A stretch of 64,000 bases of DNA from Ditylenchus dipsaci (lineage: Eukaryota; Nematoda; Chromadorea; Rhabditida; Anguinidae). The translations under genes and the position numbers were made by a program. Location of the stretch: NCBI GenBank assembly GCA_004194705.1, contig SADC01001217.1:372001-436000 (forward strand). The letters run 5' to 3'. Positions 1 to 64,000 of this stretch are shown here, piece after piece (the stretch's first letter is position 1; each line of letters opens with the position of its first letter). The notes beneath the pieces were generated by a model, which saw only the letters and a list, made by a program, of their open reading frames with translations, searched no databases and was not told the DNA's origin.

Positions 1-1841
1 TTTTTGCTCTAATTTTTTACGCTTGCCTTTCTTACTAACTGACTGTTTTGGTTTTAGCGTCAAATAATCTCGTGTGTTCAGCTGGTCATTCTCGTGCATG
101 CTCAGGTTCTTCTCTTGATCTTGCTGTTTGTATTAGATAAGTTTTTTTTATTTTCTGTGCCGTCATTTGCTTTTTCCTTGTTCCGTTTTTCAGGTGTCTA
201 TCTGGAGGTCTCAAGAAGGAATTTTAGGTCTCTGCTCAGGTATTTTTACACATTTTTTACACAATTTACGCAGTGACTGCATACATCCTGTCAAAGTCCC
301 TTATAAATGTAACGTCAAATTTAACAGGCAGCCATTTACGTAGCGACTTTCGACTTTGTCAGCCTGTATGCGGTCGAAGTGTCACTTTCTATGTGCCTTC
401 GTGCTTCATTCTATGGCAGTATGGCTAGGCCCTTGTAACATATCTGTCGGAGCGCGTCAACTTCTCTGAAGAGGCTGCCTAGCGAAAGTGTTTATTCTGC
501 TGGGCTTTTATATACTAATTTTCAGATTCAATCGACAATTGGGACCATATCGTTACGTCTTGCATCTTTGTTCCGTATGGTCTATCCCGAAAGTTGCTTG
601 GTTGTTTGCATTTGTAAAGTTCGCTAAAAACACACACCTCCGGCAATGAGAATGTAAAAGTTGTTGCAAACACGAAAAATGTGGGCAAAACTTTGAATTA
701 CAAGGAAGTGCGGACTGGAGGTAGGGCGGTTATGGTAACCTAAAAATTTCATCGACTGGAATCGGAAGATTGGAAAGACCTAACACTGCCGTATTACGAC
801 ACTGCCGTCCAAATATCTTCTTTACGTCACAGAATTCTTCTTTCACTTCTTTCTTCGGTTTTCATCAGTTATAGACCCACTTTTTACTTTGGTCTCCCTG
901 TTTTTTGGCTTAGGTACGATTTCAGAGAAAATTTTAGTGTAATGCGTGTTTACCAATAAAAAAATACTTCAACTTTGACTCCATGATCACATTAGAGCAG
1001 GAGTGCTCTCAATCGGGAGTGCTGAACGAGCCATACAGACCAAAACATACCTGACTAATTGATGGATACAGAAAATGTAAGGAAGACACACTGACCAATT
1101 CGATTACTGCGGCAAAAAGGGAATGATCTTTTCGATCTCAAGGAAGGTGTAAGTTATACCACCTGTTGTATTTCAGCTTAAATGAAAACCGGTAACATTC
1201 TGACTGCCGGAGGAAAGAATCGTTTGTAATTTGGAAGAGGAAAGGGGGATAGAGGTCTTCTGCCGAAATGGTACCCCATTATCATCGCTAATGATCCAGA
1301 CACCAAGCGGACTCGTGTTCGATTGCCTTCTGGAGCCAAAAAAAACGATCCCGTCAGCTAACCATACTATAATAGGTAATATTTTTGTTTAGATTGATGT
1401 TTCAGCATATTCACATATCCCTAATTCTAAGAATCATCGCTGTTGATGGTTGTACGGATAGCTTCTCCTAAAGTTAGATTCGTATACCACAAGTACGACT
1501 CAGAGCGAAATTGTTAGGTTGGTTTATGGTGTGAACCTAGTTAGACTTTTTCAGCATATCGAGCATCCGTCAAATGTCAAGCGTGGAACAAGTGCTGGAC
1601 GGTAGTGTGTCTAGCTGTAAGAATTCTTGGAGCGAAGCCGGAAAAAAAGAGAAAGGGAGATACTATTTGAACTAAATTATGATCCAGTTAATTGTTATAG
1701 TTATATGAATCTGAAAGCGTTATTAATTAATCAGGTATACTTTCTATCCAGGCGTCTTTGCTATGTGAGCTGCTACTGTAAGGAGGTTGGTTGGGCGCCC
1801 TCCCAGGAATAAGTAATGAAATAACAAGTAAAGGATTAATC

Positions 1842-1912
1842 GCCCCGATAGCTCAGTGGTAGAGTGGCGGACGCCGGTGAAAGTTGTCGTAGGTTCGATT
1901 CTACTCGGGGCA
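1842..1912 (+). tRNA. tRNA-like sequence, probably a pseudogene or SINE head
   Basis: A 7-bp acceptor stem pairs GCCCCGA with TCGGGGC. Good internal pol III control elements follow: an A box (TAGCTCAGTGG) and a B box (GGTTCGATTCT). The T stem is one base short on its 3' side and the anticodon arm does not close into a standard 5-bp stem, so I assign no anticodon. It lies in the loop of the large inverted repeat, 27 bases from a second tRNA-like piece on the other strand. A decayed tRNA or a tRNA-derived SINE head is more likely than a working tRNA. Confidence 0.6.
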
Positions 1913-1938
1913 TCACAATTTTCCTTGACTTTTACTGG

Positions 1939-2000
1939 TAGCACCGGGTGGTTTCGATCCACCGACCTCTGGGTTATGGGCCAGCACGCTCCCACTGCGC
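1939..2000 (-). pseudogene. Truncated initiator tRNA-Met-like sequence
   Basis: Read on the minus strand this matches the 3' five-sixths of a eukaryotic initiator tRNA-Met: GCGCAGTGG D arm, a CAT anticodon in the CCCATAACCC context, AGGTCGGTGGATCGAAACC (the T loop has ATCGAAA rather than TTCGAAT, a hallmark of the initiator), then an acceptor strand. One G is missing from the 5' half of the anticodon stem. The 5' acceptor strand is replaced by unrelated sequence (AAAAAGTCAC). It cannot fold as a full tRNA, so I call it a pseudogene or a tRNA-derived repeat fragment. Confidence 0.7.
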
Positions 2001-2592
2001 GTGACTTTTTCTGACTTTTACTCTACAAAGATGCAAGACGTAACGATATGGTCCCAATTGTCGATTGAATCTGAAAATTAGTACTATAAAGCCCAGCAGA
2101 ATAAACACTTTCGCTAGGCAGCCTCTTCAGAGAAGTTGACGCGCTCCGACAGATATGTTAAAGGGCCTAGCCATACTGCCATAGAATGAAGCACGAAGGC
2201 ACATAGAAAGTGACACTTCGACCGCATACAGGCTGACAAAGTCGAAAGTCGCTACGTAAATGGCTGCCTGTTAAATTTGACGTTACATTTATAAGGGACT
2301 TTGACAGGATGTATGCAGTCACTGCGTAAATTGTGTAAAAAATGTGTAAAAACACTGAGCAGAGAACCTAAAATTCCTTCTTGAGACCTCCAGATAGACA
2401 CCTGAAAAACGGAACAAGGAAAAAGCAAATGACGGCACAGAAAATAAAAAAAACTTATCTAATACAAACAGCAAGATCAAGAGAAGAACCTGAGCATGCA
2501 CGAGAATGACCAGCTGAACACACGAGATTATTTGACGCTAAAACCAAAAAGTCAGTTAGTAAGAAAGGCAAGCGTAAAAATTAGAGGAAAAA

Positions 2593-3277
2593 TTCACCGC
2601 CAGTCACGACAGATCAAAGCACAGAACTAAAAATGATTTCAAAATTTAATTTTGAAATTCAAATCTCTGGCGTGCCTGGTACCGCCAATTCAAAATGCAA
2701 GAATTATTCCATCGGGCGCGAGCAGCCCCTTTAATTTTGTGATTTCATGTGAGTGACAGAATGTGTAGGATGGAATTGGGTATTTGCATGGAGTTGAGTA
2801 TCGTTCAATGTCTCTTGAACTTTGAGCTGTAATTTTATATCATCTTTTTCTCTGTATGATAGCTTAAACGAAAGCCTAAAATCTTGGCTACATTCAAGCA
2901 TATGAAAGTTAACTTGTAGGAAAATTCAGCAAATATTAACCAGCCCAGTCAAAGAAAACCCCAAAAACGATCGATTTCAGTATTTAGCATCTTAAACTAT
3001 AAATAGTATCCGGTATGGGTGTAACCCTTCCTGATAATTTCGTTGGAAAGCCAAGAGCGTGAGGGACATTTCAGACACAAAACTTGTAAATAGAAATAAG
3101 AAGAAGTTGAAAAATAAGACATGCAGCCAGTGGTAGTCGAACCTGTGGCCTAGACATAGATGCGTATAAAAAGTTCCCGCTCCCTTTAATGGTACAGTAG
3201 TTAATTTTAGACGCTATAGCAATTAAAGTATTTTGTTATTGTATTTTCACATGACATACTTATTCTTGAAATAAATA
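2593..3277. other. Spacer with a degenerate tRNA-like B-box repeat
   Basis: No gene seen. Around 3118-3180 is a degenerate copy of the SINE-like segment seen better at 5140-5360 and 12545-13100 (a reverse-complement B box, GTGGTAGTCGAACCTG). The rest is AT-rich unique-looking sequence. Confidence 0.5.
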
Positions 3278-3279
3278 TA

Positions 3280-3635
3280 CAGGGTGGTCCAAGAAATTTG
3301 AACACTTTTAAACCGTCATAACTTTTTTTCTAGGTCGAATTTCAAAATTCTGTAAACGCAGATCACTCAGTTTTTTATGAAAATTTTTTTTGGTATATAA
3401 TGTCAAAAACACGATTTTTGCTTGGTCTCCCTGTGGTTTAGGTCTCACCTATCCAGAGCAATCTACAGATCAGAGACCGAAACACAGGGGGACCAAGCAA
3501 AAATCGTGTTTTTGACATTATATACCAAACAAATTGTCATAAAAACTGAGTGATCTGCGTTTACAGAATTTTGAAATTCGACCTAGAAAAAAGTTATGAC
3601 GGTTTAAACGTGTTCAAATTTCTTGGACCACCCTG
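3280..3635. mobile_element. Mariner-type MITE, CAGGGTGGTCC ends
   Basis: Long terminal inverted repeats start CAGGGTGGTCCAAGAAATTT and end with the reverse complement, with TA on both sides (3278-3279 and 3636-3637). The arms are about 160 bp, so most of the 356-bp element folds on itself. There is no coding capacity. The TA target and CAGGG tips are typical of Tc1/mariner-mobilised MITEs. A decayed relative lies at about 15835-16075. Confidence 0.85.
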
Positions 3636-3699
3636 TATGTATTCTTATACAGAATATAAAAATTTAAAAATTCCTGAAAAAAGATTTAGAATGTATATT

Positions 3700-3950
3700 G
3701 TGGGTTCCGCAATGGCAAGTTCTGCGTCGGCGAGTTTTTCGTTGGCGAGTTTTTTGCGTTGGCGAGTTTTTTCGTTGGTGAGTTTTGCCATTGGCGAGTT
3801 TCGCCGTTGACGACATTTGCCGTTGGCGAGATTTGCCGTTGGCGAGATTCGACCATGGCGAGTCTTTTACGTTGGCGAGTTTTCACGTTGGCGAGTTACG
3901 GCGTTGGCGAGTCTTTTGCGTTGACAAGTTTTTTGTTGGTGACTTTGTTG
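3700..3950. repeat. Minisatellite of GTTGGCGAG units
   Basis: At least a dozen imperfect copies of a 15-20 bp unit centred on GTTGGCGAG separated by T-rich spacers. Frames through it give low-complexity peptides (ASF and GEF repeats). A similar unit (ATTGGCGAAA) appears at 37940-38030 and, reversed, at 33185-33250, so the word is a dispersed component rather than a gene. Confidence 0.8.
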
Positions 3951-3956
3951 CGTCTC

Positions 3957-4760
3957 TTAAAAAGTGCCTTCTTTTGATGAAGGTGCCTTCTTCGGCTTAA
4001 ATTTGCCTCTTGTTAGCTGGAATATGCACTATTTTTCTGTAAGCATGATATTTATAACTGTGTCATATGTTTAAAGCTTACTTCTTACCAGAGTTTCTTT
4101 ATGCGGTAGGCCCCAGTTAACAAAACTACGTCCAAATTCCATCTTTTGGGTTCTTGAGTGTTACCCACGTACCCCTTTAGGTTAAATTACCTTGGTCCCC
4201 CAAGGCAAAAAGTCAAATTTTAGTCAAAATTTTTTTTACTAAAAAGTGTCGACCGCCACCTGCGGACATGTTGTAAGCATAAATAAAGTGGTAAAACGTT
4301 GAAAAACGTTGATTTTGCGCGTTTTCGGGCGAGGACCATATACCACAATTTAGCCAAAAATCGAATTCGATAAAAACTTGTCGGAGACTATTGTGGCCTG
4401 AGATTATTGCGGCCTGAGGCTAATTTGGCCGACACTATTGTGGCCGAGGCTATTGTGGTCACGAGGCTATTGTTGCCGAGACTAATGTGTCACATACCGG
4501 ATAATGGAGTACAGATAGATCACAATCTAAATTCTTAAAAATGAAAAGTAAGCTGTTAATATATGACACAGTTATAAACATCCTGCTTACCGAAAAAAGT
4601 GCATATTCCAGCTAACATAAGGCAAATTTAAGCCTAAAGAAGGCATTTTTCAACAAAAGAAGGCAAATTTAAGCCTAAAGAAGGCACTTTTCATCAAAAA
4701 AGGCACTTTTCAACAAGAGAAGGCACTTTTCAGCCAGAAGAAGGCAAATTTAAACCGAGG
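3957..4760. repeat. Foldback with AAGGCAC/GGCAAATTTAAGCC word repeats
   Basis: Left arm about 3957-4085 and right arm about 4545-4700 are reverse complements (TTAGCTGGAATATGCAC on the left, GTGCATATTCCAGCTAA on the right). The right arm continues into six or more tandem copies of GAAGGCACTTTTCA / GAAGGCAAATTTAAGCC. The loop holds a fragment shared with 34985-35080 and a short repeat tract at 4385-4490 (TTGTGGCCTGAGGCTA variants). No TSD could be fixed. Confidence 0.65.
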
Positions 4761-4929
4761 GCTGAAAAAAGGAACAAAAGGCACATTAGTACTTGTCTAA
4801 ATGCTAATTGCTCAACACCTAGGTAGAAATAGGTTACTCAGGTCTCGGAAACGTCCTTCATTTAAAGATTTATCTTTTATCTGAAACGAAAAATCTTCAG
4901 AATCTGTGAAGTTTCACGTCAAAATTTTT

Positions 4930-5075
4930 ATTTTTGGTACTTAAAACTTTGGTACTTATTTTGGAAGTTTTCAGTCAAAATCTTTTTTTTTCGCTCCAAA
5001 AAAGCAATAAGCACTGGATAAAATATAAGAAAAAAATATTTTTTACCCAAATGTCCTTTTTTCGAAATTTTTCAT
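4930..5075. repeat. Dispersed repeat, family also at 26690-26865 and 37240-37450
   Basis: A segment with AGTCAAAATCTTTTTTTT, then AAGCACTGGATAAAAT and ATTACGAACCCTG is found here and, diverged, at 26690-26865 on the same strand and at 37240-37450 reversed. It carries no open frame of note. It looks like the end or body of an old element. Confidence 0.6.
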
Positions 5076-5139
5076 TACGAACCCTGATCTTTTCAGAGCT
5101 TCTAGATCATTTTGACACCAATTTTGTGAAAAAACCGGC

Positions 5140-5360
5140 TAAAAATAAGGTGAGCACCCAGTGGTATTTGAAGCTGTGATCTAATCCATGCGCATATAAA
5201 GCCCCTATTTGAAATTCAAAAACTTTACCAGCCTTCTTATCCAACTTTTAGGCCTATGGGGCCGAGATCTCAACAGATTTGATTTAAAGTCGCCTACCGG
5301 CTATACAATGAGACCAACTCCTCTGAGCGGGTGAAAAACACGTGTGTGAGGTTCCCTTGT
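5140..5360 (-). repeat. tRNA-derived SINE-like copy
   Basis: Same sequence family as each arm of the foldback at 12545-13100: AGCACCCAGTGGTATT, a reverse B-box region, then CGAGATCTCAACAGATTTGA and GAGGTTCCCTTGT. In the forward sense (minus strand here) the B-box motif reads as a tRNA T arm. This copy is single rather than inverted. Confidence 0.55.
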
Positions 5361-5960
5361 CGATCCGGGCAGGGGAAAATTTCATATCTTTTCGTTCATC
5401 ATGTTTTGAGCCTTGTACGTGATTTTAATATTCTTAAAACGATATAAAACGTTTTCTGTGACACTTTCTTTGATATAACTCCCACTTTTTGACTAAAGTC
5501 TGACTTTTTGCTTTGGGGTTAATCAAGATTTCAGTCAATTTTTTTTAATATCAATTTTTATTGCAAAAAGTGTCCGAAAACCAAGGTTTTTATCATCTTT
5601 AAGATATGAAATTACTTAGAAAACTTTTAAACATGATTTACGAAAAATCTTTAAAACGCCCATCACCATCCCCCCGAACTAAATAAGTTCCGAAAATAGG
5701 ACAAAACAGTTGACTAAAATACTTTTACTTTGAAAATGTACAAACTTAACAGCGAACAAGTACTTTTGGCTTGGACTTATCATTTCTACTTTTTCGCGAA
5801 CATTAAATCATGTGTTTTGGTCGCAAGTTGGCCTGAAATTCAAAAAAGTTCAAATATGGAATAATAAAAAATAAAAATTAACCTCCGATCTTGCCGCCTA
5901 TCTTTTTGCCCAAAAAGCCAGCAAATGGTGCTACAGGAGGACACAAAGCTAAAGCCACGC

Positions 5961-5999
5961 TCAAACCAGCTGATTGTCCAACAAATTCCATGGTTCCTT
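5961..5999 (-). CDS. Possible terminal exon of the coiled-coil gene
   Basis: A TTCGTTCAG acceptor is followed by AAGGAACCATGG; in the phase left by the donor at 7977 this reads KEPWNLLDNQLV then stop. The join is only a phase and splice-signal match across a repeat-filled intron of about 2 kb. In another frame the same stretch gives MEFVGQSAGLSVALALCPP, a glycine-rich hydrophobic peptide of 39 residues before a stop, so a separate small exon or gene is equally possible. Confidence 0.25.
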   Translation of the reverse strand, partial: KEPWNLLDNQLV

Positions 6000-6469
6000 C
6001 TGAACGAAATATAAATTAAAATTGTCGCGTACAAAGGAACGGTATACCTCCAAAGTTTTTGCTATATATGTTGCACACTTTTTGCATATTTTTGCGACTA
6101 AAATGTAAAGTAAATAAATAACCGAGTAAAAATTTAAATTTTCTATATAGTGCGGAATGCATCAAGATAAAAATCTAAAGTGCCAAATTCCTAGTTCGGG
6201 TTTTCTTACATCCATTTTAGGATGAATCTACAGTGGATGAATCTACAGTGAATCTACAGTACTTCCCTACTTCAACTTTTCTGATATTTTGCAATGAAAT
6301 TGATGCAGATATTGAAAAATATATATAATTATCGATAAATATTAGTTTCTAAGCTTTAGGAACTGGACCTTCACAGAGAAAAACGAATACTCTTACAAGC
6401 TATTGTTTTTGAATTCGACAGAAGTGTAGGTGCTGTATAACAATTTCAAACACTATGCTGTATCTGTCA

Positions 6470-7772
6470 CTCTATATTGGAGTGCCACTATAGCGAAGGT
6501 ACTGGACCGAAACAATTTGCAAGTGCCACTATATCGAGGTTCCATACTAAAACAGGTCAATTGAATCTCAAATACCAAGTTTTAAATCTACCCTTAATTC
6601 CGACGTATTTTTCGCACCCCATAGATAACCCACACTCTCACTGGTTCGACTCCACCCTAGTGACATTCATTTTTTTTCCTTGTGTCTATTGTATTATTGT
6701 TTTGTCCTTAAAAGTCATAAACTAGTTTATTTAACATCATTTAGCTTAAGAGTGGGTAGGGGAAAGTCGAACCAGTGAGGGTGTGGGTTATCTATGGGGT
6801 GCGAGTGTCTTCATAAAAAAAACCTCGTTGCACCTCCCTTAAGTCGATATCCACCTCCAGAATCCATAATGTTGGACTTAGTTGAAAGTAAAAACAAAAT
6901 TATTGTTGCTAATCTAGAGTCGTGTTCTGGACACTGTTTTTAAGACCAAAATGCTGTTTTAAGTAACCAGAATCTCAATAAACTGAGTGGTTATCCGTTT
7001 CAAGGTGAATGATCTTGAATTTTCGTAAATCAGGCAAAAAAAATTCTGTCTTTATAAAATGTGGATGCCTAGAACAATTTGTGAAGAGTGAAACCTGGTT
7101 AAGATTCATTAACATCTTCGAAGAGAACATGTTACGTTATGCAAGTTTCGAAACTTAAGAGAAAGTCATGTGACTAAAGAACGACACTATTACGAAAAGG
7201 ACACTATTTTGATTCACCAGAAGAATTTGCAAATGCAATGAACAGTCCAAGAATGTATACCGGTGACGACTTTGAGGGTTTCGTTTGATGTATTTTGATA
7301 GTTTCGATTGATATGATATTTGAATAAAAGGCATATTGAAAGTAGTAAAAAAACCCCCTTTTTAACAGCTGTAACTGATGCTTCGACATTAATTGTACCC
7401 ACAGGTAGCTCGCACTCCATAGATAACCCACACCCATAGATAACCCTCTCCAGCGTATAACCCGTGGGTTATACGCGGAAATTTAGGGTAGTATCAAACA
7501 AGAACAAACAAGACTGAATAAATTTTGAAAAAGAAGTGAAAAATGAATGCATAAAAATTTGTCTTACAGGTTTTCTTGTTTGACTTTGAAGGTGCCACTA
7601 TATTGGGAGTAAATTCATAACTCGGACTAATAAAGTGCCACTATAGTGGAAGTGCCACTATATCGAAGTGCCACTATAGTGGGATGTCAGTTTGCCTTAT
7701 TTAAGACAAAACCAACCAAATCGGTCCCACTGTGCCACTATAGTGGGTGTGCCACTATAGCGAGGTTCGACT
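6470..7772. mobile_element. CAGTCGA-type element with GTGCCACTATAG words
   Basis: The right end is GTGCCACTATAGCGAGGTTCGACTG followed by TA; the left starts near AGTGCCACTATAGCGAAGG. At least seven copies of GTGCCACTATA lie near the two ends. An inner inverted repeat (about 6609-6660 against 6760-6811, CACCCCATAGATAACCCACA) and a further copy at 7407-7445 form a second word set. Probably a Tigger/pogo-type MITE with another element nested in it. The left tip is decayed. Confidence 0.6.
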
Positions 7773-7977
7773 GTAACCGCAATTCGTAAATATCGATTCT
7801 GTCGTTTTATGTTATTTTTAAAAGGCTTTATATAAATATTCTTACATTCAAAATATTTTTGACAAAATAGTTTTGTAGTCCTTTTCGTTATTAATAAAAC
7901 ATCAAGAACTTATAAGCCAACCCAATATCTTAAGAGGTATGATCATTGGAAAGTACCTTAAAATTGTTTTTACTTAC

Positions 7978-8493
7978 CTTCTTTAATTTGTTTTTCTTCT
8001 TCTTGCTCTTCTTCGGTATATCTTCTGCTTTTGCTTCCTCCTCCTGAGAAGATTCTATTTCAGCTGTTTCTGTGTTCATCAATTCTTCTTGACTATCACC
8101 TGTTTCTTCACAGCTTTTTGCTTCTATGTCTTCTTTTGCAAGCAGATCATTGGTATTGGAATCAGCAGTGATGGTAGAACTAAAAGTTTCAGCCTCCACC
8201 AAAGCTTGTAAACTGACCACCACTCCTTGCAATTTGCTGTGCTCATCTGCCAACGAATTGAATTGCCAGTTGAGACGATCGAAGCGATCCACTAATGAAT
8301 AATAAAGATTGTTGTTTTCCAACATAGCGTCGAGAAGAACTTGGTATTGCAGCACAAGTTGGTCATATTGTTGCTGCAGCAGCACTTGGTTCTTTGTATT
8401 GTTGATTGGTTTACTTGCTGGAATTCTTAAGCGTATTTGAGAGGCGTATGGCGTTTTGGATTGAAGTTGTTGGGTCGTGACTGTTGTAGACAT
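7978..8493 (-). CDS. Coiled-coil protein with acidic and Lys-rich tail (exon)
   Basis: An open exon of 172 codons starts with ATG at 8493 and runs to a clear GTAAGT donor at 7977. Residues about 35-85 are rich in Gln and Leu with heptad spacing (VLLQQQYDQLVLQYQVLLDA), predicting a coiled coil. Residues about 115-155 are acidic, and the exon ends in a Lys tract (KKSKKKKNKLKK) that could be a nuclear or nucleolar signal. No signal peptide or membrane segment. A TTTTTTTGCAG acceptor lies 8 bases before the ATG, suiting trans-splicing or a 5'UTR intron. I do not recognise the family. A possible last exon is at 5961-5999. Regular splice signals and non-repetitive composition support a real gene. 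Confidence 0.65.
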
Positions 8494-8922
8494 TGTGTTC
8501 CTGCAAAAAAATCTTTAGAATGTATAAATTTTGGTTGCATGAAATAAATACATGAAATGAAAAAGTCTTAAAACAACAATAACAAAAGATTAGAAAAATG
8601 CGCTAGATAAAATTATCTATTCAGTCTAAGACACTGATTTCTGTAATGATAATTGTGTGGCGCAAAATAATCTTATCAGGCTGATAATTCTGTCAAAATT
8701 ATGATAAACTCCTAAAATCTGTAGAAGTATCTCAAAAGTATTCTATTTGGCCGAGAATTGGGAGTAAAGCTACTTTTGTTCGAATCGAGCAAAGTTTTAG
8801 ACACAGAGTAGGGTAGTGCAAGCTGGAACGGTAGATGCGCGTATATAATATATCATAGTAGCGTTAATGTTTCAAAAAGTGATAGTGTCCAGCTTCCAAT
8901 GAAATTAATATAAATTAATATA

Positions 8923-9154
8923 CCGTATTTCCTCTGATAACTCACCCCCTCAACTTTGAGGGCCTATATCTCAGCTCGGAACAAATATTTTGCAAAGCTG
9001 TTTATTGCGTTTTCTTAATTCCCACGAGCTCTACCGATTCCAGTTTTTAAATTTAATATTTTCACCCAAAAATCTCGAGATCGACCTCAAATTTTTCCAA
9101 TTTTCAGCGATCCAAAAAATAACTCACCCGGGTGAGTTATTAGAGGAAATACGG
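8923..9154. mobile_element. CCGTA-ended MITE, word AACTCACCC
   Basis: Tips CCGTATTTCCTC and GAGGAAATACGG with TA on each side. The sub-terminal word is ATAACTCACCC at the left and AACTCACCCGGGTGAGTTAT at the right. The core carries CCCACGAGCTCTACCGATTC and CTCGAGATCGACCTC, shared with the other members at 11724, 14635, 15195, 22198 and 45482. Confidence 0.85.
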
Positions 9155-9159
9155 TACAT

Positions 9160-9382
9160 ACTTTTTCAAAAAGCCTGTTCTTAAATCGAGGTTTTGCTTT
9201 TTGAGTAGTAAAATTATTTAGTTATTGAAAAACGATCGGCAAAATCGGAATCCTTGCGATATTTGCCATCCGACTGTCAAAAACAAAACTGGTAAAAAAT
9301 TTTAAAAATCGGACTAAAAAAAGTGTCGGACCCTAGGTGGGAACGAACTTTGTGGGGTGTCCTTAAATCGAGAGTGGACTGT
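9160..9382. mobile_element. CAGTCGA-type MITE remnant
   Basis: Right end CTTAAATCGAGAGTGGACTG then TA. The left side has CTTAAATCGAGGTTTTGC. The core CGGACCCTAGGTGGGAACG and CGATCGGCAAAATCGG is shared with 51507-51934 and 59175-59491. The outer left tip is missing. Confidence 0.65.
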
Positions 9383-9695
9383 ATTTAAGAAGGATGGGCC
9401 GGTTTCGAGTGGTCGAGCAAACCTTCGAGGCAGATCATTATAAAAATATTGCTTCAATTTTTTCTAGGAGGTTCAATCAGGTCAAAAAGTTGAATGCCAT
9501 TCTCTAACGAAAAGCTACTTTCTAATAAACCAAAGTTACCCACCAAAGAGGCTGAAAAAAGAACGCCACGGCGTTCTTCTACAGATTTTAGTATTTTTGA
9601 CTAAAGTTTCAAAAAGTGCTAGAAAAAAATAAATAAAGTGATAAATTTCACAAATTTAGTGCTTTATTTCACATATATCATAGATTTGGAAAATA

Positions 9696-11023
9696 GGCTC
9701 ACCTTGAGACTGGCATTAATTTTTGTGATATCAATTGATTCTGGCAAAAATTAATTCTGGAAAAAATTCAAACTGACAATAATTGGTCTTGACCAGATTT
9801 TTTTTGAATAAAACTTGTATTAGCAAAAATGGTTTCGAAATTAAAGATTCCAGTAAAAAATGGTTGTGTATTAATTTGGCTTCTTTTGGACCTGGATGAC
9901 CTGAAAAAAATTGAGTCAGATTCTGAAACAAATCGTCCTATCATACGTTAAATCGTGTTACTAATTGGGTTTGTTAGGGACCAAAACCCCGGTTTCACCC
10001 ACCCAGACACCCATAAAAAGATAGTAATATTTTTGTCTTGTGAAGAACTACCATCGTTTTAAATGTTTTTTCTATGACCCAACCTCAGTTCTACTGGATA
10101 ATCCACGTACCAACCAAACCAAGTGGTCGTCCACTTGGATCAAATTTTTTTTTACGTTTTTCATGTTCCAAAACCTGTTTTCTGAACTAATTCGGGCATG
10201 CTGAAGACGATTTGATAGTGGTAAAATGACATTTTCTCGGGTATTTTTTGAGTTTTGGGGATAATTGATTTCACCAGAATCAATTATTTGCCAAAACTAA
10301 AAAAATACCCGACAAAGCGGCATTTTACTACTATCAAACCATCATGAGCATGCCCGAATTAGTTCAGAAAACAGGTTTTGGAACATGAAAAACGTAAAAA
10401 AAAAATTTGATCCAAGTAGACGACCACTTGGTTTGGTTGGTTCAAAAAAAAATAAATTCCCGCAAAATTGTTAAAAATGCACAAATTTTAAAAATGCGGA
10501 TCAATTCATGTGTGGGCCAATTCGTGTTCGGACCAATTTGGTATGGATCTATTCGGTTAACTCATGTAAATGGATATCCACCTGACCAGAAGGTACCCAT
10601 TTTGGGTTTTGGGGTCTGGGTCGATAAAATCACACTTTTGGTTTCAACAAACCCAATTCTCCACACAATTTTGAATAAAGAAAAGTGTTTGTATTTTGAT
10701 TTTTGAAAAATTTTATTTTTAAGCCATCCATATGGATATCCACCTGACCAGGTGGTAACTACCCTGGATTTCGGGGTTCGGTTGGGTGAAAACAAACTTA
10801 ATATAAATCAATTAATATAAATTAATATCAATTAATATAATCAATTAATATAATTTAATTTAAATCGAAAACAATTATTTGCATGAACATTTAACTACCA
10901 AACAAATTTATTCAAAAAAAATCTGGTCAAGACCAATTATTGTCAGTTTGAATTTTTTCCAGAATTAATTTTTGCCAGAATCAATTGATATCAGAAAAAT
11001 TAATGCCAGTCTCAAGGTGAGCC
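9696..11023. mobile_element. Foldback element with perfect 8-bp TSD (GGAAAATA)
   Basis: Tips GGCTCACCTTGAGACTGGCA and its complement; flanks GGAAAATA at 9688-9695 and at 11024-11031 are identical. Arms run about 125 bp (to the segment with GGTCTTGACCAGATTTTTTT). Inside is a second long palindrome (about 10110-10441, CCAAACCAAGTGGTCG tips, related to 27400-27900 and 54410-54440) and two copies of ATCCACCTGACCAG. No transposase frame seen. An 8-bp TSD is usual for hAT-superfamily elements and also for P elements; a non-autonomous hAT-like element is the best guess. Confidence 0.8.
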
Positions 11024-11127
11024 GGAAAATAAATTAAAATCAAAAAAAATTTTGATTTAAAAAAAGACTTTATTCGAGAAGTCGACTTCATTAGAACAAT
11101 TATGGCATTTTTATTCAAATCTGCTTT

Positions 11128-14100
11128 CTACTTTGTTAGATTACTCTGTTTAGTAAAAGACATCGGATGGGACATCTTCGTCTTCTTACACATAATGAAA
11201 TTTCTATATTGCTTGACTGCAAAAATAGTAACTAAAGGACTTAGCACGGGTGGCCAGTATATCAATTGCATAAAATATACAAGGGCGAAAGAGTTAGATA
11301 TATAAAAAATTTTTGATAAAATAACCACAGAGCTAGTTATTGAAATAGAAATAAGTGGAATAAATGCCTGAAAATGTTAAATATTTTAATTTTTTTACAA
11401 CCAGTTTTTCCAAATCCAATATTGAGATTTTGCCTTAAGTTTTTTACAAAATTTATTTTGCAATTTTCATATAAATTGTGACTTTAAAAACTAGGAGGAA
11501 AAAAGGTATTAATGTACTTTAGCAGTCCGATAGAAGATTATTAGTCCAATAAATTTTCAATATTTATACAGTCAACTCTCTCATTAGTATACACCCAAGG
11601 GACCGGCCTCAGGTGTACACTAATGAGAAGTGTACACTAATCAGAGTGTACATTAATGATAATTTCAATTTACCTCAACTTTGCGAGCTGTACACTAATG
11701 AGAGTTTTCGTCAAAATTCCTCACCGTATCTACTCTGATAGGAGCCCATGCTCTGATAAGCGCCCACCCTAACTTCAACTAGTCTGAAATTTGTGTTTTC
11801 ATTTACTGTTAAGCTGTGTAAAAAGTGCCTGCGAAGAACTCAAAAAGTCTAACACCCACTTTTTACACAGTTCAAACATTAAAAAAACTGCAGCTTCAGA
11901 CAATTAAAAGTTTGAAAAAAATAGCATGATTCTCATAAGCGCCTATGCGCTCCTGTCATAGGAAATACGGTTTTCCATAAAAAAATTAACTGTCAATAAT
12001 ATTCTTTATTCAATGAAAACTATCTTTCAACAAAAAATTACTGACCAACGAAAAAATGAGGGCTTTTAAAGTCAATAAAAGTAAAAAGCCCCACCTTGGA
12101 GCTTCAGGCCTCTTCAATGTGGCTAAAAAAGCCGCACCCGGACAACCATGATTGAGATACCAAAATGTTCAAATGAGATGAAATAAAGAAAAAGCAGCTA
12201 ATTTAATGAGACAACTAAACTTTAAAAAAAAAGCCCCGAAAGTTGGTGGTGTACACTAAAGAGAGTTCTTTTATTTAGTTGGGACCGGCTCCAAGTGTGC
12301 ACTAATGAGAAGTGTACATTAACGCGAGTGTACATAATTGGGAGGGTACTTCATAAAGGGTTTTAGTAAAAACCAACCAAAATGCTCCTAGGTGTACACT
12401 AATGGGAGAGTGTACATTAATGGGAGTGTACACTAATGAGAGAATTGACTGTATATAAAATACTTTAGTTTTTTTATTGTATATACTATGTGCGATATTC
12501 TAGCTGCATATAAGGACAATTTTGTTTTAAAAAGGGCTACTAACAAGGGAACCTCGCGAACTTGTTTTTCACTCGCAAATTAGAGTTTGGTCTCATTGGA
12601 CAGCCAGTATGCGACTGTAAATCAAATCTGTTGAGATCTCGGGTCCATAGGCCGAAAAGTTGGGATGAGAAGGCCCGTAAAGTATTGAAGGGGCTTTATA
12701 TATGCATCGCCTAGGTCACAGGTTCGAATACCACTGAGTGCACACGAATTTTTTCACTTCAATTCTTAAAGTTTACCCTTTGCCAATAAATTTTTTAGAT
12801 AGCTAATAGCTTGAATATCATTTAGAAACCAAACTTGTAAATAAAAGTCGGTAGAAAAACGGGTGTGCACCCAGTGGTATTCGAACCTGTGACCTAGGCT
12901 ATGCGCGTTTAAAGCCCCCATTTGAATTCAAAAATGCCTTGGTCCCCCTGTTATTTTTCAATACTTTACGAGCTTTCTTATCCCAAATTTTCGGCCTATG
13001 GGCTCGAGATCTCGACAGATTTGATTTAAAGTCGCATACTGGCTATCAAATGAGACCAAATTCTAATTTGCGAGTGAAAAAAAGTTCGCGGGGTTCCCTT
13101 GTAAGATATTTTTAGAAAGAGATAAATGGTTGTATAGTTGTATAGCGAGGGGAAGGGATAAAATGAGGCCACAATTTAAAAAAAAGTAAAATAAACTTCT
13201 TAAATTAAAATCTCTTTTAAGTTAACAACCCTAACAACGAATTTTCAAGCAGAATTTTGCTTTTTACTACAGCTTGCGGATAATATGGACATAAGTTGAA
13301 CAGTCATTCTTTAAATGTGTTTCATATTTCAGAATCCCGTATTTCTCTACTGTGGTTTCTCATATAAAATATTTTGACTTAGGTTGTGTACCTATTTATG
13401 CAAACAAACTACAGATAGTTTTAAAAGGTATTGACAACCCAATATAAAAAAAATCTGTAAAGCAATTGTTATAGAAAAAGCTATGACCAATTATCGAAAA
13501 AGGTCTTAAAAAGATAATTATGGCCTTGAATATAAAAAAAACTTTGTTTATGCACAGCCCCCCCCCCCCCCCGACATTCAAATTTATGTTCAGTTCAACT
13601 TAAACAAAACGCCAAGAATTTAGTTGCAGGTTTTACGCGCTTTTTTAAATTTTCGTCGCTTTAGTCACTCGAAAATCAGATATTTAGTAAAGTACAATTT
13701 TTTTTATTAATAGTAAAAAAAGGTTCATGAATTACTCGACGGTAAAAAATTACGAAACCACGGTCTTTTTAGTACAATCTATAGACCAAAATATAGCATT
13801 GTAAAGTCAGAGTTTTTAAAAATAGAGACCGTTTGAAGCAAACAACTGGCATTTTTACCGCGTAAAAATAAGAGTTTTTGAGTTTTCCGTCTAACTTTTG
13901 CATAAAACCCTCTGAATTTGCATTTTTTGCTTACGTCCTTGGTACGAAAATGTAGCTAATTGACTCTTGTACCGAGTCTCCGGTTTTATTTGAGAAAAAA
14001 TAGACAAAAAAACTTTCTAGAATCTCAATATAGTCAACGAGACGAGAATGTTTTTGAAAATTGTTGATAGAAATCCATTTTAAATTAAATTCTGGTTTCG

Positions 14101-16667
14101 GAATTTCGCGAGTTTCATGGACAAGTGATAGCTTATTCGAAAGCCCTTAGTATGAGAGGTTTTTCAGTAATAATTGTTACGAAAAAATAAGAAAAAAAAT
14201 TATAATGGAGACACGGTACTATGAAGGTCCGAAATCTACCATTTTTCGAAATTTCTTCTTTGGCGCCAAGTTCTGCTAATGATTATGAATTTGAATTTTG
14301 GGCGGCTGTGTATGACTAAAAGGAAGTAATAATAAAAAAGGAAGTAAAAACGTCTCAAAAATAAAATTAAAAAATGTACCTGGATGAGTAGTAATATAGT
14401 GAGCTGACGATCAAGCTCCAAAGAACGGTTATTTTTAATATTTTTCCTAATTTGTTCATAGTACTGCGGACTTTAATTCCGAAGAAGATAATAAGTGTAT
14501 AGCAAAGACAGTTGTAAAAGAGCACAAAAGCACTTAATAGAGTGAATTCAAAAGAATTCTGAAAAATTTCCAACTTATTCGAACCTCCATACAGTGACTT
14601 TGAGTTCTATTTAGTCGGTAAAATCTTAAATATACCGTATTTTCTCTATTAAACGGGCCGGCCCGTTTATTTTTCAACCCCTCAATAATCGGAAAACTTC
14701 GGGGCCGATCTCGAGATTTTTGGGTGCTCAACCAAAATCTAAAAAGTGGAATCAGTAGAGCTCGTGGGAGTTAAGAAAACGCAAAAAACAGTTTTGCAAA
14801 ATGTTTACTCTGGGCTCAGATATAAGTCCTCAAAGTCGAGGGGCCCGTTTATTAGAGAGGGCCCGTTTAATAGAGAAAATACGGTATATATAAACAACCC
14901 TTCAACATAGTGGACATCCAGGCCTGATCACTGCTTATAAAAATTTCAAAAATGCGAAAATCCAAAAAGAACCAGATAATTAAAAAGAATATGCCGGTCT
15001 CACTGTACGACCGTCCCGTGTTTACCGTATAACCTCTATTAAACGGGCACCCCTGCAGTTAACGTTTTTCAAATTTGCTTTGCTTTTTTAACCCCAATAT
15101 TGTTTATTTTTCGAAACGGACGACCACTCATTTTGTAGAGTTTGTGAAGCTCTTTTAAAAACGTGCCCGTTTAATCGAGGTTATACGGTAATTACCGTAA
15201 ATGCTTTTATAGACCGACAGTCTCCAATAACCCGACAAACCCTTCTTGAGGACCTACATTTCAGACTGAAGAAATTTTTTCCCGTTGCTGTTTTCTGCGT
15301 TTCTTAACTCCCACGAGCTCTACCAATTCTACTTTTCGGGTTCTGAATTTCACGCGAAAATCTCGAAATTGACCTGGAAATTTCCTGACTTTTGATTGAT
15401 TGAAACATAACCCGACATGTCGGCCTATTAGAGCATTTACGATATGACAATTTTATGGCTCATCATTTCTTAATGATGCGTCATGATTTTATGAGATTTT
15501 AGGGCCCAGCTTTGAATAGTGTAGGATGGCAATGATATGTGACCTCTTACCGGATCTGTATGACTAGCTATGAATATTGGACGGCTTGAGTTTTCATTAT
15601 TTAAAAATTTATTTAGTTTTGCGTTAATAACTTCTTGATTAGTCGTGTCATTTGCATTGACGCCTAGCAAGGTGCAAATAACTGATAATAAGACGCTTAT
15701 AGCTACCATCAAAGAGTAGATCAAAGCAGAGACTTTGACATGCCTAAATAATTTAATACAGTCAACACTGTCAGTAGGGCACACTCAAGATACCGGCCTA
15801 AGCAGTGCCGATATTGAGAGAGACCGTTTTCCGTGTGAATACGCTAATGTAATAAACACAATTTTCGCTTGGCCCTCTTTGTGATTTGCGCCTTGCCCAT
15901 CCATAGGCCACTCACTGACCACAAACTAAGCAAAAATAGTGTTTTTCACATTATATACGAAAAAATTGAGAAAATCGATCTATAAATACAGAATTTTGAA
16001 AAAAAAACGATCTTAAAAAGTTATGATAATTTCAAAATGAGGCGAATTTCATGTAACACTCTGTATATTAGAAAAATTTTGAATTCTGTTCATTAATTGA
16101 TATTTAGAATGACCGACTAACTGGCATTCTTGGAACAGATTAACCGAAAATAATTAGTGAAGACTTTAAAAATGGGTCGAACTTTGGATCGACCCAGCTG
16201 GGGAACGAACTTGAGTGGATGGTCAATATATTTAGACGCAACTTTAAATTTTTAAAAATATTCACCTACACAAAATCAGGTATCTATATGCAAATTGAAT
16301 AACACTAGAAGCGGTTGCAAGGTAAAATCCAACAAACCAAAATTGAAGAGCAAAATAATCAAATGGCTTTGGCAAATTTTTCAGCGGACCCATTAAAAAT
16401 ACCGAAGGCTCATTTTCCAAAATTATATAAACCTAAAAAAATTATTTCTAATCACTTCAATAAAAGTTCGAAAGTTCTTACTTGTTGAAATATTATAGAG
16501 CATATTAAATTGTACAAGTCGAGAATACATGTTTGGAAAAGGATACGCTTGTAATCACCTAATTTGTGAGTCGATTTGAAGTATATCAGCCATATAAGCA
16601 GACAATTTAGTGGTATTCCCACGGAAAGACATGCGTAAAAATTCGCTCTCAATATTTCCAAGTGCAT
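11128..16667 (-). CDS. Str/Srd-type seven-transmembrane chemoreceptor, five exons, one frame break
   Basis: Exons on the minus strand: 16482-16667, 16266-16432, 15551-15743, 14380-14558, 11128-11367, joined by GT..AG introns in phase. Exon 1 carries TM1-2 (IPLNCLLIWLIYFKSTHKL, YKRILFQTCILDL); exon 2 ends TM3 with VIQFAYRYLILCR, the YRY signature of nematode str/srd/srj receptors; exon 3 holds TM4 and a long loop; exon 4 TM5 and an inner loop ending LDRQLTILLLIQ; exon 5 TM6-7 with YWPPVLSPLVTIFAVKQYR and the stop. About 318 residues, normal for the family. Known members are expressed in sensory neurons and detect odorants. In exon 4 the frame changes near 14460-14468 (after FFGIK): eight bases must be skipped or one added, so this copy may be a recent pseudogene or contain a sequencing error. 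Exon 5 is split from exon 4 by a 3-kb intron full of MITEs. Confidence 0.8.
11579..12451. mobile_element. CAGTCAA-type MITE, word GTGTACACTAATG, in chemoreceptor intron
   Basis: Left tip CAGTCAACTCTCTCATTAG, right tip the complement of CAGTCAATTCTCTCATTAG, TA on both sides (11577-11578, 12452-12453). At least eight copies of (G)TGTACACTAATGAGA sit near the two ends in both orientations. A CCGTA-type element (11724-11970) is nested inside. Confidence 0.85.
11724..11970. mobile_element. CCGTA-ended MITE, word AAGCGCC
   Basis: Left tip CCGTATCTACTCTGATAGG, right tip CATAGGAAATACGG. The word (ATAAGCGCCC on the left, ATAAGCGCCTATGCGC on the right) is unlike that of its relatives. Nested in the element at 11579-12451. 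Confidence 0.65.
12545..13100. mobile_element. Inverted pair of tRNA-derived SINE-like units
   Basis: AAGGGAACCTCGCGAACTT at the left returns inverted at the right end (TTCGCGGGGTTCCCTT). Each arm of about 240 bp contains CAGGTTCGAATACCACTG, a tRNA T-arm/B-box motif, and TCAACAGATTTGA or its relatives. Single copies occur at 5140-5360 and degenerate ones at 3118-3180 and 54478-54510. Lies in the last intron of the chemoreceptor gene. Confidence 0.65.
13101..14379. other. Rest of chemoreceptor intron, no gene
   Basis: AT-rich sequence without recognisable repeats or exons. A run of 13 C at 13559-13571 is a likely place for sequencing or assembly length error. Confidence 0.5.
14635..14884. mobile_element. 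CCGTA-ended MITE, word AACGGGCC
   Basis: TA flanks at 14633-14634 and 14885-14886. Tips CCGTATTTTCTCTATT and its complement. The word AAACGGGCC is present twice head to head at the left (AACGGGCCGGCCCGTTTAT) and twice at the right (GGGCCCGTTTATTAGAG, GGGCCCGTTTAATAGAG). Core shared with the family (ATCAGTAGAGCTCGTGGGAG). Confidence 0.85.
15025..15188. mobile_element. CCGTA-ended MITE, short, word AACGGGC
   Basis: Tips CCGTATAACCTCTATTAAAC and GTTTAATCGAGGTTATACGG with TA on each side; the word AAACGGGC is at both ends. 164 bp. The usual core is absent. It directly abuts the next member with only about 6 bp between. Confidence 0.8.
15195..15442. mobile_element. CCGTA-ended MITE, word AACCCGAC
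   Basis: Left tip CCGTAAATGCTTTTATAG; right tip CTATTAGAGCATTTACG followed by a decayed end. The word is AACCCGAC at the left and AACCCGACATGTCGG at the right. Core CCCACGAGCTCTACCAATTC matches the family. Confidence 0.75.
15835..16075. mobile_element. Decayed mariner-type MITE in chemoreceptor intron
   Basis: Contains the inner part of the element at 3280-3635: a Y-shaped core AAGCAAAAATAGTGTTTTT and ACATTATATACG, then CAGAATTTTGAAAAA and a worn right end (AACACTCTGTA). Palindromic but strongly diverged. Confidence 0.55.
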
Positions 16668-19366
16668 ATTTGTCTAAAATGAATAACCAGTTCAACCAAA
16701 TTTGACAATAAATGATTAAGGCAACAGAAGTTCAAAATACAAAAATAAATCCAACCGCCTTTTTGAGCTCATATTTGTTTTAGATTTTACTAATCTCTAA
16801 AGACTGTCCTAATTCGCCTGCAGACATACAAGGTGTTTTAGTAATTTACTCATCCCTGTTTTTTGGCGCCTTTTGAAAGTGACCCACCAGAGAATTGTTT
16901 ACATAACTGTCTGCGTTCTAATAAAAATTCTATCTTAAGTTTTTAAAATAATTTTTTCTTAATTTCGACAGCTTTTTCAAGCTACATTCAAATCTCCGTA
17001 CTGACATATGCCATCCCAGTTATGCGCCATTTCGGTTATACGCCACCTTAACTATGCTTGGAGAGCTTGGCTTATTCTTAGACAACTGACACCCCGGTTA
17101 TACGCCACCTTAAATGTGCTTTATTTGGCTGAGCTTGGCTTATTCTTAGACAACTGACACCCCGGTTATACGCCACCTTAAATGTGCTTTATTTGGCTGA
17201 GCTTGGCTTATTCTTAGACAACTGACACCCCGGTTATACGCCATCTCGGTTATATGCCACCCTAAAGACGGTCCCCTGGGGTGGCGTATAACCGAGGTTT
17301 GACTGTATTTAAATTTACAGCTGTAAGCTATAAAATTAGTCTATTTGACTAGCCTTGTGGAAATATATAGTCCGTTAGCGAATCTTTATTTATGGCCTTA
17401 TCACAATTGTAAGTGTAAGTGTAAATGTAAGTGTAAATGTTTTTGGTATTGTGAAGAGACCTTACATTTAAACTTACATTTAAATTAACACTTACACTTA
17501 CATTTACATTTACACTTACAATTGTGATAGAGCCATTAAAAAAATCAGGTGTCGGCTAATCGAGGGCCACGAATCCTTATGGCAACATAAAATATTTATA
17601 TAAGCCTTCAATGAAATCGAAATCCTTGCGACTTTTCGGACAAAAATTGGATAAAAAAGTGTCGGACCCTAGGCGGAAACGAACTTTTGAGGTAACGAGA
17701 ATCGTCTGTGCCTTTCTGTCAATTAAGAGGAGAGGGTAAATTATTAGAAGGCACACGGTAGCTGTTGAAAAAATTTTAAACATCTAATAAGTATAGACCC
17801 GAATAAATCATATTAGAATAAATGTAAAACTTTGGTTTGTAATCTTAAATATCAACAATTTTGTACTAGTCTGAGAAATTATGTTTACTTTTAAAGGAAA
17901 TACAGAGTAATAAAGCCAGTTATGTGTTACCTACATGATTTTAAGTTTTCTGATTTTTTCAGCCACACAAAGTTAAGTGAAAGGGATATAGGTAAAATGA
18001 GAAAATTACTTATTTATTATCTTATGTACAAAAAATTGTATCATAAGGGTATAAAATTTCGAGACAGTCAATAGGCTATTTCAACGACCAAAAAGACCAA
18101 GAAACAGCTGTTGGGTTCAACACAAAAGTATGCCGGAGTCTCCTTTTCAGTCTTGCTGTTGTTTTATTCTTATGAGTTTTTTATGAGTTCGGGCGTCAAA
18201 GAAAAAAAATTAAATGTCCAATAAAATTTGCCGGTTTTTAAAAAACTAAAAGACAAAATTCAATGGTGTATTAGTTTTGCGTCACTTTTTAATGACTATC
18301 TACATATAGTATTTGGCATGAGTGGGTGTGTTAAATTCGACTCTTTCCCTTATATCGGTTCAAATTTTATGTGAAGCTTAGGTCCGAGGAGCGAAGAGTC
18401 GGTGTTTTCCTTCCAAAGAGAGCAAAGCTGCAGGATCTTAGCTGTTAAATAAGCTCACAGTTTGGGTCCATGTCACTTTTTTCATTTTCCGAAAACTTTT
18501 TATAATGTATAATATAATGCTGACCAGCGTGGTGTTATTTTTTGGAAAACAGTTTACGTTGGCAACAATTCCTGTGACTGGCACACTCTATTGTTGAGAA
18601 TTCTAGTTGAGTGGTCAAGAAGTGAAGCATTGCAATAATTATTGGTCTAATCCCTGAACTTAAAGATGCTTTAAATTGTAATTGTATTATGAAAAAATTC
18701 TTTAACAGCTACTAAGACATTAATAATTATTCCTAATCTACTTTTCGGCAGCCCTGGATCCTCTTTTCACTACAGTGAATTAGTTCTTCAATTTGGAAAA
18801 AGAAATTTATTTAAAAAATTGCTAAAAAGAGGGAGATCCAAAAAAATCTTCGAATACATTACGAATCACTTTTCACAGAACAGAAGAAAATGGCAGTGGC
18901 TGAAATTGAACCAGCTCTTTGGATTAACGAGCAAAAATTCTGACATTAAATTATGCCTCCACCCTGGAGAAGTCTTAGGAAGGGACTAAAAAAGAAGAAC
19001 ACACCAAATAACTACAAAAAAACATCGATGACTCATATCCCCAAAACAAGTTTTTTTTTCTTAATTTACATAAACAAAATTTGACTTTACAAATAAGTAA
19101 TCTTTGACACTCTAAATGTATGAAAGGTTTATTTGTGTATTCGTGTTTGCTTCTGTTCATATGGACTGCGACTATTGAAACGGAAGACGCCAGTTCCAAA
19201 CCTACCATTCAAACTGCTAATCAGAAATAAAAGTTATTGCCAAAACAATCTTTTCGAACCAACCACATTCTCAGTGTGGGAAAAAATAAATAAAAACCTG
19301 TTTGAAACAGGGTAACAGCAGCAGGCTGATTCAACAGCCTCATAACCCTTTTTTTTCTTGATATTA
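16668..19366. repeat. Intergenic region with tandem and inverted short repeats, no gene
   Basis: At 17000-17304 is a CAGTCGA-type remnant ending CCGAGGTTTGACTG TA with the word GTTATACGCCACC; within it a unit of about 70 bp (CTTATTCTTAGACAACTGAC) is repeated three times (17072-17250). At 17395-17535 a hairpin has arms of AAGTGTAAATGTAAGTG hexamer-like repeats bounded by TCACAATTGTAAG. At 17625-17705 lies a fragment of the CAGTCGA core (GTGTCGGACCCTAGGCGG). From 17760 to 19366 I see no gene and no clear repeat. Confidence 0.6.
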
Positions 19367-20141
19367 CAGGGTGTTCTAATTATTTGGTAAAGACTGGGAG
19401 AGCTGGGTATTTTGTGCAGTCTTGAAACAAAAATAAATCGGAAATAATAGAACAAGCTTCGAATTTTTCGTTACTGGCTCATAGAACATGGTCTGGTCCA
19501 GACGTGATCCGATTCACGATTTGATTGGGTCCGAATTTAATTTTAAACGGCCTTTTTGTAACTTTGGTAAAGCCTTGGGCCCAGCTTACGTTAGCGTATC
19601 TTAGGAAGGCCCAAACATGTTTCTTAAACTAAAAATTGCCCAAGGAAAAAGCGCAATTTAAAAAATATATTATAAAGAAAGCTGGACGCCTACAGTGTGA
19701 ACCAAGAAAAAATGTATGCCTCGAGAAGGAGTCCAGATTTTCACCTTTTTTACTTAAGTAAAAAGTACCCAAATTTATGTCCCAGACCTAGAAAAAAGTG
19801 CGTAACACAGTTATTAGTCACAACTTCCGTACGCTGGCCTACCCAAGCCTAAGGGCTAAGCCTAAACTTGTTGTTTGAAAGGGTAGTTACAGCAATTTTT
19901 AAAAGGTCGGATTCTTAGGGGGGTGTGTACTCGCTACTAGCGCCGCATTCAACTAGGCTAGCTTGCATAACTTCCTAAAGCTTCTTATCTATATTTTTCG
20001 AGAATTTGTAAACTTTTTAAATTGAAGCTTATATGAGCTTATATCGGACAGTTAGCAAAGGCATGCTCTTGCAGTCAGTTTATCAAGAAAAATATGCATA
20101 TCAGAGCAATCATATCAGGAAAAACTAATTGGAGCACCCTG
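19367..20141. mobile_element. Mariner-type MITE, CAGGGTG ends
   Basis: Left tip CAGGGTGTTCTAATTATTTG and right tip AACTAATTGGAGCACCCTG pair as inverted repeats, with TA on both sides (19365-19366 and 20142-20143). The interior at 19720-19900 carries a dispersed segment (AAAAAGTGCGTAACACAGTT) also found at 28760-28915 and, reversed, at 58590-58710. The right end is about 420 bp before the Pmp3-like start codon. Confidence 0.7.
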
Positions 20142-20559
20142 TACCGCTGCCACTTGGACCAACAACCAGCCACATCAGCAGTAGCAGTAGGCAGCGCTAT
20201 AAAGTTGATCAGAGAGCAGCATGCAGAAAGTCAGCCGAAAAAACTCTCTTTTTATTATTGCTGAGAGGAGGCAAAAATATAGGGGGAGAGAAGCCTGGCT
20301 AGAACACTTGAGAACAACCTCCCTCGGATTTCTGATCAATAAATCATTCATTGACAGAGGGGAGAAAGGCAGGCTCAAACAAAATAACAACAACACTATT
20401 TGGGAACGGGGGGGGCGGACCATTGGATTGCCATTTAACAAACACGCTAGTAGTTGTAATAGAAGGACCTCAGACTTTTCTATTGCCGTCAGTTGATTTA
20501 ATTTGATTTGTGAAGTAGCTACTGTTTTAACTGTTTGATTTAATTTTTGAAAATTAGAA

Positions 20560-23500
20560 ATGCATTTGGTTTGGAGCATCGCTTTGTTCGGTATTTTGCT
20601 GGTATCCAGCCTTCCCGGTGTCAGCTCAGATGCCCTTGAGGTAGGCTATTATTTTGGCAATTTTTTTGTATAAAAAATGATATAGGTTGCTGTTTTTTGT
20701 ATATTTATTAGCAAATTGAACTTTAAATTATCGGTGCAAGGGGGTGCATCGTAAACCTTTAGTTTAATTTTGTCATAAGTCTGTTGAATTAGCGCCTTTT
20801 TGCAGAATGCTGCCATATGAGGCATTCAAAAAATGAACAAAACAACGACATTTTCAAATTTATAGAAAAAAATTAAATATTTCTAATCTATATCTTCTCG
20901 TGTTGCGCTTCCTTCCGTTCATGGCAAGGCAGTGTTTGAGATGTCGTTGGTAAAAAAATAAATCGAATAATTGTTACCTTTTTGTTACCTTGCCTCCAGT
21001 TTTGTTAAAAAGGATGGATCAATCGCTGCCTAAACGCAAATTTTAAAAAATAAAAGTTTCATACCATCTTGTTTGCTAGTAAGTCTTCGATAGCTTAAGA
21101 AGGTCTTGCACAAAAACGCGAATTCAAAAATATTATCGCAGAAATAAAGTTGGGAGTCCTAAATACGCTATCCCTTACGGACGAAGGTAATCAATTCGGA
21201 TTTACAATCGAACGTCTTCAGACTCCCAAAAAAATTTCTTCTTCTTTTAAAAATTCTTCTCCTGCTATTTTTTTCAATGGCAAAATTGCACAATTTTTTA
21301 AAAACGACCTACAGAATTAGAATACTCGCGATTTGGAACCAAACTGTCTAAAGAGAATAGCAATAGACTTCCAGCCCTGTGTAAGCGGGCGAAAAAATCG
21401 AGCGGGTATGCCAATTACATGTTTGGTTTTAAGGCAAAAATATTTATATGTTCACTCAATTAAATGCAAAACATTTTAGCTTTTGAAATATGCTTGAAAA
21501 GAGCTTCCAAACAAATTATCATTTTTTTATTTGATTGCAGGCAAAAGAGGTGTCACTAACCCAGGGGGAAGGTGTGGCTCTAGGCAGTGGTGATGACACT
21601 CATCTCAGGGCCAAGCGTGCCAATGGCAACTTCACAGGCAAGCAGATCATCGAGCTTATCTTCTGCATCCTTCTCCCTGTTAGTTTGTCACTGCCATTCC
21701 ACCTATAAAAAACTAACATGTTTGTGTTTTAGCCTGTGGCTGTGATTCTGCATGGAGGAGCAGGCAGCGGTAATAGTTTCACTGCTTTTTCACGTGTTCC
21801 ATAAAAGTTACTTATTATGTCATCGGGGTGATTAGCAACTTTTGCTAGAATTTTGACGTATTCCCTCAGCCCAGGAATGAGATTTTTGCCATTTTACTTT
21901 TTGCGACTTTCAGGTTTCATCCTGCATATTGCCTTGAATGTGGTGCTGTGCGTGCTCGGCTGGATCCCTGGAATCATCCATGCTGTCTGGTTAGTTATTA
22001 CAATAACAATAAGCTAAAAAGGGTGTGGGACACGATGGGGGCGAGAAATTTTAGATTTTACTAAAGTTAGCACGGGTTTTTTTGTGTTTTACTTTTATTT
22101 CTGACTTTTGGGAATAAAAAAAGTTAGTAGTTTTTTTCCCGACAGGTTTTATCTTCAGTCACGATAAAACTTGTGGAAATACATCATTGTAGAAATACCG
22201 TATTACCTCTAATAGCTCCCAGGGCAGTTATTTTTCGGGTGTCCGAAATTCTAAAATTTTGAGGTCGATCTCGAGATTTTGGGTGAAAATTCAGAATTGA
22301 GAAAGTGGAATCGGTAGAGCTTGCTGGAGTTAAGAAAACGCAGTAAAGAGCTTTGCGAAATATTGACTCCGGGTTGAGATTTAGTTCTTCAAAGTTGAGG
22401 GGGGGGGTATTAGAGCAAGGGGAGCTATCAGAGGAAATACGGTATAGATCCTTTTATTACAACTTTTTGTAGACCTTTCTAAATCCTTCTATTTCTATAG
22501 TTAGCGTATCTACTGTATAGTGCGACCACCTCGACTTTGAGCACCTACAGGGTTATTTAAGAAATTCTAAATTTTTGACACATATTCGCCAGCATGATTT
22601 TTGCAATTAATAATAAGAATGATCAAAGTAGGGATGAAAGCTGTAAAGGAGATAGTCTCAACACGAAAGAACTAAACCAAGTTTTGTATTTTTAAATGTG
22701 GTTATAAAGCCATATTTTGTCGACGACTCGGTGTTGCAATGTCAGAGAAACTTGTGTAGAATTAAACGTTTGATTAGTGAGATCAATATCAAAATTTCTA
22801 AATTCCTTCAAAAAATACCCTAAAAATTAAAATGGAAAAGGGAAAAAACCCATAGAAAAAAGGTTGGTCAGTCTTCTATTGCATTTGGATTTTTAGGGTA
22901 TTTTTGAAGGAATTTAGAACTTTTGATATTGATTTTACTGATCTGACTTTTAATTCTGCCCAAGTTTGTCTGAAATTGCAATGCTAAGTTATCGACAAAA
23001 TATCTCTTTAAATCCACATTTAAAAAACATAAAACTTGGGATAATCCTTTCATGTCGAGACTATTTCCTTAAAGGAACATACTTGTTGATGCAAATGAGA
23101 ATTTGACAAATTCAAATGCGCGCGGGACACTTCTCTTTCGTCTCGCAATATACTCTTTGGAGTTATTTCGGGCGACTTAAAAGAGTACAGTGAGAGACGA
23201 AAGAGAAGTGTCCCGCGCGCATTTGAATTTGTCAAATTCTCATTTGCATCAACAAGTACAGTCTGCTCTCGTTAAATTGGCACTCCAATAAACTGGCACC
23301 CTCGATAAACTGGCACTTTGAAAAAGCCCTATTTGGCTGGCCGACAGAGAAATTAGGCAAAGTAACAACCCACTAAACTGGCACCCCCGATAAACTGGCA
23401 CCCCAGGCTGGTCCCAGGGGTGCCAGTTTATCGAGAGTAGACTGTATGGTCCTTTAACAGTTTTCACCATCCTTTAAAATTACTATGGTTCTCAAAATCA

Positions 23501-24095
23501 ACATATGAAAACTTAAAAAAATGAAAAATATATGGTGAAAAAAATCGGTATTTAACTAAAAAATAGTAAAAATGTCCTTTTTCTCCCAAACTTCCTTTTT
23601 AAAATTTTTTCATTGTCTAATATTATAAATTAATTGGATTAAAAAAGGTCAATACTAAAAGTGCCGTCTTTTAGCTTAAAAGTGTTGACTTTTTTCTTTT
23701 AGCCAAAAAGGTGAATATCTAAACAAATTTTTTCAATGTGATATAGCACTATCAGGTAGATCTGCGACTCTATTTTCTAACGACGTATCATTTGCTGCAT
23801 AATCTTTGCAAAATTTATTGCAAAAACGTTAAAGTGAAAATAATTGAAATCATAATTTTACCTAATTGTGCTACATTTTGAAAAGATGATGCGACAAATG
23901 ACGCCGTTAGAAACTCGAGTTGTAGGGCTATCTAATAGCGTTATCACTTTAAGAAACATTGTTTAGATATTTACCTCTATGACTAAAAAAAGACGGCCAT
24001 TTCACTTCAACTAAAATATTTACAAAAATTTTTGCAAAAACTGGGAAAAACCTCACATTAACTTTTTCATTTTCAGGTACTGCTTCTTCCAGTAA
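20560..24095 (+). CDS. Pmp3/UPF0057-family small membrane protein with N-terminal signal peptide
   Basis: Exons: 20560-20640, 21541-21678, 21733-21769, 21914-21989, 24077-24095, all phases closing. The first exon encodes a typical signal peptide (WSIALFGILLVSSLPGVSS); the second an acidic spacer ending HLRAKR, a furin-like site; then the Pmp3 domain: KQIIELIFCILLPPVAVIL, GWIPGIIHAVW, two membrane helices joined by a glycine turn (HGGAGSG). Pmp3 proteins are usually 50-60 residues, sit in the plasma membrane and affect membrane potential and salt tolerance. Here the product is about 118 residues. Final exon WYCFFQ uses a GTTAGT donor, as intron 2 does; without it the frame reads on to a stop at 22017 (WLVITITIS). 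The last intron, about 2.1 kb, is filled by MITEs. Domain call is secure; the terminal exon is inferred. Confidence 0.8.
22198..22442. mobile_element. CCGTA-ended MITE in Pmp3-like intron, word AGCTCCC
   Basis: TA flanks at 22196-22197 and 22443-22444. Tips CCGTATTACCTCTAATAGC and GCTATCAGAGGAAATACGG. The word AGCTCCC is at the left and GGGGAGCT at the right. Core GAATCGGTAGAGCTTGCTGG matches the family. Confidence 0.85.
22654..23068. repeat. Inverted repeat in Pmp3-like intron
   Basis: The stretch 22654-22830 (GATAGTCTCAACACGAAAG ... ACCAAGTTTTGTATTTT) returns diverged and reversed at about 22860-23068 (AAAACTTGGGATAATC, CATGTCGAGACTATTTCC). No TSD fixed. Confidence 0.6.
23073..23453. mobile_element. 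TTAA-flanked AGGACC-type MITE containing a CAGTCTG element
   Basis: TTAA at 23069-23072 and 23454-23457. The arms read AGGAACATACTTGTTGATGC and GCATCAACAAGTA...TGGTCCT, with an inner palindrome GACACTTCTCTTTCGTCTC. The right arm is split by a CAGTCTGCTCTCG element at 23259-23444 (TA flanks 23257-23258, 23445-23446) whose word AAACTGGCACC occurs about six times. The order of insertion is clear: the TA element came second. Confidence 0.75.
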
Positions 24096-25529
24096 ATCCA
24101 ACAATCCTCACTTCTACTTTTTCTTATTTTTTATAAAAAGTTTTTGATTGTGCTATTTGTAAAGTGCTTTTACTCATACCCTATTTTGTTTTGCATTTCA
24201 TGCTATGCTCAACAGTGTGTGTGATAGATAATGACAAAAATAATATCATCAACAATAAATACTATAGATCCATATGTAAGCATAAACATATTGTGATAAA
24301 AAAGCACTTGTTTTTGCCAACACAATCAAAGTTTTTTTAGTGATTACTTGCACATACAGTTCATTCGATTTTTTGCCAAAATGTAAAGAGGGTGGTGAGC
24401 CGCCATGTTGTTTTGGTGAGATCTGAAGAGACGATGATTCACAAACACAAGTGAGCAACACCTCCTCTTTGGTAGCAATAGGAATGTGGGCAAACCAAAA
24501 AAGAAGAAGTACTTTTTGTTGTTTGATGTTTTGTGTGGAAAATAAAGAAAAAGGGTTAATTTTTCTTTGCTACTTTTTTAAGCAGAAGAAGATGGTAGAC
24601 ATTGGACAATGAGTTGATACCTGTTTCGCAAAAATATGCCTCCCTCAATTCAAGTTTTTCAAGACTTCTTCTTTCAATATCTACAGATATCATTTGTTTG
24701 AACTATCTTTTATCGTTTTGACCTATTTTCCCCCGAATTAATTTTTGCCCTTGTCGGAGAGCAGTAGTACTACTGAAGTCGCTTTTTGTAATATAAAAAG
24801 GTCACATGAAAGAAATAAAACTAAGGAAAAATGAGACGCCACATAGGTTAGGTTCGACTCTAGCCAGGTTAGACTGTGGTACTGCTGAAGTCACATACAT
24901 GCGGGACAGGTAAAAGCCACCTTGCACAAAAACTGACCATCCGAACTGCACAAGACGCGACTCGCATAAAGCCGAACCTGCATACCCAGACACTTCATCC
25001 AAGTATTGTCTTTAGGCATGTGCTTAAGCGCAGATAGGCCATAAGCGCAGATAGCGTATGTTAGGACAGGCTCATTTTTTATTTTTTTCAGTTAACCAGG
25101 AAGGGACCCTGACTGTGACCTGGGGAAAATTCGATCATGAAAATTATTGTAGAGTGTTCCTAATTTCCTGATAAATCTGGCTCCCCACTTCTGAAAATCC
25201 ACAAAAATGTGACTACTGGAACTTCGAAAATCTAAAAACTCCTCGATACTCTCACAACTTTTTTGTTAACTGACCTATGGTCTAAGAGTCATTCCGATAA
25301 TTTTCGTTAGCCTTCAAAGCTAAGAAAGCAGATTCACCAGGAACATGGGTACGCTCTGCGAGAATACGTGAACAAAAAGTTTCATCAAAATTTCCCTTCG
25401 CTTGTAATTCACCTTAACCTTTCAACCAGGTGTGAATCGGTGCATAAAAGCGAGTTGTATGTTGCTCGGAGGACAAAAATGCAGACGAAATTTAGAATTA
25501 CAAGTTTCTAAATAATGTTTTTCAAAAAT
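24096..25529. other. Intergenic, no gene recognised
   Basis: Follows the Pmp3-like stop. A short inverted match joins AGTAGTACTACTGAAGTCG (24763) and GTGGTACTGCTGAAGTC (24877). Frames of 66-70 codons here show no family features. Confidence 0.4.
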
Positions 25530-25646
25530 TTGCAGCGCCTTCGGCGCCGGAGAGTTTGAAATATAAACCCCCTCCCTCTAATAATCCCCAACCCCCCGAG
25601 GGGGTTGATTAATAATCCCCCTGGGGGATTAAAAGAGGTTATACGG
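25530..25646. mobile_element. CCGTA-type MITE, right half, word AATCCCC
   Basis: Ends AAAAGAGGTTATACGG TA. The word TAATCCCC/GGGGGATTA occurs four times in alternating orientation. No left tip found. Confidence 0.6.
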
Positions 25647-25937
25647 TAACTGTTTTTGGAGTTTTTTACCTACTTTTTGTGCATAATATCTGACCAACTC
25701 AGCACTCAAAATGTAGCATATAGTCTCAGCTATCTTTTGAGTAAAATCTTTCTGGATGGTCGTTAGATAAAGATAAGTGAAAACAGAATGTCAAGAAAAA
25801 TAATTTGAATCTTTTATGTTTTCTGAATTTGTTTTACAGTGAAGACATTTTTCAAAAGAGCTATATCTCAGCGTTCTTCCATTAAAAAATTATTCTAAAA
25901 AATGAGTTTAGTAGCTCTTAGTCTGCTCTACCACATA

Positions 25938-26537
25938 CAGGGTGGCCCGAAAAAACCTGATATTTTTCAAAATAAACACTGTTTTATTTACAGCGTTAGA
26001 ATTTTTTTATTTCTAACATCATGTAGCAGTGTTTCATAGCTTGTTTGAAGGCCAAGATCAAGCGCTACGTGCTAGTACAAAAAATTTCGAAAATTTCAAC
26101 AAAAATTCAAATAATTGTATCAGAATTTGCTGTTCGAATTGAGACATTTAAAGCATCTTAATTGAGACAGTTACAGCCATCAAAATTTTTGCGTGTCGCA
26201 TTTTTTTTATTGGTTTTTTCATCGTGCTCTCTTATTTTTTCATTGAATTTGGTGTAACAAGGATGGACGGTTGCAGTCTTAGGTCATGAGGTCAGCTTCA
26301 AGGCAAGCAACATATGGGAAGCAACCACTTAGTGAGTTAGCCCTGTGCAGCAAGCCGCGTTAATCTCATGCTAGGAGAGCTAGACCTAAGACTACGGCAG
26401 AAGGAGAGGACTCGATACCGCCTCACAACCATTATTTAAACATCCTTGCTTGCACCAAAAAATCTTTATTTCAGACGGTGCGCGGAAGCCCTTGACAAAA
26501 ATTTTCAGATTTTTTCAGGTTTTTTTGGGCCACCCTG
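25938..26537. mobile_element. Mariner-type MITE, CAGGGTGGCCC ends
   Basis: Tips CAGGGTGGCCCGAAAAAACC and the complement (GGTTTTTTTGGGCCACCCTG), TA on both sides. 600 bp. No transposase fragment recognised in the interior. Confidence 0.8.
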
Positions 26538-26689
26538 TAGTTATTGTATATTACCGCATTGATCAACAACAAATAACAAATAAAATCAAAATGCTTGTAA
26601 GCCTGTCGAAATTGACCGACTATTTCCAATCAAATTTATCAATCCAAAAAAAAATATTCGATTCTACAGCAGGGAACGTAACTGCACTT

Positions 26690-26865
26690 TTTAAAAAGAT
26701 TTGTACTTTTTTGGGACCCAAAATCTTTTTTATTTTAAAGTTTTTAGTCAAAATCTTTTTTTTCGGTGCTCAAAAATCAATAAGCACTGGATAAAATGGC
26801 ACTCTTTGACGAAAAATGACCAAATTGTACTTTTTTCAAAATTTTGAGTTACGTACCCTGTTCTA
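26690..26865. repeat. Dispersed repeat, family of 4930-5075
   Basis: Carries AGTCAAAATCTTTTTTTT, AATAAGCACTGGATAAAAT and GAGTTACGTACCCTG, as at 4930-5075. Surrounding sequence 26538-27000 has no gene. Confidence 0.55.
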
Positions 26866-26999
26866 CAGGCTCAACCATTGGATTGTCACCTCTGAATAAG
26901 CGCTTGTAAGAGCTCTCTGTAAGAGTAGAGCCAGCAGGATGTGTTAATTACAATTAAAGGGGGGCAAAATCGGCCTAAATAGGTCGATTATCAGGGGGG

Positions 27000-28570
27000 C
27001 TACTAGTTTTCGAGGCTAGGGAAGCTTGGCAAAAACGAAATTTACGTATGTTTTGCCAAAACGAAATTTGCACAAAATAATATTGCCAAAACGAAAATTG
27101 CCAAATTGAAATTTGCCAGAAGCAGGTTTCGCCTAAAGGCTTGTTTCCAATGAGCGGACTTTACCTTCACTCTCACTCTTCATTGGGTACACGAAAATTC
27201 TTTCACTCTCACTCTGACTTTGACTCTCCCTTTCACTTTCACCCTCAGTGTGTACCCAATGTGAGAGTGATAGTGAGAGTGAACTGAGGTTGGATCATAG
27301 AAAACATTTTAAATTTTAAAAGCCCTTTACAAGACAAGAACATTACTACCCGGGTACCACTGCACTACTTGAGTCCCCAACCTGGGTACTACCATCTGGG
27401 TACAACAAAACCAAGTGGTCGTCCACTTGGATCGAAAATTTTTTTTACGTTTTTCATGTTCCAAAACCTGTTTTTTGGACTAACTCAGGCATGCTGAAGA
27501 TGGTTTGACAGTAGCAAAATAACATTTTCTCGGGTATTTTTTGAGTTTTAGCTAATAATTGATTTTACCAAAATCAGTTATTCTATAAAACTAAAAAAAT
27601 ACCCGAGAAAATGTTATAAAGCTAGGACAAAGCTTTTTTTGCTGCAAAAAGACTTTTTTTGCTGCAAAAATTAGTTGATGCAAAAAGTCTTTTTTTTGCT
27701 GCAAAAAAAAGTCTTTTTGCAGCAAAAAAAAGTTTTTTGCAGCAAAAAAAAGACTTTTTGCATCAACTAATTTTTGCAGCAAAAAAAGTCTTTTTGCAGC
27801 AAAAAAAAGCTTTGTCCATTTTGCTACTGTCAAACCATCATCAGCATACCCGAATTAGTCCAGAAAATAGGTTTTGTAACCCGAACAACGTGAAAAAATT
27901 TTGTTGTGCGCAACTGTGAAGTGATCGCTTGACCCAAAGTGCTGGTCATGGACGATTTTGAATTGGGAGCCTTCTGGGAAATAATTACGTTATTTTGATA
28001 GCTAAAATTAGTCAAAATCGTGACACAAAATACATAGGCACAATTTGAAATTGGCACAAACAGAAGAGGCACAAATTGAATTGGCACAATTTGAAAAGGG
28101 CACAAACTGCAGGGGCACAAACCAAAAAGGCACAATTTGATTCGACACAATCTAAAATGGCACATCTCTCTCCTTCCCGAAAATTTGTGAGTGAGACTGA
28201 AAAAAGTCTTTGGATACACTGAAAGTGAGAGTGAGAGTCAAAAAAAACTCATTGGGTACACTGAAAGTCAGAGTGAGAGTGCAAGTGAGAGTGAAAGTAA
28301 GACTGAAAGGCAATTTTTTCCTGTTGGGTACACACTGAGAGTGAGAGTGAAAGTGCGAGGCAGACTGAGAGTGAGAGTGAAAGGAAAATCCGCTCATTGG
28401 AAACAGGGCTTAAAAGAAATAGGGTATCAATTTAGAGTTGAGAAATATTTTTTAAGTGCATTCCACGTTTGGCAAATTTTATTTTGGCAAATATCGATTT
28501 GGCAAATTGCGTTTTGGCGAATTTCGATTGGGCAATTTTCGTTTTGGCAATATACTATTAGGCAACTACT
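27000..28570. repeat. Nested palindrome built from several word repeats
   Basis: Going inwards: TTGCCAAAACGAAATT repeats (27020-27120) against TTTTGGCAAATTTCG repeats (28465-28560); AGGCTTGTTTCCAATGAGCG against CGCTCATTGGAAACAGGGCT; CTCACTCTCACTCT tracts (27165-27290) against GTGAGAGTGAGAGTG tracts (28190-28385), both with TTGGGTACAC; then TTTTTTGCTGCAAAAA repeats (27600-27810) inside a copy of the CCAAGTGGTCG palindrome (about 27410-27900) and GGCACAATTTGAA repeats (28025-28160). No gene. Frames here are low complexity. Confidence 0.75.
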
Positions 28571-29279
28571 ATTAGAGTAAATAGGGTAGCATCCTCCCCA
28601 GGCATTGCAGACTTTAATATCGAATTTAGATGGGTTAAACTACTAATTCGGCAGTGTCAATCTATGAACAGAAAGCCTATCATCAGAAAGCCAAGACAAA
28701 GGTTTTTCGATCCTAGCAGCGACACCCCCCTCCCCCCTAAAAAATTTTCCTTCTGAAACCTAAGTAAAAGATACCCAAGTATATGTTCCAGACCTAGAAA
28801 AAAGTGCGTAACACAGTTATTAGTCACAACTTCCGTACATCGGCCTACCCCTGAGCCTAAGTGCTGAGCCTAAACTTGTTGTTTGAAAGGGTAGTTACAG
28901 CAATTTTTTAAGAAAATGCTGACCTTAATAAGTTCACCGCTAACTCAAGAAAAAACATCCTTTCTTCGAAGATTCGCTGTGAGAATTGGGATTTTTATAG
29001 GCATTTTAAGGCTTTATAGGCATTTACGTTTATAGGCATTTACGTTTAATTTTACGTGTACATGTAGGTGTATGGTATGTTTTATTGTCAAGTGTACGTG
29101 TAGATGTAGGGTACTTTCCAAGTGTACGCGTACTGTATGCTTTGTGTAGGTGTAGGGGTTACTTTCGGAAACACTGACCCTGACAAATTTCTAAAGTTGA
29201 AAACTAGTTTTTGAACTGGCGCATTTGTAATGAATAAAATGCCGAAATATGAGGCCAGTCTAATAGATATTTCGCTGCC
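28571..29279. other. Spacer with dispersed repeat fragment
   Basis: 28740-28915 matches the segment at 19720-19900. 28975-29160 has loosely repeated TTTATAGGCATTTACG and GTGTACGTGTAG motifs. No gene seen. Confidence 0.5.
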
Positions 29280-29515
29280 TATTATATTTTGGGTGGTAAT
29301 TAATTTTGTCCCCAAATTGCTGAAAAATGTCCCCAAATCGATAAAAAATGTCCCCAAATATTTTGAAGTGTGTTCCCGAAAATTGTCTCCGAAAGAAAAA
29401 CAGAAAATAAAAAACAAATTAGGGGACATATTTTAGAATATTTGGGGACATTTTTCAGCAATTTAGGGGCATTTTTCAGTGAATTTGGGGACATTTTTCA
29501 GATTTTTGGGACAGA
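29280..29515. repeat. Hairpin of GTCCCCAAAT repeats just upstream of ATP synthase d
   Basis: Tandem TGTCCCCAAAT(N)GA units (29308-29370) are answered by TTTGGGGACATTTTTCAG units (29420-29515) in the opposite orientation, with a loop of about 50 bases. It ends about 85 bases before the ATG at 29599, within the region where a promoter would lie. It resembles the word-arm foldbacks elsewhere in the window. Confidence 0.75.
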
Positions 29516-29598
29516 ATTAAATATTACCCTTATATTTTTCTATGCTTGATAAAGGATTCAAAGAAACTTTTAAAAAAACTGTTTTTAGATCTGCGAGT

Positions 29599-30357
29599 AT
29601 GTCTCAGGCTGCTAAACGTGTCTCCGCCTCATCTGTCAATTGGGCTAAGCTGAGCGAACGTCTGACCCCTCATCACAGTGCAGAACTGAATCGCTTGAAG
29701 GGTCATAATAGTGCTTTCAGTGCTCAGTAAGTTTTTCGTTGTTTGCATCTTAAACTTCGTGCACATCTCTTCTTTTTTCAGGATCAATCAGCTCCCGTCC
29801 GATTTGCCGAAGGTAAATTTCGCCGCGTTGAAGAAACAACTGCCTGCTCAAGCCGCATTGTTGGATGGTCTGCAAAAGCAGTATGAGTCTATCACTATTC
29901 CATATGGCACAATTCCGGAAAACTTCAACAGTGAAATCACCAAGTGGAGCCAATTCAATGTTAGTCAATTTATCTTTCACTTTGGCTGAACCGAGTTATA
30001 AAACATTTTTGTTTTAACGTAAACCCGTTTGCAGGAAACTCGCTCAAAGCTGCACGAAGTAAAGTCTGCTGATGGAGCTATCGAGGCTACGAAGCTGGTA
30101 ATATTTCTATTTATGCTTAGCTCAATTGACTTTTCATTCAGGAAGAGAAATGGAGCAAGGCGCCCCCACTTGAGCACTTTAATCGTCAGCACTATCCGGA
30201 GTACTTCCCGCATCTCTACCGAGACTATCGCGTTCCCATGGAATACCAGATTGATCTTTTGCAGCTGGGCCTTAACACTGAAGAAATCAAGGCAATCTCT
30301 GCTCGATTCAAGGACTACAAGTTGCCTCGTGATCCGTCAAAAATCGACATGCACTAG
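29599..30357 (+). CDS. atp-5: Mitochondrial F1Fo ATP synthase subunit d
   Basis: Exons 29599-29726, 29782-29959, 30035-30097, 30142-30357 give 194 residues with every phase closing. The product is a peripheral-stalk subunit of the inner-membrane ATP synthase, linking F1 to Fo. It opens MSQAAKRVSASSVNWAKLSE, then DFAALKK-like NFAALKKQLPAQAA, LQKQYESITIPYG and KLHEVKSADGAIEATKLEEK, followed by the PEYFPHLY stretch; all match the subunit d family and especially the nematode form. Length is normal. A CTGTTTTTAG acceptor sits 9 bases before the ATG, fitting spliced-leader addition. The neighbour downstream is convergent. No defect seen, so this is probably the working gene. Confidence 0.95.
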
Positions 30358-30469
30358 AAGATGCGAAGGAAATTTGAAAGAAAATCTTCCGCCCACATCA
30401 TCTTTGTGTTCAATCGTTCGCTTGTGTGTAGTGCGTATCCATAGGAATATATTCTGTTGGGATGTAGTA

Positions 30470-30515
30470 AATAAACAAATCTGAGGTCAAATAATTTCTA
30501 ATTCTTATTTTTATT
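30470..30515. terminator. Convergent poly(A) signals
   Basis: AATAAA at 30470-30475 lies 113 bases after the ATP synthase d stop. On the other strand AATAAA (TTTATT at 30510-30515) lies 85 bases after the MAM gene stop at 30600. The two genes are tail to tail with overlapping 3' ends likely. Confidence 0.6.
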
Positions 30516-30599
30516 ATTAAATCAATGGAGAGTTTTCCATAGCACAGAGATCTTTTTTGTTTAATTTGTGGATTGGTATTACAAGACCGGCAGACTTGT

Positions 30600-33123
30600 T
30601 CAGCTTTCTTGTTGGTACATTTCTTCGTCCAGCTCATTGTTACCTCCTCCTGTGTTTTCCAAGGTCGGGTCGAATGATCTTGGGTCACAGATTGCTACTC
30701 TGATGTTGTCTATTGCAATTGCCGCTTTTTCAAGGATCTATCAAGGTTGTGGGCTATCAGATAGAACTAAATAATTTCAATTTTTTGCAGTTTTCATTTT
30801 TGAAGTGCTTACATGGCTAGTGCCTGGAGGTAATTGGATCTGAATAAACAAATATAATTTTATTTCAAATGCTGTATCAAATAAACTTACGTGAACGCTA
30901 TTCCACTTATATGCATTTTTTGAAGTCAAAGACCTTAATATAGGAGGACATTGCAAAAACGAGTTTACTGTCCTGAGTGGTTTGGTATATCTAGTTCCCA
31001 TGCATAGTCTAATGGTAGAAGAATGAGTTGGTCTGTAGTATTGAAACAACAATACATTGATCCCATGAGTTAAGTTGAATCTTGGGCTTTCAAGGATGGA
31101 GTAGTCACCTGGTCCTAACACACTGCTGATAAACTGACCATTTGACAGTGCTAAACCATAACCTTTTAAAAATAAAATAATGAATTGGTCAGCTACTTGG
31201 TCTTAAATCAGTATGCCTGGAGAGTGGGAAACCGTATCCTTTAGATCTCAATGTCCAAGGCACTTTTGTGAGGCCATGGTTCAGATAGTTGCATGCATTA
31301 TCTAGAACCTCAACCATTTTGCGATTGTTTTTTATTAAACAAACAAATGAACATACCATTGAAATCGCAATTCAGTAGCTTGCAGTAGTCGATGGATGGT
31401 TCTGGTGTTGTAGTTGTAACATATCTGGGTGTGGTTGTGTAAGGTATTGAAAACGATCCTCGGACGGTGGTGTGCCCATGCCCTTGCACACCACCTCTGG
31501 GCCTGCTGGTTGGATAAACCTCGGTGATTGCCTTTGGCAATGGTATGGATTCGATGGTGGACACACCCAGCGAGTTTTTAGGCTTGGAAGGTCGAAGGGT
31601 AGGACCAGTTGGCAAAAATGGGTATCTAGTGCCCGGTTTCCAAGAACTGGATATCAATGAGCTCTGCGGGGTTGTAGTAAAAGGCCTTTGCCTAGGATCT
31701 ATCGGCAGAGAGGGTACAAGTGGTCTAGGATAAGTGGGAGGTGAAGGCAATCTAGGAACAGGGTATGGTCCAGCGGTTGAAGTGACCACTGATGGTCTTG
31801 GACTGGTAGAAGTAGCTTTGTGGGCAGCTGAAGGCCGTCGAGTATGGCTCTTCGGTGTGTAGATTATGTGACTGTGTGGGTCTATAGTGGCTGAGATGAC
31901 TTCTTTACTAGACAAGTCTTCTTCTTCCTCCTCCACTTCTTCACTGATATCACCACCTTGTCCATGTCCCAGCTGGTTGAGAACAGTTGTGTTGCATTCA
32001 CCTATATTGATCAATTATTTTGTGAATATGGATATTTTATCAGCATGCTTATACTTAGGGTTTTAGTAGTATCAAAAATTTTTTAACCATCCGGAAACTC
32101 CACGTAGATTCGAAACTTTTGGGTAGGCCATAAAGAAAATCAAGCCAGAAATTTTTGACACTTGACTTCAGTATACGCAACCAGGTCTGGAAATTTCGAG
32201 CAGGCAAACACGTACAATTGGAGTGGCGATTTCCAGGCTGGCAACTTTAGGGTACGCGACCAGACTTCGAGACTTTCTTGTAGATCAGAACCCGTTTCAA
32301 GACGCTAACCCTTATTGAATAACTGACCAATATAGGCGATTTCATCGATGACCAAGAAAGTGTTTTGACTGTCACGTTCCCAAATAGGTATGATGTTGAG
32401 CTGAAATCAAACTTCTGTGATAAATCTGATAAATTGGTAGCTAGTTTAAATACCCACAGTAAAAGGTTCTCTGATAGAATTACCCAGTGCGAACACAGCC
32501 AATGTAGTATCATCCAAAGAATTTGGCTTTGCAACCTCTTCCACACACTGAATTTTGCCACTATCCAAATTGAAACCCATGGCGCAGATTTGTATTAGCA
32601 CACGACCATTGGTCCAGTAGCGGAATAGGAGCTAAAAATTTAGGCTTCTATAAGTTTCCATTTAACCAATTACAATTATTTGACCCACTTTTCCTTCTCC
32701 AGTCTGACATCTGATTGGATCACTTGTAAACATCGCAGTGCCCTGAATAACCACAGCTGCTGGGTAAGCTGGAGATTCCGCATTTCCAAGCTTCTGCTCC
32801 AATGATGGGATAGCTCCTAAATTATTTGGTGAAACGACAGAAATTTAAGTTTGGCCAACCTTTCTCAATCACAGCCCATCTGCCAGCCTCAGGACCCCAA
32901 AAACATGGAAAATTGTTGGCAAAATCGCATAATAAATCTCCGGTATCATCGATAATCCTTCCTCTTCGTCTGTCGTGCAATGGAGATGTTCTTTCCAATG
33001 ATAAGCAACTCAAATTCTGGCGGTTCAGCAGTGGTTGGGGTCGGAGAAAGAGGTTTTAGAGGTGGTGGTTTTGACCTTCCTACTGGTATAATAAGTCTCT
33101 CGGCGGTAGTAGTGGTGGGGACA
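30600..33123 (-). CDS. Secreted MAM-domain protein, 3' part with two MAM domains
   Basis: Ten exons read cleanly: 33010-33123, 32860-32969, 32689-32816, 32458-32631, 32328-32400, 31357-32001, 31197-31301, 30891-31162, 30813-30839, 30600-30737. First comes a Pro/Thr stretch (VPTTTTAERL), then MAM domain 1 from LLCDFANNFPCFW through LLFRYWTNGRVLIQIC to TFLVIDEIAYIGEC; a 200-residue acidic then Pro/Thr/Ser-rich linker; and MAM domain 2 from LLNCDFNDNACNYL through LLFQYYRPTHSSTIRLCMG to KAAIAIDNIRVAICD, ending ENTGGGNNELDEEMYQQES. MAM domains are extracellular adhesion modules held by disulfides. The intron at 32970-33009 is only 40 bases. The 5' part may be the exons at 40256-41668, but the phase between them does not close directly. 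Confidence 0.82.
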
Positions 33124-33184
33124 CTGAAAATTACTTTAGTTTAGAAGAAAGAATGCACTTGGTAAACTGCCGTTTTTACTTTTT

Positions 33185-33560
33185 TATAATCGTTTTGCCA
33201 ATGAGATCACTTTTCCGATGGTATGTTTTCGCCAATAGCTTCTTTTCTCAAGTACTCTTATTTCCTTCTCAAGCAAATAAACACTCATTTTGTAGCTCAT
33301 GATGAGCTAATGGATGTCCAAAGCGATAAAAACCTAAGAAAGCGATAAAATTTTCAAACGAGAATCAATTTAAAAAAAAGCAATAAAATTTTTATCGCAT
33401 ACGATAAAAATTTACCACTCATTCGGCAGCTCATCTCACTGGCTACAAAATAAGTGGTAATTTACCTGACAAAGAAATAAGAGTACTTTAGGAAGGATCA
33501 AATTGAAATGTACCGCCTAATGTGTGAAATTGGCCGCCTTTTTTATTAACATGTGCTTAA
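33185..33560. repeat. Word-repeat arm, TTTTCGCCAATAG / TACCGCCTAATGTG
   Basis: TCGTTTTGCCAATGAGATCA and TTTTCGCCAATAGC are the reverse of repeats at 37940-38030; TGTACCGCCTAATGTGTGAA at 33515 is the reverse of the stretch at 37895-37920. The two blocks may be the ends of one composite of about 4.8 kb, or two copies of one family. Inside, AATAAGAGTACTT is inverted at 33248 and 33475. Confidence 0.5.
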
Positions 33561-33660
33561 AACTACACTTATTGGGTTCACTTATAAAAAAAAGTTAGAA
33601 AATGTAATCGAAAACACTTAGACCGCTATTTCGGCCGTGAAAACTTATAAAGGTTCAGAA

Positions 33661-34055
33661 GCCAAGAGAACTACTCAACCATGTAATGCAAACTTCACCA
33701 CTTGCACTTGGTCCAATCCTGAGCGCTATTCGGAAAGAAATTCGTCGAGAACGAATCAGAAAGGAAATTGGAGTGATGGAAGACCGGGACGTGCAAAACA
33801 TCGAAATTCCGCGAGCTACAAAGATGTACATGGATTTAGCTGGAAATGAAGAGCTTTATGTCCTGGGTGATTCAGGTAAAGACTACCTACATAGGTGTGG
33901 ATTCCTGTAGGCTGGTCTATTTCATTATTCCTGTCTGTAGGATGCTGATTTTCGGACATGAATCTCATATCGAATGGTCGGTGGATATGGACATTGTAAA
34001 CATGGATGGGAACTTTGCTTCTGCTCCTCATCCTTTTGCGCAGGTATCATGTTAA
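33661..34055 (+). pseudogene. Fragment of a Mutator-like (MULE) transposase
   Basis: After an acceptor-like GGTTCAG the frame reads KPRELLNHVMQ, then IRKEIRRERIRKE and YVLGDSG. A second stretch reads RMLIFGHESHIEW and MDGNFASAPHPFAQ, the start of the MULE transposase domain, where DGTFKSAPxxFxQ is typical and the first catalytic Asp lies in the DGNF motif. The two stretches do not join in phase, and the frame is cut at 34052 by a TTAA-flanked element. A broken remnant, not an active gene. A second MULE lies at 44868-47569. Confidence 0.65.
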
Positions 34056-35170
34056 AGGACCCTGTCTCTTCCTGATCGATCGTCCCCGCCAATCAAAAAT
34101 TTTTTTCCCTAATCATTGAAGTTCTGTACGGATTTTTTAACTTGGTTTCTAACACAACTAAACCTAAAACTAAATTCTAGGCCTTGTTTTGTTAGAAACT
34201 TAGTTGCAAAATCCGAAGAGAAGCTCAATGATCAGTGAAATTTTTTGAATTGGCGCGGGACCATTGAGCAGGAAGAGACAGGGTCCTTTGGCAGGAGCGC
34301 ACTATACCGCGTAGCCCAAAACTGTCTTAAAGCGTGTTTTTTTGATGTATGAGCAATTAAAACATACTTAAAACGTGTTTTTAGAGTGCGGAAGGAAATT
34401 TTTGGAAAAAAAAATTTTGACCAAAATTTGACTTTTTGCCTTGGGGGACCAAGGTAAACCACCTGGAGAGGGATTTTTTACCTCGTTTTTATTACTGAGA
34501 CTGGGCAAAAAGAGTCTCTAGACGCATTTTTTGATCGAGAGCGTTGCTCGGATTCATCTCCAAGGTAAGTGAGTGCGCGCATCTCTAACTCCCAAAACTC
34601 CCTCTAACTCCCTACCCCCCAGAAATTCAAATGTTTGTATTCTTCGATTGCCTGACCATCTTTTTCAACTGGGCCGTGGCAAAAAGAGACTCTATATGCA
34701 TTTCATGGTCAAAAGTACTTCTCGGATTCATCTCCAAGGTAAGTGAGTGCGCGCATTTTAACTCCCAAGCCCCCTACGCCCCCTCCGGGGGCGTAGGGGC
34801 TTGGGGGCTTGGAGTTGAGATGCGCACACACACATACCTTAGAGACCAAACACTCGAAAAAACTCTGGATGCATAAAAACAATGTGCATGCCAGAGTTTT
34901 TTATGCGGTAGGTCCCTGCAAGGAAAACTATGTTCAAGATCTTCTTCTTTTGAATCCTATCTTAAATAAAGTATTCACGTACCCTCTCCAGGTGGTTTAC
35001 CTTGGTCCCCCAAGGCAAAAAGTCAAATTTTGGTCAAATTTTTTTTTTCCAAAAATGGCCTTCCGCACTCTAAAAACACGTTTTAAGTATGTTTTAATTG
35101 CTCACACATCAAAAAAACACGCTTTAAGCCAGTTTTGGGCTACGCGGTATGATGCACTTTAGCCGGTCCT
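34056..35170. mobile_element. TTAA-flanked AGGACC-type foldback
   Basis: TTAA at 34052-34055 and 35171-35174; tips AGGACC and GGTCCT. A hairpin at 34056-34290 has its own tips AGGACCCTGTCTCTTCCTG. Long inverted arms follow: 34300-34475 against 34986-35160 (CCAAGGTAAACCACCTGGAG and complement). The loop has two direct copies of CGGATTCATCTCCAAGGTAA. TTAA targets are the rule for piggyBac-type elements. Confidence 0.75.
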
Positions 35171-35436
35171 TTAAGTGTGATTAGAATTATCTATTTTTTT
35201 CGTCTATATTCACATCATCCTAGTAGAAGGGACGGCGTGTGTTGACAATGGTGGAAAATTTAAAGAAAAGGAAGGTGTATACTAATTGCGACGCTTCAAT
35301 TCTGCTAAATGTTTACTAATACGATTCATATAATTCAATGAGTCATCTGCAAGGCATAGTCATAGCTTACAACATTGTCTTGGATCAGTAGTGTTAATCA
35401 TTTTTTGTTGTTTCCGTTATTGATGTTAAGCTACGT

Positions 35437-35710
35437 TCACATACTGCGACTCCGCCTCCGACTGCGCCTCCGACTACTACTTCGCCTCCGACTCCGACTA
35501 CTTATGTGAACACGAGTGTTTATATACTCCGACTTTGACTGCGACTCCGCCTTCGACTCCACCTCCGACTCCGCCTCCTACTACCTATGTGAACACTCGT
35601 GTTCACATACCCTCCTCCGCCTCCTACTGCGCCTCCGACTCCGCCTCCGACTCTTGCGTGTTCACATACAGTAGTCGGAGCCGCAGGCGCGCCTCCGACT
35701 ACTCGATTTT
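35437..35710. repeat. GACTCCGCCTCC / GTTCACATA word tract, left block
   Basis: Tandem GACTCCGCCTCCGACT units broken by GTTCACATAC or its complement (TATGTGAACAC) every 60-80 bases. A partner block in mixed orientation is at 37065-37205. Frames through it are Ser/Pro/Thr low complexity. Confidence 0.8.
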
Positions 35711-36888
35711 TGCATATTAAACATGTTTGATTTTTGTGTACTAAAAAAACTTTTTCTGCATAGTTTGATATTCCTAAGGCTATATTGGAGTGAGAAATAC
35801 AATTTTTTGAGCTGAGCAGAGTTTTTTGCGAGTTTTACGAGCAAAAACATCCATTTTCAAAATGAGTGCCACTTTTACATCAAACTATACCAAACGTCCC
35901 AAATTACCATTAATCATCCGAAATCACCTTAAATCGTTTCAAAATACTCTTAAAATCGCGAATAGTCTTGAATTACGCATGTCTACCCTGAACCACCCTA
36001 ATATTTCTAAACCCACCGAGACACTGTTTAAGCTGTTTAGCGTGCTTTGAGGTAATTTTTTTTGGAGGTTTAGGCCAGTTTGGCGCAGTTTTGGATGTGT
36101 GGTTAATGTGGGAGAAGGCGGTTGTACAGTGGTAGTTTGGGGTGGATTGAGGCGACAAAAATGAAAAAAATTGTGAATAGAACTTTAATCAGGTCAGCAA
36201 TTAACCAATTTTCAGAAAAATCACGAGTAACTCGTGATCCAGAACTTTATAGGGTTGTCGCATAGGTTCGTTCGGTTTTTAAAAAAGGTGTATAAATTTT
36301 TATTTTTAAAATATATAAACAAAATGTTTATTGCCGTTTATTAGCTCTGTTTCTCCTCTTTCGAATGATACATCACACTTTATTTCTCACAATAATTTTC
36401 AGAAAAAAACAATGAAACAGTTCAATCAATAATGTATTCTCCTTAACTGAAGAACTCATTGAGCCGTTCTTCCAACTCTTGACCATTTTCGAACGGAATG
36501 GAAGAATGGCTCAATGAGTTCTTCAGTGAAAGAGAATACATTATTGATTGAATTGTTTCATTGTTTTTTTTCTTCTGAAAATTGCTGTGAAAAAAAAGTG
36601 TGATGTATCATTCGAAAGAGGAGAAACAGAGCTACCAAACGGCATATAACATTTCTGTATTCATTCAAAATAAAAATTTATATACCTTTAAAAAAAACCG
36701 ACTTAACTGCTTGGGTGTCTGAAAGGAGTTGATTAGGTCCAAAGTAATTCGGTCAAGCGACTCACGCTTCATACTTTTATCCAAAAGGTAAACCCCTCAT
36801 TTTTGACTATAAACTGTAATTTGACTGTAATAATCCATTTTAATACGGCTCCAAATGCTTTTATATAGCATTAGTGTTCGTATATATA
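35711..36888. repeat. Spacer with a long palindrome
   Basis: About 36265-36450 (AAACAATGAAACAGTTCAAT, AACTGAAGAACTCATTGAGC) returns inverted at 36500-36700. No gene. The rest is unremarkable. Confidence 0.6.
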
Positions 36889-37018
36889 CAGTCGACGCTC
36901 GATATAACGTCCCTCAAGGGACCGGCCAAAATGGGACGTTATATCGAGCGTTCATTTGACCAAATTCGTGATTTTTTCGGGACGTTGTATCGGGGGTCGT
37001 TATATCGAGCGTCGACTG
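36889..37018. mobile_element. CAGTCGA-type MITE, word ATAACGTCCC
   Basis: Tips CAGTCGACGCTCGATATAAC and its complement, TA on both sides. 130 bp, the shortest and cleanest member. The word ATATAACGTCCC is repeated three times in both orientations. Confidence 0.85.
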
Positions 37019-37064
37019 TATTAAACAAAAGAAACTTAATAGGTAAGTTAAGAAAAGTGAAAAA

Positions 37065-37205
37065 TTTGGTGTTCACATACTGTGACTCCGACTCCCGACT
37101 CTGACTGCGACTCCATTGTGAACACAGGACCGAGAACGGAGTCGGAGTCGCAGTGTGTTCACAATGGCGTCGGAGTCGCAGAGTGTTCACAATGGCGTCG
37201 GTGAT
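37065..37205. repeat. GACTCCGACTCC / GTTCACA word tract, right block
   Basis: GTGTTCACATACTGTGACTC, then GGAGTCGGAGTCGCAGTGTG repeated twice with GTTCACAATGGCGTC. Partner of 35437-35710. No TSD identified. 37240-37450 next to it is a reversed copy of the 4930-5075 family. Confidence 0.7.
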
Positions 37206-37789
37206 TTTATTTATGAGGGGGTTATTTATGACCCATAGTCAGGACTCCGAATGAAAAATTTCAAAAAAAGGACATTTGGGTAAAAAAAGGACATTTTGAC
37301 TAGTTTTGAAGTAAAAGGGTCATTTTATCCAGTGCTTGTTGCCATTTTGAAGCGAAAAAAAAGATTTTGACTAAATTTTCAAAAATAAAAAAGATTTGGG
37401 GTGCTGAAAAAACAACAAATCTTTTTAAAAAGGACGATTTGGATCCCTGCCCATAGTCATTTCGGCCTCTACTTTCTAATTGGTTTTTGTGAAATTTTCT
37501 AATTTTACTTTACAAATTGACACTTTTTTAAAATTAGTGAGTAGCCAAAGTTCTGGGCTTTCATCTTTGCTATCACAGAAAGAAAAAATGCCAACTCGTA
37601 AAAGCTGAAAATTCAAAAAAAGTTCAAATTACACAAAAACCACAAAAAAGCAGGTAGAGGCCGACATAGGCATCTAGGTGTTTTTGATTAGATTTTCTAA
37701 CTTTATCGTATGAGTACACAATTTTTTTGCACTAATACGTAGCCAATATTCTGGGCTTTCATTTCCGCTATCATTAAGAGCAAAATTAC

Positions 37790-38067
37790 CATCAAATTTG
37801 AAAAACATGAATTGACAAAAAAAAGGCGGCCAATTTCAATATTTTTATTTGAAATTCAAAAAAGGCGGGCAAATTGATAAAAAAAGGCGGCTAATTTCAC
37901 ACATTAGGCGGTACATTTCACATACATCCCTTTTGGAAAGGAGCTATTGGCGAAAACAAACCATTGGCGAAGTGATCTCACTGGCGAAAAGATCTTATTG
38001 GCGAAAGTTTCATTGGTGAAACGATTACGCCCCACGTTAGGATGGTAAAACAGCGATTGGGTACAAT
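37790..38067. repeat. ATTGGCGAAA and GGCGGCTAATTT word repeats
   Basis: AAAAGGCGG(C/G) units at 37820-37905, then ATTGGCGAAA units at 37945-38030. Reverse complements of both occur at 33185-33250 and 33515-33545. No gene. Confidence 0.6.
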
Positions 38068-38342
38068 TGCGATTGGATACAGCAATTGGGTACAGTCTAA
38101 AATTAGTTTTGAATTTATTTAGTCCCACCGCATATTTTTTTGAAAATTTTTCACTTAGGCGCAAGTTAGACCAGTTCTCGAATGGACGGGCTTGAACGTG
38201 TAATTTTTCTTGTCCTTTTTTTTGCGCTAGTAAAGAAAACACCCCCTCCCCCATAAATTTTAAGATATAAAAATAGCTGTGACTGTTCTTGTTTAGGCTT
38301 AAGCTCGATGTAGGCCAGCGTATGTTGGCGGGGACTAAAAAT

Positions 38343-38888
38343 GTTTCAACACTCAGCCTCCCAAGCGTAGTAATTGCTGACTCAGAATTTCACAATCAAC
38401 ACGATGGTGCAAAACCGCTCCTAAAAGTAGGCTGTTTTTGGTCACCCTCAATCACTTGAAATTTTGAGAAATTTAGATGGTAGTCACCGAAATTTTTATT
38501 AAACCTAGGCGTAAAACCACTCAAAATATAAAGCTGGGTCAAAGCTATCTATTGAGCCCAAACTTGCATCAGAGTGATCATATTTTCACAGAGAATTTAC
38601 GATTTTCCTTCAAAGATATCCCGAAACTGGATCTTTGAAGGGAAATCGTAAATTCTCTGTGAAAATATGATCACTCTGATGCAAGTTTGGGCTCAAGAGA
38701 TAGCTCTGACCATCTAAATTTTTAAAAAATACAAGTGATTGAGGGTGACCAAAAACAGCCTACTTTCAGGAGGGGTTTTCGCCATCTCATACCAACTTTT
38801 TTTCAAATTTTTTGCACCATCGTGTTACGCGTGAAATTCTGAGTCAAAAGCAGCAATTACTACGCTTGGGAGGCGGAGTGTTGAGACA
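38343..38888. repeat. Foldback element, tips TCAACACTC
   Basis: Arms of about 230 bp: CAACACTCAGCCTCCCAAGC at the left and GCTTGGGAGGCGGAGTGTTG at the right; the arms meet near 38620. No coding. Confidence 0.75.
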
Positions 38889-38937
38889 CTTTCCGGGCTC
38901 TGGTACACATATTTAAGTACCTTTAATAGTGTTTTAA

Positions 38938-39597
38938 AGGACTATGATTTTTGAGCTCCACTATGATCCACTACGACTATGATCTTTGAGCAGCGACATG
39001 CGCAAAATATGAATTGGCTGGGAACACTTCTCTTTGGTCTCGCACATTACTCTTTCGAGTCGTTAGATGTGACTGCAAAGAGTATAGTGCGAGACCAAAG
39101 AGAAGTGTCCCCCGTCAATTCAAATTTTGCACATGCCGCTGCTCGCAAAACCATGCAATACATTTTTTTTTGGCGCAAAAATTTTTTTTTGCTCAAATCC
39201 GTTTTTTTGGCACAAATTTTTGTTTGCGTAATTAGATCCAAGATTTTTAACTTTGTTAAGAAGTTTAACATCATGATGTAGCCACGCTCTTCTAGTTTCT
39301 AATGAGGTATCATTCATGGCATCATCTTTATAAAATGTAATACGAAAAGCTAAAAGTATGAACTAAATTGTTGTTCTGATTTGGTTCATACTTTTAGCTT
39401 TTTGTATCTCATTTTTTAAAGATCATGCAATAAATGATACCTCATTAGAAACTAGAAGAGCGTGCCTACATGATGATGTTAAAATCAAAAAAAAAAGCTG
39501 AAAATTTTCGATTTAATTACGCAAAACGAAAATTTGCGCCAAAAAAGAAGTATTTTTGCGCCAAAATAAAGTATTGTCTGCAAAAAACCATGGTCCT
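38938..39597. mobile_element. TTAA-flanked AGGACC-type element
   Basis: TTAA at 38934-38937 and 39598-39601, tips AGGACTATG and CATGGTCCT. An inner palindrome ACACTTCTCTTTGGTCTC is shared with 23093-23250 and 57625-57809. A second inner palindrome spans 39290-39465. Confidence 0.75.
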
Positions 39598-40255
39598 TTA
39601 AATGGTTCTCTAAAGGGTCTCTTGTTCAAAATTCGTACCAGCCAATTCGAAAAGTTTTTCGAATATTTTAACCTCTGTACGGATTTTTCAGCTTGGTTTC
39701 TGACAAAACAAGACCTGTAATTCAGAAGCATTTTTTTCGACCATCTTCTTTTAAATAAGAAAAAATTAATGGGGGTACTCGATACTGGGGTCGATTTTTC
39801 AACCATAAACAAACTGAAGTTTGTTTATAGAAACTATATTTTTAATGGCATAAATTTTAATTTTTTAACTTAGGCAAAGCCTTAGGCGCATGGTAGTCCA
39901 GCGCCGTAAGGACAGGCTTGATAGTACCCAACCGCAAGTGTACCAACGGCTGTACCCAATCACAATGTGTACCCAATCGCTGGGCAGTCTGTTAGGATGA
40001 GTTCAAACGTGTTTTATCTTACGTTTTTCAGGATATATGGGCTGGGATTTCGACAAGTTAGAATAAAGACAAGTTGGGCTTTACGAGTTGGACGAGTAGG
40101 GTTGAGACAAGTTCTGTGTCGTTCCATATGATATTTTTTGGAAAGAATGTATATAATGAATAATACCAATGAAACAGCGAGGCGGTGGCATTAAACTAGA
40201 GAAAAAAAACCGACTGCAACTAATTGAGCTAATTAAAGATAGCTTATGCACTCAC

Positions 40256-41668
40256 GTTTCGGTGTAGTAGTGGTAGTATGTGGAGAAGTAGTAGTAGTTG
40301 TTGTCGTGGTGGTACTTGCAGTAGTTGTAGGAGTCGGAAAAGTGATCAACTGGCCAGTAATCGGCTGAAAAGGGTAGGAAGTAGAAGTCACCATCCAAGG
40401 ATTGCCTGTTGGCAAGGTCATGGGCGATATGAAAGGAGTAAATGTGATTGGCTCTGGAATGGTAGTAGTGGGTATAAATGGAACTGGTATCATAGTCCAC
40501 GGTGAAGGTGTTGTAGTGGTGAGTGGAGGGTCAGTGGAAACACGGGCAGGGGTTGAACTACTGGAGGCGGTCTCCCACAATATCTGGCGTCGTATTTGAT
40601 GTCGTCGATGACCAGGATTCCTTGGTCGGCGCTCGGGATTATGGATATCTGAACAAATTAAGGGTTAGCAAGCCACAACTTTTTATGTTCGCTCATGTTT
40701 AGTACTCACATGAAAAGGGTGCTTGATAGGAGGAATTTTCAGAGCCACTTTGCCTGGCTGGATGTGCGACTGCAGCATGCCTGTGCAGTTGAACTGACGA
40801 TAGTACTGATCCAGAAGGCAAATTTCCAGATCAGATGATCCTGAAATCGCAATATGCATTTTGCAGTAAGTTTAGGCTTGAAAGTCACAAACCTATGGTC
40901 CAATATGTGAAACTGAACAGAGAAGGCTCTCCTTGGCAGTTGAGAACATCTGAAGCCAGCATGTCTGGTGGACTGCCTCCGTGAATTTCGATTAAAGCGA
41001 ATGGTTCTGCTGGAAGTAAATAGTTTTACCCCTAATTTGTGCCTTATTTCAAATCGTAAAAGCCCAAGTGCACCCCCTTCCAAAGAGCATTTTTCTCTGA
41101 GCGTCCTATTTTGGGTTCCCTTGATTTTTATAAGTTTTCTTTTTTGCAATGTATAGCGCGCTAACTTAGGCTTAGGTTTAGGCTTAGGCTCAGGCCTTAG
41201 GCTTAGATGAAAAAAGTTTTCTCAGAGAAAGATACTCTTTGCAAGGGGCGGGTGCACTTGGGGTGCTGTTATTTCAAACTCACAAGGCAAAACCATGGTT
41301 CCAGTTGCGGCTAACCACAGCAAAGCATCTGGCTCTCCTCTAGCCACCCTCCACCTGTCCTGAGTCTGTCCCATGCTACCCCACCTGCAGGGTGTGGCAA
41401 AGTCACAGTCAAAGCCGATGCTAGGATTGGCTGCCATGTCAGGGGGCAGCACAGGCATGTCCATCGTGGTCACAAACAGCCCTAGAGCCATCTGTAGTAT
41501 CCTGCTGACCAGTATGCCCGCTGGACTCCCATCTGCGGCTGGAGCTGTGCCTATGGCTGAGGCGATTCCACCTCTGGCGTTGCCTATAGCAGAGGTGGCT
41601 GGAGGTAGCGTTTGGCGAATGTCTGGTAGACCAGACGGTCTACCTGGTCCATGGATTATGGAGTTCAT
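40256..41668 (-). CDS. MAM-domain exons followed by a Thr-rich stalk
   Basis: Exons 41284-41668, 40893-41009, 40710-40840 and 40256-40648 join in phase through GTGAGT and GTTTGT donors. The protein reads a Pro/Ala-rich lead, then one MAM domain: GFDCDFATPCRWGSM, EPFALIEIHGG, SLFSFTYWTIGSSDLEICL, VALKIPPIKHPFH and GILVIDDIKYDARYC. The order matches MAM domain 1 at 32328-33009. After the final Cys the frame that closes soon stops, whereas a long Thr/Pro/Ser-rich frame runs on the neighbouring phase (TTTTTTTTSPH) to a GTGAGT donor at 40255. Either a short intron was missed or there is an indel. Start at 41668 is the first ATG, but no clear signal peptide follows, so an upstream exon is likely. 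Probably the 5' part of the gene at 30600-33123, or a tandem paralogue. Confidence 0.72.
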
Positions 41669-43601
41669 TTATAATAGAGATTTTAAGATGAAAATAAATT
41701 GTTCATAAGAAATAGGAAAAAGAGCATTTGTGTAAGTAACGAAAAGATTTAGTGTGACTTAAATTATTCGAAATTTTGGTCAATACTAAATTGTTGCACC
41801 AATATGTAATTTATCTAAAAAAGTATATGTATTTAAAATTTTATTAGAGTATTATAGTTCGTTGTAAAGCTCAGATTTAGGGCTACATGATGGAGTAAAA
41901 ATAAAAAGAGTAGCTGCTGTCAATATGGGCGTAGCCAGGGGGGGGGGCTGAGGGGGCTATAGCCCCCCCCGTCAAATTTTTCGAAAAAGGTTGTCAATTA
42001 AAAACACTATAAAAACTCGAAAACGGTGTAGGGAAAATGACCTCTTGGGGAGCTTTAGCACCCCGCCCCCACCGTCAGATTTTTCTGGCTACGCTTCTGG
42101 CTCTCAAATCCCAGTCCCTCCAGTAACATTTCTCTTTTCGTTGGGTTATTGGAACTCAACCATAGACAAAAGAGAAATCAAATTTTTCATGAAAGGACAT
42201 TAAAAATAAACCGAGTTTAGGTAATTTTGCTAATGGGGATAGGTGGATCAATAGAATTGATCTGGTAGATCATATTATAAAGAGTAATTTCAAATTTCAA
42301 TTTACAAAGAGAACCGAAAAAAAGAATAAGATATTGTTACTGAAGATATTAGGCCAGACACTTGATGTCCTCTTACGTTTAGCCGCCTTCAAGCACCTAC
42401 TACAAAAAAGCGTTGCACTTTTGGGTGATGGTGATCAACTTTCTATATACGCACATATTGACTGACTTGAAATACATAAAAAATCGTGATCCAAATAATT
42501 TTACTGCAATTCTAAAGAAAAAAACGATTTGTCGTAGAATTTCAAAAGTGAAAAAAAACTGAAGTCCACAAAGTTACAGACCTTTTTAAAAAGTGCAGAT
42601 ATCACCGGGCTGAGAGCCTTTGGTATAAGCTAAGTTTTTTGTATTGTGTTTTTCTCAAAAAATTTTGTTATTGTTTTACGGCCGCTTATTTTTCTAGCGG
42701 AAAATTTGTAAAAATTTCAAACACAGCGCAGAGGTGGTTGCCAATATTTTTTAGAATTTTTTTTCAAATTCGCTACTTCTTTGTAATCTCTGCTGCAATT
42801 TTTTCTATTTTTAATTTAGGCAAAACCTTAGGCGCAGGCTAGGACAATGTATGTAAGGACGGACTCAAATGTGTATTCTAAACTGCGAAATTAAAAAAAA
42901 CGAAAAAATTTAATCAAACGTTTATGCACTGTCAAACACATCAGATAAAATCAAAAAAAGACTCAGAAACTATTTTGTAATCACCATCATCGCGAAAAGT
43001 CAGAATCCAACACCTCTGAAACCAGATAAACTGCTAACCAGCTATTAATTTTTCACATCTTCTCCGCACCTTCTCTGCCATCTCAAAAGTCAGTGGAAAG
43101 AAAAGTGAGAATGCAAATTTGTGAAGAAAACATTGTCATCTTCAGCTGCAAACAGGTTGAGTGGTGTTGGTCAAACAAGGCAGCAGGAGAAACCGCAAAT
43201 TAAATCGCCTCTGAAAATAGTGGTGTTTTTAACCCCTAGATGGATCAATGGGGATGACCACTACCCTACGGCTATTGACTTGTGTTTGTAGTGGTCAGAG
43301 AAAGCAGGGGAAAGTGACTCAGTTTGTGATTCTATCCCCTCTTCGAAGAAAGTGAAGAAGTTGGTGGATGAATCGATGTAATCCCTCTTGCTTTTTACGG
43401 TTTTTGCTCCTCTTATTTATATAACACTTGAAGCGTGAGGGGGATGAGCAATTTTAGATGAAATAATAATTGTCATTGAAGAATAAAACAACCAAGAAAA
43501 CATAAAAAATTAATGCTGTGCACTCCTTTTTTATCATGAATTTTGGGAAGAGACTTTTGGCTCAAAAAAGTTCGGGGTCACAATTTGGATTTTATGAATA
43601 C
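41669..43601. other. Intergenic with one small foldback
   Basis: 41928-42094 is bounded by GGGCGTAGCCAGG and CTGGCTACGC, with G and C runs (a 10-G run at about 41938-41947) that fold; length errors are likely there. The remaining sequence shows no gene that I recognise. Confidence 0.45.
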
Positions 43602-45481
43602 ATGGTGGCCCAAAACACTTCGAAAATTTTTGCGTAGGTAGCTCTCTGCTACATCGATTTCCGCAGGAAAATTGATGACAATAGCTAAGTTCCCTGGGAG
43701 TTCCTCTACATGAAAGACAGAAGACAAGACTTATGTACTCATTTTTTCAACCACACGGGAGACCAAGGCAAAATCTTGAATTTTCGGCGACTTCATTCTT
43801 TTTTTTATTCCACTTTCATAAGTAAATCGACCACACTGAGCGCGAATCTGTAATCAAAATTGGCATTTTGTCAGTAGAAAATGAGCTTTCTTGGTAATTT
43901 TTTCAAAAAATCGACATTTCTTAGCCACCACCTTACTTCTTTTTGACGTAACTTCCTGGAGGGACGACTTTTTAAAATTTTTTGCACTATCTGACGTAAA
44001 ATTAAATTTTCTCTCTCATGCAAGTCAGAAAAAAGTTGGAGAGGACCCTTTATTTTTTCGATAGAGGCCTTTTTAGAGCAAAAAAATATGTCAAGCAAAA
44101 AAATTTCTTTTTAGACCTTTTTTCAAAGTTTTTGTTCCAAAAAATTTTTCAATAGTATAAAAGTGCTGTCAATTCTGCGTCGAACAGTATATTGTTTGTA
44201 TATCAGAATGAAAAAAATTGACTTACAAACACCTAAAAGAAAAAACAATCACTTTCTATAAATTTATAACAACATTTTTTTGAATTTGCGCCTATTCAAA
44301 ATTTTTTGGTGAAAAATAGGTCGACCAAAATTAAGGTTGCTCAGAATTGTGAAGGGAACACGATGATCCGAAAAGAAAAATTGGGCCAATAAATGAGGTG
44401 ACAAGGTTTTTATAGACTTTTTATATATTACAGAAAACTTCTTTTAACACTCGAACACGCGAGCGGCACTTTAGGTCCGTTGCAATCAGAATTTCATGGT
44501 GATCATTTTTAATAAATACACTATGGGTGGTTGGATATTCGAAAGTCCGGTAAAAACGCTATTTAAAAATTTTCAAATTTTCGAAATTTTTATTACGTTC
44601 AAGTCCATTTATCCAAGTCATTTTATGTGAAGTGTGAAGTAAAGTAGTGTGAAGCAAAAGTCCAAAGAAAATCAAAAAATTTATCCTAAAACCATTTTGA
44701 CGTGAAACTCTGTCTTTTCTAGTCAAACTAACATATCTGACGCCGGATTCGTGTTTAGCGTAGTCAAATTGCTTATAAAAATGCTCTTTAAAGTAGAAAT
44801 ATGCTTTCAAATTTTGAATTCCGCCAAGACAATAAATATTTGAATCCTTAAACAAATATAAAATTTTGGGTGGCTGCGGACTCGGATCCCGGCAACTGAG
44901 AACACGGACAACTCAGCTTTTGAACAACTGATCTCAAAAGAAACTTATATATAGGACAACTCATCACAATTATACTGATCTTTTGAATACCCGCCCAATG
45001 TGCAATTCATTTTTAGGACAACTCATCACAACTAAAACTCATCTTTCGGATAATTGGCGGGAAATGTTTGAATTATGGGACAATTGAATTGAAATAAGGT
45101 TTGACTTTCTGGCAACTTGACCGTTCTGTGTTTCGACTTCGAACATTTAGGCTTCCTGTCGTTTCGTGTCATTTATGTTGATTTATTGGTATTCTCAACC
45201 TTTACATACCCTCTTCATGGCTCTTGGACACCAAAATACTTCTTCATCACCGAATTTTCTTTATTTATGATCAGAGGTGTTTTAAGAATCTTATAAATTT
45301 AGATTGCACAGTCCCTCCTACTTCTCTAATAATAGGTAACTTGAGAAGAGACACAATTATTTTACAGAATGAAAAATGGAACCATAAGTTGACAAACCAT
45401 AACCAAAAATTTCCACATTCAACCTGCAGCCTCGATAAATTACGTCGCAGTTTACCTATTAGGCTTACAAAATTGTGAATA

Positions 45482-45731
45482 CCGTATTTCCTGTAATATG
45501 GCGGCATGCCGCCTTATTTTTCAAAACCTTGAAAATCCGAAAAATTCGAATTCAATCTCGAGATTTTCGAGTGCTTAACCAAAATCTAAAAATTAGAATC
45601 GGTAGAGCTCGTGGGAGTTAAAAAACGCATCAAACAGATAACCAAAATATTTACTCTGCTTCGAGATATAGACCCTCGAAGTTGGAAGTGCCTCCTTATT
45701 AGAGGGTGCCGCCTTATTACAGGAAATACGG
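45482..45731. mobile_element. CCGTA-ended MITE inside the MULE, word ATGGCGGC
   Basis: TA flanks at 45480-45481 and 45732-45733; tips CCGTATTTCCTGTAATA and complement. The word ATGGCGGCATGCCGCC at the left, GTGCCGCCTTATTAC at the right. Core GAATCGGTAGAGCTCGTGGG shared with the family. It is later than the MULE. Confidence 0.85.
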
Positions 45732-46439
45732 TAATATTTTTTTATCTCCATTTCATTGAACCTACACTTTATTCTGCATAACAGCACACAAAACAATACG
45801 CATTAGACCAGAACACATCGAGTTTTTAATAACAACATTGAAAAGCAAAGCTGTAGCCCATGAACGGACGCATCCCCATCGGATCATTGGTGAGAATCCC
45901 TGCAAGGAGAGCATAAATAATTGGGAAATAATCGAAATACTCACGGTCCTTGTTAGCGGATTCCGAGCGAAGAGATACAGCCATAAAGCCGCCATGCTTC
46001 CACGACAGTGTTCAACCACCAGTGACAAACCTGAAGGAACGAGCTTATCAGTAAAGTACATCAGCAAATCCCATACCATCACTTCTCCGACAACCGAAAA
46101 CAATAGCAGATAGCGGCACCCCTTTCGAATTTTCCCATAGAGGATGAATATTGGGCACTTGCTTGCATCGAACATCAAACCTAGCTCCACTGTGCGCTAT
46201 CTTGTTATTGTCCGAAGAGGTGTTTTACTGAAGCTTTCGAAGATCGCTGAAACAGTTTATGAAAAACAACACACATGAACCTCAGAAAACCAACTCCGTC
46301 ATTGGACCCAAGTCACGACCAAGCCAGTTGATGATAGAGACATTGCTTAGCAAAGCTTCCTCGGCATCATTAATTTATCATCAATTCCCTGCTTAAATCA
46401 AAATAAGATGACTTGCAACGATAAAGTTAATTTTCTTCA

Positions 46440-47143
46440 AAGCTTACGTCCAAAGTATCGACAATTGACAATTGAAACGCTGCTGAATGGAGTGGCCGAT
46501 TGCTTGAAGCATATCAAAGCAACACTCTTCTGTTTTGCTCTCTTAAAACACTGCAACGGCTGGAATGAATGCATTCTTTTCTCGCAAATGAATCACATAA
46601 AGCTGACACCATCCTCTTGGTCGACTGAAAAAGGTTCCATCAGCAGCAAATGAACTAGATCTTGCCAGTTTCTAAATATCAAAAAGTATTACAGCCAAAA
46701 AATCAATAGCCAACTTTAAGCATGTATAGAGATGACATCACAACAAAGCGATTATCCAGATTGCTGACTCCAGAATCATGAAGAGGCTTTCTGGAGCGAC
46801 CCTCGTCCATACACGTTTGGCACATCCCATCTTTGTGAACCTGTACGTTACGTCTGTGTAGAGAATTTGGTCGAGATCGTTGAAAGAATCGAGAATTCCA
46901 CATTAGTAGAGTTTGTAACCTAAAAGTTTATCAGAATGCGAAAAAAATGACAAAATGTTTACCATCATAAACCATGACAGCTTGCTTCCTTTCACTTGAG
47001 ATGAATTTCAACTCCGCATGCTGATTGACCTTCGTTAGAATGCTTTCATTGCTATTGCCTTGTCTTTGGTAAGCTAAGCTTTCATCTTCTTCGTCGCTTG
47101 AGACTCCGAAAACATCGACTTCTACTTCATCGTTAAGCTCCAT
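46440..47143 (-). pseudogene. MULE transposase with FLYWCH zinc finger, decayed
   Basis: Read from 47143 downwards: an acidic start (MELNDEVEVDVFGVSSDEED), then ELKFISSERKQAVMVYDG, and across a GTAAAC..TTTTAG intron GYKLY, which matches the start of a FLYWCH zinc finger. A middle part reads LYTDVTYRFTKMGCAKRVW. After a TTTAG acceptor at about 46672 comes ADGTFFSRPRGWCQLYVIH, the hallmark opening of the MULE transposase domain with the first catalytic Asp, then ESKTEECCFDMLQAIG after an in-frame stop. Stops after YKLY and AVAVF show that it is dead. FLYWCH plus MULE is a known pairing. The later catalytic residues were not located; 45762-46190 is open in another frame but is not convincingly part of it. 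Confidence 0.7.
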
Positions 47144-48646
47144 AGATAAATATCTGAATGAACCACATTTTAGATATTATCATAGCCCCCATCACCAACA
47201 CAGACAGACATTCGATGAATATTCATCGAATAGAAAAAGAATTGACTATAAAACAGGTGAGCCCGACCGAAACAGACATAAATATGGCTCAAAAGTATAG
47301 AAGACCAATTTCAAACAGTCAAATTATTTCGCGCCCAATTGTCCGAAAGATGAGTTTCACTTGAGATGAGTTGTCCTAAAAACGAATCGTGTTAAGACCA
47401 GTTTCTTGTGATTTGAATCATTTTTGGCTCAGTTTCGTGTCATCTCAGTTGTACATGAGTCAGTTGTCCGATTCTGAGTTGTCCTATATATGAGTTTCTT
47501 TTGAGATCAGTTGTCCAAAAGCTGAGTTGTCCGTGTTCTCAGTTCCCGGATCCGAGTCCGCAGCCACCCTAAATTTTTTAATTCAAATATTTATTGTCTT
47601 GAGCGGAATTCAAAATTTGAAAGTATATTTCTACTTTAATGAGCATTTTTATAAGCAATTTGACTACGCTAAACACGAATCCGGCGTCAGATTTGTTAGT
47701 TTGACTAGAAAAGACAGAGTTTCACGTCAAAATGGTTTTAGGATAAATTTTTTGATTTTCTTTGGACTTTTGCTTCACACTCTAAAACTCGTATTTTCAA
47801 TTTCTTCGAAGCTATATGTGGTGCAGTTTTTCTTGCTCTGTAGAATGATGTATAACAACAACCGAGCGAACCGCCTTGACACACCTATTTTTGCATTTCC
47901 AAGTGACAACGACGGTTTTTGAAAAATGACATGATTTTTTCTTTTGCCCGAAAATCTGAAATTTTAAACCCGTAAATGTCTAAACGATATATCAATAGAA
48001 AGCTCTTTTCATTCTTTATCGAACAAGTCATGATTTGTTGGCAGTCGATTATAAAATGACTTGGATAAATGGACTTGAACGTAATAAAAATTTCGAAAAT
48101 TTGAAAATTTTTAAATAGCGTTTTTACCGGACTTTCGAATATCCAACCACCCATAGTCTATTTATTAAAAATGATCACCATGAAATTCTGATTGCAACGG
48201 ACCTAAAGTGCCGCTCGCGTGTTCGAGTGTTAATACATCAACACCAAACTACGCATCAAAAACTGAGTTACCCGGGCTCAAAAGCCAAAATATCGAATCT
48301 GAATAGTTAACTCGTTAACTATAAGCGCTACGAAGTCATGCCAAATACGTAGATGTGCATTAAAAGCAATGGGAATGAATTGCAAATCAAAACATTTGAA
48401 AATTAAAAATTCTTTTGAATTTTTCGAATTTTTTTGGGCTACACTGTACCAGCAAAATGAATGCTAATAATTACTTATAACAGCCTCAAAAACTACGGTC
48501 GTTTGTTAAACAAAATCAATTACTACTATTTTGTGGGAAAATTGTGTGTATTGGCATTGAAAAACATCAATAAAACGAAATCTTAGGTACATTTTATTTT
48601 TTCATCGACAAACAAACTAAATTCAGACAGTTGAACAAATGTGAGA

Positions 48647-51600
48647 TCAGCAACTTCTAGACAAACTATCATATTTTCTTTTCTCTAAGCATGGACACAG
48701 CAAATTCCTGACCAGATTTCGGAATTTCTGACCGAAAATGCCGAAGATCAGGATGTTAGTGGCACTGAATTTAGACAAATATATCCAATGTTTTAATCAC
48801 TTCTTAGTAAATTTTTTTACCTATTAAGACACACCAGCAAATTTCCAATTGGAATTCTGTAAGCGTTTCCAGGCACGTCCATGTCAAAAGCTTCGATAAC
48901 ATTGTTCATTCCAGCCAGCCAGTTAAACATCACAAAAGCTACTGTAAATTTTGATAATAAAAAAATTCAGTATCTGAAAATAGTAATTAGACTTACCGAT
49001 TGTGACTGTAGCCATTTTTGTGCATTTGCCGTCATAGTCTGCACTCTTGTCTTGATGATAACCATGCCCGCTGCCCCTATGACTTGAAATTATGCTGCCT
49101 CCATGCCTATATGTGCTGCTGCTTCCTGAATATAACAAATAAATTTTAAATATTTTTTTGTAACATCCTGATTCTTTTGAGTAGTATTTTTGCAGTAATC
49201 TACTTTTTTCGTTTCTTCAACAATTTTATCCCAACAACTGACGCAATTTGGCGAAATGTGTGCTGTATCGATACAGTTTGATAGTTCTTCAGTATACACC
49301 ACACCTCGATTTCGCTTTGATCCAATCTGCTACTTTTTAGCTCGTGCTTAGTCACGGCCAGCGTCAAACATATTTCATATCTAACAAAAAAAGATAAAAA
49401 CAGGGTTGAGTTCTTTTCTGTGCTTTAGCACAATTGAAAAGTAAAAGTTTAGGGTTTTTCCATAATCTTTGTTTGTTTTCAAGCAATGTCTTTAACAAAT
49501 GTGTCTGAAACTAACTCACTGTCATTAGTCACAGGTCCATTACAGCTGACTTTTTGCTCATGAGAAATGCCGCCCACAGACTCGGATGTGGTCAGCGCTA
49601 CCACAGTTCCACTCTGACTTGTCATGCTGTTGCCAGGAATGCTGATATTGCCGCCAGACTTTCTCTGTTGCAATTGTCTCATGTGCCTTCTGCGTACAGT
49701 GGCGTCCCTAACCGCATTAACCACAATCACATTTAACACAATAATCACCAGGAAGGGGATGACCAGCAACAGGAGTAGGTATCCATATGTGTTGTAGATT
49801 ATTATGTACAGTGGGTGGTTTCGAAGCTGGGTGGGTCGCAGTCTACCGCACTCGTCCAGGCTCAGCTCAAATATGGACGGCATTTTGCTACAAACTGAAT
49901 GATTAGCTAGACCCATCAGACTAGTGACTTACTAGAGTATGGCCACCACCCCAATGCAGTTGAGCACAGTTCTGGCCCTATGGCTGGTGCACCAGGCTCG
50001 GGTATGCAAAGGATATGTGACAGCTAGGAAGCGGTCGACAGTTATGGCTACACATGTCCACACACTTCCTGTTTGAGCCATCAGTGAAATAGGGTAAGTG
50101 GCCAAGGAAGTGCGCCAGAAAAAATGGCACACTGGCCCTTGGTGGCCCTGAAAAAATGTTGTTGAGTTAGAGTGTTTTGAAGGGTTGGGCTCAACTTTCT
50201 GATATCGCATCCTCACAAATAAGAGTTGTAACCATTTTTAGAGCTTTAAAGGTCGTCTTTATGTTATGAAAGATGTTCTTAGGAGTTCAAAGACTTTTTT
50301 ATTTTTTTTGACCGATTTGAGTGATTTATGTCTGAGGTATGGCGTGTCTCATGTCTCGACTCCAAGCTTCCCATCCCCCTCCGATCTTCGCAGACTTTAG
50401 ACGGGCCACAAGCTATCTCAATGCATTAAATATAACCAAAACAGTATACCAAGCATTTAGCTCAGTCCCCAAAGACAATATCAAATATTTTGGTTAATTT
50501 TTTTTTCAAAAAAGTGTTTTCCCAATCCTGAAAACTCGTTTTCAATCCTTATTAAGTTTTAAAAACTCTAAAAGTTGTCAAAAGTTTTTTTCGAGAGTAC
50601 GCAGTATAGGACAGTCCTGTCGATTTCGTGTTTTTTCAAACTAAACATGTTATTTTTCCTTTTTACCCTAATACTAAAACAAGAAAAAAATCACAAGCAT
50701 GCCTTTCCAGGCTTTTAAAACATGTGTTCATGACTACTTCATTTTGTTTCCTGTTAGCTTGTTTTCTATGTTGTTGCTGTCTATAATTTTAAGCAGGATG
50801 AGCATCAAATAAATTAAACAGAATGGAAGCAAAAGTGCATAACTACTACTTTTACTACTAGTGGTAGTCAAATTAATGTACAAAATGATGTTTTTGGCAG
50901 GCTAATCTACACTTTTCTAAGATCCCACGCGGAAAACTTCTTAGCGGCTTACTATGAGTATGTCGACAAACTGTGGAAGTAATTTTTGAGTAAAAGCTCA
51001 AAATTTATTGCAAAAAATATACTAAAAGATTGAGTTTTCGAGCAAAAAGATTTGAGTGCAAAGAATGTTGAAAACTATGATAATTTGTCAAATTTCACGA
51101 ACTTTTCAGACATTTTAATACGAATTGTGTTTTATTTTATTTACTTCCTAGCGCAAAAATTCTTTTTGGAAATCATACAAAATAAGTTTTAAAATATCCT
51201 TTTCTATATTGCTAATTGGTAGTTTAGAGTTAAAAAAAAGAAATTTAATGTTCAGTGTTTCTAGGCTCAAAACACAATTTAGTGACTTTTGAGAAACACG
51301 ATTTAGGGTGATTAAATAATAAGAACAAACTTCTTCAAGGCACAAATTCATGGACGGGTAGATGATCAAAGACATTAACAATAGAACCTGAACCAATCAG
51401 TTATTAATAAAATGTGAGGGCGATAGTACTCTTTTGTCTAATAGTATGGTCTTTTGCGTAGTTTGAAAAACCCTTTTGAGTGCAGTCGAGTCTCGGTTTT
51501 ATGGTACACTCGAACCTCCCAATACTGTACACCCCAATAGTTCGTTCCCGCCTAGGGTCCGACACTTTTTCAACTCAATTTTCTAATTTTTTTGCTGATT

Positions 51601-52598
51601 CTGTTTTGACAGTCTGGCCGCAAATATCGTACAGTTTTTTTCGTAAGGTTTACAAGTCGTTTTTCATTTGCCTATATATTTTTTCTCTAAAAGGCAAAAC
51701 CTCCCAATAGCGTACACCATTTTGAAAATAAGACTACACTATTGGGAGGTTTTGCTTTTTTAGAGAAAAAACATATAGGCAAATGAAAAACGATCGGCAA
51801 AATCGGAATCCTTACGATATTTGCTACCAGACTGTCAAAAGACTTCCAGACTTTCAGAAAATTGAGATGAAAAAAATGTCGGACCCTATGCGGGAACAAA
51901 CTTTTGCGGTGTACACTATTGGGAGGTTCGACTGTACCATAAGGCTAATTTTCAACCTTGTTAAAATTTGTATTATAAACTTGGTTTTAAGGCGTTTTCT
52001 CGCAAGCCGCATTCCTCGTAAAAACGCATCGAACTGAAAAAATTAGTACGAAAAAATTCCTGATAATTTATGAAAAAACATAATCCAGAAACCGGGTACA
52101 AACCGGTTAAGCGACAGAAACGAAACTGAAAAACCGTAACCGAAGATCAGGTACCTTTCGAAAATCAAAAAAATTACCAAGTCAAAAAAAGAGAGACCCG
52201 CTAAGTAGATGCTCAAAGAGGAGCGCATCTGTTTCCTGGTGAACACTAGGATGCATATCGCAGCTCCCTGAAAGCACCCATAATTAGGCAACTTTTTCAA
52301 CCAATCCTTAAAAAACTCACCATGGATCCCAGAATACACACTATAGGCATCAACACTACATACACTATTCTAGTCAAATGGTCTGGACGGACCGCTGCTG
52401 AGGCCAATTTCTGCTGTTGGAACTGTTGAAGACAAATCAAGGCTATATCTCTGGCTGGGTGGTCATACTATGGCCTAATTTTTCCAAATTGGCTGAGGAA
52501 TGACTGGTAACATCGGAATTGGGACTAGAACTGTTAATACTAGAGCTTTTCTGGTGGGTTTGATTGCTAATCACACTTCCACTAGCCGTTGAAGCCAT
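48647..52598 (-). CDS. FMRFamide-type neuropeptide receptor, class A GPCR
   Basis: Exons on the minus strand: 52321 to at most 52598, 52178-52267, 51331-51387, 49933-50147, 49520-49887, 48997-49125, 48821-48941, 48647-48764. From TM1 onward all phases close. TM1 IVYVVLMPIVCILGSM, TM2 SSLSIYLAGLSFFDLVLLLM, TM3 with its Cys (VCHFFW), then TVDRFLAVTYPLHTRAWCTS, a DRF box and R-x-WCT signature typical of FMRFamide receptors; TM5 YLLLLLVIPFLVIIVLNV; a Ser/His-rich inner loop; TM6 VAFVMFNWLAGMNNVIEAF; TM7 SATNILIFGIFGQKFRN, ending LSRSC. Such receptors couple neuropeptides to G proteins in neurons and muscle. The N-terminus is Ser/Asn-rich; ATG at 52598 gives a good extracellular start, but its frame meets a stop before TM1, so a further small intron or other first exon is needed. 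A MITE sits in one intron. Confidence 0.85.
51507..51934. mobile_element. CAGTCGA-type MITE in receptor intron
   Basis: Tips CACTCGAACCTCCCAATA and TATTGGGAGGTTCGACTG with TA on each side. The word GTACACC/CCCAATAG is at both ends and twice inside. Core GGGTCCGACACTTTTTCAAC and CGATCGGCAAAATCGG is shared with 9160-9382 and 59175-59491. It sits inside a decayed older copy (CAGTCGAGTCTCGGTTTTAT at 51483). Confidence 0.85.
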
Positions 52599-53988
52599 AC
52601 TTAAAAGAATAAACATTTTTGGTGCAATGTGGTCGAGTTGAGCACTGGATGTTGCAGCAAATACAATCCTTTTCGCACCTAAATCATACCAGGCTCAGAT
52701 GAAAATAGTAAAGCAAGATTATTAAATAGTAGGACCTTATGTACTTGGGGATAGCGGGGCACCAATTTTTTCACCAAAAATTTGTTTATATTTTTACATA
52801 TTGATTTAATAATCTTGCTATTATAATAATCAAAACGATTCCGTTAACCGTCTATTAGTAATCATAGAAAATATGTTGATTAAGGTGATCGTGTTGATCA
52901 TGGTCAATATAATCACCATAATCAACTTGATCACTATTCAAAATTTTAAATTTTATAGTGAAAAAGTCGGTGGCCCACCGATTGGGGTTAGATCCTCACT
53001 CGAACTGAATATTTTGAATGAATTTTAACTGAAATTATTTAGTATTTAAACCCTAAAATGACGGTGCGGTAAAAGTTCTTTTGAAATGAGTAGGACTTTG
53101 CTGCACCCGTTAGTTTCTTTTGGAAGATGCTGAAGCCATATAAGTTTTCTCTTATCAAACGAGAAGGATAAAACTAATTGACAGTTGACAAAAGCAATTT
53201 GAAAAAAAAAAGAAACCTTTGGAGTAATATTAGCAGGAGTAGGGGATGAGCTTTTTGTGTAGAGCTCATGAGGCATAACCGTTGAAGCAGTAGTAGTAGG
53301 CAAAGATGAGGAATTTAAATGATGGATCATGTGATCTCTGGAATAATGGTCTTAGACTACCAAATAGTAATCTTGATGATGTATTTATATGTGTAGGGGC
53401 CTGCAAAGCGCCATTCAACTAAAGTCTATAATGTAAGCAATTAGATCCAAAAATAATTAGCAGATGAGCATTACTAGAAGCGAAAAGATCTAAAGCCCTC
53501 GGTAAAAGTCTAGAAAAAACGTTTCCAAAATAATCAAAATCTCAGAGTAGGATGAACACTAAACAATACTCTTTGGTCTAGCACTTTACTCTTTTCTGTT
53601 ATTTTCACAAATTAATAAGACAGAAAAAAGTGTAGTGTAGAACTTAGGACTAGAAATCACCACATAGCTCATCACTGTCCTGAGAAAAGATTCTATTGCT
53701 GAAAAATCTATGCACTAAAACACTGGGAAGCCAAACTTTTATGTAAAACCACGGTCTGTTACCAATTTGAAGTCGAGTATTACATCAAAATCGTTCCAAT
53801 TTTTTCAACTCAGTGAAAATTTACATGTATTTCACAACTAATAAAATTTTGGAAAGGATGATTCAAAAATAAAATAAAATATTTCTTGCTGCATCCTTAA
53901 GCTTTTTTATAATTGACAGAGCATCATTTTAAGCTAACCAAAAACACCTCCTTTTTACCAGAATTCAACAAAAAGCAGTGAATTAGAG
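52599..53988. other. Upstream of peptide receptor, no firm gene
   Basis: A minus-strand frame from 53330 (MIHHLNSSSLPTTTASTVMP) is Ser/Thr/Asn-rich with possible glycosylation sites and could be a receptor 5' exon, with a weak donor (AAG then GTTTCT). 52860-52930 has short inverted TGATCA-rich repeats. 53560-53640 has a small hairpin (TCTAGCACTTTACTCTTTTCT). Nothing else recognised. Confidence 0.35.
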
Positions 53989-53996
53989 CTTAAACT

Positions 53997-55190
53997 GGCT
54001 GTACCGAAAAAGGTAAAAAAATATTTGGTAAAAGGCACATTTGGTAAAAAAACTTTTTGGTAAAGGCACATTTGGTAAAATTTCTTTTGGTAAAGGCACA
54101 TGTAGTAAAGGTAAAGCACTTTTTCGGTGGACATTTTTGGGTGGTACACCTTTTGGTCATCGAGTTCTTGTTTTCGGCCATAGATTTTATTTAGGCGCAG
54201 AGTTGGCTGTTTTAGTCACGAAGATACCGTTTTTGGAGGGCATAGACGTTTCTCCAAACCATATAAAAGCACCTTATGCTCCCCGAACCCTGTTAAGCAC
54301 CTAGTGACCAGGACATCAATCGAGGTCCTCTACTCAGGACTGATTGCATCCAGAGGGGTTGGAACCAGAAACCTTGGTGATGAGTGTATGGACTTCTACA
54401 CCACACCAAACCAAGTGGACGACCACTTGGTTTGGTCACACTGAATGATGGGGTTGTTAGTAATTCTAAGGGTTGATTTAGGTCACTGGTTCGAATCCAC
54501 CTGAGCGCATACCTTTTTTACCATAATAAAAGATATAAAAGCGAGCGTTCGACTTTTCATGTCATTTGGGTGAATATGACCCTACTCTGGAGTTACCTTG
54601 ATATCAACCTGTCCAGGTAGTAGCCACCCCAGGTTCGGGGCTGAGTAGGTAAAATCGCACTTTTGGACTTAACAAACCCAATTCCTCGCACAATTTTAAG
54701 TTAGAAAAAATGGTTTATTTTTCGTACTCATTAAATTTTAATTTTGTAGGCCATCCAGGTGGACATCCACCTGACCAGGAGGTAACCACCACACGTTTTG
54801 GGGTTTGCGTGGGTGAAATATTGATTTTTTTTTATTAATTTTTATTTTTCACGTTTGGGTTTGGTATAGTTTTTCAATATGGGTGCCAGCGCATTTACAT
54901 CAGGATTGGGCCACCTGGGCACGGAGAGCTGATGAAGAACACTAATGGTATAACTACCAAGACTATAACCCCTATGAGTATAATTAAGAAAAATTTTACT
55001 GGGAGGATACTATAGAAACCAGGAGAAAGAAATGGAAAGAGAAGAAAAAGTTGGAATGAGAAGGTCTTTGACAAAAAAACAACTACAAAGTGCCTTACTA
55101 AAATAAATTTTACCAAATATGCTTTTACCAAAAGAAATTTTACCAAATGTGCCTTTTACCAAATATTTTTTTACCTTTTTCGGTACAGCC
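53997..55190. mobile_element. Word-arm foldback with perfect 8-bp TSD (CTTAAACT)
   Basis: CTTAAACT occurs at 53989-53996 and again at 55191-55198. Tips GGCTGTACCGAAAAAGGTAA and complement. The arms are four to five tandem copies of TTTGGTAAAAGGCACA, inverted at the other end (TTTTACCAAATGTGCC). The interior has the palindrome CCAAACCAAGTGGACGACC, a degenerate B box (CACTGGTTCGAATCCAC) and ATCCACCTGACCAGGAGG, components also found in the element at 9696-11023. No transposase. Confidence 0.85.
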
Positions 55191-55198
55191 CTTAAACT

Positions 55199-57624
55199 CT
55201 CATTTTCATTTGAAGGACTGGTTATTAACCGGATTTTTTTTCAATCTTTTATAATATAGCCCCAAACAAAAAAAGACTTCCTCTAATCTTATAAAAGAAA
55301 GAACTACAAAAATAGAGATGAAAAATAATAGACCGTGTATGAAAAGGGCACAAAACGTCTGTGCGTGCTTGGAAATGCATGTGTACCACTAACAAATTGG
55401 GTTTGGGGGCTTATTCATAAGGCTTTTCTCAATTCGTTTTTTGGCCGGCCCACTACTTATTAATTCGCCTATTCAACTACTAATTAACTAGAGCCAGTCT
55501 GCATAGTAGACAATGAATTTTTATGTAAGCCTTTTTGAGTGCTTTTTGGATTATATTTAAAGGGGCTCACATACAACCGAATTGTATTCTTCTTCTTTTG
55601 ATGAAATATATAAGGCTGCTAGAAAAGGGCATAAAAATTTGATAATCTTGTATAAAACTAGCTACAAAGGTCTCAAAGACTTTTGAAAAAAATGTCTAGG
55701 AATTTTAAGCAATAAGATATTTTCCAACATATTGTCAAGAATATTCGGCGCTAGTAGCGAATACCAACCCTACAATTAATAAAAAAAAATAAAATAAAAA
55801 AAAATAAAAAAATTTAAACCTATTTTTCGGTAAAGCGTCGTAAATTCGAAGACATTTTCAATACTTTTTTCAACAACAAAATACACGTTACACTCAAGCA
55901 AAAGATAAAGATCAAAGGATAACATTTACGCAAAGCAAATTTTCAATTTTAGAGAGACAATAGAAATGTCTACTATCTTCCTTTGCTCACTAAAGCACTA
56001 ATTAAAAAGGGTGAAATTAATAATTTCAAAAAGTTTTTTTGATAAACATTTAAAACAGAATCCACAGCCTATAATTTGGCTTAGGCTTGGCAAATGTCTT
56101 TTTTACCCTAGGACTAATTTATTGGAGGGAAGATTTGCCCAAGTTTATTATGATGAGGGACAGCGGGTGTGTTCCTTTTCTTCTCTTTCTTTTTTTGATG
56201 ATAATTACGCATTTCCCAACCTACTGAGACTGCCAGATACATACATACACTCGCGTGGCTTTTCCGCATACTAAATTAGGAGAAGCGGAAATAAAATAAC
56301 TAAATTAGTTGCGTGAAAAGTCAACAAATTTGTTGGCTGCTTAAAAAGCACAACCGAAATTTAAAAAAATACAAAAATCTCAAATTAATTGCCCGTATTG
56401 ACATGTAAACATTTGAAAAAAAAGCGCCGACCTAAGATGCTCAAGTTAAAAAAAGTTGAACACTGTACTTCCGTAGCCATAAGTGAAATATCTCAAAGCT
56501 CAGTCTACATTTTGAAAAGTGTTAAAGATATTTTTCGGACCTTTGCGACTAAAAACATAATTTATAGCGCAAGGTTAAACCGATTGGAATTCTGTAAAAC
56601 ATAGCTAACATAGCTTAAAATTATATCACTGTTTTAGCCCTTATTTTGGTAGATTTTTGACTTTCGTAAATTATAAGTAATTTTCTGTAACTTTGGGTCA
56701 GTTGATAATAACTTTTATTCGCTAGTGATCTCCATTCCCCAAAACCCTTGTGTCGTATACTCCTACTGCCTTCCATCTTAGAAAGGGGTAGTATTTTGGG
56801 TAGCGTTGCAAAAGTATTTTTGAAATATTCAAGTTAGCTCCCTGAGCTATGAGTTGTCGGAGGTGGTAGGGCAAAAAATGGATCTGTACTGTGTTATTAC
56901 GCTCGGTTCTTATCTTTTATGCACTATTCATATGATTTATTTGATCTTTTTAGATGTTTGACACTGTTTTCAATTTTCCAAACATCATTTTTGACATTCC
57001 CTTCAAACCCGTTTAAGAGCCATTAGAAGCGACTAAGTTGTTCGATAAAATATGATTATACAAAAATCAGCCTGTATAAATGAACTGTGAAAAATGTGAT
57101 TAGGCTTGTACGTGAAACAATGTTTTTGTGAAATTTAGCCGTGCAAAATTCAGTTTGAAATTTCCGCGAGTTTTAGCCACGGAATAATTGTAGCAGTTAC
57201 GGTCTTTTGAAAGCTGGAAGACTTCCGGTAGTGTCATAGAGGTTATATGACATTAGCGTGAAAACCCTTACTAGATCAACAAGGCCACTAGCTGGCTTGC
57301 ATGTACTTTCATTTAAATAGTGTGCTGCGGATTAGTTCAGTTAATGTTGTCCCTAGCCTACAATATTAAAATGAATCGCACTTAAAATATGAATTCTAAC
57401 CAAAAGCTAAGTGGAAATAAGTCACATCTAGACTAAATCACACATCAGCTAACAATTTTTTTTAACAATTTATTTGTTCATAATCATATAAATTGATCTC
57501 TTTGAACTTGCTGGCAAGAAACATTGATTTAATTTTAGCTGCGTTAAACTATAAAATACTTTTGAGAAGTTAATTACAAAAATGAAATTACTTAGATTAA
57601 AAATACACTTTAAAAAAACTTTAA
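55199..57624. other. Intergenic, nothing recognised
   Basis: AT-rich sequence without clear repeats. A frame at 56011-56274 (87 codons) has no family features, no signal peptide and no splice context, so it is not called. Confidence 0.4.
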
Positions 57625-57809
57625 AGGACCATGATTTTTGTGCGCAGTGGCATGACAAAATTTGAATTGGCGGGGGACACTTCTCTTTGGTCTCTCCCTG
57701 TACTCTTTGCAGTTATTTCGAACGACTGTAAAGAGTACAGTGAGAGACCAAAGAAAAGTGTCCCCTGCCAATTCAAATTTTTGTCATGCCACTGAAAAAT
57801 CATGGTCCT
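57625..57809. mobile_element. TTAA-flanked AGGACC-type MITE, compact copy
   Basis: TTAA at 57621-57624 and 57810-57813. Tips AGGACCATGATTTTTGTGCG and complement; the whole 185 bp is one hairpin with ACACTTCTCTTTGGTCTC near the middle. This is the cleanest member of the family. Confidence 0.85.
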
Positions 57810-59058
57810 TTAAAAATATGATTAGCAAAAATTCAAACCCTATTTATTGGGTTTTTATGGAAGTCAACTACATTCCGGCGATTCTGGGGTGCTGAAAATC
57901 ATAAAAAGTTGTTTCCTCTTTGTTATTAATTTTATAAAACAAATAAACAGTCTGAAACTAACACAAACAAAAGAGTAATAATAATAAATAAACGTTGAGA
58001 CAACGGAAATTCAAAATTAAAAATATCAACTAAAAATATTAATTATTTCAAAAACAAAGAACGAGAAATACTAATTGCACCACAACGAAATTAGGAATAA
58101 ACTACATTACGGTGGAACCAGAGCAGAACTCTGATAAACAAGAAATGGCCTACTGGTTTTAAATCCTATGAGCGGAATCTGATATTCGGAATTTAAAAAT
58201 AACAATTATTTTTTTCTTCCGCAAGTGAATTTTTTTGGCACAAATTTTGCCAAAAATATAAGGGACCGAGCAATCTAAATACTTTTAGGTGATGGTAAAT
58301 ATTTTCGAGCATATTTTTTTGCCAAAAGTTTGCCTTTTGCAACAAAAGCTTGCCTGCTTGACCAAGGTGACATTTCGGTACCAAAAACTTTTGGGCTATT
58401 ACAGTACAAATTTTAGGTGAAAATCTCAAAACAAGATAGACAAATGTGAAGCCATATTAATCTATTAGTGCAAATTATCCCTGTGATTTTTTCCGAAAGA
58501 AGTATTGTCGGCGCTACTAGCGAATAACACCAACCCTCACCCTCCTGGGAACCTGACTTTTCCAAAATCATCTATCCCCTATCCCACTATCCCTTGGATC
58601 AACAAGTTTAAGTTTAAGACTTAGACTCAGAGGTAGACCAGCGCATAGAAGTTGTGACTAATAAATGTCTTACGCACTTTTTATTGGGTCATAGACGTAT
58701 ATTTGGGTACTCTTCACTTTGTTTAAAAAATAAAAATCGTTGGGGAGGGGGGAATTTGTTAGCAGAATGTATTGTATGTTGAATAGTAAAATTTAAAGTG
58801 AAACATTGCCTGATCTTCATTTTACAAACCGAAAAGTAGTAGAGATGTCTGAATTGGAAATTTAAGACAGCAAAGAACGCTGAATTATGACGCAAAAAGA
58901 TGAGCTTAGTCTTTTTGAAGCTAGATCTTCCATCTCACAATTAATTATTCATTGGTCGTTAATATTGCTGAGGCAAATTATTGCTGGCAATTCTGCATTT
59001 GCAAGATTAACATTAAATGATGGGTGGATTGCTGAGAGCATATTATGTAAAACAAATA
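57810..59058. other. Intergenic with a dispersed repeat
   Basis: 58480-58710 is a reversed copy of the segment at 19720-19900 and 28740-28915 (AAGTTGTGACTAATAAATGT, TTACGCACTTTTTATTGGG). No gene recognised. Confidence 0.45.
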
Positions 59059-59174
59059 GTACGGCCGGTATACGACATTTCACCGCGGCGACATTTCACC
59101 GCCTACGACATTTTACCTCGGGAATTTCACCGCCTACGGCATTTCACCGCCGAATTTCATTTCTCTAGCCTATA

Positions 59175-59491
59175 CAGTCGACTATCGATTTAACATACAC
59201 CAAAAAGTTCGTTCCCGCCTAGGGTCTGAAACTGTTTTAAACTCACTTTTCGACATTTTTTACTTATTCTGTTTCGACGCTCTGGTCCCAAATATCGCAA
59301 GGATTCCGATTTTGCCGATCGTTTTTCAGAGTCATAAAATATTTACATCTAAAAAAGCAAAACCTCGATTTAACATACACCTGTTTTGGATTTAGGCGTA
59401 TGTTAAATCGAGGTTTTGCTTTTTTAGATGTAAATATTTTATGATTATTTATATTTATAAATCTATTATTTATAAATCGAGAGTCGACTGT
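59175..59491. mobile_element. CAGTCGA-type MITE nested in the foldback
   Basis: Tips CAGTCGACTATCGATTTAAC and complement with TA on each side; the word TTAACATACACC occurs at the ends and in the middle. Core GTTCGTTCCCGCCTAGGGTC shared with 9160-9382 and 51507-51934. Confidence 0.85.
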
Positions 59492-60080
59492 ATCTCTAGC
59501 CAATGGTCGAGATCTACCTTTAACGATTTTAATCAATTTTTTCATGGCCTTTCTGTACTTAATGGTCTCGATTCACCTTGAATGCTTCTTCATCAATGGC
59601 CAAAACTCAAAATTTAGTCTTCTATGGTCAAATCGAATATTACCCGAAAAGCTGCCTGTCCCTTCTGTCATGTGAGTCGCTGGTATGCCTCTTTGACGTG
59701 ATTATAATCACAGCCTTTTCACTTTATGCGGGCCATCGATTTTTTCTATCCTGGAGGGCCGGTTAACTGTGGGCACTAATGCCGCTGGAGTTGCCTCTAA
59801 TTGCTCTTGTTTCTCTGTTTTTTATCTGGGATTGTGCTTAGTTGCAGGGTAAGCGCAGGGTAATCACACGTTTTTTTATTACTTGAAACCAAGACGTATA
59901 AAAACGACTCGACCGCACTAGTGCCAACTGTAGTGTGCGACCAGCTTAAAATTACTTCCCTACACTGCCTAATCAGAAACATGACTTCATCAAACCCTTA
60001 GCTTTATTTCAACAACAACAGCAAAACAATCACATAGAAAGAAGGAACTGACCCTAAGGATTATATCTGATGGGAAGATT

Positions 60081-60584
60081 CTAGTCAGGCAATTCAGGAG
60101 GAGATGACACGCTGGAAATATAGACGTCACCACTATCTTCTGAAACGAAAGAAGTTAGACACCGATATCCAGAACATAATTAACTTCTGACCTGGAAGAA
60201 CAAGCGCTATCACCGCAGGCAAATGAGGCAAGGCATCACTTTCGGAGTCAAATCCAGCTTGTTGCAAAGTCCAACTGTCCTCCAACTTGGTCCAACGAGA
60301 TAGCTTCGAATTGCTTGGCTTTTTTAGTACCTGTTTTTCTGAACCGACCTGGAAACTCAATAATCCAATATAAAACACTAATAAATTTGAATAACAACAC
60401 CTTCAACACCCTTCGATCATCTTTTTCAAATCTGCGACCGTGGAAGTGCCGGATATTTGGACGAACAAGTGCGTGTTCTTTCTTATCACCTCGAAATACA
60501 ACTCCTAAAGAGGATTGTCATCGATTTTTAACCTAATAACCAAACCACGCATACCATTGCTTTTATCTGGCTTATCTGGCTCAT
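60081..60584 (-). CDS. elb-1: Elongin B homologue, inside a transposable element
   Basis: Exons 60555-60584, 60410-60504, 60192-60348, 60081-60139. Elongin B is a ubiquitin-like adaptor that pairs with elongin C in CUL2-type ubiquitin ligases. The product starts MSQISQIKAM, then the ubiquitin-like strand-helix ELYFEVIRKNTHLFVQISGT and VADLKKMIEG, then VLKKPSNSKLSRWTKLEDSW, TLQQAGFDSESDALPHLPAV and a tail SVSSPPELPD identical in its last six residues to the conserved SPPELPD end of the family. About 110 residues, normal length. An ATTTTAG acceptor abuts the ATG (spliced-leader site). Introns 1 and 3 close in phase; at intron 2 (GG/GTGTTG to CCAG/GTCGG) the phase is off by one, so a different splice site, a sequence error or a lesion is possible. 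It lies wholly between the arms of the foldback 59067-60891. Confidence 0.82.
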
Positions 60585-60891
60585 CTAAAATAGAGTGAAT
60601 AAATATTGATCTAACACTGAGCGAGAAGACGAAAAAGATTATTTAACCACAATTCATTAATTACCACCGATAAACCGCCACTTTGATAAACTGGCACACC
60701 TGGGACCAACCTTGGTGCCGGTTTTATCTAGGGTTGACTGTACAAGAGACATTTAAAATTCGGCGGTGAAATGTCGTAGGTGGTGAAATTCCCGCGGTGA
60801 AATGTCGCGGCGGTGAAATGACTCGCGGTGAAATGGGCCGCGGTGAAATGTCTCGCGGTGAAATGTCGCCGCGGTGAAATGTCCCATCCCC

Positions 60892-61241
60892 GTACGGCCT
60901 CTAATAGATTATTAAATTAATAATAAGATCCAAATCTCTAGATTACTGAAGATTCCACAGTTAAAACATGATTTTATAAAAAAGAATAAACCTGAATTAA
61001 AAAAGCCGTACCGGGAATATTTTCCAGCTCAAAAAAGGCCGGTACTAGGATATTAAAAAAACACCGACACATCATGGTAAAAACCTCGAGAGAGAATCAA
61101 ACCAACGACCTATTTTGACCGAAATTAGCTGTTCTACAACTCAACTACAGAAGCCTGTTCACCAGTTGTTAGTTGTTTATGGAAGGGATCTTTATAAAGC
61201 CAATACTTCAAGAGCCTTTTTTAAATACCGCATTATTTATA
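60892..61241. other. Spacer, no gene
   Basis: Short AT-rich gap between two elements, with a loose repeat AAAAAGCCGTACCGGGAAT / AAAAGGCCGGTACTAGG at 60998-61042. Nothing else seen. Confidence 0.4.
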
Positions 61242-61824
61242 TTGGGTTTGTCCATAAGTTCGAGGTTGTTTATAAGCAACTCAAAAAGTTTCTGCATGGG
61301 TTTCACACCTTTTGACTAATACAAGCTATTAAAAATTGACAGATGGGTTCCACAATCAGAATTTGATGGTATACGGAGATTTAGCGGTTGGCGGGACAAA
61401 TGTCCCAAAACCACTAAACGTCACACCAAAACGCCAAGCTTTTTTTAGATGTTTTTTAGGCTTAGGCTTTAGGCTTAGGCTTTAAGCTTAGTACAGAAAA
61501 AACATCCGAACATCCTCAAAGTAATGATAAAAAAAGCTTGGCGTTTTGGTGTGACGTTAAGGGGTTTTTGGACATTTGCCCGCCAACCGCTAAACGTCTA
61601 CGCACCGAATTTGATTCGTATAATCAGAAGAATTTTTTTTGATAAGTTTCAAAATTGAAATTTGGAAACCCATCAAAAAAAATTCTTGTGATTTTACTAA
61701 AGAAATTTCGATTGTGGAACCCATCTGTCAATTTTCAATGGCTTGTATTAGTTAAAAGGTGTGAAACTCGTGCAGTAACCTTACGAGTTAGTATAACCAG
61801 CCGCGAACTTATGGGACAACCCAA
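61242..61824. mobile_element. Mariner-type foldback, TTGGGTTTGTCCATAAGTTC tips
   Basis: TA at 61240-61241 and 61825-61826. Tips TTGGGTTTGTCCATAAGTTC and GAACTTATGGGACAACCCAA. Long arms fold back near 61480 (AACCGCTAAACGT, AAAACGCCAAGCTTTTTT). Mariner-family elements often have such TTGGGTTG tips. No transposase. Confidence 0.75.
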
Positions 61825-64000
61825 TAATAGAGGGCATGCCCGATTATTATAATGGTACACGGTATATGCATTCAGATATCGAATAAACTTTGTCATAAAA
61901 AATGAGCTCAAAGTTTTGTTGGGAATTTAAATTCTCAGCCAATCCTTAAAATGCTTTCAAAACGTTGAGCCCAAAATTTTCAAATCACAAAACCACTCAT
62001 ATCATTCTTAAATGAGAGATCACTAGTAAAAAAACTGTTTGGAAAATTGAACTTTCACCTTGTAACATTTTTAACGGCTCAATGAGATCTTTAAAAAAAT
62101 TCTAAGTTTAAGTTGGAGTGCTATTTAAAAGGCATGAAGTTAGTGGTAGCATGGTTGGCTTAACTTGATGCATTGGGCAGAGTGGAAGTTTTTTAATGGA
62201 GTGAAAAGCTGTGTTTTCCATTCAGCTTGCACTTTTATATGGAACAGCCTTTTTGACATCTTCCAAAAACATCATTATCAGACCTACCAGGCCCCACTTT
62301 CAAAACAATTGCTTATAATGTAAAAGCAGTCGGATGATTAAATTGAAACACAAAAACAAGCGCTAATAAAAATGTTTTTTGTAACAGCATAGTTTTTATA
62401 GCTATTTTGGGACAGGATCTTGTTTTTAATATTTTTAATAGAAAAAACACGAAAAAGGGAAAAAAAGAATTGTCATAAAAAAAAAATCCGACGCCACATA
62501 GACTTCTTACCCGCTCTTCTTAACCAAACCCTCCCCTTAAAAAAACTAGTGTTATATAATCCGCCTCAGGTGCTAATAATAATTAACCATAGTGGCCAAT
62601 TGTGAGGTAAATAGAATATTTTGACCGGGGCAATTTTGCTGTGCCATTAACTGTGAGGTTTAGCTCTAAAAAAATTAAAAAAGGCTATATGTTGAAATAA
62701 TAAAATATTTTGCCTAATTTTGGGGTGAAATCCAACAGCTAAAACGCCCGGAACGAAATGGCACAGCCCTTTCGATCCAGGAAAAATTTCTCAGCCTCCA
62801 TAGTGAAATTTTTTATTTCAAGGCGTGTTATATACCCTCTCACAGTAATTTTAAAAGTGTTTTAAACCGCCATATTAAAAAATATATATACAGAAACACT
62901 TGTTAGTAATGGCCGGCCCTGAGGCTAGGCCAGAGTTTAAGTAAAAATTATTGGGGCCTGAGTAAAAATTATTAACTTTTTAAGGGCAGTGTTCAGCATA
63001 TCGCACTAGCGCCAAAAACCAAATCCAAAAAAGTCGACTCTGTTACTAAAATTTTATCCCAAAACAAGTATCAAAAATTAGTTTTAATAAGTTCTAAGCC
63101 GAAAACAAATTAAACATGCCAGCAATTAAAAAGTATCCGATGCTACTAAAAACGTCCAACACTAATCTTGCTTATAATCGTTTTCTATAATTTGTGCTAT
63201 CTTAAAACTCAAAATAGGCAGCCGTCCGAAATAAAAGTAATTATGCGCAGCAGTCCGGCCAACTTTTCACGGAAAACAACATCAAAACAAAAGCAGGAAG
63301 GAAGCTGTCTTTTGGCCAGCAGGCAATTTAGCCTGCGCCCCCAAAGCAGTGGGTAATCAAATTGTTTTTTTAAGAGCGGAAATTTGCAGCTATTATTTGG
63401 CAAACACCTTATTTACAGTTAAAGTCTGGGCTTTGGTTTATTAATTTGTAATTAATACTCACTTTGTTAATTACCAAAAAATTGTATTTTTATGAACCCT
63501 AATTTCCTGAGCAAAAAAATTATTTGCGATGGATTTCCGCTGGATCGAATGTATGAACAGTAGTGTTTAAGTGATTATTGTTATTTTTGGTGACTTTGGG
63601 ATTAGTGGATTTTGTTAGTTCTCTGCAAGACCTCTTTTGCAAGTAAAAAAAGTTATACAGTCAAAACACGGTTAACCGCCATCACAGTTAACCGCCCCAA
63701 ATCTCTATATAGTATTCGGTATGTGTGGTTGGGTCGCCCTTTTTTGTGTTTAAGTTCAAATCTTTGCCATTTTTCACAATACTTTATCAGATATCTCACT
63801 GGAACCCTCAGGTAAAACATCTTAGCTATTACTATAAGTGTTCTATCTGATCCGACGAAAGTTTTCTGTGTGTAACTTTCAAAAGTAGGATAAGGTGGTA
63901 TGCGCTGGTATGCCCTTTAAATTAGAGATGGTGGATATTAGCCTGGATTCAGGGTGAATTTTCGTGTTCAAACCTAATTTTAGTACTTTTTCGCAAGCCT
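61825..64000. other. Intergenic to window end, no gene recognised
   Basis: AT-rich. A lone CAGTCGA-type tip (ACAGTCAAAACACGGTTAAC, word GTTAACCGCC twice) lies at 63658-63700 without a partner. Frames of 60-67 codons show no family features. Confidence 0.4.

Follow-up and report, generated by a model that had tools for sequence, protein, structure and literature searches.

An elongin-B-like gene copy, very probably captured and now dead, in a foldback Mutator-like element of the nematode Ditylenchus dipsaci

Mutator-like elements (MULEs) generate target-site duplications (TSDs) of 8–11 bp (PMC6446971), and their capture of genes is well described in plants, with few animal cases found. In Tm1, a Mutator/Foldback family of root-knot nematodes, composite foldback arms are built from tandem units of approximately 14 bp and their terminal motifs are asymmetric, TSDs of 8–10 bp (mostly 9) are present in 45 of 53, larger members contain a MULE transposase, and non-autonomous members, which the authors liken to Pack-MULEs, carry a histone-hairpin motif (PMC3169594). 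Plant Pack-MULEs are non-autonomous MULEs that carry host gene sequence in place of a transposase, the captured pieces usually being non-functional (PMC6446971, PMC13317346). Kaonashi-type plant MULEs are non-TIR elements, and members of that family encode a Ulp1-type protease domain (PMC13317346). Turmoil-1 of Caenorhabditis elegans is a DNA transposon that has captured coding exons along with an intron; it belongs to Harbinger, usually has 3-bp TSDs and bears its gene fragments within the inverted repeats (PMC2572040).

Here we analyse a 64,000-nt stretch of the D. dipsaci genome (the window; contig C1188, positions 372001–436000) that holds an elongin-B-like gene between inverted arms. The unit is very probably a Pack-MULE-like nematode element: a non-autonomous, foldback-shaped MULE that carries a transduplicated elongin-B-like gene, now dead. 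Its family resembles Tm1 in the composite foldback arms of tandem units, the asymmetric tips and the MULE transposase of larger members; judged by eye, the terminal motifs and unit printed for Tm1 are not those of the D. dipsaci tips, the TSDs of Tm1 are mostly 9 bp whereas those of the D. dipsaci family are 8 bp, Tm1-A combines FLYWCH with MULE whereas the D. dipsaci family combines MULE with Ulp1 fragments, and the cargo of the window element is a copy of a multi-exon protein gene rather than a histone-hairpin motif. Unlike plant Pack-MULEs, the window element has an animal host, foldback arms and no high-identity donor that we could find; unlike Turmoil-1, it is a MULE with four exons between its arms. 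With Kaonashi-type elements the D. dipsaci family, made up of long-arm nematode elements, has in common members with a Ulp1-type protease domain.

The window element was unreported in the literature that we searched on nematode MULEs, Pack-MULEs, transduplication, elongin B capture and D. dipsaci transposable elements (subscription papers lay outside the scope), and the available portions of PMC10015627 and PMC13359780 contain no report of it. Within that literature, a nematode foldback MULE family that has Ulp1-bearing members, as some plant MULEs do, and that carries and has spread a near-complete, four-exon copy of a host-type gene is new. With precise TSDs, several copies and an intact gene elsewhere in the genome, the family offers a tractable system for the acquisition and amplification of host DNA by animal MULEs.

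The unit, its arms and its family

The stretch between the two TSDs (Table 1) is a single mobile unit. The 8-bp sequence GTACGGCC occurs in exact copies that directly adjoin both edges, confirming the perfect duplication described in an earlier, sequence-only reading of this DNA. The inverted arms are composed of approximately 15–16-bp CGACATTTCACCGC-type units, with arm pairs matching over 61 bp at 87% and over 36 bp at 92%, and have asymmetric tips, GGTATACGACATTTC on the left and GGGGATGGGACATTTC (reverse-complemented) on the right. Long inverted arms of tandem short repeats are the hallmark of foldback elements, and the dispersal of the arm family in the genome shows that the repeated words that had been read as arms are not a product of chance. 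The left part of the element also contains a nested palindromic MITE of 316 bp (59175–59490), overlooked in that reading, which recurs at 33 further places in the genome (our own count; best matches 91–95%). Because the corresponding site is uninterrupted in the copies on C48, C706 and C1172, the MITE is evidently a later insertion into the window element.

Table 1 Features of the element and its cargo (window positions)
Feature	Position	Strand	Basis
Left 8-bp TSD, GTACGGCC	59059..59066	.	exact repeat
Non-autonomous MULE/foldback element with elongin-B-like cargo	59067..60891	.	TSD, arms, dispersed copies
Left arm, tip GGTATACGACATTTC..., tandem CGACATTTCACCGC-type units	59067..59153, inner edge approximate	+	inverted repeats, arm family
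Nested MITE with TA duplications (59173-59174, 59491-59492)	59173..59492	.	uninterrupted site in C48, C706, C1172
Exon 4, ...SSPPELPD then TAG	60081..60139	-	
Exon 3	60192..60348	-	
Exon 2, 104 nt, one base short of frame	60401..60504	-	
Exon 1, ends in start codon ATG (ATG|GT, like intact gene)	60555..60584	-	
Candidate trans-splice acceptor CACTCTATTTTAG, upstream of exon 1	60585..60597	-	sequence only
Right arm, outer tip (reverse complement) GGGGATGGGACATTTC..., tandem units	60756..60891, inner edge approximate	-	inverted repeats
Right 8-bp TSD, GTACGGCC	60892..60899	.	exact repeat

The assembly that we searched comprises 226,978,389 bases in 1359 contigs; a published D. dipsaci assembly is given as 227.2 Mb with 55.7% repeats (PMC11118728). 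Used as a genome query, the left arm yielded at least 80 matches on at least 28 contigs, that of the window included (40 of 97 candidates scored), and the right arm at least 59 (40 of 140 scored). We read 18 arm-bound elements at both ends, a non-random choice made up of places with arm matches on both sides and of the elongin-bearing copies. Scripted comparison revealed a perfect 8-bp TSD beside intact tips in 11 of the 18 (window, C48, C398, C1328, C883, C1247, C1250, C238, C1156, C351 and C1169). Four more had a repeat of at least 8 bp and an altered tip, found by script in C32 and by eye in C364, C84 and C706, the left tip of the last being truncated; for these three, counted by eye, the script found no exact 8-bp repeat, nor did it for C955, C675 and C186, in which no TSD was seen. 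C955 has two right-type ends.

A match to MULE transposase lies between the arms in at least 11 of the 18 elements (C883, C1156, C364, C1247, C32, C398, C238, C351, C1169, C1328 and C675), and a fragment from inside arm-bound C883 matched the Pfam MULE family at 2e-9. Because 8-bp TSDs, within the 8–11-bp range of the superfamily, accompany MULE-transposase matches between the same arms, we assign the arm family on sequence grounds to Mutator-like foldback elements, with the window element as a non-autonomous member. Peptidase_C48 (Ulp1 family) matches in Pfam were obtained from inside arm-bound copies on C1125 (3e-10, 5e-8), C883 (1e-9), C32 (2e-7) and C1250 (2e-5); a Ulp1-looking piece of C186 gave neither a Pfam C48 match nor any other meaningful one. 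The arm-bound loci with Ulp1 fragments include L055, L057, L058 and L060; in L057 the Ulp1 fragment is downstream of the MULE domain. No intact autonomous element was read from one end to the other and no intact full transposase was encountered; many of the transposase matches contain stops. No gene was recognised by eye as further cargo in the portions read of C84, C186, C562 and C419. The window element at C1188 had no MULE-transposase match among the matches listed. The sequence-only reading, which had proposed a foldback element without its own transposase, was right to that extent; the element is no orphan and belongs to a MULE family of which this genome also contains Ulp1-bearing members.

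Parts of the interior of the window element recur beside arms at C48, C706, C955, C1172, C164 and C741, and elongin-B-like exons lie within arms at three of these places (C48, C706 and C955). The window copy keeps all four exons. In C706 one insertion interrupts exon 3 and another exon 4; in C48, exon 4 and the end of exon 3 are missing and the rest of exon 3 contains a stop; in C955 the gene breaks off where exon 3 begins; and C164 keeps only the exon-1 region of the cargo. The stretches read of C1172 and C741 share other interior with the window and contain no elongin-B-like exons. We considered C741 as a pre-capture element and set it aside: the stretch read lacks the left end as well as the gene, and is indistinguishable from a deletion. 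Two observations on the C706 copy (L034) are that the insertion in exon 3, between 5846 and 6266, is bounded by GGCTAGGTGAAAA ends and accompanied by the 8-bp repeat CTCATTTG, and that at 9278–9342 the right arm with its flank is duplicated in inverted orientation approximately 1.8 kb away.

The TSD of the C48 copy is GCTAATTG, and the 3-kb flanks on either side of the window element had no match to the examined flanks of C48, C706, C955, C1172 and C164; these copies and that of the window are therefore independent insertions. That the whole unit moved as one, put forward earlier as a condition, is thus borne out by its own TSD and by the same arms and interior elsewhere with other TSDs and unrelated flanks. 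These observations already contradict the view that this is the native elongin B locus into which two arms inserted separately and later, a view suggested by the intron-bearing gene with its candidate trans-splice acceptor: a single TSD surrounds the entire unit, its arms and interior recur elsewhere with other TSDs, and an intact gene lies on C57, leaving the native-locus view scarcely credible. An assembly artefact or segmental duplication might be suspected in a repeat-rich genome in 1359 contigs, and is hardly tenable given that a genome search with the near flanks (267 and 309 bases) returned no place other than their own and that the 3-kb flanks match none of the examined flanks of the five other copies. 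A search of this assembly for the empty site with a single GTACGGCC, a check proposed earlier, gave none: the joined flanks matched only the two flanks of the window element itself in a search that skips common words.

The cargo and its reading frame

The four-exon elongin-B-like gene that had been reported between the arms was recovered on the minus strand, with introns of 50, 52 and 52 bases. Its protein, an approximate 96-residue query made by an approximate join of the exons, matched elongin B chains in the PDB (E 5e-13, residues 4–96 of the query), similarity being seen both in the ubiquitin-like part and in the C-terminal PPELPD stretch. Pfam returned no family above cut-off for the cargo, so its identity rests on the PDB match and the alignment; Rfam gave nothing at gathering score within 50000–64000. 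DNA homology of exon 4 to an elongin-B-like piece on C146 ceases at approximately 60086, and the protein encoded on C57 continues past the matching stretch. A candidate spliced-leader-type acceptor, ...CTATTTTAG, ending at 60585, is recognised by resemblance in sequence. A D. dipsaci protein in UniProt matches the cargo query at 98% identity across 69% of the query. The public gene model P0001 (A0A915DNF3), which matches window positions 60081–60740, takes exon 2 in a frame other than the homologous one. We read P0001 as a transposon-borne pseudogene annotated as a protein, a warning that some public gene models here are probably of this kind.

The one-base phase problem noticed earlier at intron 2 is real and is located in exon 2, which, next to the donor of intron 2, has one base fewer than its counterpart in C706. 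Exon 2 is likewise one base short in C48 and C955, and has an in-frame length in C706. With the homologous acceptor TTTCCAG, which resembles the consensus, the cargo falls out of frame, and its frame is open only with weaker sites: 45 of 4371 GT/GC-AG splice chains (intron 1 fixed) are open while keeping the end of exon 2 and the core of exon 3. Their donors lie upstream of the homologous site by 7 or 9 bases, and ATTATTGAG is an example of their acceptors. Because these chains use weaker sites, rescue of the frame by alternative splicing is unlikely, and the window gene copy looks dead.

Comparison of the four armed copies revealed fewer variable columns in exons (14 of 232) than in non-coding sequence (50 of 278; Fisher p 4e-5) or in introns alone (16 of 102; p 0.007). 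The distinct exon changes among these copies comprise 7 replacement (one of them a stop) and 5 silent changes by our own count, with the last codons of exon 2 left out, and three of the four copies have frameshifts, so protein-level constraint after amplification does not appear clear. Between the window and C146, a gap-free 125-nt stretch of exon 3 contains 8 synonymous and 4 replacement differences (dN 0.043, dS 0.37; Fisher p 6e-4 with rounded site counts); the line that connects the two was under constraint in this stretch, as would be expected if both were snapshots of a then-working gene. Counter to this, exon 2 of C146 and the window, in an alignment that runs over a frame gap, is identical at 79 of 103 positions, no better than the introns (37/49, 35/49 and 35/49).

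These data also bear on whether the cargo might be a functional, expressed second elongin B, an elongin-B-like E3 adaptor subunit whose frame is kept by an unusual splice. The open splice chains, the lower variability of exon columns and the dN and dS values of exon 3 speak for such a role; the frame broken by the homologous acceptor, the replacement changes and frameshifts, the exon-2 comparison, the different exon-2 frame of P0001 and the intact gene on C57 speak against it. A functional role of the cargo is not supported, and we consider it quite improbable.

Origin of the cargo

The intact elongin B gene on C57 (L041, C57:124161–131440) has an ATG|GT first intron, four exons and no stop in the matches, with exon 2 at 131394–131287 and exons 3 and 4 a further 6.8 kb on; it corresponds at 99% identity to P0004, another D. 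dipsaci protein of UniProt. The 9.9 kb of C57 examined with the element query contain no arm match. Its second intron, of 6.8 kb, appears by eye to have a GC donor instead of GT. The C57 protein and the cargo have the same exon layout and approximately 50% identical residues (52 of 105). A genome protein search with C57 elongin B returned 10 matches (three on C57, two on C706, two in the window and one each on C48, C955 and C146), and no second intact elongin B locus was seen in the genome searches.

The search for an elongin B locus without arms, suggested earlier, thus led to an intact one, and the question whether the window holds the working gene or a captured copy is answered in favour of the copy, with its frame broken and an intact gene on C57. 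The earlier proposal that an essential elongin B had been captured with its introns stands as regards an intron-bearing elongin-B-like copy; it does not stand as regards the working gene, from which the frame-broken cargo differs at about half of the residues.

Among the MULE matches listed, the window element combines the lack of a transposase with host gene sequence between MULE ends, as in Pack-MULEs. A further mark of Pack-MULEs, as we take it, is a parental gene that lies outside MULE ends and matches at high DNA identity; none was found in the genome, where the best candidates are the C57 gene (50% protein identity) and C146 (80% DNA identity, frame-broken). Because of this we call the element Pack-MULE-like, and capture from a gene is inferred rather than traced. 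In an elongin B tree the captured copies and C146 form one group (support 100), and the surrounding nodes have support of at most 40, so that neither an origin within the D. dipsaci lineage nor a horizontal one is shown. A Ditylenchus destructor protein named elongin-B (P0020) is 47% identical to that of D. dipsaci, on a long branch; the Aphelenchus avenae protein is 61% identical.

Arm-less elongin-B-like pieces occur at C146, C202, C925, C1189, C32, C44 and C283, and approximately 97-bp pieces of exon 3 without arms at C1298, C623, C1295, C1169 and C13. One repeat is common to C202, C925, C1189 and C32, and another to C1298, C623, C1295, C13 and C1169 (L039, L040, L042, L043, L046–L050). Since arm-less pieces are found in other repeat groups, the cargo could have entered the MULE within another repeat; on this account the elongin-B-like piece was already part of an older repeat when that repeat inserted into the MULE, and has travelled with the MULE since. 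The block common to the window and C146 (60086–60564) ends at about the gene edges, which argues against it, and we regard such an arrival as unlikely.

Under the preferred reading, a non-autonomous MULE with a transduplicated gene, the transposase of a relative would act in trans on the arms, and the unit would have been pasted with an 8-bp staggered cut. All three introns are retained, from which it follows that DNA and not an mRNA copy was taken. The cargo may have been acquired once, through faulty repair or template switching between the arms, from a diverged elongin B copy now lost or unassembled, and then have been passively amplified while it decayed.

We give little credence to a further account, in which the cargo would go back to a second elongin-B-like gene, formerly functional and long under protein-level selection, which spent some of that period as a mobile gene in MULEs whose larger relatives encode a Ulp1-class protease, and which has now decayed in this copy. 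If it were true, a transposon family would once have carried its own ubiquitin-like E3 adaptor subunit.

Elsewhere in the window, at 49932–52369 on the minus strand, open reading frames resemble by eye the exons of a seven-transmembrane (peptide GPCR-type) receptor.
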